Shown here piece by piece: positions 1 through 47,018 of a stretch of 47,018 nt of DNA. The stretch's first letter is position 1. Each line of letters starts with the position of its first letter. Origin of the DNA: Deltaproteobacteria bacterium (GTDB lineage: Bacteria; SAR324; XYD2-FULL-50-16); the NCBI GenBank assembly GCA_029881655.1, contig JAOUME010000004.1:1-47018 (forward strand), written 5' to 3'. The position numbers and the translations under genes are program-made. The notes under the pieces are model-generated. The model made no database searches. It was not told where the DNA came from and saw only the letters and a program-made list of their open reading frames with translations.

Positions 1-52
1 TCCTTTGATATTTAGATACACTCAACCTCATACTGTTTATTTGGCTCATATT

Positions 53-628
53 ATGAATGATAAGAATTCCAAAGAAAAGGAAGATCCGCTTTTGGATAAG
101 CTGCTGGAAACCCGTTCAATCATTATTTCCACATCGGTCGATTCCAAGTTAGCCGAGAAGATCATCAAACAGATTCTCATTTTGGAGCAGATGGACCCCA
201 AGGCCGAGATCAAGGTTTTTATCAATTCACCCGGCGGAGAAATCTATAGTGGTTTCGCGATTTTCGACTGCCTGAAATTCGTCCAGTGTCCCATCACGAC
301 GATCGTGGCCGGACTGGCAGCCAGTATGGGTTCCATTTTATCTCTGGTGGGAGACAAGGGCCGTAAATTCGCGTTTCCCAATGCCAGAATCATGATTCAC
401 CAACCCCTTTTAGGCGGTGTTCAGGGACAGGCAACCGACCTTGAGATTCATTCCAAGCAAATCATCAAGACCAGAGCCAAGCTGGCGGACATGTATGCCG
501 ATATCACCGGCAAACCCTCCAAGCAGATTTTAAAGGACATGGAAAGGGACAACTGGCTGGACGCTGATGAAGCTATGAACTACGGTTTGATCGATAGGAT
601 CATCACCACCCGCTCCGAACTCGAATAA
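53..628 (+). CDS. clpP: ATP-dependent Clp protease proteolytic subunit (ClpP)
   Basis: This is a serine peptidase of the ClpP family, which forms the barrel of the cytoplasmic Clp protease and degrades proteins unfolded by a ClpX/ClpA-type ATPase. From the ATG at 53 the protein has 191 residues. The catalytic triad is visible as Ser91 in AASMGS, His116 in MIHQP and Asp166 in ERDNWL; the Ser-His spacing of 25 equals that of E. coli ClpP. The oxyanion motif NSPGG lies at 58-62. The N-terminus lacks the usual propeptide and the conserved axial-loop sequence of E. coli ClpP, so it resembles the divergent ClpP paralogues found in some phyla. The frame stays open to the left edge, with a TTG at 5, so the true start could be further left. 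No clpX is nearby. The ugd gene follows 24 bases downstream. Confidence 0.93.
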   Translation: MNDKNSKEKEDPLLDKLLETRSIIISTSVDSKLAEKIIKQILILEQMDPKAEIKVFINSPGGEIYSGFAIFDCLKFVQCPITTIVAGLAASMGSILSLVGDKGRKFAFPNARIMIHQPLLGGVQGQATDLEIHSKQIIKTRAKLADMYADITGKPSKQILKDMERDNWLDADEAMNYGLIDRIITTRSELE

Positions 629-652
629 TAACCGAATTTAATAAAAACCTTC

Positions 653-1981
653 ATGAAAATTTGTATTTTTGGAAGCGGTTACGTCGGTCTTGTCGCGGGA
701 ACCTGTTTCTCGGAAAGCGGCAACGAAGTCATCTGCGTCGATGTGGATAATGAAAAGGTAGAACTCCTCAACAAGGGAATCTGCCCCATCTATGAGCCGG
801 GCCTTGAGGAAATGGTCAAGCGCAATATCCGCCAAAAGCGACTCAGCTTCAGTACCGACGCCGAAAAAGCGGTCAGGGACTCCTCGATCCTTTTTATCGC
901 CGTGGGAACTCCTCAGGACGAGGATGGCAGCGCCGATCTACAGTACGTCTTGAAAGTGGCCGAAACCATCGGAATTTACATCAACGAACCCAAGATCATC
1001 GTGGATAAATCCACCGTTCCGGTCGGGACCGCCGACCTGGTTCGTAAATGCGTCCAGGAACAGATGGATAAACGGTCCAAGGGCTTTTCATTTGATGTCG
1101 TCTCCAACCCCGAATTCCTGAAAGAGGGCGAAGCCATCAACGATTTCATGAACCCGGACAGGGTAGTGATCGGCACGGATACGCCCGAAGCCGGAAGAGT
1201 GATGAAGGATCTGTACATGCCTTTTATGAACGAGGAGGACCGCCTGTTACTGATGGATATCCGAAGCGCCGAAATGACCAAGTACGCGGCCAATTCCCTT
1301 CTAGCCACCAAGATCTCTTTCATGAACGAAATCGCCAATCTCTGCGAAAAGCTCGGCGCCAACGTGGATCAGGTCCGCACCGGCATCGGATCGGATTCGA
1401 GAATCGGCCCCAGTTTCCTTTTCCCCGGTGTCGGTTACGGCGGCTCTTGTTTCCCCAAAGACGTCCAGGCCATGATCCGCATGGGAAAACAAAGTCATTT
1501 GGCGATGGAACTCTTAAACGCCGTCGAAAAGGTCAACCTGAATCAAAAATCGAGACTGCCGGAAATGATCCAGGAGGTCTACGGCGATAGCCTAGAGGGT
1601 CTGACCTTCGGTGTCTGGGGGCTGTCCTTTAAACCCAAGACCGACGACATGAGAGAGGCACCCTCCATCGTTATCATCAAAACCCTGCTTGAAAAAGGGG
1701 CCCGCATCGTTGCCAGCGACCCGGCCGCTCTTGAGGAAGCCCAAAGGACCCTCGGAGATAAGATCGAATACCGCGACTACTACTACGATGTGCTGCAGGA
1801 TGCCGATGCCCTGGTCATCATCACAGAATGGAACGATTACCGCAGGCCGGATTTCGAGCGGATGAAGCAGCTCCTTAAAAAACCCGTTATCTTCGACGGA
1901 AGAAATATGTTCGATCCGCAAAAGATGGAAAGCCGTGGTTTTAAATACCACAGTATCGGAAGACCCGCAAAAAAAGGCTGA
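653..1981 (+). CDS. ugd: UDP-glucose 6-dehydrogenase
   Basis: The enzyme oxidises UDP-glucose to UDP-glucuronate with two NAD+ in the cytosol, supplying precursors for surface polysaccharides. Seen in the 442-residue protein: an N-terminal Rossmann motif GSGYVGLVAG (about residues 7-16), the STVPVGT segment, the linker helix region FLKEGEAINDF, and the catalytic cysteine Cys266 in GYGGSCFPKD. The C-terminal domain contains WGLSFKPKTDDMREAPS, which is typical of the family. Length is normal. The next gene begins 9 bases downstream and encodes the enzyme that uses the product, so the two almost certainly form one pathway to UDP-xylose. The ATG at 653 directly precedes the nucleotide-binding fold and is a secure start. 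Confidence 0.96.
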   Translation: MKICIFGSGYVGLVAGTCFSESGNEVICVDVDNEKVELLNKGICPIYEPGLEEMVKRNIRQKRLSFSTDAEKAVRDSSILFIAVGTPQDEDGSADLQYVLKVAETIGIYINEPKIIVDKSTVPVGTADLVRKCVQEQMDKRSKGFSFDVVSNPEFLKEGEAINDFMNPDRVVIGTDTPEAGRVMKDLYMPFMNEEDRLLLMDIRSAEMTKYAANSLLATKISFMNEIANLCEKLGANVDQVRTGIGSDSRIGPSFLFPGVGYGGSCFPKDVQAMIRMGKQSHLAMELLNAVEKVNLNQKSRLPEMIQEVYGDSLEGLTFGVWGLSFKPKTDDMREAPSIVIIKTLLEKGARIVASDPAALEEAQRTLGDKIEYRDYYYDVLQDADALVIITEWNDYRRPDFERMKQLLKKPVIFDGRNMFDPQKMESRGFKYHSIGRPAKKG

Positions 1982-1990
1982 TTAAACGAA

Positions 1991-2962
1991 ATGTTGGATA
2001 GCAAAACACCGAGCAAGATGAAAATCCTGATCACGGGTGGCGCCGGTTTCATTGGCTCTTATCTCTGCGAGAGATTCATCAATCAAGGTCACAAGGTGAT
2101 CTGCCTGGATAATTTTTTTACGGGCAGCGAGGAAAACGTCCGGCATCTGCTGAGTAACGACCATTTCGAGCTTTTGCGCCACGATATTATCCTGCCGGTC
2201 CACCTTGAAGTCGATTGGATCTTTAATTTTGCCTGCCCGGCCTCTCCGGTTCACTATCAGTTCGATCCCGTCAAGACCCTTAAAACCAGCGTCATCGGCA
2301 CTTTGAATATGCTGGGGCTGGCAAAAAAAACCAAGGCCAGACTCCTTCACGCCAGCACCTCTGAGGTCTACGGCGACCCTCACGTCCACCCGCAAACAGA
2401 AGGGTACTGGGGCAACGTTAATCCCATCGGAATCCGGTCCTGTTACGACGAGGGCAAAAGAGCCGCCGAAACTCTGATCATGGATTACATCCGCGCGCAC
2501 GGTCTGGATGCCAAGATCATCCGGATTTTCAACACTTACGGTCCCCGCATGCGCCACGATGACGGCAGGGTGGTCAGCAATTTCGCCATCCAGGCCCTGT
2601 CCGGCAAGGACATCACCATCTATGGCGATGGCAAGCAGACCAGATCGTTTTGTTATATCGACGATCTGGTGGAGGTTATCAACCGTATGATGCTAAAACC
2701 CGATTTCACCGGCCCCGTCAATACCGGCAACCCTTTTGAGTTCACCATCTTGGAGTTGGCTGAAAAAATCATTCGCCTGACGGGCTCAAAATCAAAAATC
2801 GCCTTCAAAGACCTGCCCCTGGACGACCCCAAGCAAAGAAAGCCCGATATCAGCCTCGCCAGGGAAAAACTCGGCTGGCAACCTGAAATCGAACTGGAAG
2901 AGGGGCTTCATAAAACCATCGCCTTTTTTAAGAACTGGTTGGAAAAAAACTCGATCCCCTAA
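1991..2962 (+). CDS. uxs: UDP-glucuronate decarboxylase (UDP-xylose synthase)
   Basis: This is an extended short-chain dehydrogenase/reductase that converts UDP-glucuronate to UDP-xylose with a tightly bound NAD+. The Rossmann motif GGAGFIGS lies near the N-terminus. STSEVYGDP and the catalytic YDEGK (Tyr-x-x-x-Lys) follow, and the sequence [10 protein letters not shown] is characteristic of the UXS/dTDP-glucose dehydratase group. [11 protein letters not shown] and the FNFACPASP segment favour UDP-glucuronate decarboxylase over dehydratases. It lies 9 bases after ugd, which makes its substrate. A second in-frame ATG at 2018 would remove nine residues and give the common family start MKILITGG; either start is possible. 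The cytosolic product would feed xylose or a derived sugar into surface glycans. No glycosyltransferases are in the window. Confidence 0.93.
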
Positions 2963-2978
2963 ACTCCATACCCCCCCC

Positions 2979-3716
2979 ATGAACCCCTTAAATCTTCGCG
3001 TCGTTTTGGTGGAGCCCACTCAACCCGGAAATATAGGCGCGACAGCTAGGGCTATGGATAATATGGGGCTTGAGGATTTAAGACTGGTCAACCCTTGCGA
3101 CCATCTCTCAGACGAATCCGTCAAATTCGCCACCAACGCCGCCTTCATCTTAAAAAAAGCGACGATTTACAAATCACTCGCCGAGGCACTGGCCGATCAA
3201 AAGCTGGTCATCGCCACTTCCGCCAGAGTCAGAGAGAAATTCCATAGCTTCCTCCACCTTCATCAATTAAAAGACGAACTCGCCGCTTTCCCCAGGGAAA
3301 CCCCCACCGCTCTCGTTTTCGGACGGGAAAACTCCGGCCTGACCAATCAGGAAATCTGCCTCTGCAACTACTGGATCACCATACCGACCTTCGGGAAAAG
3401 CAGTTCCTTGAATCTGGCTCAGGCGGTATTATTGGTCTTATACGAATTCAGAAAATTCGATTTCAAGGAATCCCTGGCCCCCTTTGAGACAGCTCCAGTC
3501 GCCAATTCCCATCAAATCGAATATCTTAAAGACCACCTCTTTAAAATCCTCAACGATATCCAGTTCATCCGTCCCGGAAAATACGAATCCCTCTGGAGTA
3601 GCTTCTCAAGCCTGATCGGCAGAGCCAAACCCGATGAAAGGGATGTCAGGATGATGCGCGGAATCTTTAACAAAATCGAACTTTCACTGGGGCTTAAAAA
3701 AAAGCGTAGAAAATAA
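2979..3716 (+). CDS. trmJ: tRNA (cytidine/uridine-2'-O-)-methyltransferase TrmJ
   Basis: This SPOUT-superfamily methyltransferase is predicted to 2'-O-methylate position 32 in the anticodon loop of tRNAs with S-adenosylmethionine. The 245-residue protein shows the three SPOUT motifs in order: VEPTQPGNIGATARAM near residues 11-26, LVFGRENSGL in the middle and SSSLNLAQAVLLVLYE at the knot, followed by a basic helical C-terminal extension ending KKKRRK. These fit TrmJ/LasT better than TrmH or TrmL. The gene starts 16 bases after the decarboxylase gene and probably shares its transcript, although it has no functional link to sugar nucleotides. In many bacteria trmJ neighbours isc genes; here the isc operon is about 28 kb away. 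Confidence 0.9.
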   Translation: MNPLNLRVVLVEPTQPGNIGATARAMDNMGLEDLRLVNPCDHLSDESVKFATNAAFILKKATIYKSLAEALADQKLVIATSARVREKFHSFLHLHQLKDELAAFPRETPTALVFGRENSGLTNQEICLCNYWITIPTFGKSSSLNLAQAVLLVLYEFRKFDFKESLAPFETAPVANSHQIEYLKDHLFKILNDIQFIRPGKYESLWSSFSSLIGRAKPDERDVRMMRGIFNKIELSLGLKKKRRK

Positions 3717-3764
3717 TCATCTCCTTTTTTATTTTTTTCCGGGTTGGGTTTGTAAAGTATCGCT

Positions 3765-3794
3765 TTGACTTAAAGCCTGTATTTATGCTAGATT
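3765..3794 (+). promoter_or_regulatory. Predicted sigma70-type promoter for the hybrid kinase gene
   Basis: A -35 box TTGACT (3765-3770) and a -10 box TAGATT (3789-3794) are separated by 18 bases. The -10 box is preceded by TG one base upstream, an extended -10. It lies 57 bases before the kinase start codon. The segment 3717-3764 contains T-runs after trmJ but no clear terminator hairpin. Confidence 0.55.
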
Positions 3795-3851
3795 AAAGTA
3801 ATTTTTTGGGCGTTTTGGCAAAAAGCTTTGTAATCTAACCGTAAGAGAAGT

Positions 3852-6800
3852 ATGAAACACACACCCAGCTGGAAAACCCTTATCATCTCTTACAGCACCA
3901 AGAATGATCCCGCTTTAATCCAAAATCTGGAATCGATATCCTTCCAGGATAAACGCGTTGAGACCATCAGCGTTCACAGCAACAAGGAAGCCAAGCAAAA
4001 ACTGATGGCTCATCCGTCCATCGCGCTGATCCTGTTCATCAAATATAACCCTAAAAATAAAACGCTGACCCTTGAGTTGATAAAACACGTTCATGAGACG
4101 CTGAACAACAAAGGGGTCCGTTTCATGATCCAAGGCGAAAAATCCTTTAACGATTTTTATCATAAGGACTTCGAGGAATACGACATTCATCAGTATCTGA
4201 CCCCGCAAAAACTCATTGTCGATGAATTGAAGCCCATCGTTTTTTCGGCTCTTTGTTCCTACCAGACCATCTCCCATGCTCTGCAGAACAGTTTTTTTAC
4301 CGAGCAGGAGAGAACCTTCTTCTTAGAGGGACCGATCGTTGTCTTTAAATGGGAAAACAAAGAGAATTATCCACTGATTTACGTATCGGCCAACACTGAG
4401 AAAATTCTGGGTTACACTCCCGACGAGTTTTTACATAGCAAAGTCAGTTTTTTAAAGCAGGTCGTTTATCCCGGCGATCTTCACGAATACAAAACCCGTT
4501 ACAAAGATTTCAGGAAAAAAAACCAGGATTTTCTGGAACAGGAATTCAGGCTCGTCTGCAAAAACGGAAAGATCATCCTGGCCTCATCGATCACCACCCC
4601 TATCAGGGACCATAACTGGGAAATCACCCATTACCTGTGCTATCTTTTCGACAATACCTATTTTAAAGAAACCGAACTGCTTTTGTTTGAAAAGGAAATC
4701 GATGGCATTATGTTTATCGGCGAGGACTTCCATGTCAAAAAATTAAATCAAGCCATGTCAGAGATGTTGCTTAACACCAAGCAGGAAGTGGTCGGCGGTT
4801 TCCTTTTCGATTATTTTAGCCCGGACCAGCAGCATCGGCTGGAAGAGTCTTTCAAGACCGCTGTGACGCAGAAACAATCCATCCGTCTTGAGATCAACCT
4901 GTTGAAAAAAAACCAGCTGGAAATCCCCTGTCAAGTCACCATTTCCCCTACCCACAGTTTTTACGAGAGAAACAAGGGGTTTTTTATCTTCTTCGTGGAC
5001 TTAAGCGATAGAAAACAGATCGAAGAGGAGCTTAGAACCGCCATTCAGGCCGAGAAACGCTTTATCGCTTCGGTGAGTCATGAAATCAGGACACCGCTTT
5101 CTTCCATCTTGGGCTACTCCGAGTTACTAAATGACACCACCAGCCTCAACGAGCAGCAAAAAAAATACAGCAAGAACATCGCTAATAACTCCCAGCACCT
5201 GCTCAACCTGATCAATGACATCCTTGACATCTCCAAGATCGAAGCCAATCAGTTGCGGCTGAACGAACAGGAAACCGCCATCAGCGAATTGCTGTCGGAG
5301 TGCGCCGTCATGATCTCAAGCAAGATCAAGGACAAGGTCAAACTCAAAGTCAGCATCCCCGAGTTCAATTATTATTTCCTGTGCGACCCGATCCGCATCA
5401 AACAGATCTTTATCAATCTCCTGAGCAACGCCGCCAAGTTCACCGATGAAGGTCAAATCCATCTCTACCTAAAAGATTACCAGGAACTTCCAAATAATCA
5501 TGTGCTCCTTTGGATTTGCGTCGAGGACAGTGGTATCGGCATACATGAATCAAAACAAAAGGAACTTTACCAGCCTTTCAAACAGGCTCACGCGGGAGAA
5601 TATGGCGGAACCGGATTGGGACTTTATCTGTCCCGCTCCATCGCGAAGATCATGAATGGGGACATCACCCTGGAAAGCAAGGTGAATCAGGGCAGCGTTT
5701 TTACGGTGCGGCTGGAATTGAACAAAGGGAATTTCAAGGACGTCGGCTTTCATTTTAAAAACATCCAGATCCTGACCATTGAGGACGAGCCTAACCTGAC
5801 AGACCTTCAGATCGATCAGATTCGAAATACCGGCGCTAAAATCTATCAGAAAAAAGGGACCCAGGACCTGAGCGGGATCCTTAAGGAGATCATTGAAATA
5901 GAGCAGTTGGAAGTCGCCATCCTGGATCTGGACGCCTTAAAGGATAAGGCGCATTTTGTTATCGGCTATTTAAAGGAACTCTTCCGGGATATCATCGTCT
6001 TTGGCATCAAAAGCCAGTCCAACCGCCTTCAAATCGAAGAGTTGGACTGCCTACTCACCAAACCCTTTTTATTCCATATCTTCGGCAAAGAACTCAACAA
6101 TTTCATCTCGGTCATTCAGGAAAAGGAATACGACTTCACCAAATTAAAAGTTCTCCTGGCCGAGGACATCAAGGCCAACCAGCTTTTGTTCCAGCAGATG
6201 TTCTACAAATTCTTCAAGATTCAGCCGGATATCGCCAACAATGGCAAGGAAGCGGTCGATATGCTTAAAATAACGCCCTACGATGTTATCTTTATGGACG
6301 TGATGATGCCCGTCATGGACGGCATCAAGGCAACCGAGGAAATCCGCAAATTCAATAAAACAGTCCCGATCGTCGCGGTGACCGGGAACGTTTTTGCCGA
6401 GGACATCGAAAAAACTAAAAAAGCCGGTATGAACGACTTTTTATCGAAACCAATTCAAAAAAACGATCTCCACCGAGTCCTGCTTTCTTCTCTCAACAAG
6501 GGGGGGCTCTCCCACCACATAAGCCAACCGCAACAAGAGGAACCTAAAACGCCTGAGACGCCAAAAGGCAGTTCAGGCAACCTCAAAGACAAGATCATGG
6601 ATTACATCATGGAACTCAGCGGGGATAAAAACGTCGCCGAGGAGATCTATCAGACGACCCTGAGTGAAATTCAGGGTATCATCGGCGAGGTCAAATTGGG
6701 CTTTGACAGTGAGGACCACACCTCTCTGGCGTCCTCCCTCCATAAACTGAAGGGACTTTTTATGAATACGGGATTAAATCCGCAGGGAAAGATGATTCAG

Positions 6801-6893
6801 GAAATCGAGCAGAAACTCAAAGACAAGGGCAACGTCGATCCCTTAATCAACTATCAGACCGACTTTTTTAAGGAGTTGGAAGAATTCGTCTAG
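3852..6893 (+). CDS. Soluble hybrid sensor histidine kinase with PAS, two receiver-like domains and Hpt
   Basis: This 1013-residue phosphorelay kinase has no obvious membrane segment and is probably cytoplasmic. Domains in order: an N-terminal alpha/beta region (about 1-135) resembling a receiver without its acidic pocket; PAS (about 159-272); a second PAS (about 280-395); HisKA with phospho-His410 in SHEIRTP; an HATPase with NLLSNAAKF, DSGIGI and GGTGLGLYLS; a first receiver-like domain (about 637-750) with IEDE and Asp692 but no typical Thr/Ser switch; a complete receiver (about 764-885) with Asp816 in FMDVMMP and the KPI lysine; and a C-terminal Hpt domain with His964 in LHKLKG. It thus holds all relay steps in one chain except the final output regulator. 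The ligand and target are unknown. It stands alone, converging on atpC, and no response regulator is nearby. Confidence 0.93.
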   Translation: MKHTPSWKTLIISYSTKNDPALIQNLESISFQDKRVETISVHSNKEAKQKLMAHPSIALILFIKYNPKNKTLTLELIKHVHETLNNKGVRFMIQGEKSFNDFYHKDFEEYDIHQYLTPQKLIVDELKPIVFSALCSYQTISHALQNSFFTEQERTFFLEGPIVVFKWENKENYPLIYVSANTEKILGYTPDEFLHSKVSFLKQVVYPGDLHEYKTRYKDFRKKNQDFLEQEFRLVCKNGKIILASSITTPIRDHNWEITHYLCYLFDNTYFKETELLLFEKEIDGIMFIGEDFHVKKLNQAMSEMLLNTKQEVVGGFLFDYFSPDQQHRLEESFKTAVTQKQSIRLEINLLKKNQLEIPCQVTISPTHSFYERNKGFFIFFVDLSDRKQIEEELRTAIQAEKRFIASVSHEIRTPLSSILGYSELLNDTTSLNEQQKKYSKNIANNSQHLLNLINDILDISKIEANQLRLNEQETAISELLSECAVMISSKIKDKVKLKVSIPEFNYYFLCDPIRIKQIFINLLSNAAKFTDEGQIHLYLKDYQELPNNHVLLWICVEDSGIGIHESKQKELYQPFKQAHAGEYGGTGLGLYLSRSIAKIMNGDITLESKVNQGSVFTVRLELNKGNFKDVGFHFKNIQILTIEDEPNLTDLQIDQIRNTGAKIYQKKGTQDLSGILKEIIEIEQLEVAILDLDALKDKAHFVIGYLKELFRDIIVFGIKSQSNRLQIEELDCLLTKPFLFHIFGKELNNFISVIQEKEYDFTKLKVLLAEDIKANQLLFQQMFYKFFKIQPDIANNGKEAVDMLKITPYDVIFMDVMMPVMDGIKATEEIRKFNKTVPIVAVTGNVFAEDIEKTKKAGMNDFLSKPIQKNDLHRVLLSSLNKGGLSHHISQPQQEEPKTPETPKGSSGNLKDKIMDYIMELSGDKNVAEEIYQTTLSEIQGIIGEVKLGFDSEDHTSLASSLHKLKGLFMNTGLNPQGKMIQEIEQKLKDKGNVDPLINYQTDFFKELEEFV

Positions 6894-6897
6894 GAAA

Positions 6898-6924
6898 CCG
6901 CGCCTGAAGACCTTTTAGACGCGG
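6898..6924. terminator. Weak hairpin between convergent kinase and atp genes
   Basis: CCGCGCCT (6898-6905) can pair with AGACGCGG (6917-6924) with one mismatch, around an 11-base loop. It fills much of the 43-base gap between two convergent stop codons, where a bidirectional terminator is expected. The flanking U-tracts are poor (ATTTTAT on one side), so its strength is doubtful. Confidence 0.35.
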
Positions 6925-6936
6925 CCAGGATTTTAT

Positions 6937-7335
6937 CTACTTGGAGGAAAGCTGTTGCCGGGTTAAGGATCTCATGAGTTTGGCCTGAAGCGCGTTTTCA
7001 TCCTGATCGTCCTTCTTCATGTTTTCCTCGGCTTTTAAAAAGGCGGCTTTTGCCCTTTCTGAGTCCAAATCTTCGGCCAACTCGGCCACCTTTCCCAAGA
7101 CCGTGACCCGGTCTTTAAAAACCTGCGCGTAGCCGTGATGCACCGCGACTTGTTTGGTCTGGCCATTGACCCTATAGGACAAAACCCCGCTTTTGATCTC
7201 GGTCAGAAGAGGAACGTGTCCCGGCAGAATACCCAACTCCCCCATGATTCCGGGAATGGTAACGTAGCCGGCCTGATCTTCGACCAAAACCTTCTGGGGT
7301 GTGACCACCTCGACCTGCAATATATTTTGTGTCAT
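6937..7335 (-). CDS. atpC: F-type ATP synthase epsilon subunit
   Basis: This is the epsilon subunit of the F1 central stalk, which links gamma to the c-ring and restrains ATP hydrolysis. The 132-residue protein has the N-terminal beta-sandwich hallmark GELGILPGHVPLLTEIKSG and a C-terminal helical hairpin rich in Ala, Glu and Lys (about residues 88-130). It is the last gene of the seven-gene atp operon, starting 9 bases after atpD. The translation begins MTQNILQVEVVTPQKV, the usual family start. Confidence 0.95.
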   Translation of the reverse strand: MTQNILQVEVVTPQKVLVEDQAGYVTIPGIMGELGILPGHVPLLTEIKSGVLSYRVNGQTKQVAVHHGYAQVFKDRVTVLGKVAELAEDLDSERAKAAFLKAEENMKKDDQDENALQAKLMRSLTRQQLSSK

Positions 7336-7344
7336 TAGCTCCCC

Positions 7345-8781
<1,437 letters not shown>

Positions 8782-9642
8782 TTAAATCGATTCCGCACCG
8801 GATATAATCTCGGTCAGCTCCGTTGTGATCAAGGCCTGTCTGGCCCGGTTGTATTGCAGGCTTAATTTCGCCAGCATCTCGCCCGCGTTCTTGGTGGCCG
8901 CGTCCATGGCGGTCATTCTGGAGGCGTGCTCGCAGGCATGGCTGTCCAGAAGTGCCGTGAAAACCTGATTTTCGACATATTGCGGTAAAATACTGCTTAA
9001 GAGATCCAGCTTATCCGGCTCGAAGATAAACTCCAGCGATTCTTCCATGCCCTCCGACTCAGGCGGCTTGATCGGCAGAACCTGCCGAATCTGAACCTCC
9101 TGGGAAATAACGTTCTTAAAACGGTTGTAAGCCAAAAAGAGATGGTTGATCTCCCCTTTGGCGTATTCCTCGATAAGACGCTTCACCATGGGGCCGACCG
9201 CGTCGAACTGCTCTTGTTCCTTCAGGTCTTTGATGGTTTCGGCGACCTCCAGGTTGCGGCTTTTAAAAAACTCCTGCCCCTTCTTGCCAAATGCCAGAAT
9301 TTCCCTTAATTCAAAAGGCTGATCGGGCTGAAGTAAAAAAAGGTTCAACTGCTTGCAAAGATTCGAGTTCAAACCGCCGCAAAGCCCCTTGTCCGATGTG
9401 ACAAGCAACACCAGAGCTTTGCCGCCTTCTCTTTTTTCCAAAAGCGGGTGCGCGGAATCCTCGATGCCCGAGCTTAAGTTAACGACCAGCCGCTCCAGCT
9501 TTTCCTTATAGGGCCTGGCGTTTGAGATGCGGTTCTCGGCGCGCTTCATCTTGGACGCGGCAACCATCTTCATCGCCTTGGTGATATGCTGGGTATTCTT
9601 GATGCTACCCATGCGGAGCTTAATGTCCTTTAACGTGGCCAT
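8782..9642 (-). CDS. atpG: F-type ATP synthase gamma subunit
   Basis: This is the rotating central-stalk subunit of F1. The 286-residue protein begins with the conserved N-terminal helix (MGSIKNTQHITKAMKMVAAS) and ends with the matching C-terminal helix containing RMTAMDAATKNAGEM and RARQALITTELTEI, which form the coiled coil. The central Rossmann-like part has VTSDKGLCGGLNS. It is 17 bases after atpA and 30 before atpD, in standard order. Confidence 0.97.
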   Translation of the reverse strand: MATLKDIKLRMGSIKNTQHITKAMKMVAASKMKRAENRISNARPYKEKLERLVVNLSSGIEDSAHPLLEKREGGKALVLLVTSDKGLCGGLNSNLCKQLNLFLLQPDQPFELREILAFGKKGQEFFKSRNLEVAETIKDLKEQEQFDAVGPMVKRLIEEYAKGEINHLFLAYNRFKNVISQEVQIRQVLPIKPPESEGMEESLEFIFEPDKLDLLSSILPQYVENQVFTALLDSHACEHASRMTAMDAATKNAGEMLAKLSLQYNRARQALITTELTEIISGAESI

Positions 9643-9659
9643 GTCTTTTAATCACTCCC

Positions 9660-11192
<1,533 letters not shown>

Positions 11193-11735
11193 TCAATTCC
11201 CTCTGGATATAGTTTCATGAATTAGGTTCAATCGATTCTTGATGCTGCCATCCAAAACCACGCTGCCGATGGTGGTGATGGCTCCCCCGATGATCTCGGG
11301 ATCAACCAAAACGGATAGTTCTATCTTCTTGCCCGAATAGTCCGCGAGTTGCTTCTGGATCTTTTGGGTCTCTTTTTCGTCAATATCAAACGGCAGGGTG
11401 ATCGACGCCACGGCCTTGTTCAAGGCGCTGTTGGCCAGCCCCTGATAGGATCTGGAAATCCACTCGATCAGCTCGAAACGGTTTTTGACCAAAAGATAAC
11501 CGCAAAAACGTCGCAACTGCTCATCCACGCCCATCTTTTTAAGGATATCCCCCACGGTCTTCAGCTTGGCTGATTTTCGGTACTTCGGCTCGGCGATAAA
11601 CTCCCGAAAGTTCTTGTCTTGATGATATACTTCGGAAAGCTCCGCGATCTGCGCCCCGATAGGTTCGACCTTGTTTACTTTTTGCGCCAGCAGCATAAGC
11701 GCCCTGGCATACCTTTTCGCGATAATTCCTTCCAT
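11193..11735 (-). CDS. atpH: F-type ATP synthase delta subunit
   Basis: This is the delta subunit (OSCP-like) that joins the top of F1 to the peripheral b/b' stalk. The 180-residue protein begins with the N-terminal six-helix domain (AKRYARALMLLAQ) and ends with the typical beta-rich tail IIGGAITTIGSVVLDGSIKNRL. Its place between atpF and atpA is standard. Confidence 0.95.
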   Translation of the reverse strand: MEGIIAKRYARALMLLAQKVNKVEPIGAQIAELSEVYHQDKNFREFIAEPKYRKSAKLKTVGDILKKMGVDEQLRRFCGYLLVKNRFELIEWISRSYQGLANSALNKAVASITLPFDIDEKETQKIQKQLADYSGKKIELSVLVDPEIIGGAITTIGSVVLDGSIKNRLNLIHETISRGN

Positions 11736-11760
11736 TTGTATCGATGCTTTTTTTGTTTGA

Positions 11761-12321
11761 TTATCCGGTTTTCTTCAAAAGCTTGCCGTAATCTTCCATC
11801 AAGGCTTTTTGACGGGTGGCGTTCATCTGAGCCTTCGTCAATTCCCTGGCGATTCTAACCGCTTCGTCAGCCAGAAAAACGCGAATCTCCTTTTTGGCGT
11901 GGCTGAGTTCCTGATCGATCTGCGTTTCGGTTTGTCTCTCAATATTGGCCGCCAGCAGTTTGGCGTCCTCGATGATTTTAGCCTGCTCGGCTTCCATATC
12001 CGCTTGAGCCTTTTGCCTCTTCTCTCTTAACTCCTGATCCAGGCACTCGAATTTTTTGTTGTACTCATCGAGTTCCTCTCTGATCCGATCGACCTTGCTT
12101 CTGGACTCGTCGAATTCGGCCTTGGCGTTTTTGGCCATCGTCGAGAGCATTTTGGATAAAGGTTTTTTCGCGAAGATGTGCAGCAGAATCAACATGATTA
12201 AAAAATTGATCCCCTTAAAGAGCATCTCGGAGCTTAAAAGCGACCCCGCTCCACCCGAGGAGGCAAAGGCCTCGCCAGCCGACAAGATAACACCCGCTGT
12301 GATTGATAAAAACTTAAACAT
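11761..12321 (-). CDS. atpF: F-type ATP synthase b subunit, with signal-peptide-like N-terminus
   Basis: This is a peripheral-stalk b subunit. The 186-residue protein has a hydrophobic N-terminus ending AFASSGG that looks like a cleavable signal peptide. It is followed by one transmembrane helix (about 30-50, rich in Leu/Ile/Met) and a long charged coiled coil to the C-terminus. A cleaved leader ending in AxA-SSGG is seen in b subunits of several deltaproteobacteria, from general knowledge of the family. It lies 25 bases before atpH and 21 after the other b-type gene, so the stalk is probably a b/b' heterodimer. Confidence 0.9.
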   Translation of the reverse strand: MFKFLSITAGVILSAGEAFASSGGAGSLLSSEMLFKGINFLIMLILLHIFAKKPLSKMLSTMAKNAKAEFDESRSKVDRIREELDEYNKKFECLDQELREKRQKAQADMEAEQAKIIEDAKLLAANIERQTETQIDQELSHAKKEIRVFLADEAVRIARELTKAQMNATRQKALMEDYGKLLKKTG

Positions 12322-12342
12322 CCGACCTGAATAGTTTTAAGA

Positions 12343-12801
12343 TTATTTAAATGATTTTTTCTGGATCGATTCAGCCAGATCCTGGGTCAGTTTTTTCGCC
12401 AGGACCAGCGCATCTTCCTTTTCTCTTCTTATTTCCGCGAAAGCTTCTTCGATCTTCTCATCCGAGATTTTTCTGGCGGCGTCCAAAATTTCCTTCGCCT
12501 GCCTCGATGCCGTTTCGATTCCTCTTTGCTGTTCACCTAAAATCTCTTTCTGGGTCTTCTCCAGTTTGCTCAAGTAGGTCTCACGGCTGGCGTCGATCGC
12601 GGTCGATAGGTTCTTGATCGTCTCCAGGTTTTTATCGTTAACCTTTCGCCGATTCTCCAAGGTCCTTAAAATGGGCTTAAATAGCCATGTGTTCAATAAA
12701 AACATGGTGATAAGGAACACGACGAAGATATAAAGCGCCGTGGGCCATTCGAGGTGAAGTACCCCGAAATTAAATATTTCTCCAATTCGTTCGTGACCCA
12801 T
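12343..12801 (-). CDS. atpF': F-type ATP synthase b' subunit
   Basis: This is the second peripheral-stalk subunit and the first gene of the atp operon. The 152-residue protein has one N-terminal transmembrane helix (about 18-42) followed by the typical PILRTLENRRK turn and a helical, coiled-coil tail with many Glu, Lys and Ala. It lacks the signal-like leader of the neighbouring b subunit. Subunits a and c are not in the window, so the F0 proton channel is encoded elsewhere. On the (-) strand a TTGACA occurs at 12875-12870, but no good -10 box was found with it. Confidence 0.9.
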   Translation of the reverse strand: MGHERIGEIFNFGVLHLEWPTALYIFVVFLITMFLLNTWLFKPILRTLENRRKVNDKNLETIKNLSTAIDASRETYLSKLEKTQKEILGEQQRGIETASRQAKEILDAARKISDEKIEEAFAEIRREKEDALVLAKKLTQDLAESIQKKSFK

Positions 12802-12932
12802 ATCTAAAATTGTTCCGTTTCTGGTTTTTTATCGCTAATTAACGAGACCTATCAACCGCGCCTAGAACATGTCAATAGAAATCCCTATTTTTTTAGGTCC
12901 TCCCGTAATGGCATAGATTAAAAATGCCAAGC

Positions 12933-12960
12933 TTGATAAGGCTTTACAGTTCTTTATAAT
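12933..12960 (+). promoter_or_regulatory. Predicted promoter for the ispD-rimO transcript
   Basis: A -35 box TTGATA (12933-12938) and a consensus -10 box TATAAT (12955-12960) are 16 bases apart. Transcription would start near 12967, about 50 bases before the ispD start. It lies in the space shared with the divergent atp operon. Confidence 0.6.
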
Positions 12961-13018
12961 AAATATAAAAATAGTCAACTTAACAGATGGATTAACGATT
13001 ATTAAATGGTTCGCCGCA

Positions 13019-13729
13019 TTGAATGAAATAAAAAACGGGATCGATGCCCTCGTGGTCGCCGCCGGCAGGGGAAGGCGCATGGGCCAGGGTCTCAACAAAG
13101 TCTATTTGGAAATAGGGGGCTTGCCGATCTTAAGGAGAACACTGCTGAAGCTGGAAAGCGTTTCTCTGATCAAAAGGATCGTTGTGGTGATCCACCCCGA
13201 TGACGAAGAGGCTTTTGGGTCGCTGCTGAAGATGAAACCGGCCCTGAAAAAATTTGAAAAATGGGTTTGTGGGGGAGAGGAACGCTCTGATTCGGTCAGA
13301 AACGGGTTGAGGTATTTGATTCAACACGACCCCGCGTCCCTGGTCATGGTGCATGACGGGGCCAGGCCTTTTTTTGGCGAGGCGCTACTTATAAGGATGA
13401 TCGAGGGACTAAGCGATGCTGAAATCGCCGTCCCGGCCTTATGTGTCGCCGACACGGTCAGGAAAAAAACCGAGGCCGGTTCCGAAGTCGTAAAAAGAGA
13501 TGAGCTGTTTTTGATTCAAACACCCCAACTTTTTAAGTCGGAAAAGATCAATCCTGTCTTTTTGGATGCCGAGAGCCACAAGAATTTCACCGACGAGGCC
13601 GCCTATTTCGAGGATCTGGGTTTGCCGGTCCATTTTGCCGAGGGTGAGCGGTTCAATATCAAGATCACCACGCCTGAGGATCTGAAAATGGCTGAGTACA
13701 TTCTTTCAAACCAGATACTTTTCTCATGA
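13019..13729 (+). CDS. ispD: 2-C-methyl-D-erythritol 4-phosphate cytidylyltransferase
   Basis: IspD joins CTP and methylerythritol phosphate to make CDP-methylerythritol in the MEP isoprenoid pathway, in the cytosol. The 236-residue protein has the nucleotide-binding loop VVAAGRGRRMG (12-22), the VHDGARPF motif, a DTVRK segment and IQTPQLF, in family order and at family length. The only start with a sensible position is TTG at 13019: no in-frame ATG or GTG lies upstream of the loop without crossing into the substrate-binding motif. A short ATG-initiated hexapeptide frame (13006-13026) overlaps this TTG and may affect initiation. IspH of the same pathway is encoded 23 kb to the right. Confidence 0.94.
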   Translation: MNEIKNGIDALVVAAGRGRRMGQGLNKVYLEIGGLPILRRTLLKLESVSLIKRIVVVIHPDDEEAFGSLLKMKPALKKFEKWVCGGEERSDSVRNGLRYLIQHDPASLVMVHDGARPFFGEALLIRMIEGLSDAEIAVPALCVADTVRKKTEAGSEVVKRDELFLIQTPQLFKSEKINPVFLDAESHKNFTDEAAYFEDLGLPVHFAEGERFNIKITTPEDLKMAEYILSNQILFS

Positions 13730-13774
13730 ATCCCGCGGCGATTGCCCTTTAGCTCCGACAAGACTTCAATACAA

Positions 13775-15136
13775 ATGCGATCAGAAACCAAAAAGCCCCT
13801 TTCGATCTATCTTGAGACCCTGGGTTGCTCCAAAAACAGGGTGGACTCCGAAATCATGTCGGGCTCCCTTTTAAAATCGCGTCTCGTTATCGTCGATAGG
13901 CCTGAGGCCGCCGAAATCATCATCTTAAACACCTGCGGTTTTATCGCCAGCGCGGTCGCCGAATCGATCGAGCGGCTTTTGGCCCTGGCCGAGTTTAAAA
14001 AGACCGGAAACTGTGAAAAACTGGTCGTGGCTGGATGCCTCAGCGAACGCTACAGGGAGGGACTCTTAAAGGAGGTTCCCGAAATCGACGGCCTAATCGG
14101 CACCAGCGATTACACCAAGATTTTCGACTCTATCCAAAACCTTCTTGGCTCCAGCCGGGTCGAGAGTTTTCTTAGCGATACCCCGAATTACTCCGTGAAC
14201 AACTACCTGGCCGAAAGGGCTCTCTCCACCAAAGGGGGTTACGCCTATCTCAAGATCGCCGAAGGGTGCTCAAACCTGTGCAGTTTCTGCAACATCCCTA
14301 AACTCAGAGGCGGCTTCAGGAGCCGTCCCTTAGAAAGCGTCCTGAATGAGCTGGACTCACTGCTAAAAAAAGGAGTCAGGGAGATCAACCTTATTTCGCA
14401 GGACACCTCCTCCTACGGTATCGAAGGGGACGGGAAAACGAATCTTTACAGTCTGACGGAGGCGATCCTTAAATCCACGACAGATGATTTCTGGCTGAGG
14501 ATTTTTTATTCCTACCCCAACCGCTACCCGCAAAAACTCTTTGGATTGATGAGAAAAGACCTGCGCCTGGTCCCTTATATTGATATGCCGTTTCAGCATT
14601 TCTCAGACCCGGTCCTAAAAAGGATGAAAAGACATCTCACCGAGGATCAGATAAAAAAAATTATCGACAAGGCGTTTCAAGCAAACGGGGAATTGACCCT
14701 GCGCACCACCTTGATGGTCGGTTTTCCGGGGGAAACCGAAAAGGATTTTCAAAAGCTTTTGGATTGGGTCGAAAAGGGACTCTTCCGTCATCTGGGCGTT
14801 TTTGTCTATTCCGACGAGGATAATATCGAGGCTTCCGGTTTCAAAAACAAGATCCCCGAGAAAATCAAACAGCAACGAAGAAGGCTCCTCATGAAAGCCC
14901 AGCAGAGAATCTCTAAAAATAAAAATCGATCTCTGGTTGGTCAAACTCTAAAAATTTTGATAGAGGGATATTCAGAGGAGACCGAACTTCTCTTAACAGG
15001 GAGAACAAGGTTTCAGGCGCCCGAAGTCGATGGCGCGGTTTTGATCAGCGAAGGCGAGGCCAAAGCGGGAGAGTTCCACCAAGTCCTCATTACCCAGGCC
15101 CACCCCTACGATCTGGTCGGTAAAATCGTCAACTAA
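13775..15136 (+). CDS. rimO: Ribosomal protein uS12 methylthiotransferase RimO
   Basis: RimO is a radical-SAM enzyme with two [4Fe-4S] clusters that adds a methylthio group to an aspartate of ribosomal protein S12. From the ATG at 13775 it has 453 residues. The N-terminal UPF0004 domain has Cys18 (LGCSKNRVDSE), Cys54 (LNTCGF) and Cys88 (VAGCLSER). The radical-SAM motif is Cys165, Cys169 and Cys172 in EGCSNLCSFCNIP. A TRAM domain occupies about the last 65 residues. LGCSKN and the IPKLRGGFRSRP segment separate it from MiaB. A TTG at 13742 would add 11 residues, but the ATG fits the family better. It depends on iron-sulfur assembly such as the isc operon here. Confidence 0.94.
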   Translation: MRSETKKPLSIYLETLGCSKNRVDSEIMSGSLLKSRLVIVDRPEAAEIIILNTCGFIASAVAESIERLLALAEFKKTGNCEKLVVAGCLSERYREGLLKEVPEIDGLIGTSDYTKIFDSIQNLLGSSRVESFLSDTPNYSVNNYLAERALSTKGGYAYLKIAEGCSNLCSFCNIPKLRGGFRSRPLESVLNELDSLLKKGVREINLISQDTSSYGIEGDGKTNLYSLTEAILKSTTDDFWLRIFYSYPNRYPQKLFGLMRKDLRLVPYIDMPFQHFSDPVLKRMKRHLTEDQIKKIIDKAFQANGELTLRTTLMVGFPGETEKDFQKLLDWVEKGLFRHLGVFVYSDEDNIEASGFKNKIPEKIKQQRRRLLMKAQQRISKNKNRSLVGQTLKILIEGYSEETELLLTGRTRFQAPEVDGAVLISEGEAKAGEFHQVLITQAHPYDLVGKIVN

Positions 15137-15191
15137 AGGTTAAACGTCAAGGTAAAAACCCAACTCACAACTCTTTTTAATTAAATAGCTT

Positions 15192-15941
15192 ATGTCAGGT
15201 CACAGTAAATGGAGCACCATCAAGCACAAAAAAGGTGCCGCAGACGCCAAGAGAGGGAAGATATTCACTAAGGTCATCAGAGAGATCACCGTCGCCGCCC
15301 GAATGGGAGGAGGGGATGTAACCGGCAATCCGCGGCTCAAGGCCGCCGTCAGTCTGGCCAAGTCCGTCAATATGCCGTCCGATAATGTCCAAAAAGCGAT
15401 CAACAAAGGAATCGGAGCCGACAAGAGCGTCAACTACGAAAACATCGTTTACGAAGGTTACGGACCCGGCAACATCGCCCTGATCGTGGATTGCCTGACC
15501 GACAACAGGAACAGAACGATCTCCAGTATCCGCAGCATTTTCAACAAGAACAACGGCAATCTGGGCACCTCCAATTCCGTCTTGTACATGTTCGAACGCA
15601 AGGGCCTCATCGAAGTCGAAAAAAGCAAAATCGACGAGGACAGCCTGACCGAGCATATTTTGGAGGCGGGTGGAGAAGACATCGACAGTTCAGACGAGGA
15701 AATCTTCGAGATCACCACCAAACCCGAGGATATAAGCCAGATCGTCGATTACCTGGAGGAAAAATCCATCCCCGTCTCGAAATCGCAGGTATCCCTGATT
15801 CCAGCGAACAGTATTATGGTGGATGACCTGCAGTTGGCCAGACAGATCCTCAATTTCATCGACATTTTAGAGGATGATGACGATGTGCAGCATGTCTATA
15901 GCAACCTGGATCTATCCCAGGAAATCCTGGACCAGCTATAG
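15192..15941 (+). CDS. yebC: YebC/PmpR family protein (translation/transcription factor)
   Basis: The 249-residue protein starts MSGHSKWSTIKHKKGAADAK, the unmistakable YebC signature, and continues through three domains to an acidic C-terminus. Family members were first described as transcriptional regulators (PmpR); some are now linked to relief of ribosome stalling. It directly precedes ruvC by 15 bases, the common yebC-ruvC-ruvA arrangement. Residues are typical throughout. Confidence 0.96.
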   Translation: MSGHSKWSTIKHKKGAADAKRGKIFTKVIREITVAARMGGGDVTGNPRLKAAVSLAKSVNMPSDNVQKAINKGIGADKSVNYENIVYEGYGPGNIALIVDCLTDNRNRTISSIRSIFNKNNGNLGTSNSVLYMFERKGLIEVEKSKIDEDSLTEHILEAGGEDIDSSDEEIFEITTKPEDISQIVDYLEEKSIPVSKSQVSLIPANSIMVDDLQLARQILNFIDILEDDDDVQHVYSNLDLSQEILDQL

Positions 15942-15956
15942 TGGCTCTGCCCAGTT

Positions 15957-16469
15957 ATGTCTGAACGGGAAATAATCATCGGAATCGACCCTGGTAGCCG
16001 CCATACCGGCATCGGCATCATCCTGAAGGAATCAAACCGCTTGAAATACATCTATAGCGCGGTCATATCGCCTGCCCCGAAGGCAAGCCTGGATACGAAA
16101 CTGGAGTTCATCTTTATGGAACTCAACCGGATTTTGGAGGAGTTCAAACCGCAAACCGCCTCCATCGAAAAAATCTTTCATTCGGTCAACCCGAGGTCCT
16201 CGCTGATCCTGGGACATGCCAGAGGGGTGGCCATGTTGGCTGCGAAACTTAGAGGACTCGAAATTTTCGAATACTCACCCAATGAAATCAAATCGGCGGT
16301 GGTCGGCGCAGGCAAGGCCGATAAACATCAGGTCCAGGCCATGGTCAGGGTGCTTTTAAACCTTCAGGGGGAAACCGCCCTCAAGGAGGATGAGTCGGAC
16401 GCGCTGGCAATGGCGATCACTCAGGCCCACCACACCGATTACAGCCGCTGTTACAAAGCCGGATCTTAA
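15957..16469 (+). CDS. ruvC: Holliday junction resolvase RuvC
   Basis: RuvC is the endonuclease that cuts Holliday junctions in homologous recombination, working with RuvAB. The four acidic catalytic residues are visible: Asp11 (IGIDPGS), Glu71 (SIEKIF), Asp145 and Asp148 (DESDALAMAI), with spacing like E. coli RuvC. At 170 residues its length is normal. It starts 15 bases after yebC and is followed 25 bases later by ruvA. Confidence 0.96.
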   Translation: MSEREIIIGIDPGSRHTGIGIILKESNRLKYIYSAVISPAPKASLDTKLEFIFMELNRILEEFKPQTASIEKIFHSVNPRSSLILGHARGVAMLAAKLRGLEIFEYSPNEIKSAVVGAGKADKHQVQAMVRVLLNLQGETALKEDESDALAMAITQAHHTDYSRCYKAGS

Positions 16470-16494
16470 CCAAACAGCTTGACAGGAAAACCTC

Positions 16495-17130
16495 ATGATC
16501 GCTTGGCTGAAAGGAACCATCCATCATATCAAAGACTGCGAAATCGTCCTTAATGTCGGGGATGTAGGGTATCTGGTCCAGGTGGGACAAAACCAGTCCA
16601 TGTCCCGGGGCTATCAGGCGGGGCAAGAAATCGAACTGGCCATCTATACCCAGCTCAAGCAAGACGAAATGCGGCTCTTCGGCTTTGAGTCCTTCGACGA
16701 GAGGGAGTTGTTTTTGCGATTGATCAGCGTTAACGGCGTCGGACCGAAAATGGCCATCAATATCATCGACCAGCTTACTCCGCCCAGGATCGTTGGAGCC
16801 ATCAGGGAAAACTCCAGCGACACCTTCCAAAGCGTGAGCGGTGTCGGTAAAAAAACCGCGCAAAGAATCATCCTTGACCTGAAAGACAAGCTGAAAGACG
16901 CTGTTTTTATGACTTACGGCACCAGGGGAGGGTCTGATCTGGATGCCGTGGCAGGAACAGGAGCCGGCGGCGACCTGATCGAAGATGCCGCGTCGGCGCT
17001 GAGGAATCTTGGCTTCCAAACCGCTCAAATCCAAATTTCGATCCAAAAACACTTTCGGCAGGGAATAAAGTTGGACGATTTGATAAAAAAATGCTTAAGT
17101 GAACTCAGTCAGATTTCTTCTAAACGCTGA
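16495..17130 (+). CDS. ruvA: Holliday junction branch migration subunit RuvA
   Basis: RuvA binds four-way junctions as a tetramer and loads the RuvB motor. The 211-residue protein has the N-terminal OB fold (MIAWLKGTI to about residue 65), two helix-hairpin-helix motifs (SVNGVGPKMA and SVSGVGKKTA) and, after a flexible Gly/Asp-rich linker, the small C-terminal domain III that contacts RuvB (about 155-205). The expected ruvB does not follow; ssb is next instead, so ruvB must be elsewhere. Confidence 0.96.
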   Translation: MIAWLKGTIHHIKDCEIVLNVGDVGYLVQVGQNQSMSRGYQAGQEIELAIYTQLKQDEMRLFGFESFDERELFLRLISVNGVGPKMAINIIDQLTPPRIVGAIRENSSDTFQSVSGVGKKTAQRIILDLKDKLKDAVFMTYGTRGGSDLDAVAGTGAGGDLIEDAASALRNLGFQTAQIQISIQKHFRQGIKLDDLIKKCLSELSQISSKR

Positions 17131-17202
17131 GGGATTAACAATGTTTTTATTAATGGGGCTTTCATTAACTCGCAATCAATACCAATTAACTAGGAAATCA
17201 TC

Positions 17203-17679
17203 ATGGGAAACTTAAACAAAGTTTTGCTGATCGGACATTTAGGACAAGACCCGGAAAAAAGGGTGACCCAGTCAGGAAGTTCGGTCGTCACCATCAATCT
17301 TGCCACCACCGAAAAATTCACTGACCGCAGCGGCGCCAAACAGGAAAAAACCGAATGGCACCGGGTTGTTTTTTGGAACAAACAGGCCGAGTTAATCGAG
17401 CAGTACTGCAAAAAGGGATCGCAGCTCTATATCGAAGGCAGTCTCCAGACCCGCGAATGGACCGATAAGGAAGGCAACAAACGCTGGACAACCGAAATAG
17501 CCGGCCGGAATATGCAGTTTCTCGATTCCAAACAGGGCGGGTACTCCCAGGAACAAAGGGCACCCCAACAAGGATCTCAACAGGGATCCCATGGTTTTCA
17601 AGGTCAGGGTAGCGGCTATCATGACAATCAGCCACCCCCTCCAAACAACGACTTTATCGATGACGATATCCCGTTTTAA
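17203..17679 (+). CDS. ssb: Single-stranded DNA-binding protein
   Basis: SSB coats single-stranded DNA during replication, recombination and repair. The 158-residue protein has an N-terminal OB fold (about 1-110: NKVLLIGHLGQDPE, EWHRVVFW, YIEGSLQTREW), a Gln/Gly-rich disordered linker, and the acidic tip DDDIPF that recruits partner proteins. AGGA lies 7 bases before the ATG. It is separated from ruvA by 72 bases and ends at a strong hairpin. Confidence 0.97.
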   Translation: MGNLNKVLLIGHLGQDPEKRVTQSGSSVVTINLATTEKFTDRSGAKQEKTEWHRVVFWNKQAELIEQYCKKGSQLYIEGSLQTREWTDKEGNKRWTTEIAGRNMQFLDSKQGGYSQEQRAPQQGSQQGSHGFQGQGSGYHDNQPPPPNNDFIDDDIPF

Positions 17680-17700
17680 CCAGATTTGACCCCAACTATC

Positions 17701-17750
17701 CACAAGGTTTTGGACAGAAAAACCCCTTTTCCCAAAACCTTGTGATTTTT
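17701..17750 (+). terminator. Strong rho-independent-type terminator after ssb
   Basis: A perfect 13-bp stem is formed by CACAAGGTTTTGG (17701-17713) and CCAAAACCTTGTG (17732-17744), with an 18-base loop and a following ATTTTT. It starts 22 bases after the ssb stop and closes the ispD-ssb gene block. Confidence 0.75.
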
Positions 17751-17807
17751 CCTCGGTTTCCCGTCCGTGCGGCACCTTAAAAAAACCCGCTCTCAGGCCT
17801 TTGCTTA

Positions 17808-17847
17808 CCGTCCTTCATTCAAAATAGACGGACGGCTCCTTTTTTTT
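17808..17847 (+). terminator. Second hairpin with T-run
   Basis: CCGTCC (17808-17813) pairs with GGACGG (17830-17835); CTCC and eight T residues follow. An alternative partner, CCGTCCGT at 17761-17768, could pair with ACGGACGG (17828-17835). It may be a backup terminator. Confidence 0.45.
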
Positions 17848-17931
17848 ATTTCGATACCGAGCTTGGCAGTTTCCTTGCAATTCTGATTCTTAAGGAAAAA
17901 ACCGTTAATTTAGCGGGGCTGATTTTATAGG

Positions 17932-17960
17932 ATTACAAGCTTTCTTAAACCCATTATAAT
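17932..17960 (+). promoter_or_regulatory. Predicted promoter for the large lipoprotein gene
   Basis: The -10 box TATAAT (17955-17960) is consensus. ATTACA (17932-17937) matches the -35 box at four of six bases, with a 17-base spacer. The predicted leader is about 115 bases. Confidence 0.45.
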
Positions 17961-18081
17961 AATACATGACCGGGAATGCGTGTTTTTCAGGGGTATCTCT
18001 GGAAAGACTTCCGGTTGGAAAATTTAGGGCCCGCAAGTCAAGATCGTCGAAAATCAACCGCGGGTGAACAAAACCGACTCC

Positions 18082-21000
18082 ATGATAAAAACTCCTGAGC
18101 CAACTATTGTGCTATTAAAATTGATTCTGGGCTTATTATTGCTCGTTCTCTTGAGCGCCAGTTCCTGCCTCCAGAAAAAGGGCGATGTCGTCACCATCAC
18201 AACGACCAACAGCATCTCCAGCATCTACCCCAGTAACGGCTCCCTCGGCGTTCCCATCGGCACCCTGATCACCGTCACCTTTCAAAATGCGGTGACCCCA
18301 ACAAAGATGACCACTTCAACGACCAGCGACTGCGCCGGGACCTTTCAGCTTTCAAAAGACCAGTTCACCACCTGTATCCCGATGCTTTCCGAACCGGTCG
18401 CCTTCTCCCAGAACAAGTCGTTTAAGATAACCCCGGCATCGCCATTGGAATACAGCACGACTTACCAGGTCAAGGTCAGCTACAGCTACGGAATCGATAA
18501 TAGCGGATTGACTTACAGCAAGACCGAAACCTTCTCCTTTACCTCCAGTGGCATCGAAAAAAATCCGCCCTACGTCGCCAGCACTTCGCCCGCAGACGGT
18601 TCGACCGATGTCTCGCTCAATGAGACGATATCGGTCACTTTCAACGAGATCATGACACCCCTGACGATAACGACCAACGTCTCCGACAGCGTCTGTACCG
18701 GTAGTTTCCAGGTGTCGGCCGACGACTTCCTGACCTGTCTTCAAATGACGACTTCCCCTATCGCGAGTACCGACCTGAAGACCTACAGCGTAACGCCTCT
18801 GGCGGGCCTCGATTACAATTTGACCTACAAGATCAAGCTGGATACCACCATCACCGATGCCGCGGGTAATGCCTTGACGGCCGATTATGTATCGCCGCTG
18901 GGATTTTGGTCCTTGCTCCAGCACGGTTTTATCATCTCCAGCCCCAGCGCCAACGTCAACGAAAAGGGAGGTACCGCCGTTTTCACCCTGCGCCTGAAAA
19001 CGGAACCCTCCGCCGATGTTACCCTGCCGATAACCAGCGGCAATGCCCTGGAGGCGAGCGTGCTTCCAGCAAGCCTGACTTTCTCGATAACCGATCCCGC
19101 TTTAGCGTGGAATCTCGATCAGGTCGTCTATATAACCGGCGTGGATGACGCGCTAACAGACGGGGATCAGACCGTCGATATCCAATTTGGCGCCGCCGTC
19201 TCCGCGGACCCCAATTACAGCGGTTTGACCAGCGCCCCCCTTTCCCTGCTCAACATCGATGACGAATCCGCCGGGTTTATCGTCACTCCCGCCGGAACCA
19301 CAACGACCGAAGCGGGCGGCACCGCCAGTTTTACCGTCGAGCTTAAAAAACAGCCTTCAGCCAACGTAACGCTTACGCTCGACAGTGACGACCTGAGCGA
19401 GGGCACCGTCAGTCCGCAAACCCTGATCTTTACTAACGCCAACTGGAACAATCAGCAAAACGTGACCGTAACCGGAGTGGACGACTTTTTCTTCGACGGG
19501 GATATAGCCTACAATATCGTTTTTAGCGACTCGGTGAGCCCTGACATAATCTATGACGCCATCGCCGTGCCGCCGGTTGTCATGACCAATACCGATGACG
19601 ATTCCGTCGGATTTAACGTAACCCCCATTGACGGCAACACCTCTGAGGCCGGAACGACGGCGAGCTTCTCCATAAGCCTGACCAGCGAACCTTCGGCCGA
19701 CGTGACTTTGGACATCACCAGCGACAATCTCGCGGAAGGCACGGCCTTACCGGCGAGCATGACCTTTACTTCCCTGGACTGGTCCACACCCCAGACCGTC
19801 ACCGTAACCGGGGTGGACGACTTTGCCATCGACGGAGACATCCTCTATTCGATAGTTCTCTCCGCGGCGGTTTCCGCGGACCCGGTCTACGATACCATCA
19901 AACCCGCGGACGTGGCGGTAACCAATGTAGATGACGATACAGCCGGGGCGATCATCAGCAACATCAGCGGAAACACGGACGAAGCCGGAACCTCAGCCAC
20001 CTTCGACGTTCAGCTCTCCAGCCAGCCGACCGACCCCGTGACCATTCCCCTGTCCAGCGGCAATCCCCTGGAGGCGACCGTGCTTCCAGCCAGTCTGATT
20101 TTTACCAACCTCGACTGGAACATCCCCCAGACCGTGACCGCTACGGGAGTGGATGATTTCGTTCAGGACGGCGATCAGAACTATTTTGTCGTCTTGGGGG
20201 TTTTAAGCAGTCTGGATTTGAATTTCTCCGGCATTGATCCCGCCGATGTCGGTCTGGTTAATCTCGATAACGACACCGCCGGTTTTATGGTCAGCCCGGC
20301 CAACGGCAATACCAGCGAAGCGGGCACGAGCGTCCTGTTTGTCGTACGCCTGCAAAGCGAGCCGACCGCCGATGTAACGATTCCTCTCTACTCAAGCGAC
20401 AACACCGAGGGAATCCCTGATGTCTCCAGCCTAACTTTCACGAGCTTAAACTGGAACGTCAACCAGACGGTCAACGTAACCGGCCAGTCCGATCTGATCG
20501 AGGACGGCAATCAATACTACAGCGTCATTCTGGCTCCGGCGGTCTCGGCCGATCCTGTTTATAGCGGAAAAAACCCCAACGACGTCAGTATCCTGAACAT
20601 CAATGTCGACGTAACAGGGCCAGTCGTCCAAAGCTCCTCTCCCGCTGACGGCGAAAAAGACGTGATCAAGGAAAATCTGGAGATCGCCGTTACCTACGAC
20701 GAAACGGTGGTTCCATCGACGGTGACCGCCAATAACGTCAATAGTACCTGTAGCGGCACCATCCAGGTTTCCCTGGATAATTTCTCCACCTGCGTTCCCT
20801 TTACCGGACAGCCTGCGGCAAGCAACCTGAATAAGACCTACAGCTTGAGTCTCTCGCAAAAACTGGTTGGTTTGACGAACTACAAGATCCGGGTTCTAAA
20901 TACCGCCCAGGATGTCCACGGAAACATCGCGACAGCCAGCTATACCTCGACTACCGGTTTTGGAACCGCATTCAAGAAACTTCCCGATACGGCACAGGTC

Positions 21001-21816
21001 TTCAGCTACTCCTCCGTTTTCGGCGAGGATCATGATTATCTGATCAACGCACCGTCTTTCAGCGACAACGCCAATAACAGCGTCACCGACAATCAGACCG
21101 GACTGCTATGGCAAAAGGACGCCGGCAGCGTTACCCGTTCCTGGCTGGACGCGGTTTCCTACTGCGACTCTCTGAGTCTGGCCGGAAGAACCGACTGGAG
21201 ACTGCCGACAGATAAAGAGCTTTTTTCGATCACCCGTTTTTACGCCGCAGCGACCAAGATCGATACCACCTATTTCCCAAACGCCATCGCCTCCAATTAC
21301 TGGAGTTCGACCGAGTCTTTTTTGGACTCCTCCTCGGCCTGGTATGTCAATTTCAACAATGGTATGGTCGCCACAAACCAAAAACTCAGTTCCTACTACA
21401 GCCGTTGCGTCAGTGATGGGCTTTCTGGCAGCCGGTATAATCAAAACCTTTTCACCGACAACCTCAACGGCACGATCACCGATAACCGTCTCGGGCTGGT
21501 GTGGCAGGAAGTGGAAAACAATCCGGTTACTTGGTCGAACGCCATCATCTACTGTGAGGGATTAACCTTGGGCGGGTTTTCGGACTGGAGACTGCCCAAC
21601 GTGAAGGAATTGCATTCCCTGGTCGATAATCAGACGGCAAACCCATCTATCAACCAGAGCGCCTTCCCGCTGGCCACAGCGTATTATTACTGGAGTTCCA
21701 CCACCAATCCCGGAAATACAGCTCAGGCCTACCTGATCTCGTTTGATACCGGAGACGTGACTGAGACCAACAAGTCCTACAGCTTCAACGCCCGCTGTGT
21801 CCGGGCTGGAATTTAA
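18082..21816 (+). CDS. Large multidomain lipoprotein: Big_5, Calx-beta-like repeats, Lcl_C domains
   Basis: A predicted secreted, lipid-anchored surface protein of 1244 residues from the ATG at 18082; a GTG at 18064 would add six. The signal peptide ends in LSASSC (Cys29 as lipid site, +2 Leu, so probably outer membrane). Domains: two Big_5-type Ig-like domains (about 45-155 and 163-278), five Calx-beta-like repeats of about 113 residues (283-843), a third Big_5 domain (846-965) and two Lcl_C/DUF1566 domains (about 992-1112 and 1120-1244) with WRLPTDKEL / WRLPNVKEL and YYWSSTTN-type motifs and paired cysteines. Many Asp residues in the repeats (GVDDFxxDGD) suggest calcium binding. Adhesion or environmental binding is likely, but the ligand is unknown. 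It stands alone and converges on the FecR gene 33 bases away. Confidence 0.88.
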   Translation: MIKTPEPTIVLLKLILGLLLLVLLSASSCLQKKGDVVTITTTNSISSIYPSNGSLGVPIGTLITVTFQNAVTPTKMTTSTTSDCAGTFQLSKDQFTTCIPMLSEPVAFSQNKSFKITPASPLEYSTTYQVKVSYSYGIDNSGLTYSKTETFSFTSSGIEKNPPYVASTSPADGSTDVSLNETISVTFNEIMTPLTITTNVSDSVCTGSFQVSADDFLTCLQMTTSPIASTDLKTYSVTPLAGLDYNLTYKIKLDTTITDAAGNALTADYVSPLGFWSLLQHGFIISSPSANVNEKGGTAVFTLRLKTEPSADVTLPITSGNALEASVLPASLTFSITDPALAWNLDQVVYITGVDDALTDGDQTVDIQFGAAVSADPNYSGLTSAPLSLLNIDDESAGFIVTPAGTTTTEAGGTASFTVELKKQPSANVTLTLDSDDLSEGTVSPQTLIFTNANWNNQQNVTVTGVDDFFFDGDIAYNIVFSDSVSPDIIYDAIAVPPVVMTNTDDDSVGFNVTPIDGNTSEAGTTASFSISLTSEPSADVTLDITSDNLAEGTALPASMTFTSLDWSTPQTVTVTGVDDFAIDGDILYSIVLSAAVSADPVYDTIKPADVAVTNVDDDTAGAIISNISGNTDEAGTSATFDVQLSSQPTDPVTIPLSSGNPLEATVLPASLIFTNLDWNIPQTVTATGVDDFVQDGDQNYFVVLGVLSSLDLNFSGIDPADVGLVNLDNDTAGFMVSPANGNTSEAGTSVLFVVRLQSEPTADVTIPLYSSDNTEGIPDVSSLTFTSLNWNVNQTVNVTGQSDLIEDGNQYYSVILAPAVSADPVYSGKNPNDVSILNINVDVTGPVVQSSSPADGEKDVIKENLEIAVTYDETVVPSTVTANNVNSTCSGTIQVSLDNFSTCVPFTGQPAASNLNKTYSLSLSQKLVGLTNYKIRVLNTAQDVHGNIATASYTSTTGFGTAFKKLPDTAQVFSYSSVFGEDHDYLINAPSFSDNANNSVTDNQTGLLWQKDAGSVTRSWLDAVSYCDSLSLAGRTDWRLPTDKELFSITRFYAAATKIDTTYFPNAIASNYWSSTESFLDSSSAWYVNFNNGMVATNQKLSSYYSRCVSDGLSGSRYNQNLFTDNLNGTITDNRLGLVWQEVENNPVTWSNAIIYCEGLTLGGFSDWRLPNVKELHSLVDNQTANPSINQSAFPLATAYYYWSSTTNPGNTAQAYLISFDTGDVTETNKSYSFNARCVRAGI
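18928..20610 (+). repeat. Five tandem Calx-beta-like coding repeats, period about 339 bases
   Basis: Repeat units begin near 18928, 19267, 19606, 19945 and 20278. Each encodes an EAGT/EKGG strand, a PSADVT strand, a LTFT..NW segment, a TVTGVDDF..DGD loop and ends in NxDDD. DNA identity is high in places: 19035-19080 and 20055-20100, exactly 1020 bases apart, differ at only five of 46 positions. Confidence 0.85.
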
Positions 21817-21849
21817 CGGTTATTGCCAGGGGTCATTTGATCGTCTTTT

Positions 21850-24288
21850 TTAATCCGCCCCAAAGGGATTCAGTCCCGCCGGATCGCCCTTTTCAAGGAT
21901 GTCCTGCTTCTTCTTGTCCTGGATTCTTTCAGCTTCACTTTTAAAGCGGACTTTTAATTCCAGATTGGCGGGCGCTTTAACGCCGCTATACACCAAATCG
22001 GACTGAGACTGAATAAGCGTGTGACCCACGAGATCCGGCACCTTCAATAAGACCGAATCTTTAAAATTCTTCCGGTTTTCCAGCCCCGTTTCGACTTTTT
22101 GCGACATTCCAGGGCGTCGTAACGGATGATCGGCCTGTAGATCCGGTTTTACTTCTTCTCCTCTGATTTTAAGGCTAAACTCATCCTTAAGGCCGAACTC
22201 GTCAAACCCGGTTATCACCAGCAGGTTATCCCCGCCCGTCAAATTCAGGATCTTTTTTCTCTGAAGTACGAATTTTTTGGCGGGTTTATAGAGGCCCTCT
22301 TCAGGCATAATGGATAGGGCTTTTTGGTTGAGAACCGCTTCCCAACGCATGATCAGGCGATCAGAAACGATAACGAGGTCCTTCAGCTTTTCCTGATCGA
22401 TCTCCTTGATTCCCCCCATCAGATTCAACTTTGGCGGTGAGTCCGGCCTCGGCTCGAATCGAATCTGCCCCACAATCTCTTTCCTGTTTCCGTTGAGATC
22501 GACCGCCGTCACTTGTAATTCACCCTCCCTGGCTTTGCCAAAGAGTTCCCTGATAATGTTCTGGTCCAGAATGGCTTCCGTTTTCCCCTGATTTAAACTC
22601 AACGGACGCTTGATCTCCTTTAGGCTCAGCTCAACAGACCACAGCGGCTCGGACCATCTGGTTACCAGGGATTCTCCTTCTTTAATTTTAATTGTTCCGA
22701 ACTTCACCTCTTTCAAAACGGGGTTTTCCTTAAGATCACCCTGATCTGGTCTGGGCGGCGGAATTTCTTTAGGCCTGGGTTTCAAGGAAGCCGTATCCGC
22801 TGTTTGATCCCCATCGGCCGGAAGGATCCTAACCTCGACTGCCCTTAAAACCGGCGGCGCATGATCAACGATCAGAGTCGCTGTTTTCTCTCCCGACAGG
22901 GAAAAATCATCCCGGGCAATCACTCTCAGCTGATGCTCACCCTCTTTTAATCGCTCGAAAATCTCTTTACTAAGCTTAAGATGTGTCTGATCTGTCTGTT
23001 TTTCTTTACTCAAGGCTCCCGGGTCGTCCGCCGAACTGTCTCCGGACGCGTCCATCCCTTCGATGCTCAGCTTGTCTCCATCAACAAAGGCTTCCCATGA
23101 AACCCGATCCCTATCGGCTGAAACGATGATCTCGGCTTCGGGCTGGAGCCAGATACGGTTTTTCCCGTCCCCGATGATCAGTTTTGGCGGCTCCTGCGGC
23201 TTTCCAACCAACCGGATCGTTTTTTTCAGGCTGACATCCAAGGAACGGCTTTTGGCCTTGATCTCAATCTCAGCCCGCTTTGCTCCCTCTGCCAGCTTAA
23301 AGATTTCCTCCGGATCGATAATCACCTTATTGCCCTCATCCTTGATTTCGGCTGAAACCTTCTCCCCTTTGAATACCACGGCTATTTCCGTCAAAGGCTC
23401 ATTAAATCCGATCTCAAATCCTTTGCCCTCGATCAAGCGGAATTGATCCAAAAGTCCCGGCGGTTTAAGCCACAAGCCCGTGTCTGCCGTTTCAGGCCTG
23501 ACATCCATGGTTTCGCTCTGTAGGGCTTTAAGTCTCTCGGCTGGAATCTTCTCCGCCTTTTGAGGCGGCTTGCCTTTCTCCACTTTGGTCTGCATCCCTT
23601 CTTCGACCAGGACCTCGGTCTTGCCCTCCGGGTCGGAAACCCCGACGACCCCTTCGATGGTGGCCACCTGGGTTCCCTTCTCATCGGCTTGAAGATCAAA
23701 ATCGGTCCCCTTGATCCCGATAACCGCCGTCGTCGTCCTAAAACGGATACGTCCCATTTTCTTGCGCTTGGCGATCTTGGCCCGGATATCCCCGATCAGG
23801 CTGAAGGAAACACTTTCCTCTTTGTCGTACTTTGGCAGGTTGAACTCATTGATCTTAAAGCGGGAATCGGCTTTTATCAAAACCAGGTCGCCTGATCTAA
23901 GCCTGAGCTTGGCCTTTTGGTCCTTTGAGGTGATCAGTTGATCTTCTTTCATTATCACCGCCGGCGACAGGGTCGCCCTGAAGGGACTTCCAAAGCGCAT
24001 GATCAAAAGCTCGGCTTTCTCGAAATCCGCCTCCCCAGCCACTTCGCAAACTTCATCCTTCCAGCTCAGCAGGATGGGCGTTAGAATATAGACGGGATCT
24101 TCTGCCAGGGCGTAAAGGCCAACGTCAATGATCTCAGCCGGCGGATAAAGTGACCCGCCTTTGTGTGCGGAGGAGTTATCCGCAGGATCGTTTTGCTTGG
24201 CTGTGGCGGGTCCGCTCCCGGAAAAAAGCAAGAGCGACAATAAGACAACCCGAAGAACATAACCAAAGAAAACATCAGGAAAATTCAT
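21850..24288 (-). CDS. Large secreted FecR-domain protein
   Basis: The 812-residue protein has an N-terminal signal peptide (hydrophobic to about residue 28, cleavage near ATA-KQ) and no other clear membrane helix. A FecR domain lies at about 100-220: LRLRSGDLVLIKADS, then RTTTAVIGIKGTDFDL and VATIEGVVGVSDPEGK with the typical EGMQTKV ending. The remaining 590 residues contain several diverged Ig-like segments (e.g. around EIVVSADRDRVSWEAF, SLVTRWSEPLWSVEL and LIMRWEAVLNQKAL), with charged linkers. No FecI sigma factor or TonB receptor is adjacent, so it is probably a structural or peptidoglycan-associated periplasmic FecR protein rather than a signalling one. The gene upstream ends 9 bases before its start, so the two are co-transcribed. 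Confidence 0.82.
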   Translation of the reverse strand: MNFPDVFFGYVLRVVLLSLLLFSGSGPATAKQNDPADNSSAHKGGSLYPPAEIIDVGLYALAEDPVYILTPILLSWKDEVCEVAGEADFEKAELLIMRFGSPFRATLSPAVIMKEDQLITSKDQKAKLRLRSGDLVLIKADSRFKINEFNLPKYDKEESVSFSLIGDIRAKIAKRKKMGRIRFRTTTAVIGIKGTDFDLQADEKGTQVATIEGVVGVSDPEGKTEVLVEEGMQTKVEKGKPPQKAEKIPAERLKALQSETMDVRPETADTGLWLKPPGLLDQFRLIEGKGFEIGFNEPLTEIAVVFKGEKVSAEIKDEGNKVIIDPEEIFKLAEGAKRAEIEIKAKSRSLDVSLKKTIRLVGKPQEPPKLIIGDGKNRIWLQPEAEIIVSADRDRVSWEAFVDGDKLSIEGMDASGDSSADDPGALSKEKQTDQTHLKLSKEIFERLKEGEHQLRVIARDDFSLSGEKTATLIVDHAPPVLRAVEVRILPADGDQTADTASLKPRPKEIPPPRPDQGDLKENPVLKEVKFGTIKIKEGESLVTRWSEPLWSVELSLKEIKRPLSLNQGKTEAILDQNIIRELFGKAREGELQVTAVDLNGNRKEIVGQIRFEPRPDSPPKLNLMGGIKEIDQEKLKDLVIVSDRLIMRWEAVLNQKALSIMPEEGLYKPAKKFVLQRKKILNLTGGDNLLVITGFDEFGLKDEFSLKIRGEEVKPDLQADHPLRRPGMSQKVETGLENRKNFKDSVLLKVPDLVGHTLIQSQSDLVYSGVKAPANLELKVRFKSEAERIQDKKKQDILEKGDPAGLNPFGAD

Positions 24289-24297
24289 CGGTGTCTC

Positions 24298-25809
24298 CTA
24301 AAGCCATTTGGCGGCGAAGATTCTTGTCTTATCGCTATAGGCAAAGCGAGATAAAATGATCATTTTGCCGTAGGCTTCCCGCCTTAGGATATTGGCCTTG
24401 TGACCCATCGCCGCGGCCGCGATGGTTTCGGTCGCTGAGAGGCTGATCTGTGGACTGCCGGAATCACCGGCCTGGGAAAAAAGAATCAGCAACAGACGGT
24501 TTTGGACCCAGAAGGGCAGGTCTGAGTTCAGCAACCCCTTCAACTCATCAATGACGGGCACCAGGAGGCCGGGCTGGTCCGTCGAGGTCATCAGGTTTAA
24601 CAGCATGACCAAAGACAGGTTGCCCCTTTCGTTATGATTAAAAAAACTCGCCTGCTTTAGGAAACCCATCGCAGTCTGAAAAAAAAGCGCGGGTGATTCT
24701 GATTGACGGGTCATATCAATCAAAGCTTCGTTTAGCAGCCTTAGCTTATAGCCGGATACCCGCGGGTCCAAACCCGCCGCTTCAAGCCGGCTCACCAACC
24801 TCAAGCTCCGGGCGGGATTGTCTTTAGTCTGTTCCCTCAACGCCTTGATCATCGATTCCAGCTTTGAAATATCATCTTGCCCCCCCAATTCCGCGAGCAT
24901 CTCCTCAAATCCCATCTCTACGGGTTCGGATTCGGATTTCATCTTTTTGATCGCGTAAATCGTTTCATTGACCAGAAGCGAGAAGGGACCTCTCACCTTG
25001 ATTTTGATGAGCAGGTTCATTCTCTTTTGCGCGTCGTCCTGCAAACCTGGACTGCTAAAGCTCGGCAGACTGGCGTTGATCCCCTTCCAAAGCTTAACGA
25101 TCCCCGGATTTTTTTCTTTTGCGCCCGAGAGAATATCCAGTCCGGCAATCAGGGCCATCCTTTTTCTTTCCGGTTCACTGCTTCCCAAATTTTCGCTGAA
25201 CGCCTCAAGAGCGTCATTGACGGACTCCGCCCATTGATCGCCTTCTTTTAAGATAATCGACTTTAATCCCATCAAAGACGCCTGACTCACCACCGGACTA
25301 TCGGACTTCACCAGATCGACCAATTTATTCACCGCTTCCTCGTTAAAATCGAAATCTGGCAATTTGGCCGACCGGGCGATTTCGCCGATCAAAACGCTCA
25401 AGTATTCCCGCTCAGAAACCGAACGGTCGGATTCTTCGGCCTGATCCAGAAGATATTTAAGCGCTTTTTGTTGTAGATCCTTTAAGTCCCCCAGATACCC
25501 GCTATCTTGCGCCAGATCCTGCGGAACGCGCCGGCTTAGTACGAAGTCCGCCAGGAGGCGAAAGAGAAAATAGCTGTCCTTTTTGCTGAAGAATTGCTCT
25601 GGGTTATCCAAAAGCGCCTCCAGGGTCTCCTCGGCCTTATCGTCGTCTTTTTGATATAAACCTTCTAATTTCGCGTCGACGTGCCGATCAAAGTCCTTTT
25701 TTACGACCCGGTCCAAATCAAGGGGGACGGCTTGAACCAAAATTGGCGACAAAAACAAAAGAAGGGGCAGGAAGATTATCAGGCTTTTTTTCATAGTCAT
25801 AACGCTCAT
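24298..25809 (-). CDS. Secreted alpha-helical (HEAT-like) protein of unknown function
   Basis: I do not recognise a named family. From the ATG at 25809 it has 503 residues; in-frame ATGs at 25800 and 25794 are also possible, and the last gives a classic signal peptide (MKKSLIIFLPLLLFLSPI..VQA). After cleavage the protein is almost entirely predicted alpha helix, with repeated 35-45-residue patterns of Leu/Ala and charged residues (e.g. VVSQASLMGLKSIIL, GLLNSDLPFWVQNRLLLIL), suggesting a HEAT/TPR-like solenoid. It has no cysteines after the leader and no catalytic motif. It is the first gene of a two-gene unit with the FecR-domain protein and may act as its periplasmic partner. A TTG at 25845 would lengthen it upstream. 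Confidence 0.75.
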   Translation of the reverse strand: MSVMTMKKSLIIFLPLLLFLSPILVQAVPLDLDRVVKKDFDRHVDAKLEGLYQKDDDKAEETLEALLDNPEQFFSKKDSYFLFRLLADFVLSRRVPQDLAQDSGYLGDLKDLQQKALKYLLDQAEESDRSVSEREYLSVLIGEIARSAKLPDFDFNEEAVNKLVDLVKSDSPVVSQASLMGLKSIILKEGDQWAESVNDALEAFSENLGSSEPERKRMALIAGLDILSGAKEKNPGIVKLWKGINASLPSFSSPGLQDDAQKRMNLLIKIKVRGPFSLLVNETIYAIKKMKSESEPVEMGFEEMLAELGGQDDISKLESMIKALREQTKDNPARSLRLVSRLEAAGLDPRVSGYKLRLLNEALIDMTRQSESPALFFQTAMGFLKQASFFNHNERGNLSLVMLLNLMTSTDQPGLLVPVIDELKGLLNSDLPFWVQNRLLLILFSQAGDSGSPQISLSATETIAAAAMGHKANILRREAYGKMIILSRFAYSDKTRIFAAKWL

Positions 25810-26354
25810 AGGTTTTCGGCGGATAACGGTTTTAATTCGGCTCAATCTTTAACGGTACGGCTGTTTATTTGATATTATAGAATTTATTATTGTTTGTTAA
25901 CTATAGCAAAAGCAGCTATATTTGTCGGCTCCGTTTTTTAACGATCATGAATATTGGGTAGAGTATAATATTTTATTACGAAAGAACACATCAAAAATCA
26001 AGATTTAACGATTTACGGCGGTTTCATTGAGCAGTGTGATTAAAGGGAATCATTCCCCGCGGATGCGGCCGGAACCTTCTTTCCCGATGAATCGTTAATA
26101 AACGATAAACTTTTGGCTGGCTCCCGAATCTCGGTTTATTATTGCGATTTAATTTTATATTCGAAATTATTTCATTGCATTACGCTCCTTATACCTCAAC
26201 GCGACTAAAAAAGTATATCGAAAGAAACAGGAACCATGTTAAAATGTAAATAAATCAAACCGACATTTGGAACAACATTGTGAAAGACATTGATTTACAC
26301 CCCTTATTAGCGTAACCGCACAATCAAGATCAACCTATCATACATAATGGAATT
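25810..26354. other. 545-base AT-rich gene-free region with iterated TTAACGAT motif
   Basis: No credible coding frame was found. The 8-mer TTAACGAT occurs at 25938-25945 and 26005-26012 on (+) and as ATCGTTAA at 26091-26098. The second and third copies make a 9-bp inverted repeat (26005-26013 / 26090-26098) around 76 bases that include the small palindrome GGGAATCATTCCC (26045-26057). A hairpin ATCGTT-aata-AACGAT lies at 26091-26106. It may be regulatory or encode an unannotated RNA. It separates two divergent genes. Confidence 0.5.
25874..25900 (-). promoter_or_regulatory. Possible promoter for the helical-protein/FecR unit
   Basis: On the (-) strand TTAACA (25900-25895) and a consensus TATAAT (25879-25874) lie 15 bases apart, a short spacing. 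It lies about 65 bases upstream of the chosen start. Confidence 0.4.
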
Positions 26355-26564
26355 ATGAAACAATTTACTCCTGAAGCCGAAGACATCTGGGAAAAACTCG
26401 ACAGCCACGAACAGCAGGACATCATCAGTAGCTTTATTTGCCAGAATTGCGGTGATGTTCCGGTAGAATCCTTCTCCGGGGTGCTTCAGCTCGGAAAGTT
26501 GATCCTCAACGGAAAATGCGAATGCGGCGAGCCGGCCTTAAAGGAATTTTACCTGAAAATCTAA
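26355..26564 (+). CDS. Small zinc-ribbon-like protein, unknown function
   Basis: The 69-residue protein begins MKQFTPEAEDIWEKL and has two cysteine pairs, Cys29-x-x-Cys32 and Cys55-x-Cys57, around a short beta region (SGVLQLGKLILNGKC), suggesting a zinc ribbon. I recall similar uncharacterised small proteins in other proteobacteria, in which a start like this is followed by WCxxC and a later CxxCG; here the second pair is one residue tighter (CEC). It has no signal peptide, so it is cytoplasmic. Its stop overlaps the stop of the convergent exporter gene by three bases. Function unknown; nucleic-acid or protein binding is possible. Confidence 0.7.
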   Translation: MKQFTPEAEDIWEKLDSHEQQDIISSFICQNCGDVPVESFSGVLQLGKLILNGKCECGEPALKEFYLKI

Positions 26565-29101
26565 TCCCGGTCCAAACCACGACCGCGACTTTCACTGTGG
26601 TTATTGGGAGCCTTGAAGCGGGCTTTAGCCAAGACAAGCAACGCCGGCAGAAGCAGCATGTCCGCCGTCCAGGCGCTAAAAATCGCGACCGCGCTTAAAA
26701 GCCCCATCCTAGATAATCCCAGATGAATCGAAGGGACCATGACCAGGAAACCGATCACCAACACCAGCGAGGTGAAGCTGATCGCCTGGCCCGCCTCCTT
26801 GAGCGTGTTTTCGATCGCCAAATGAATATCTTTAGTCAGGAGGTACTCCGCCCTGTAGTGCGTTATGAAGTGGATGGTGTCATCGACCGAAATCCCGATA
26901 ATAATGGGCGCGATGATCAAAGTGTCGGTGTCCAGCGGCATGTTGAACAAACCCATCAGCCCAAAGGTCAGGATCACCGGAAAAAGATTCGGCAGCATCG
27001 CGATGATCCCCACCTTCAATGATCCGAACACCACCAGAATGATCAGACTCACCACAGCCAAAGCCACCAAAAAACTTTTCACCTGCGCCCAGCTGATATA
27101 ATCGGTCATCGTCATCAACAAGGCCACCCCACCGGTGACCGACACCTTAAGTTCGGGATAATTCTTTTTCAGGGGTTCAAAGACCCGATCCGCCTCCCTT
27201 TGAATATCCGAAAAGAAAACAACATAATCCTTCGAACCCGCATTGAGCATTCTGGAGGAAATCCTGGCCTGACTGTAGTCGTCCGGCACGATTTTAACCC
27301 GGTCGTCACGATTGGTATTATCGAACAGGAGCAGCGTCTGTGCCAGCGTATTCGGCTCCTGGGGAATCACATACATTTCCTTTTTGTCCTGGTTTAGCGT
27401 CTGAAAGGTGGACTTGACGATATTAACCAGAGAAAGCGTATCCACCACCAGCTTTGAATCATGCCCCTCCATGTAGTTTTGCAAAACCTCCATGCGGTTT
27501 AAGACTTCCGGGTCTTTTAGCGCGTCGGTTTTTTTCAGATCCAGGACGATTTCAAGATTCTGGGTTCCGCCAAGTTTTTGATCGACGATATTATAAGCCT
27601 CCTTAAAGCCATAACCCTCCCTGACGATTTCAACGATATTCGAATCGATCTGAACCTGGAAAAAACCGTATAGGAAGAAAAGCGTCAAAAGCAGATAGAT
27701 TAAAACGATCTTTTTTGGGTGCTTCTTTCCGACCGGTTCAAGCTTCATGATCATCCTTTGAACCAGATATCCTGATGGGTCCTTCTTTTTGGCCTCACGT
27801 TTTTTGCCATAAGGATTCCAAATGTCCATCAGCATCGGCAGAAAAACCATGGTCATCAAATACGCCACCAGAACTCCCAAACCGGCACCGATCCCGAAGT
27901 TCTGAATCGGACCGATCGGGACCAACATCAGCGATATCATCCCCACCGCAGTCGTGAGACTGGTTAACAGACAGGCCAGACCTGATTTTTTCATCACGCT
28001 GCGCATGGCCGTCGGATAGTCCTGCCCCTGGCGTCTGAAATACAGATACCCCGATAAAATATGCAGCGAATCGGCGATCCCGACCGTGATAACCAGTAAA
28101 AACACCACCTGAATCATCATATTCATCTCGATGCCAACCCATCCGATGATCCCGAAAGTGACCACCGCGCTTAGAATCACCACTGCGAATGGCAAAACGA
28201 CCCCGCTGAAACTCCTGAAAAGCCAAAGCAGCACGAAAAACATCAAAACAAACATGCCAATGAAGAGGTAACTGACCTGGCTCATGATATCGTTTAACAG
28301 AAAATCCATCATCACGGGATTGCCGACCGGATAAAACGTCAAGTCCTTCTTGTATTCCGGCCTGTCAAAGATCGCCTCCACCGCGTTCCAAAATAAAGTA
28401 TAGTCCGCCTGATCTATCTGCTTGTACTTCGGGATAAATTCTGGTTTTCCCGTCTTTTTTTCAAGTCCGTCCCCACTAAGGCCGAAGTCCTGGACCGGAC
28501 CTGCCTCCCAGCTTTCGTCCTCAAGTTCCGTCCCTAGGTCGCTGCCGATTAAAATGGCTCCATAGCGGGAATCCCCGGACAGATACATCATCGGATAATC
28601 AGGATGTTTTAGGGCTTCCGCGCGCAATCGTTCCCTTACCTCCAGGCTTGTCGGAAGATCATCCCCAATAAAATCCCTGGATACCAGATCGTCTCCCCTG
28701 ACCTCTAAATAGCTGGCGTTGATCAAACTGGTCAGAGTCGTGACATGGTTTAAGGGATCGTCCTCGCCCGCCTCCAGTGACGCGTCCGTTAGCTGTTTAT
28801 GAAGCCGCGACAAGGCGGATAAGGATCTTTCCGAGAAAATATCGCCGTCATTGGCCTCGTAGACCAGATAAACCGACTCGTCGCTCTCGAAAGTGTATCG
28901 AAATAGATCATAGATCTTTCGTGTCGGATCACCTTCCTTAAAAAAACTATCCAGCGACATGTTCAACTTGATGCTTCCGCTGCCCGCTCCAACCGCGGCA
29001 CTCAAAACCACCAAAACCACCCAGGCCTTCCAACGGTTTCTCGTTAAAAATTCCGGAATCAAGGCAAAAAACTGGTTTAACCTAAAAAGTACCTCTTTCA
29101 A
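26561..29101 (-). CDS. RND-superfamily exporter (MMPL / SSD-like), 12-helix
   Basis: The 846-residue inner-membrane protein has the duplicated RND layout: one transmembrane helix, a large periplasmic loop, five helices, then the same again. The first half has TM1 at about 24-42, a periplasmic domain to about 265 and helices to about 425; the second half has helix at about 460, a periplasmic domain to about 650 and helices to about 815. Conserved intramembrane segments include ITVGIADSLHILSGYL and IIGISVDDTIHFITHYRAEY, each with the Asp used for proton coupling in this group. It belongs to the group of predicted exporters related to HpnN and MMPL proteins, which move lipids or hydrophobic compounds. 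No membrane-fusion protein, outer-membrane factor or lipid gene is adjacent, so the substrate is unknown. Confidence 0.9.
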   Translation of the reverse strand: MKEVLFRLNQFFALIPEFLTRNRWKAWVVLVVLSAAVGAGSGSIKLNMSLDSFFKEGDPTRKIYDLFRYTFESDESVYLVYEANDGDIFSERSLSALSRLHKQLTDASLEAGEDDPLNHVTTLTSLINASYLEVRGDDLVSRDFIGDDLPTSLEVRERLRAEALKHPDYPMMYLSGDSRYGAILIGSDLGTELEDESWEAGPVQDFGLSGDGLEKKTGKPEFIPKYKQIDQADYTLFWNAVEAIFDRPEYKKDLTFYPVGNPVMMDFLLNDIMSQVSYLFIGMFVLMFFVLLWLFRSFSGVVLPFAVVILSAVVTFGIIGWVGIEMNMMIQVVFLLVITVGIADSLHILSGYLYFRRQGQDYPTAMRSVMKKSGLACLLTSLTTAVGMISLMLVPIGPIQNFGIGAGLGVLVAYLMTMVFLPMLMDIWNPYGKKREAKKKDPSGYLVQRMIMKLEPVGKKHPKKIVLIYLLLTLFFLYGFFQVQIDSNIVEIVREGYGFKEAYNIVDQKLGGTQNLEIVLDLKKTDALKDPEVLNRMEVLQNYMEGHDSKLVVDTLSLVNIVKSTFQTLNQDKKEMYVIPQEPNTLAQTLLLFDNTNRDDRVKIVPDDYSQARISSRMLNAGSKDYVVFFSDIQREADRVFEPLKKNYPELKVSVTGGVALLMTMTDYISWAQVKSFLVALAVVSLIILVVFGSLKVGIIAMLPNLFPVILTFGLMGLFNMPLDTDTLIIAPIIIGISVDDTIHFITHYRAEYLLTKDIHLAIENTLKEAGQAISFTSLVLVIGFLVMVPSIHLGLSRMGLLSAVAIFSAWTADMLLLPALLVLAKARFKAPNNHSESRGRGLDRD

Positions 29102-29205
29102 TGCTAACTCCTATTCATTTTGTTTGGTATTATTTTTCCGTAAAACCTATCATATCTATCTAAAAACGCAAATAAAAATCACAATTCCACGTTGCCTTCA
29201 CCTTC

Positions 29206-29234
29206 TTGACAAATACCTCATACCCCTATATGGT
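29206..29234 (+). promoter_or_regulatory. Predicted promoter of the small secreted protein gene
   Basis: A perfect TTGACA (29206-29211) and TATGGT (29229-29234, four of six) are 17 bases apart. TAATAT overlaps just downstream (29234-29239). It lies 36 bases before the ATG at 29270. Confidence 0.5.
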
Positions 29235-29269
29235 AATATGGACTGTTGGATTTTAACCGCAAATCGATC

Positions 29270-29674
29270 ATGACCAAAAACCTATCCTTTAAGTCCATAG
29301 CCTTGATCGCCCTGGTGTTGTTTGGGTTGGGATTATTCACTTCGTCAAGGGCGGCCGGACTGATTATAACTACCCATGCCCCGGTTAAAATCCGGCCGGT
29401 CCGCTCTTTTCTTGATAATACGAAAAAAGCGCCTGATCACTGTTGCGCTATCAACATAAACGGTCCCGACTGCCTTGAGCAAACCACAGGGAAGCAGGCC
29501 ATCGCCAACTCGCACACAAAATTAAAAAGAACGCTCCAAAGCAGTCACAAGCAAAAAAGATGGAACCCATCAAAAAGCCGCCACCCGCTTGTTGCCTTTC
29601 CAGAGAAGACCGCCTGGAACCAACCCGGACGCTCCCTGTACTCCTTGAGGACATCTCTGATTTTTTACGCCTGA
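29270..29674 (+). CDS. Small secreted basic protein, unknown function
   Basis: From the ATG at 29270 the protein has 134 residues; a TTG at 29246 would add eight. It starts with a good Sec signal peptide (MTKNLSFKSIALIALVLFG.. with cleavage near SRA-AG). The mature part of about 106 residues is basic, rich in Lys, Arg, Ser and His, with a cluster of three cysteines (HCC..GPDC) and a Trp-containing tail. No known family is recognised. The promoter, ATG and signal peptide support a real gene, but the lack of a conserved domain and weak coding bias leave doubt. A shorter frame on the other strand (29451-29654) is judged to be a shadow. Confidence 0.5.
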   Translation: MTKNLSFKSIALIALVLFGLGLFTSSRAAGLIITTHAPVKIRPVRSFLDNTKKAPDHCCAININGPDCLEQTTGKQAIANSHTKLKRTLQSSHKQKRWNPSKSRHPLVAFPEKTAWNQPGRSLYSLRTSLIFYA

Positions 29675-29728
29675 CCCTCTGATCATTAACATTAAAGTCC
29701 GTTTTTTGCCTTTTCCAATATATTCAGG

Positions 29729-29848
29729 TGGGCTGCATTATTTCCGTGGTTAAATCACGCTCTGGGTTTCGTCCCGCGAGATTAGCCTCAGCGCCCCGAC
29801 TTGCGGAGAAACGACGCTAGATGGGCTTTGGATTAATATAGCAGCCTA
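29729..29848 (+). ncRNA. Candidate structured RNA (three-way junction) upstream of cytochrome c gene
   Basis: The segment can fold as a closing stem P1, TGGGCTGC (29729-29736) with GCAGCCTA (29841-29848), 8 bp with one G-U. P2 is the hairpin CGTGGTTAAATCACG (29745-29759), 6 bp with one G-U. P3 is GTTTC (29766-29770) with GAAAC (29808-29812), plus CCGCGAG (29774-29780) with CTTGCGG (29800-29806), 12 bp with an asymmetric internal loop and a 19-base apical loop. A single-stranded strand 29813-29840 completes a three-way junction. No known riboswitch consensus was recognised. It ends 50 bases before the cytochrome start, so it may be a leader element or a separate small RNA. It was found by eye only. 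Confidence 0.4.
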
Positions 29849-29898
29849 AATCACGATACGACCGATTTTCCAAAAACACATCACTAACGAAAGGTATT

Positions 29899-30387
29899 AT
29901 GACTCCAAACAAAAACGCTTCCGAGCAGCCCGAAAAAAGAAATAAATCCTTATCCATCTGGATCGGCGTCGCCGTTCTAGTCGCCTTGATCATCGGGGTC
30001 TACTTTTACCTAAAGCCCGCCGATTTGTTCTCTAAACCCGCCAACAAGGAATCGCTCGCCCTGGGAAAAACGGTATTTAATAAACACTGCGTAACATGTC
30101 ACGGCGATGAGGCCGCTGGTGAAAACAAGGCCTTCATAAAAGGGGGAATCAAAGAAGACGGGGGTTATTGGGCTCCGGCGCTGAACGGAACGGCTCATAC
30201 ATGGCATCATCCCGATCAGGCCCTATTTGAAATCATCAAGAAGGGATCGATCGCCTCCGACTCGCCCATGAGAGCCTTTGAAAACCGCCTGAACGATGAG
30301 AAGATCGTGGCGGTCATCCATTATTTTCAATCGCTCTGGCCTCCGGAAGTCAAACTGAGAGCCGCTCAGCGAAACATGGAAAAATAA
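29899..30387 (+). CDS. Membrane-anchored monohaem cytochrome c
   Basis: The 162-residue protein has one N-terminal transmembrane helix (about 18-38) without a cleavage site, then a periplasmic class I cytochrome c domain. The haem site is CVTCH (Cys64, Cys67, His68), and Met124 in SDSPMRAF is the probable distal ligand. It resembles small anchored electron-transfer cytochromes rather than the dihaem CcoP. AAAGGT sits 5 bases before the ATG. Its redox partner is not in the window. The neighbour upstream is the candidate structured RNA. There is no oxidase operon here, so a standalone electron carrier is likely. Confidence 0.9.
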   Translation: MTPNKNASEQPEKRNKSLSIWIGVAVLVALIIGVYFYLKPADLFSKPANKESLALGKTVFNKHCVTCHGDEAAGENKAFIKGGIKEDGGYWAPALNGTAHTWHHPDQALFEIIKKGSIASDSPMRAFENRLNDEKIVAVIHYFQSLWPPEVKLRAAQRNMEK

Positions 30388-30474
30388 ACGCCGCTAACTG
30401 AGGACCTGATGATTTCGGTTTATGAAAACGAGGTAAGATGCTTTACGTGGTCTGGCTTAATTGCCTAAAAAGAC

Positions 30475-30503
30475 TTGTCACGATTTTTTTAACAAGTTAT
30501 AAT
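30475..30503 (+). promoter_or_regulatory. Predicted promoter for the Bax-inhibitor-family gene, with overlapping dyad
   Basis: TTGTCA (30475-30480) and TATAAT (30498-30503) are 17 bases apart. An inverted repeat ACTTGT (30473-30478) / ACAAGT (30492-30497) brackets the spacer, a place where an operator would control the promoter. The gene's strong Shine-Dalgarno AAGGAG follows about 55 bases later. Confidence 0.65.
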
Positions 30504-30567
30504 TTAATAAAACGACAACAGGGTAGACTTTAGTACCTTCAACTTTACTTTATTTCAAGGAGTTTTA

Positions 30568-31251
30568 ATGCAACAGATCAATACCCAGAACATCACCGCT
30601 CCGGTAGTCGCTTCAGATGCCCCCCTAGCCGAAAGGCTGGCGTTTCTAAGAAAGGTCTATGGGCTTTTGTCCATCAGCATCTTTTTGGCCGCAGGTGCGT
30701 CCTGGATGACCATCAATAACGAAAACTTTCTCAATCTGGTTTTCCGCAACATGATGCTTTTCTTTATCGTGGAGATCGCGGCGATCTTTTTTGCCCTTTG
30801 GGCCAGAAAAAAAGAGAACCTGGGTTATATCGCCCTATTTACCTTTACGATCCTCACGGGAATCACCACAGCCCCGATCCTGACGATCTATACAGGTGAG
30901 ACCGTCACCAACGCCGCTGTTCTGACCGGACTGGTATTCGCGGGACTGTCCCTTTACACCGTCTCGTCTAAAAGAGACTTTTCGTTTATGGGAGGGATGC
31001 TCACGACCGGGCTGATCGTCCTGATCGTCGGCGGTCTGTTAAACGCATTCGTCTTTAAAAGCTCCATGGGTTCCTTCATGTTCTCTGCGGGCGGCGTTAT
31101 CATCTTTAGCGGCTTTATCATCTATGACACCTTTAATATCCTGCACCGCTATCCGACCGACGAATACATTTCGGCCACCCTGTCGCTGTACCTGGATGTC
31201 CTGAACCTGTTCCTGATGCTTTTAAGACTCTTGGGCGGAAACCGGGATTAA
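30568..31251 (+). CDS. Bax inhibitor-1 / YccA family membrane protein
   Basis: The 227-residue protein has about seven predicted transmembrane helices after a soluble N-terminus (about residues 1-30), matching the YccA/YbhL (BI-1, TMBIM) family. The segments GLVFAGLSLYT and GFIIYDTFNILHRYPTDEYISATLSLYLDVLNLF are characteristic of the family core. E. coli YccA modulates FtsH protease; other homologues are pH-sensitive calcium leaks. The real activity here is unknown. AAGGAG is placed 5 bases before the ATG. A strong hairpin terminator follows at 31286-31323. Confidence 0.92.
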   Translation: MQQINTQNITAPVVASDAPLAERLAFLRKVYGLLSISIFLAAGASWMTINNENFLNLVFRNMMLFFIVEIAAIFFALWARKKENLGYIALFTFTILTGITTAPILTIYTGETVTNAAVLTGLVFAGLSLYTVSSKRDFSFMGGMLTTGLIVLIVGGLLNAFVFKSSMGSFMFSAGGVIIFSGFIIYDTFNILHRYPTDEYISATLSLYLDVLNLFLMLLRLLGGNRD

Positions 31252-31285
31252 ATCCCGTCACTGTTATTTTCCCTCCCTGGAAACG

Positions 31286-31323
31286 AAAAAAGGAGACTTT
31301 GGTTTTAAGTCTCCTTTTTTTTT
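31286..31323. terminator. Bidirectional terminator between yccA-like and yjbQ genes
   Basis: GGAGACTT (31292-31299) pairs with AAGTCTCC (31307-31314) around a 7-base loop. An A-run upstream (31286-31291) and a T-run downstream (31315-31323) serve both strands. It sits between two convergent genes. Confidence 0.88.
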
Positions 31324-31359
31324 GACAGGATATCGATCCTTAATAAGGCCGTAGGCTGA

Positions 31360-31770
31360 TTAATCGCAACCGATGGCCGTGATAATCAGGGAGCGGTTTC
31401 TGGGTCCGTCGAACTCCGCCAGAAAGATCCCCTGCCAGGTCCCCAGCGCCAAAACGCCGTTTTGAACCGGGACGCTCAAAGAGGTTCCCATCAGGGAGCA
31501 TTTAAGATGAGCCGCCGAGTTGCCCTCCCCATGCCGGTCTTGGGGGTGATTCCAGACAACCATCTCCTCTAGCCGGGTCCGAAGGTCGGTGAGGACATCC
31601 GGGTCGGCGTTCTCGTTAATGGTGAGACCGCAGGTGGTGTGCAGGGCATGCAGATGAACCAGGCCGTCTTTAAGCCCCAGTTCCGTTACGGCATCCCTGA
31701 TTCTGGACGTAATGGAGACAAAAGCGTCTTTGGAAGGGGTGGCGACGCTAAGGCGGATCTGGTTTTTCAT
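31360..31770 (-). CDS. yjbQ: YjbQ / UPF0047 family protein
   Basis: The 136-residue protein shows the family core HTTCGLTINENADPDV, then HGEGNSAAHLKCSLMG and LGTWQGIFLAEFDGPRNR. YjbQ proteins have been reported to have a weak thiamine-phosphate synthase activity in some bacteria, but the physiological role is unsettled. It is the last gene on the (-) strand after hscA, 35 bases away, so it is probably the distal gene of the isc transcript, in a position often taken by fdx. It ends near the bidirectional terminator. Confidence 0.85.
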   Translation of the reverse strand: MKNQIRLSVATPSKDAFVSITSRIRDAVTELGLKDGLVHLHALHTTCGLTINENADPDVLTDLRTRLEEMVVWNHPQDRHGEGNSAAHLKCSLMGTSLSVPVQNGVLALGTWQGIFLAEFDGPRNRSLIITAIGCD

Positions 31771-31805
31771 CTTGAGATTGGATTAGGTTTGATCCATGAA
31801 GGAAA

Positions 31806-33638
31806 TCAAGTTTTAGGAATTTTTTTGGAATCCTCCAAAAGGATATTTTTTGCGGCGTCCCCCATAATCGAGTCCGCCAAATCCCGGGTCAGATCACCCA
31901 TCTTATCGATGGCTTCCTTGAGGAGCATGGGGTTCTCGTTTTTTCGCAAATCCTCCATGACCTTGCGGTGGGCCGCGATCGCTTCGATCTGATCGGGGGT
32001 GACGAACTGGTCGGCCTTATGCCAGATACGGTCTATCCCATCGATGATGGTGGTGATCTTGTCCCGAAACTCCACCAGATTACGCTGATTAAAATCATCG
32101 ACCGCGTATTCCATCGAATCTTTGATCATACGGGTGATCTCGTTTCGATTTAGACCGTGGGTGGGAATGATTTCGATTTTAGACTCCACTTCGCTTCTGA
32201 GTTCCTTGGCCGATACGGTCAAAAGCCCGTTCACGTCCACGAAAAAAGTGACTTCCACCTTGGGCAGTCCCGCCGGCATGGGAGGAATCCCTTTTAGAAC
32301 GAATTTGCCGAGCTTTCTGCAATCCCGCACGAACTCTCTTTCCCCCTGAAAAATAGACAGTTCGATTCCCGTCTGGTTATCCACCGATGTTGAAAAGACT
32401 TCCGTGACCTTAGCGGGTATCGAGGCGTTTTTCATCACCATCTTTGAAAAAACCCCGCCTATCGTCTCGATTCCAAGAGACAAAGGGATCACATCCATCA
32501 AAAGATAATCCTTCCTGCCGCCGGACAGCAGATGCCCCTGAATGGCCGCGCCGATCGCGACGACCTGCTCCGGATTTATACGGATATGGGGTTTTATCCC
32601 GAAAAATGCCTCCACCAGATGCCTGACCAGCGGGATACGGCTGCTTCCCCCGACCATGACCACCTCCTCGATATCCCCGGCGGTCAACTCCGCGTCATGC
32701 AGCGCCTCCTTGACATGAGCGAGGGTCTCCTCCACCTTGGGGCGGATCTCTTCTTCGAATTCCTTTTGACTTAAAGAATACTTCGTCTTGATCCCTCTTT
32801 CGGGAAGTTCGATCTCAAGGCTTGTCTCAAGATTCGTACTCAGAGCGATCTTGAGGATTTCAGAGCTTCTTTTAAGCCGCTGGATCGTCTCCGGCGAGAG
32901 TTCCTTTTCGTCTTTGACCTCCGGCAGGATATCTCTGATCATGCGCCGGATGATCAGATTATCCAGATCGTCTCCCCCAAGATGGGTATCGCCTCTGGTC
33001 GAGATCACCCTAAAAAGCCGGTCTTTCAATTCCAAAACGGAAACATCAAAAGTCCCGCCACCGAAATCATAAACCGCTATCTTCCCTTTTTTGTTCTCCT
33101 GAAGCCCGTAGGCGATGGCGGCGGCGGTCGGCTCGTTGATGATCCGGGTGACCTCCAGTCCCGCGATCTGGGCGGCGTCCTTGGTGGCTTGCCTTTGGGC
33201 ATCGTCGAAATAGGCCGGCACGGTGATGACCGTTTTTTTGACCGCTTTCCCCAAAATAATTTCAGCCTTGCGCTTGATCTCCCTTAATACCTCCGCTGAA
33301 ATCTGCTCGGGACTCAACTGCGCGCCTTCTTCCCCGATCAGAATCTTATCGCGCTCGCCGATTATAACCTTAAAGGGTGATAAAGTCAGGTTCTCTGAGA
33401 TGTCTTTGGCCCCCCGGCCCATAAACCTTTTAAAAGAGGTGAAAGTAGTGCGGGGATAGTTGGTTCTTTGATTTAACGCCTCCGCTCCGACCAGGAGGCC
33501 GTTTTCGGTCTGGCTGACCACGGACGGGGTTTGGGTCGTAAAATAGCTGTCCTCGATTATTTCCGCTCCGGTCTCTGAAACATAAGCCGCCATGCTGTTG
33601 GTCGTCCCCAGGTCGATCCCGATAATCAGCTCGCTCAT
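31806..33638 (-). CDS. hscA: Fe-S assembly Hsp70-type chaperone HscA
   Basis: HscA is the specialised Hsp70 that binds the LPPVK motif of IscU and helps release the iron-sulfur cluster. The 610-residue protein has the Hsp70 ATPase motifs GIDLGTTNS (7-15), [14 protein letters not shown] and [19 protein letters not shown] in the N-terminal ~380 residues, followed by the beta-sandwich substrate domain and a helical lid. Its length and position after hscB indicate HscA rather than DnaK. IscU here contains LPPVK, as expected for a functional pair. Confidence 0.94.
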
Positions 33639-33664
33639 ACGATTACTATTATAAACAACTCGAT

Positions 33665-34351
33665 TTAGTTGAGATTATCTCTTAGATTTTTACCGATCAT
33701 GCGGATTCTTTCTCCCAGATTATCCAGAAATTTCAGCTTGGCCAAATTTGAAAGAATCTTCCCGGCAGTCATTTTGTCTTCACGGTTAGGGATATAGGCC
33801 TTGAAATCGGCGGATAGCGCCTCGTCTATCTCCTGAAGGAGTAGGTTGATCCTCGCCTCGGTTTGCTTTAGACTCCCGCTCCCCTCCTGAACCAGATCAA
33901 GCTCTTCTTGTATCTCGAACATCTCTAAAACAAAAGCCTGGGGCGGCTGAGGAATCATGCCGTCAAACCCCGGCATCAAAAGGCTTAGAAGATAACGGCC
34001 CCTTTTGAAGGGGTAGAACAGGGTTTCTTTCGCCTCGTAGAGAAGCGCCGTGTGGCTGAGACTGAGGGCCTGGTCCTCCTTGGAACCGTTGACATACATA
34101 TCCGGATGAAGAGCGAATATAAGCCGCTCGAAAGCGGCGGTCACCTCCTTCTTGTCTATGTCATAACCCGGACTGACTCCGAAGATGGAAAAATAATTCA
34201 TCGTTTTGTTGTACTGCTGGATCTTCTCACAGGCCGTGCAGTAGATCGTATGCTTCAGCTCGCTGTCACACTTGTCGCAGCGCTCCGAGGCACAGTGATG
34301 GTGTCCGTGATGATCTGATTTGTCTTCCTTCAATTCTTCTGAGGGGATCAT
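33665..34351 (-). CDS. hscB: Fe-S co-chaperone HscB with zinc-finger N-terminus
   Basis: HscB is the J-domain co-chaperone that delivers IscU to HscA. The 228-residue protein has a J-domain with the HPD motif (82-84) and a C-terminal helical domain for IscU binding. It is longer than E. coli HscB (171 residues): residues 1-50 hold a His-rich stretch (HHGHHH) and a Cys25/Cys28...Cys38/Cys41 zinc-finger pattern, a feature better known from some eukaryotic HSCB proteins. It lies 13 bases after iscA and 26 before hscA. Confidence 0.9.
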
Positions 34352-34364
34352 GCGTCCTGGTATC

Positions 34365-34706
34365 TTATAGGGTTGGGGCCTTGGGGGTAAAAGAAGTTCC
34401 GCAACCGCAAGCCGCGTCAGCCTTCGGGTTTAAAAACTTAAACCCTCGGTCCATCAGACTGGTGTTAAAATCCACTTGCGTGCCGTCGATATAGATCAGG
34501 CTTTTCTTGTCCACGATGATCTTGATGCCCATCGATTCGAACACCTCGTCGAAATCGCCCACCTTGTCGTCAAAGTCGAAAACATAAGTAAAACCGGCGC
34601 AACCACCGCCCTTGATCCCCAGGCGGATACCAGTGCCCTCGGGCAACTGGTTTTCCTTTACCACTTTGCTGATTTCTTTCACCGCGTTTTCCGTTAAGCT
34701 GATCAT
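34365..34706 (-). CDS. iscA: A-type iron-sulfur carrier protein
   Basis: IscA-family proteins carry iron-sulfur clusters to apo-proteins. The 113-residue protein has the three conserved cysteines Cys36 (GGCAGF), Cys100 and Cys102 (ACGCGTSF) at family spacing. IscA, SufA and ErpA are hard to separate by sequence alone; the isc operon context favours IscA. It is 17 bases after iscU. Confidence 0.93.
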   Translation of the reverse strand: MISLTENAVKEISKVVKENQLPEGTGIRLGIKGGGCAGFTYVFDFDDKVGDFDEVFESMGIKIIVDKKSLIYIDGTQVDFNTSLMDRGFKFLNPKADAACGCGTSFTPKAPTL

Positions 34707-34723
34707 GTCGTTCCTCTTCTTAT

Positions 34724-35104
34724 TTAAGTATTTTGCTTTCTTTGTTTATAGTCCTTGATCGCCGCCTTGATGGCATCTTCAGCCAAGACCGAGCAGTGAA
34801 TCTTCACCGGCGGCAGGTTCAACTCCTCGGCGATCTCCGAATTGGTTATCTCGGCCGCCTCCTCGATCGTTTTCCCCTTGACCCATTCGGTCGCGAGGCT
34901 TGAGCTGGCGATCGCGCTGCCGCACCCAAAAGTCTTGAACTTCGCGTCGATGATCCGGTCGTTTTCCACCTTCAGCTGGAGTTTCATCACGTCGCCGCAC
35001 TCCGGAGCTCCGACAACTCCCGTCCCCACGTCCTTATCCTCTTTCTCGAAACTCCCCACGTTGCGGGGAGCCGTATAATGGTCGATCACCTTGTCGCTGT
35101 ACAT
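34724..35104 (-). CDS. iscU: Iron-sulfur scaffold protein IscU
   Basis: IscU is the scaffold on which IscS sulfur and iron form clusters. The 126-residue protein has the ligand cysteines Cys36 (PECGD), Cys61 (FGCGSA) and Cys104 (HCSVL), the Asp38 that tunes cluster release, and the HscA-binding motif LPPVK at 97-101. It is 40 bases after iscS. Length and all motifs are typical. Confidence 0.97.
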   Translation of the reverse strand: MYSDKVIDHYTAPRNVGSFEKEDKDVGTGVVGAPECGDVMKLQLKVENDRIIDAKFKTFGCGSAIASSSLATEWVKGKTIEEAAEITNSEIAEELNLPPVKIHCSVLAEDAIKAAIKDYKQRKQNT

Positions 35105-35144
35105 TCTTTCTCCTTATTGAAATCCATTACCCTCAGTTGATAGA

Positions 35145-36362
35145 TCAATGAGTCTCAGCCCACTGAATTTTGCTGATGTCGATCCCCTCTTTCGCCATAT
35201 CGTACAAGGGGGACATTTCCCTTAATCTCTGGACGACGCTGGTCGTCTTCTCGATGGTTTTCTCTATTTCCTCATCTGTGGTAAAGCGGCCCAGACTGAA
35301 CCGGATGGAACAATGCGCCAGTTCCGGCCCGATTCCAAGAGCCCTTAAGACGTAGGAGGGTTCCAGACTGGCCGAGGTGCAGGCCGAGCCGGATGAAACG
35401 GCGATGTTTTCCATGCCCATCATCAGACTTTCTCCCTCCACATAGGAAAAACTCAAATTCAAAATACCCGGAAGTCTCTTTTGGGGGTGTCCGTTCAAAA
35501 AAACATAATCCAGATTCTCCTTTAGGCCCGCTTCCAGTTTCTCTCTCAGGGAAATCAATCGCTGGCTCTCCTGAGACATCTCTTGCATACAGTAGTAACA
35601 AGCCGCCCCCAGACCGATGATCCCCGGAACGTTCAGGGTTCCAGAGCGCATCCCCCTCTCATGGCCCCCGCCAAACACGATGGGCGATAACCGCACCCTG
35701 GGGTTTCTCCGGCGGACATAAAGCGCGCCGATGCCTTTGGGTCCATAAATCTTATGGCCGCTCAGAGACAAGAGATCGATCTGCGCCTTATCGACGTCGA
35801 TGGGGATTTTCCCCGCCGCCTGGGTTGCGTCCGTATGAAACAATACCCCGTGCTTGCGCGCAATCCGGCCGATCTCGTCTATGGGATGCAGAACGCCGAT
35901 CTCATTGTTGACCGCCATCAGGGATATCAAAATCGTCTGGTCGGTGATGGCCGCTTCCAATTCCGTAAGGTCGATCATCCCGTTTTTATCCACCTTCAAA
36001 AAGGTCGTCTTAAAGCCCTGGGTTTCCAGGTGGTGAACAGGGTCTAGCACAGCCTTGTGCTCCGTCAGGCAAGTGATGATGTGATTGCCCTTTTCCCTGT
36101 ACATCTGCGCCGCTCCCAAAATCGCCAGATTATTGGATTCGGTGGCCCCGCTGGTAAAAATAATTTCCTTGGCCGAACAACCAACCAGAGACGCGATCTG
36201 CTCTCTAGCGTTCGTTACAGCCTCGTCAGCCTTCCAGCCGAACCAGTGATTGCGGCTGGCGGCGTTGCCGTAATGCTGGATGAAAAACGGCGTCATCGCT
36301 TCGAAAACCCTGGGATCAACCGGCGTTGTCGCGGCGTTGTCCAAATAAATATAATCACTCAT
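35145..36362 (-). CDS. iscS: Cysteine desulfurase IscS
   Basis: IscS is a pyridoxal-phosphate enzyme that takes sulfur from cysteine for iron-sulfur clusters and other thio-cofactors. The 405-residue protein has the N-terminal [12 protein letters not shown], the PLP lysine in [10 protein letters not shown], and the catalytic-cysteine loop [14 protein letters not shown] that is characteristic of the IscS subgroup. It starts 15 bases after iscR. Confidence 0.97.
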
Positions 36363-36377
36363 AAATCATCCGGCTCG

Positions 36378-36812
36378 TTAATTAATGGGTTGAGGGGAAA
36401 TCGGTTCGAGATTCTTGTCATTGATCATGTCCTCCAGACTCAAACTGTCCATAAAACTTTTAATCTTCCGGTGGATCTTCTCAATGGGTAATTTCGCCGG
36501 ACAATGTTTCTGAGCCCGGCATTCGTAATTGTTATCGGCGCAATCCGAAAACCGCATCGGCCCGTCGATGATCTCGATCAATTCTCCCAGAAAAATCTTT
36601 CCCGGCGCCTTGCCCAGGGTATAGCCTCCGGCTACCCCCCTCTTGCTGCTGACAACGCCAAACGACGACAGGAGTTTCATCACGTTTGAAAGCATCGGGG
36701 AGGAAAGATTGTAAAAACTGGCGATTTCCCTGGCCGAAGCTGGATTCCCCTTCTCGTACAGATGACTCAAGGCCACGATCGCGTAATCGGTTTTTTTCGA
36801 TAGCTTCAGCAT
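36378..36812 (-). CDS. iscR: Rrf2-family iron-sulfur transcription regulator IscR
   Basis: IscR is a winged-helix repressor that senses iron-sulfur status with its own [2Fe-2S] cluster and controls the isc operon. The 144-residue protein has the N-terminal Rrf2 start (LSKKTDYAIVALSHL), a DNA-recognition helix (SSPMLSNVMKLLSSFGVV) and the three cysteine ligands Cys91, Cys98 and Cys104, nearly the E. coli positions (92/98/104) with six residues between the first two instead of five. Residue 107 is Lys rather than the His ligand of E. coli, so its cluster may be held differently. It leads the isc operon and a matching operator lies upstream. Confidence 0.93.
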   Translation of the reverse strand: MLKLSKKTDYAIVALSHLYEKGNPASAREIASFYNLSSPMLSNVMKLLSSFGVVSSKRGVAGGYTLGKAPGKIFLGELIEIIDGPMRFSDCADNNYECRAQKHCPAKLPIEKIHRKIKSFMDSLSLEDMINDKNLEPISPQPIN

Positions 36813-36884
36813 CTCGACAAAATCCTCTTCTTCAATTACAATTAAGAAACACAGTTAGGTTAACGTTTACTTGCTATAGTTAAT

Positions 36885-36912
36885 ATGGTACCAATTTAGT
36901 ACTGATTGTCAA
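36885..36912 (-). promoter_or_regulatory. Predicted iscR promoter
   Basis: On the (-) strand a consensus TTGACA (36912-36907) is followed 16 bases later by TACCAT (36890-36885, four of six). The Rrf2-like dyad at 36888-36902 fills the spacer and overlaps the -10 box, the classic place for autorepression by IscR. Confidence 0.55.
36888..36902. promoter_or_regulatory. Predicted IscR/Rrf2 operator between iscR and ispH
   Basis: GTACCAATTTAGTAC is a 15-bp dyad of form GTACyAAwTTrGTAC. It lies between the -35 and -10 boxes of the iscR promoter and 40 bases before ispH. The sequence differs from the E. coli IscR type 1 site, so the assignment rests on position and symmetry. Confidence 0.55.
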
Positions 36913-36922
36913 GCTTAAATTT

Positions 36923-36937
36923 GTACCTTTTTAGTCT
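36923..36937. promoter_or_regulatory. Weaker second copy of the operator, next to the ispH start
   Basis: GTACCTTTTTAGTCT matches the first copy at 11 of 15 positions and lies 6 bases before the ispH ATG. It is centred 35 bases from the first copy, so a repressor bound here could affect ispH. Confidence 0.35.
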
Positions 36938-36943
36938 TAAGCT

Positions 36944-37765
36944 ATGAAAAATATAATAGTGGCTGAAGCCCAGGGGTTCTGCTGGGGAGTGCGCCGGGCT
37001 CTGGACATCGTCGATCAATATGACGAAGTGTCCATTTTGGGTGACTTGATTCACAACAAGCAGGTGGTCCAGGAACTCGAGAACAAGAACAAGCGGGTCA
37101 TTCAGGAATTAACGGGCAAGGAAAAAAACCCAATCGTGATCACGGCACACGGCACCGATATCTCCAACATCAAACGGCTGGAGAGTCTGGAGATGGAGAC
37201 CGTCGATACCACCTGCCCCCTTGTGAGCGTGATCTACCGGGCGGGAAAGCAGCTGGAAACCGAAGGCTACCAGATCATCATTATAGGCGATAAAAGGCAC
37301 GTCGAAGTCAAGGGGATCGCTTCCCGCATGAAAAACCCCATCATGATCAACGACGAAGACGATCTGGAGAATATCGATCTTCCCGAAAAAGTGGGCATCA
37401 TCTGTCAAAGCACCTTCTCGCAAAACAAATTCAACAAGCTGGTGGAGCGGATAAAGAAAAGAGTCAAGTCCTGCAAGATCAAAAATACCATCTGCGCGCC
37501 CACCATCAAAAGACAGATCGCGGCCGAGACCCTGGCTAAAAGCGTGGACCTCATGATCGTGGTGGGGGGGTATCACTCTTCAAACACCAAGAAACTGGCG
37601 GAACTCGCCAATCAGTACGTCAGGAGCTACCACATCGAGACCGCGGAACACCTCGATCCATTGTGGTTCGAGGGCATGTCTGAAATTGGCATCATCGCCG
37701 GCGCTTCGACGGCGGACTGGATTATTGAGGAGGTGTGCGTCAAAATCGGCGAGTTCGATTTTTAG
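36944..37765 (+). CDS. ispH: 4-hydroxy-3-methylbut-2-enyl diphosphate reductase (IspH/LytB)
   Basis: IspH is the last enzyme of the MEP pathway; a [4Fe-4S] centre reduces HMBPP to IPP and DMAPP. The 273-residue protein keeps the three cluster cysteines: Cys13 (GFCWGV), Cys91 (DTTCPLV) and Cys184 (TICAPTIKRQ). It also keeps VGGYHSSNTKKL and AGASTADW; the family usually has AGASTP, so the Ala-Asp is a small variation. Its protein needs the clusters made by the adjacent divergent isc operon, and an operator-like dyad lies between them, so joint regulation is plausible. IspD of the same pathway is at 13019. Confidence 0.94.
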   Translation: MKNIIVAEAQGFCWGVRRALDIVDQYDEVSILGDLIHNKQVVQELENKNKRVIQELTGKEKNPIVITAHGTDISNIKRLESLEMETVDTTCPLVSVIYRAGKQLETEGYQIIIIGDKRHVEVKGIASRMKNPIMINDEDDLENIDLPEKVGIICQSTFSQNKFNKLVERIKKRVKSCKIKNTICAPTIKRQIAAETLAKSVDLMIVVGGYHSSNTKKLAELANQYVRSYHIETAEHLDPLWFEGMSEIGIIAGASTADWIIEEVCVKIGEFDF

Positions 37766-37775
37766 ATATACCCCT

Positions 37776-37803
37776 TTTACAACCCGGGTCTCTGTGCTAT
37801 AAT
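37776..37803 (+). promoter_or_regulatory. Predicted promoter of the lipoprotein-barrel-propeller cluster
   Basis: TTTACA (37776-37781) and TATAAT (37798-37803) are 16 bases apart, just after ispH. The leader to the first start codon is about 180 bases, with no clear gene or motif in it. Confidence 0.5.
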
Positions 37804-37992
37804 TGTTATTAACGGGTTGATATCAAAGATATTGTAATAGAACTTGATTGTATGTAACAGCCCTATGGCATATTAATTGTAACGAAAGAGATCAAACCAA
37901 AACATCGCTTACAATAACCAAATCATTCGTTTCGAGCCGTCTTCGGACGATAACGTTAAAGACTCATCCTTTTTATTTGACCAGTGACTGCC

Positions 37993-39030
37993 ATGAAAAA
38001 AGATCAACTCTCAGGCTACCAGTTCTTACCGACATTGATCGGTATCCTTTTTATTGTCTTAACCATCGCCATTTCATCCTGCCAGGACACGGGGCCCAAA
38101 ACCGTAGCGGGTAAGCTGGAGAGCTGCAAGGGTTTTCTCGATGAGTCAGCCTGGTCCAGCGCAATCGATATGTGCAAGGATGTCAGCACGGACGAAGGTT
38201 GGCACTTGACCGCCCAGGCCTACATGGGTAGAGCCGGATTATCGATGTTCTCGCTTCTAAGAAGCCTGACCGATCCCGATGCGGTCCCGACCAACCTGAT
38301 CTTCGGTTATATTCCCGATACCACGGCCGACAGCGATGATTACAAGAGCGCTCTGGACGCCATCATGCTGAAGGTGGAGACGAAAACGCCCACCATGTAC
38401 CTTGAGTCCCTTTTATTATCGAGCATGCTGGTCTTTCGCGAAATGAAGCTTCTTTTGGGGCTCGGCATAGACGCGACCGGCGACTTCACCACTTGCGCGG
38501 GCAATCCGCCGGCGGTCGAGAACTGCGCTTTCGCGCCCAAAATCACCACCATAACCCAGACCATCGTGGGGGTTGATGTCGAGATTCCCGATCAACTGGT
38601 TTTCGGCGGTTTGGGAGCCAGCTTTTACGATAATCTTTGCGACAACCATATCGCCGACCCGACCCACGACGGCGTCTCCACCATCGACATGACCGTGGAC
38701 GCCTCGGTCGATGTCTTCGACGGCGCCAATGACGGTATCATGAGCGTCACGCACGACGTGACCGCCGACGGCTGTCAGATCAAAAATACCAGCGTGCTTC
38801 ACTACAATAAAGTCGCCAACGCGAACTTCGCGGGCATGAGCACCATCAGCGCCCTGAGCATGCTTGACTTTTATTCGAAATTCGACAGCGGCGTCAACTT
38901 CTCGATCGACATCGCCACCATCGGACTGGTCACCTTCTGCAAAAGCGGCATCATAGAGCCTCCTGCGGCCAACGACTATTGGCTTAACGACTGCGAAGTC
39001 CTAAACTTTCTACTCAACCCGGGATTATGA
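37993..39030 (+). CDS. Predicted lipoprotein, unknown function
   Basis: From the ATG at 37993 the protein has 345 residues; a GTG at 37984 would add three. The N-terminus is a lipoprotein signal (MKKDQ.. hydrophobic stretch, lipobox ISSC with Cys30, +2 Gln). An early helical part (about 40-100) looks TPR-like (SAWSSAIDMCKDVS, AQAYMGRAGLSM). The rest is rich in Asp, Thr and Gly, and there are about eight cysteines after the lipidated one, which may form disulfides. No family is recognised. Its last codons overlap the start of the next gene by four bases (ATGA), so the two are translated together. Confidence 0.75.
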   Translation: MKKDQLSGYQFLPTLIGILFIVLTIAISSCQDTGPKTVAGKLESCKGFLDESAWSSAIDMCKDVSTDEGWHLTAQAYMGRAGLSMFSLLRSLTDPDAVPTNLIFGYIPDTTADSDDYKSALDAIMLKVETKTPTMYLESLLLSSMLVFREMKLLLGLGIDATGDFTTCAGNPPAVENCAFAPKITTITQTIVGVDVEIPDQLVFGGLGASFYDNLCDNHIADPTHDGVSTIDMTVDASVDVFDGANDGIMSVTHDVTADGCQIKNTSVLHYNKVANANFAGMSTISALSMLDFYSKFDSGVNFSIDIATIGLVTFCKSGIIEPPAANDYWLNDCEVLNFLLNPGL

Positions 39031-40145
39031 TTAAAATGAAACGACTAATAATTGCGGCTGTCTTCCTGTTTATTGCGGGATTGCCGGCATCATTGTTTGC
39101 CGGAGAATTCAGAGACCTGGGACAGGACTATCGGTCACTGGCCATGGGCAATACCGGTATCGCCAGCGCGAACAACAGTTCGGCCCTCTTTTACAATCCG
39201 GCCACCCTCTCGAACATCTATAACTGGTGGTTCGATTTCCCCATGCTGGAAGTCACGGCCTCTAGCGAATCAATGGCGCTTTACGGTCAGGCCAAGACCG
39301 GATCGTTCAATCTGGAGACCCAGGACGAGCAATTCGATTTCATGCGGGATTTTATTGGCCAGAACCCCTATATCAAATTTCGGCTCGGCTCCAATATCTT
39401 TTTTAATGTCTTAAAGCAGGGAATGTCGGTTGGCGCGAACTATACCTACGAAGCCGTTTTGGATATTCAGGTCAGAAACCCGAGCCTGCCGACCCTGGAC
39501 GCTTTCGCCCGTCTGGATCATGTCCGTCAGGCGGGGATTTCGATTCCCATGGCGATGGGAAGGTTTATCTTGGGCGTGGTGCGCAAGCAGATCGAGAGAA
39601 AGGAAGTGGCCTTTAACTACGGCATGTCCGACGCGATCGACGAGGTCCCTTTCCCGACCATGGATACCGATGGCAAGTCAGGCGCGGGTGAGGGTTACGA
39701 TGTCGGGTTTATCTTCCGCACCGCCAGTAAGAGCCGAATTCAGATCGGCGGGGTCTATCGCCAGGAGATCGACCTCCAGGATGCCACAAAAATCCCCAAG
39801 GAGATCGCCTTTGGCGCTTCCATGGTCCATAATTTCGGCAATTTGCGCTTCACCGGTGCGGTCGATCTTAGGGACATCACCAGCGAGCTGACCCCGGATG
39901 ACAAAACGAACTATAACCGCCGCCTGCGCTACGGAGCGGAACTGGGGTTATTCCCCCTGTCCCGCAACACGACCATGTTCTCCTTTCGGACCGGCTACAG
40001 TAACGGCTATCCCTCGACCGGGGTGGAGATGTATTTCGGCCACGCCATGATCATCGGCTATACCCGTTATATTGAGGAAACCGGAGAGTACGCCGGTCAA
40101 AACCCCAGCTCAAGACAAGTCGCCTACGCGTCTTTCGGATTTTAG
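39027..40145 (+). CDS. Predicted outer-membrane beta-barrel (FadL/PorV-like)
   Basis: The 372-residue protein starts with a signal peptide (KRLIIAAVFLFIAGLP..LFA, cleavage before GEF). RSLAMGNTGIASANNSSALFYNPA is the typical N-terminal signature of FadL/PorV-type barrels. The body has alternating hydrophobic beta strands, and the C-terminal residue is Phe in YASFGF, the usual barrel-assembly signal. It may transport hydrophobic compounds or help lipoproteins reach the surface, as PorV does in type IX secretion; neither is proven here. ATG overlaps the stop of the upstream lipoprotein gene. A second in-frame ATG at 39036 is possible. Confidence 0.82.
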   Translation: MIKMKRLIIAAVFLFIAGLPASLFAGEFRDLGQDYRSLAMGNTGIASANNSSALFYNPATLSNIYNWWFDFPMLEVTASSESMALYGQAKTGSFNLETQDEQFDFMRDFIGQNPYIKFRLGSNIFFNVLKQGMSVGANYTYEAVLDIQVRNPSLPTLDAFARLDHVRQAGISIPMAMGRFILGVVRKQIERKEVAFNYGMSDAIDEVPFPTMDTDGKSGAGEGYDVGFIFRTASKSRIQIGGVYRQEIDLQDATKIPKEIAFGASMVHNFGNLRFTGAVDLRDITSELTPDDKTNYNRRLRYGAELGLFPLSRNTTMFSFRTGYSNGYPSTGVEMYFGHAMIIGYTRYIEETGEYAGQNPSSRQVAYASFGF

Positions 40146-40168
40146 AACAACCAACCGGAAAAAAGAAA

Positions 40169-42214
40169 ATGAAAACTCATCCAAATCCCTTCAGACATCT
40201 AAATTTTAGTTCGATCGGAGCCATCGGTGTTTTTTTGATTTTCTCACTTTTCCTGACGGCATCCTGTAAAAAATCAGGTGGAATAACCACGATCGCCGAG
40301 ACTTTAACCGTCACCAGCCATACACCAACCGATAAAAAAACCGGTGTGTCGGTCGATAAGGTCATCGTCGTCTATTTTGATCGGGGACTCAAAGCCGCAA
40401 CCGTGACGAATGATCTGGTCCTGTTGGAAAGCCCGACCGACGCTGTCCCTAGAACCGTGAGTTATGACAGCGCGGCCATCAGCATCACGCCGGACGCCCC
40501 TCTCCTTTACGGGACCGAGTATACCGTTACGATAAAAAGAGGCGTTCTTTCCCGAGGCGACGCGCAACTGGCCGCCGATTACGTCTTTACCTTCACGACT
40601 CAGGCCATACCCCTTTTCACCAGTACAGTCCCGATCAACAACGCGACCAGAGTCGCCGTGGATATCAATATCACCGCCACCTTCCCAAAAGCACTTGATC
40701 CGGCTACGCTTTCAAGCGCGACCTTTTACCTCAAAGCGACCAATAACATCATCAGCGCGACGGTCACCAATCCATCGCCTAACATCGCCAAACTTAATCC
40801 CACTTCCAATTTGACGCCCGGTACGCTTTATACCGCCACGCTCACCACCGGGCTTAAGTACCTTTCGGGAGACGCTTATCCCGCTACCAGTACCTGGTCG
40901 TTTAAAACCGCGCCATCACCCTGGTCTGGCATCAAGCAGGTCGGCAGCGCCAATATCGACTACGGTTACGGAATCGCTATCGACAGCCTGGATAATGTCT
41001 ACGTGACAGGATTCGCCTCGGGCGACATCGGAGCCGAAGTCAGCGACGCCAAAGACATACTGCTTTTAAAATACAATGTGTCGGGGGTCAGACAGTACGC
41101 CAAACTTTTCGGTACGGCCGGAACTTCCCTTATCGATGAGGAAGGAAAAGCCGTCAAAATCGACAGGAACGACATGGTCTATGTGACAGGCTATACCCTC
41201 GGAACCCTGGACGCCAATCCGAACCAGGGAGGAATGGACGCTTTTATCACCCAGTTCAACGCCGCGGGCACGGTTCAGTGGTCCGAAAAAATCGCCAGCG
41301 CAGGCGACGAGGAAGCCTTCGACATGACACTGAGACAAGGCACGAACATCTCGGCCTATATCACCGGTTATACGACCGGGGATCTGGGAATGGGCAACAG
41401 CGGTCTTAAAGACATCTTCCTGGCAAAATTCAACGACTCGGGGCTTCAAAGCTGGGTCAGGACTCTCGGCTCCGCCCAGGATGATGTCGGCCTCGGAGTC
41501 GCGGTCGATTCCTCCGGCGATGTCTATGTCGCAGGGTATACGGACGGGGCTCTCGACGGGAACAGCTCTAATGGAGGCCGGGATATATTCCTGACCAAGT
41601 ACGATAAGAACGGGTTCAAGCAATGGACCACCCAGTACGGAACAGCCCAGGACGAGGAAGCCCTTTCGGTTGCCGTTGACGCTACCGGGGATGTTTACCT
41701 TACCGGCTATTCCAAAGGAACGCTTACCGGAGGAGCGGATATACAGTACAGTCTGATGAATACCCATACCGACACCAACCCCTCTCCCGGGACCAAAGAT
41801 ATCATCATCTCCAAGATCAGCCCCGCGGGCGTCCTGCAGTGGAACAAGCAACAGGCCGGAACCGGCGCGGTCAACGAAGAGGGAAGGGAGATCATCTTCG
41901 ATTCCACGGGCGACTTCTATGTCGTCGGCTATACTCAGGGCCAGCTCAGCTACTTTGTCGAGGACAACGATTTTGCCGATACCAACGGCAACGTCTTTTT
42001 CAGCCATTACTACTCCGCAGTCTATTTTAATGCCCGCTATACCCGCCAGACAGGGACCGTCTCCGCCGCGGACCAGGGCTGGGGGATCGCCCTCGATTCG
42101 GTCAGCGATGTCTTCGTGACCGGAAACACGGCCGGCACCCTCGGAGTCAACGCCAACGCCGGCGCGGACGATGTCTTTATCATTAAGGGCGACGCGACGG
42201 GCGATTTTCAATAG
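40169..42214 (+). CDS. Lipoprotein with two Big_5 domains and a seven-blade SBBP beta-propeller
   Basis: The 681-residue protein has a lipoprotein signal ending LTASC (Cys33, +2 Lys). Two Big_5-type Ig-like domains follow (about 45-150 and 150-252), then seven SBBP repeats (about 265-675), each built on a GxAVDSxGDVYVTGYTxGxL core, seven being the number that closes a propeller. It is the third gene of the cluster, 23 bases after the barrel gene. It resembles the lipoprotein at 18082 in using Big_5 domains near a lipid anchor, so the two may be surface proteins of one class. The function is unknown; binding of ligands at the propeller is possible. Confidence 0.85.
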   Translation: MKTHPNPFRHLNFSSIGAIGVFLIFSLFLTASCKKSGGITTIAETLTVTSHTPTDKKTGVSVDKVIVVYFDRGLKAATVTNDLVLLESPTDAVPRTVSYDSAAISITPDAPLLYGTEYTVTIKRGVLSRGDAQLAADYVFTFTTQAIPLFTSTVPINNATRVAVDINITATFPKALDPATLSSATFYLKATNNIISATVTNPSPNIAKLNPTSNLTPGTLYTATLTTGLKYLSGDAYPATSTWSFKTAPSPWSGIKQVGSANIDYGYGIAIDSLDNVYVTGFASGDIGAEVSDAKDILLLKYNVSGVRQYAKLFGTAGTSLIDEEGKAVKIDRNDMVYVTGYTLGTLDANPNQGGMDAFITQFNAAGTVQWSEKIASAGDEEAFDMTLRQGTNISAYITGYTTGDLGMGNSGLKDIFLAKFNDSGLQSWVRTLGSAQDDVGLGVAVDSSGDVYVAGYTDGALDGNSSNGGRDIFLTKYDKNGFKQWTTQYGTAQDEEALSVAVDATGDVYLTGYSKGTLTGGADIQYSLMNTHTDTNPSPGTKDIIISKISPAGVLQWNKQQAGTGAVNEEGREIIFDSTGDFYVVGYTQGQLSYFVEDNDFADTNGNVFFSHYYSAVYFNARYTRQTGTVSAADQGWGIALDSVSDVFVTGNTAGTLGVNANAGADDVFIIKGDATGDFQ

Positions 42215-42281
42215 CTTCAGTTGGTTATATGATAATTTGCGGCGACTCGCCTGATAACAAAGTTTTTATTCCAGTTTTAGG

Positions 42282-42310
42282 GTGACATCCACTTCCTTTT
42301 TTTTTATAAT
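42282..42310 (+). promoter_or_regulatory. Predicted ahcY promoter
   Basis: GTGACA (42282-42287, five of six) and TATAAT (42305-42310) are 17 bases apart. The leader is about 105 bases and does not show a recognisable SAH riboswitch. AGGA lies 8 bases before the ahcY start. Confidence 0.65.
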
Positions 42311-42376
42311 TATAGATTAACTTTCTTTGTTTCAAATCTACCATGATCATGGACTATCAATAATAACATCTTTTAA

Positions 42377-43888
<1,512 letters not shown>

Positions 43889-43902
43889 TTACATTCTTAT
43901 TG

Positions 43903-43949
43903 CCGGGCGGAGAGCCATTCCTCCCGCCCGGTTAACCTCTTATTTTTTT
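43903..43949 (+). terminator. Terminator-like hairpin after ahcY
   Basis: CCGGGCGG (43903-43910) pairs with CCGCCCGG (43924-43931), with an extra GAG/CTC pairing through a bulge. The T-run (43943-43949) begins about 11 bases after the stem, which weakens the call. Confidence 0.55.
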
Positions 43950-44065
43950 ATTTATCCGTTAATACTCCGCTTTATCTGCCTTCCATCCCCTTTACATAGC
44001 TCATAGAAAAAGACAGACTCCCCTTAGAACCGGTTTATCCATTAACCCAGAATCAGGCGTGAGCG

Positions 44066-44974
44066 ATGAAATACTCAATCGGCGTGGATCTAGGCGGCAC
44101 CAAGACGGAGATCGTTTTATGCGGGGACAATCCCCTTGAGACCATCGAGCGTCTGCGGGTCCCCACGCTTCAAAAAAACGGCTATCCCGCGCTCGTAAAG
44201 CAGTTATCCGAACTGATCTTATCATACATCGGGAAATGCTCCAGCCTCCCCTCGATCGGAATCGGCATCCCGGGTTCCCTGGAGAGCGACAAAGGGCTGG
44301 TTCGCAACTCGAACATCCAGTGCCTCATCAAAAAACCCCTGAAAGCCGACCTTGAGAAGATCATCAATCACTCTGTGCGACTCGAGAACGACGCCAACTG
44401 TTTCGCCTTAAGCGAGGCGCGCTTTGGAGCTGGCAAGGCTCACGGCGTGGTGATGGGGATCATCATGGGAACCGGGCTTGGCGGGGGGCTGGTGATCTCG
44501 GGCAAGGTCTTAGGCGGTCATCAGGGCATCGCTGGGGAATGGGGCCACAGCACGATCGATCTGAACGGCCTTGATTGCTGGTGCGGACGCAAGGGCTGTC
44601 TTGAGCAGTACCTATCTGGGACCGGTCTCGAAAACCTCTACTTTAGAAAGAGCGGCGTAAAAAAATCCGCCCAGGATATCTGCCGGGATTCTATGGAGAA
44701 AAAAGAAGCCGCCGCGAGGGAGACCCTGGATGAGTTTCTATCTTATTTCGGGGAGGGTATCGCCAACCTGATCGTCTGTATCGACCCGGACATCGTCGTT
44801 TTGGGCGGGGGTCTCTCGAACCTGCCGCTACTATACGACGAGGGTGTCGCTCAAGTCAGGAAAAGGCTTTTTAACCGGGAACTATCCACTCCCATCGTCC
44901 AAAACCTGCTGGGTGACTCAAGCGGGATTTTCGGCGCCGTCATCGCGGGCATGAACCAGGGGGACTTCTCATAG
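44066..44974 (+). CDS. ROK-family sugar kinase
   Basis: This kinase phosphorylates a hexose or N-acetyl-hexosamine with ATP. The 302-residue protein has the phosphate-binding VDLGGTKTE (7-15), the catalytic Asp in ENDANCFALSEA, GTGLGGGLV, and the ROK zinc motif DCWCGRKGCLEQYLSG with Cys171, Cys173 and Cys178. It has no N-terminal DNA-binding domain, so it is an enzyme rather than a ROK repressor. The motif layout is close to E. coli NagK and Mak; substrate cannot be assigned. Its stop overlaps that of the convergent batD gene by six bases. Confidence 0.9.
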   Translation: MKYSIGVDLGGTKTEIVLCGDNPLETIERLRVPTLQKNGYPALVKQLSELILSYIGKCSSLPSIGIGIPGSLESDKGLVRNSNIQCLIKKPLKADLEKIINHSVRLENDANCFALSEARFGAGKAHGVVMGIIMGTGLGGGLVISGKVLGGHQGIAGEWGHSTIDLNGLDCWCGRKGCLEQYLSGTGLENLYFRKSGVKKSAQDICRDSMEKKEAAARETLDEFLSYFGEGIANLIVCIDPDIVVLGGGLSNLPLLYDEGVAQVRKRLFNRELSTPIVQNLLGDSSGIFGAVIAGMNQGDFS

Positions 44975-46768
44975 TTTCCGCTCCAGTTCCTTCATCAATT
45001 CCGTGATTTCCGCCAAAAGCTCCCGCCTCTCCTCGGTGGAATCCTGTGAGCGGGCATAACGGATCAAGTCAAAGCGTTCCAGGTATTCGGTTACCTTTCC
45101 CGCCAGATCAGGCGGTATCTTTCCGCTTTCCAGCAATTTTTTGATATCAACGACCGTGACTTCTCCAACCCCCAGATTCAGCCGGTCCGAGATGTAACCG
45201 GTGAGAGCCTTTTGGAGGGCCGGATAAAATTCGTCCTGCTCTATTTTATTTTTCGCTTCCTTTAGCCGTTTGTAGTTGCTGAGCTTGGCGGTCCTTGATC
45301 TTTTCAGGGCTTGATCGGAACTCAAAAGTCTTCTTTTGGTCTGCCAGTAAAAAACCAGAAAATAACTCAAGGGCGGCAGCAGAAACCACAAGAAGAAAAG
45401 AGGCGAGAACTCCTGACTGATCAGAGCGTCCTCGAAGCGGTAATTGGGATAAATCCCCTCTTTGGAGCGGACCCTTGGTCTGACTGGCTGGTTTGTCCCG
45501 CTATTGGTGACGATATCGCTGGCGGAGACCTTTGTCGTGCTGAGCACTCTCAAGTCAAGAGCGTTACTCCTGAGCGTCTGGTAGCGCCTTAGAGCCGGGT
45601 CGAAATAGCTGAAAGTGACGGGGGGTATCTTATCGACCTGTTCGCTGTTGGGTCTGATGATCTGCTTAAAGGTGAGGCTCTCGCCTTGAAGATCGCCTGG
45701 CTGAAGGTTGTCCTGGACGGTGAAATTGGCCTTGTATTCAGGCAGGTCGCTCAAGATCGGTCTTTCGATACGGTGAAGCCTCCCTGTGCCCTGGATGATG
45801 ATTTTAAGTTCGATGGGATCGCCGACCTTGACCTGTCTCTGATCGGCGGCGATGCTGACCTGAAAGGCTCCCACGGCTCCGGAGAAACCTCTGGGCCGGT
45901 TCTTGGCCGGCAAGGGCGTGATCTCGATTTCAAGGGGTTTGGAACTGGCGAAAATGGACTCTTGCTTACCCACGCGGACCGCCCGCCCGAAAAAATCGCG
46001 GCGGATTTCGGTTCCTCTTTGCACATTGGCCTTGATGCTCGATGATGGAACCTTGAGTATTCCCGGCTCTTTGGGATAGACCTTTAGGCGGGTCTGATAA
46101 AGGCTGTAGCTCTCGCCCCGTTTGGTTGTCTCGGACTGTTCAAAGGGAATCTGGAAGCCCGAGAGGGTTAGATTGGTTCCGCCCTTGTTCGCGTTATCAC
46201 CCGCCAGGGAGATATCCAGCTCGTCCTTTTTTTCCAGCAACGGAAAACGGAAACTGTAGCCCTCGATGCTTTCCTGGAAGTAAAGTTTGACGGTGATCAT
46301 GACGGGCTCGCCCATAAAGACTTTCTTATGGTCGGCCTCGACTTCCAGGAGAAGGCTGGTCTGCTGGCCGGGATCGACCGCTCTGAGGCTTAAGGGCTGG
46401 GACTGAAATACCCCTGACGGATGCTTCACCTTCAGGGGAGGGATCCTGTAAAAACCCTTCTTGCGGGCCTGAACGCCGATCTGGTAGACCAGCCCGCTGA
46501 AACTCTCAACCCTGCCGTTTATGATGGTGGTCTGGCTGGTGGAGCTGGGGGGGGCCAGTTGGCGAAATTCGAGTCCCTCGACCTGCGGGAAAATCAGTTC
46601 GATATCCTCCCGGGTTCCGTCAATTTTTAGTTGAAGGCGGATTTCATCTCCCACCACCAACGAACTGCCCGAAAGTTCCGCCTTGAGTGTGATTTCCGCC
46701 GAGAGGTCCGGCAAAAAAATCAAAAACAAGACCGGCAGCAGCAATAATCTTCTTAACGCTTTAAACAC
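44969..46768 (-). CDS. batD: BatD-family membrane protein
   Basis: The 599-residue protein has an N-terminal signal peptide, a large periplasmic part made of several Ig-like segments (about 25-430) including the VEADHKKVFMGEPVMITVKLYF and IAADQRQVKVGDPIELKI repeats, one transmembrane helix (about 450-470) and a charged cytoplasmic C-terminal helical region. This is the layout of BatD (BatABCDE, aerotolerance/envelope stress). The usual batA/batB neighbours are not next to it, and it stands alone on the (-) strand. Its role without partners is unclear; they may lie outside the window. Confidence 0.85.
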   Translation of the reverse strand: MFKALRRLLLLPVLFLIFLPDLSAEITLKAELSGSSLVVGDEIRLQLKIDGTREDIELIFPQVEGLEFRQLAPPSSTSQTTIINGRVESFSGLVYQIGVQARKKGFYRIPPLKVKHPSGVFQSQPLSLRAVDPGQQTSLLLEVEADHKKVFMGEPVMITVKLYFQESIEGYSFRFPLLEKKDELDISLAGDNANKGGTNLTLSGFQIPFEQSETTKRGESYSLYQTRLKVYPKEPGILKVPSSSIKANVQRGTEIRRDFFGRAVRVGKQESIFASSKPLEIEITPLPAKNRPRGFSGAVGAFQVSIAADQRQVKVGDPIELKIIIQGTGRLHRIERPILSDLPEYKANFTVQDNLQPGDLQGESLTFKQIIRPNSEQVDKIPPVTFSYFDPALRRYQTLRSNALDLRVLSTTKVSASDIVTNSGTNQPVRPRVRSKEGIYPNYRFEDALISQEFSPLFFLWFLLPPLSYFLVFYWQTKRRLLSSDQALKRSRTAKLSNYKRLKEAKNKIEQDEFYPALQKALTGYISDRLNLGVGEVTVVDIKKLLESGKIPPDLAGKVTEYLERFDLIRYARSQDSTEERRELLAEITELMKELERKL

Positions 46769-46921
46769 CCTAAACCTTTTAATCCCTTATTTTGTGAGAA
46801 TTGCTTTCGTTCTTTTTAAAAATACGGGATCAGATCAAATAAATCAAGCCGTAAATATGACCCCTATAGGATTAAACCGCTGTTATTGCGGCTGAATTGT
46901 CTTTATTGTGCCGCAGCAAGA

Positions 46922-46933
46922 GTCGCCAAGCGG
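46922..46933 (+). repeat. Second copy of the tRNA D-arm 12-mer
   Basis: GTCGCCAAGCGG here is identical to 47007-47018 inside the partial tRNA, 85 bases downstream. The flanks do not look like tRNA. It could be a decayed tRNA remnant or chance. Confidence 0.6.
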
Positions 46934-46958
46934 CGCTATAAAAAAGACCGAAAATCGG

Positions 46959-46988
46959 TTGACTAAAAAGCAGGATGCAAATTAAGAT
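46959..46988 (+). promoter_or_regulatory. Predicted promoter of the tRNA gene
   Basis: TTGACT (46959-46964) and TAAGAT (46983-46988, four of six) are 18 bases apart, and transcription would start about 6 bases before the tRNA 5' end. Confidence 0.45.
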
Positions 46989-47000
46989 ATTAATTCAAGT

Positions 47001-47018
47001 TGGGCCGTCGCCAAGCGG
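47001..47018 (+). tRNA. 5' end of a tRNA gene, probably tRNA-Gln, cut by the window edge
   Basis: TGGGCCGTCGCCAAGCGG fits the 5' acceptor strand (U1-G7), U8, the D-stem (GCC) and the D-loop A14 with GG. A U at position 1 and the TCGCCAAGCGG sequence are typical of bacterial tRNA-Gln. The anticodon lies beyond the edge, so the identity is inferred. Confidence 0.7.

Follow-up and report, generated by a model that had tools for sequence, protein, structure and literature searches.

A conserved palindrome before the isc-leading Rrf2 regulator gene of SAR324 bacteria, a candidate operator next to ispH

We analysed a stretch of 47,018 nucleotides from a SAR324 bacterium (contig JAOUME010000004.1; the window), in which a gene for an Rrf2-type regulator leads an isc operon and stands back to back with ispH. 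A palindrome lies in the DNA between the two genes. The locus raises the question of whether this palindrome is the operator of the adjacent regulator and, if so, whether it governs the isc operon only or also ispH. A first-pass annotation had proposed that one iron-sulfur-sensing repressor controls both sides. The features are listed here, with iscR as the label of the regulator gene.

31806 to 36362, minus strand: iscS-iscU-iscA-hscB-hscA, downstream of the regulator gene
36378 to 36812, minus strand: isc-leading Rrf2 regulator, IscR-like, nearest TIGR02944, with Cys91, Cys98 and Cys104
36813 to 36943: intergenic region between the regulator gene and ispH
36890 to 36885, minus strand: predicted iscR -10, TACCAT, overlapped by the dyad
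36887 to 36903, no strand assigned: candidate operator dyad, a 17-bp site with its core at 36888-36902, GGTACCAATTTAGTACT; toward iscR it reads AGTACTAAATTGGTACC
36912 to 36907, minus strand: predicted iscR -35, TTGACA; the other strand, TTGTCA, is the predicted ispH -35
36925 to 36937, plus strand: stretch with the predicted ispH -10, TTTAGT, after an 18-base spacer; overlaps a rejected second copy of the dyad
36944 to 37765, plus strand: ispH, HMBPP reductase (TIGR00216, 254.7 bits vs a cut-off of 187.85)

A conserved box at the regulator promoter

The core of the dyad, GTACCAATTTAGTAC, has six of its seven half-site pairs complementary, in line with its first description as near-perfect. 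Its placement within the predicted iscR promoter spacer was also borne out: the dyad occupies the DNA between the -35 and the -10 (16-base spacer, 10/12 hexamer matches, a TG preceding the -10) and extends into the latter as well. The score of the dyad, 22.1, is the highest in the 47-kb window. The pattern GTACNAANTTNGTAC, which was derived from the dyad itself and then searched in the window with up to two mismatches, matched there only the dyad, with 0.69 matches expected. Symmetry alone is unremarkable, as 72 15-mers in the window have at least 6/7 symmetric pairs. The deciding evidence is conservation.

We sampled 52 genomes of the phylum, found a regulator with good similarity in about 40 and took the upstream DNA of 39. 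A 19-base stretch fits NAGTRCYRAWYNRGTRCYA with no more than two mismatches in 34 of these 39 promoters, mostly a few bases downstream of a TTGA -35, and the remaining five fail at that threshold. The resulting phylum box is AGTAC-N7-GTRCT. To avoid circularity, we trained models on some families and scanned others. A model built from family f4 only was run on f1, f2 and f3. Each of the four f1 loci received a score of 16.2-20.8, which none of 1000 shuffles reached, and sites at P<=0.003 were present in 5/7 f3 loci. Conversely, a model trained on f1 and f3 found sites in 27/27 f4 loci (P<=0.016). These results support the view that the dyad is a box which this phylum conserves for its isc-leading Rrf2 regulator, and conservation upstream of iscR in related genomes, on which the first-pass annotation had staked its proposal, held. 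Several genomes of genus g24 (L080-L085) also carry TGTTCCACGTGAAACA, which resembles the parS site of ParB, at a distance of about 115-130 bases upstream of the regulator.

Sites were also found before Fe-S genes other than isc. When the phylum was scanned with the f4-type box, several f4 genomes had matches outside regulator promoters, and the genes behind them include those for a CGFS glutaredoxin-rhodanese fusion (TIGR00365), the frataxin CyaY, IscU, SelO, a GlpE-type rhodanese and a radical SAM protein. We then scanned orthologues systematically with a model built from regulator promoters only. A site precedes 16 glutaredoxin-rhodanese genes in 16 genomes of genera g19 and g25 (scores 16.7-25.6), although many g19 genomes are closely related and the 16 sites are not 16 independent events. 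Every g19 or g25 gene of this kind with enough upstream DNA carries the site; the scan found none at those of other f4 genera. The fusion itself, a monothiol (CGFS) glutaredoxin joined to a rhodanese (for example L146:1621-2334), is an unusual one for Fe-S or sulfur trafficking. Sites also precede cyaY in three genomes of two genera (two of g20 and one of g22; 19.6-22.1) and iscU in one genome. For selO the site was present in 2 of 11 genomes (22.0 and 24.5), so we rejected selO as a general target, and a weak match near selO in G030 was set aside as well, since it sits on the 3' side of the gene. In 822 kb of fetched loci, some of which overlap, there were 123 hits scoring at least 15, vs 4 in the reversed sequences. 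A true operator would be expected to recur in this way, with a model of one promoter recovering sites at unlinked Fe-S genes. We conclude that the box marks a predicted Fe-S regulon of isc, glutaredoxin-rhodanese, frataxin, iscU and selO.

The genome of the window behaves differently from f4. Further sites were not enriched there (10 hits vs 31 in a reversed-pattern control), and the box was not found at its own grx and cyaY genes. We therefore rejected the box as the mark of a wider regulon in that genome, to which the f4 regulon does not extend; the regulon there may consist of this region alone.

Because the palindrome is kept across the phylum and recurs before other Fe-S genes, we consider that the Fe-S-sensing repressor encoded beside it very probably binds there.

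The regulator and its site among known Rrf2 systems

The regulator has 144 aa and scores 86.4 bits against TIGR00738 (Rrf2 superfamily), above the cut-off of 73.3. Against TIGR02010 (IscR) it reaches 56.7 bits vs a curated cut-off of 207.55, and the phylum members tested score 60-67 bits. The best specific model is TIGR02944, for SUF-system Rrf2 regulators, yet the score of 92.6 bits is under its curated cut-off of 110.65 (range across members tested, 81.8-97.7 bits). Cys91, Cys98 and Cys104 (window numbering) are invariant in the aligned members, with the spacing C-x6-C-x5-C. As the ligand set of IscR we used E. coli Cys92, Cys98, Cys104 and His107. The window protein fails on the His: three positions after the last Cys it has Lys (CPAK). 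Because the His ligand is absent and the score falls far under the IscR cut-off, the name IscR does not hold in the strict sense. We place the protein in Rrf2, with three invariant Cys, but outside IscR proper and nearer the SUF type. TIGR02944 proteins (Xanthomonas type) go with the SUF system, whereas the window regulator is linked to isc and not to suf genes. Its gene precedes iscS at all loci examined, and it resembles IscR in being the first isc gene behind a conserved dyad, with autoregulation as a prediction. We predict that it holds a cluster that gates its DNA binding; the feature observed in this respect is the three invariant Cys.

The site itself invites comparison with two known ones. 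The E. coli IscR type 1 consensus is ATASYYGACTRWWWYAGTCRRSTAT, that is, GACT-RWWWY-AGTC. As here, E. coli IscR is the product of the first isc gene with a site in its own promoter, and the central ACTRWWWYAGT is common to both sites, but the G/C outside AC/GT is replaced by T/A here. The best-studied comparable three-Cys isc regulator is RisR of Myxococcus xanthus, which represses only; its site is TtGAC-N7-GTCCt, three-Cys RisR protects about 30 bp around GAC-N7-GTC, and the holo form represses isc (PMC9973013). The two systems are alike in a three-Cys Rrf2 protein, an isc target, a 7-base centre lying over promoter elements and negative feedback, which is predicted here. They differ in the site, which here has AGT/ACT around AC-N7-GT where RisR has TtG/CCt, and in the Cys positions, C-x6-C-x5-C here vs Cys92, Cys102 and Cys108. 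Measured against the RisR-type (IS6) dyad GAC-N7-GTC, the window has TAC-N7-GTA, with equal spacing and another outer base. All three sites share the frame NAC-N7-GTN, the box being TAC-N7-GTA within AGTAC-N7-GTACT, and the central ACYRAWYNRGT with N7 spacing matches both E. coli type 1 and RisR. The earlier view that the motif is unlike the E. coli IscR site is right for the outer bases and wrong for the frame, the centre and the spacing.

In a gammaproteobacterial suf operon that has a related regulator at its head, AGTACTGATTAAGTCCT lies 30 bases ahead of the start, with a score of 19.1. Judged by this one locus, the box appears to follow the kind of regulator rather than one phylum. The suggestion of a lineage-specific IscR box is thus sustained as a conserved lineage box of this regulator, but not as a strictly lineage-specific one. 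In Verrucomicrobia (L012, L018), TTGACTAAATTAGTCGG, with an E. coli type-1-like core, lies 38 bases before an Rrf2 gene. Our search for literature on SAR324 and iscR returned nothing relevant, and regulatory work on the phylum was not found.

The ispH side and the competing readings

The pairing of the regulator gene with ispH is confined to four genera of family f1 (G000, G007, G008, G009). When these loci were aligned, most of the intergenic DNA had diverged, while the dyad, the octamer TTGTCAAG (36907-36914, invariant in all four) and the CTATGAAAAA start were kept. The distance from the dyad centre to the ispH ATG is 48-49 bases in the four genera, and that from TTGTCA to the ATG is 37-38 bases; the distance from the dyad to the regulator start varies. 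The simplest reading is that the iscR and ispH promoters are arranged back to back and use one -35 on opposite strands, with the ispH start at or next to the ATG. The ispH mRNA is accordingly predicted to be leaderless or nearly so. This promoter is a prediction only, because the ispH -10 hexamers are weak (4/6 matches), and its main support is the constant TTGTCA-ATG distance.

A second, partial copy of the dyad had been proposed at GTACCTTTTTAGTCT (36923-36937). It does lie 6 bases ahead of the ispH ATG (36944), but it scores 2.5 vs 22.1 for the main dyad, a value that 3.7% of shuffled versions of the remaining intergenic DNA attained (P = 0.037), and the three relatives that share the gene pair showed no site of comparable score at that position. 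We rejected it as an operator copy, weak and unconserved; since it overlaps the likely ispH -10, it needs no separate explanation.

Outside the four genera, the 26 other ispH upstream regions of the phylum gave no site scoring above 5.3. We rejected ispH as a phylum-wide target. In the other six f1 genomes close relatives of the regulator and of IscU are absent, with NifU-like matches only, and ispH stands back to back with secA and lacks the box. The sister genera G001-G006 (L208-L213) lack isc-type IscU and have only NifU-like proteins (about 45% identity), which points to a switch of the Fe-S assembly system within f1; several of them have genomes of about 7-8 Mb. Within f1, IspH is 61-72% identical to that of the window, vs about 29-38% for IspH elsewhere in the phylum, and this suggests gene replacement or early divergence of the f1 ispH.

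We think it likely that the dyad is the operator of the adjacent Rrf2 regulator, through which isc is self-repressed and ispH most likely co-repressed. When Fe-S clusters are sufficient, a cluster-loaded dimer would bind the 17-bp site, block the -35 and -10 of its own promoter and repress iscRSUA-hscBA; when clusters are short, repression would be lifted. In the four-genus sub-clade the bound dimer would also reach the -35 of the divergent ispH promoter. Since the predicted -35 boxes of iscR and ispH coincide on complementary strands, a footprint of about 30 bp, as of RisR, would extend to the shared -35 and both promoters could be repressed. The gene for IspH, a 4Fe-4S enzyme, would then most likely be co-repressed and released together with its maturation machinery. 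Of the proposal that one repressor serves isc and ispH, the isc part is backed by the conserved box, and the ispH part is predicted from the fixed spacing and the shared -35.

It is unlikely that the dyad controls the isc operon only, with ispH a neighbour that has its own constitutive promoter. This reading draws on the sister genera, in which ispH pairs with secA where the isc operon is missing and has no box, on the box working in other families with no ispH nearby and on the second copy not being real. Against it, the gene pair, the dyad and the ispH spacing are kept in four genera despite diverged intergenic DNA, and a bound dimer would overlap the shared -35. We give still less credence to the possibility that the bound regulator activates ispH, its occupancy removing competition for RNA polymerase from the overlapping iscR promoter. 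The position of the dyad centre, about 47 bases ahead of the predicted ispH start, and the weak ispH -10 would suit activation, and E. coli IscR activates sufA and ydiU, the ydiU (selO) promoter being IscR-dependent (PMC12594620). However, the TTGTCA that serves as the predicted ispH -35 would fall inside a 30-bp footprint, and the repression-only behaviour of RisR (PMC9973013) also argues for the opposite sign.

That a different protein, such as a second Rrf2 paralogue, binds the dyad is very improbable. At least two more Rrf2 genes occur in the genome, one of which has AGGACTAATTTAGTCCT upstream with a score of 18.1 under the same model; but across the phylum the box goes with the isc-leading regulator, at that regulator's own promoter, and family members without the regulator and isc-type IscU have no excess of sites over control. 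That a palindrome arose by chance in AT-rich promoter DNA can be practically dismissed: common as symmetry is, chance fits neither the conservation across the phylum nor the recurrence of the site at unlinked Fe-S genes. At G000:C47:13989-14007 (L004, L063) of the window's genome, the second Rrf2 gene encodes three Cys in C-x6-C-x5-C, and AGGACTAATTTAGTCCT is a perfect 17-bp palindrome of the RisR type GGAC-N7-GTCC, about 36 bases upstream. It differs from the isc box in one symmetric base pair, by which the paralogues may thus be told apart.

Implications for Fe-S control

Beyond co-repression, we offer a fuller picture that we hold tentatively, somewhat short of probable: an uncultured phylum in which the Rrf2 Fe-S regulator is distinct and has a box to itself, AGTAC-N7-GTRCT, and a sub-clade that captured ispH through a shared -35 and a leaderless mRNA, so that one dimer would throttle both promoters. 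In the open-access literature we found nothing on ispH under an Fe-S Rrf2 regulator or on iscR paired with ispH regulation.

The box gives the phylum a testable operator and a small predicted Fe-S regulon (isc, glutaredoxin-rhodanese, frataxin, selO). With selO/ydiU also a target of E. coli IscR, the target sets recruited by different Rrf2 Fe-S regulators seem to overlap, and the outer base pair of the common AC-N7-GT frame may separate Rrf2 specificities. At the iscR/ispH locus, the arrangement would tie Fe-S homeostasis directly to the final step of the MEP pathway.
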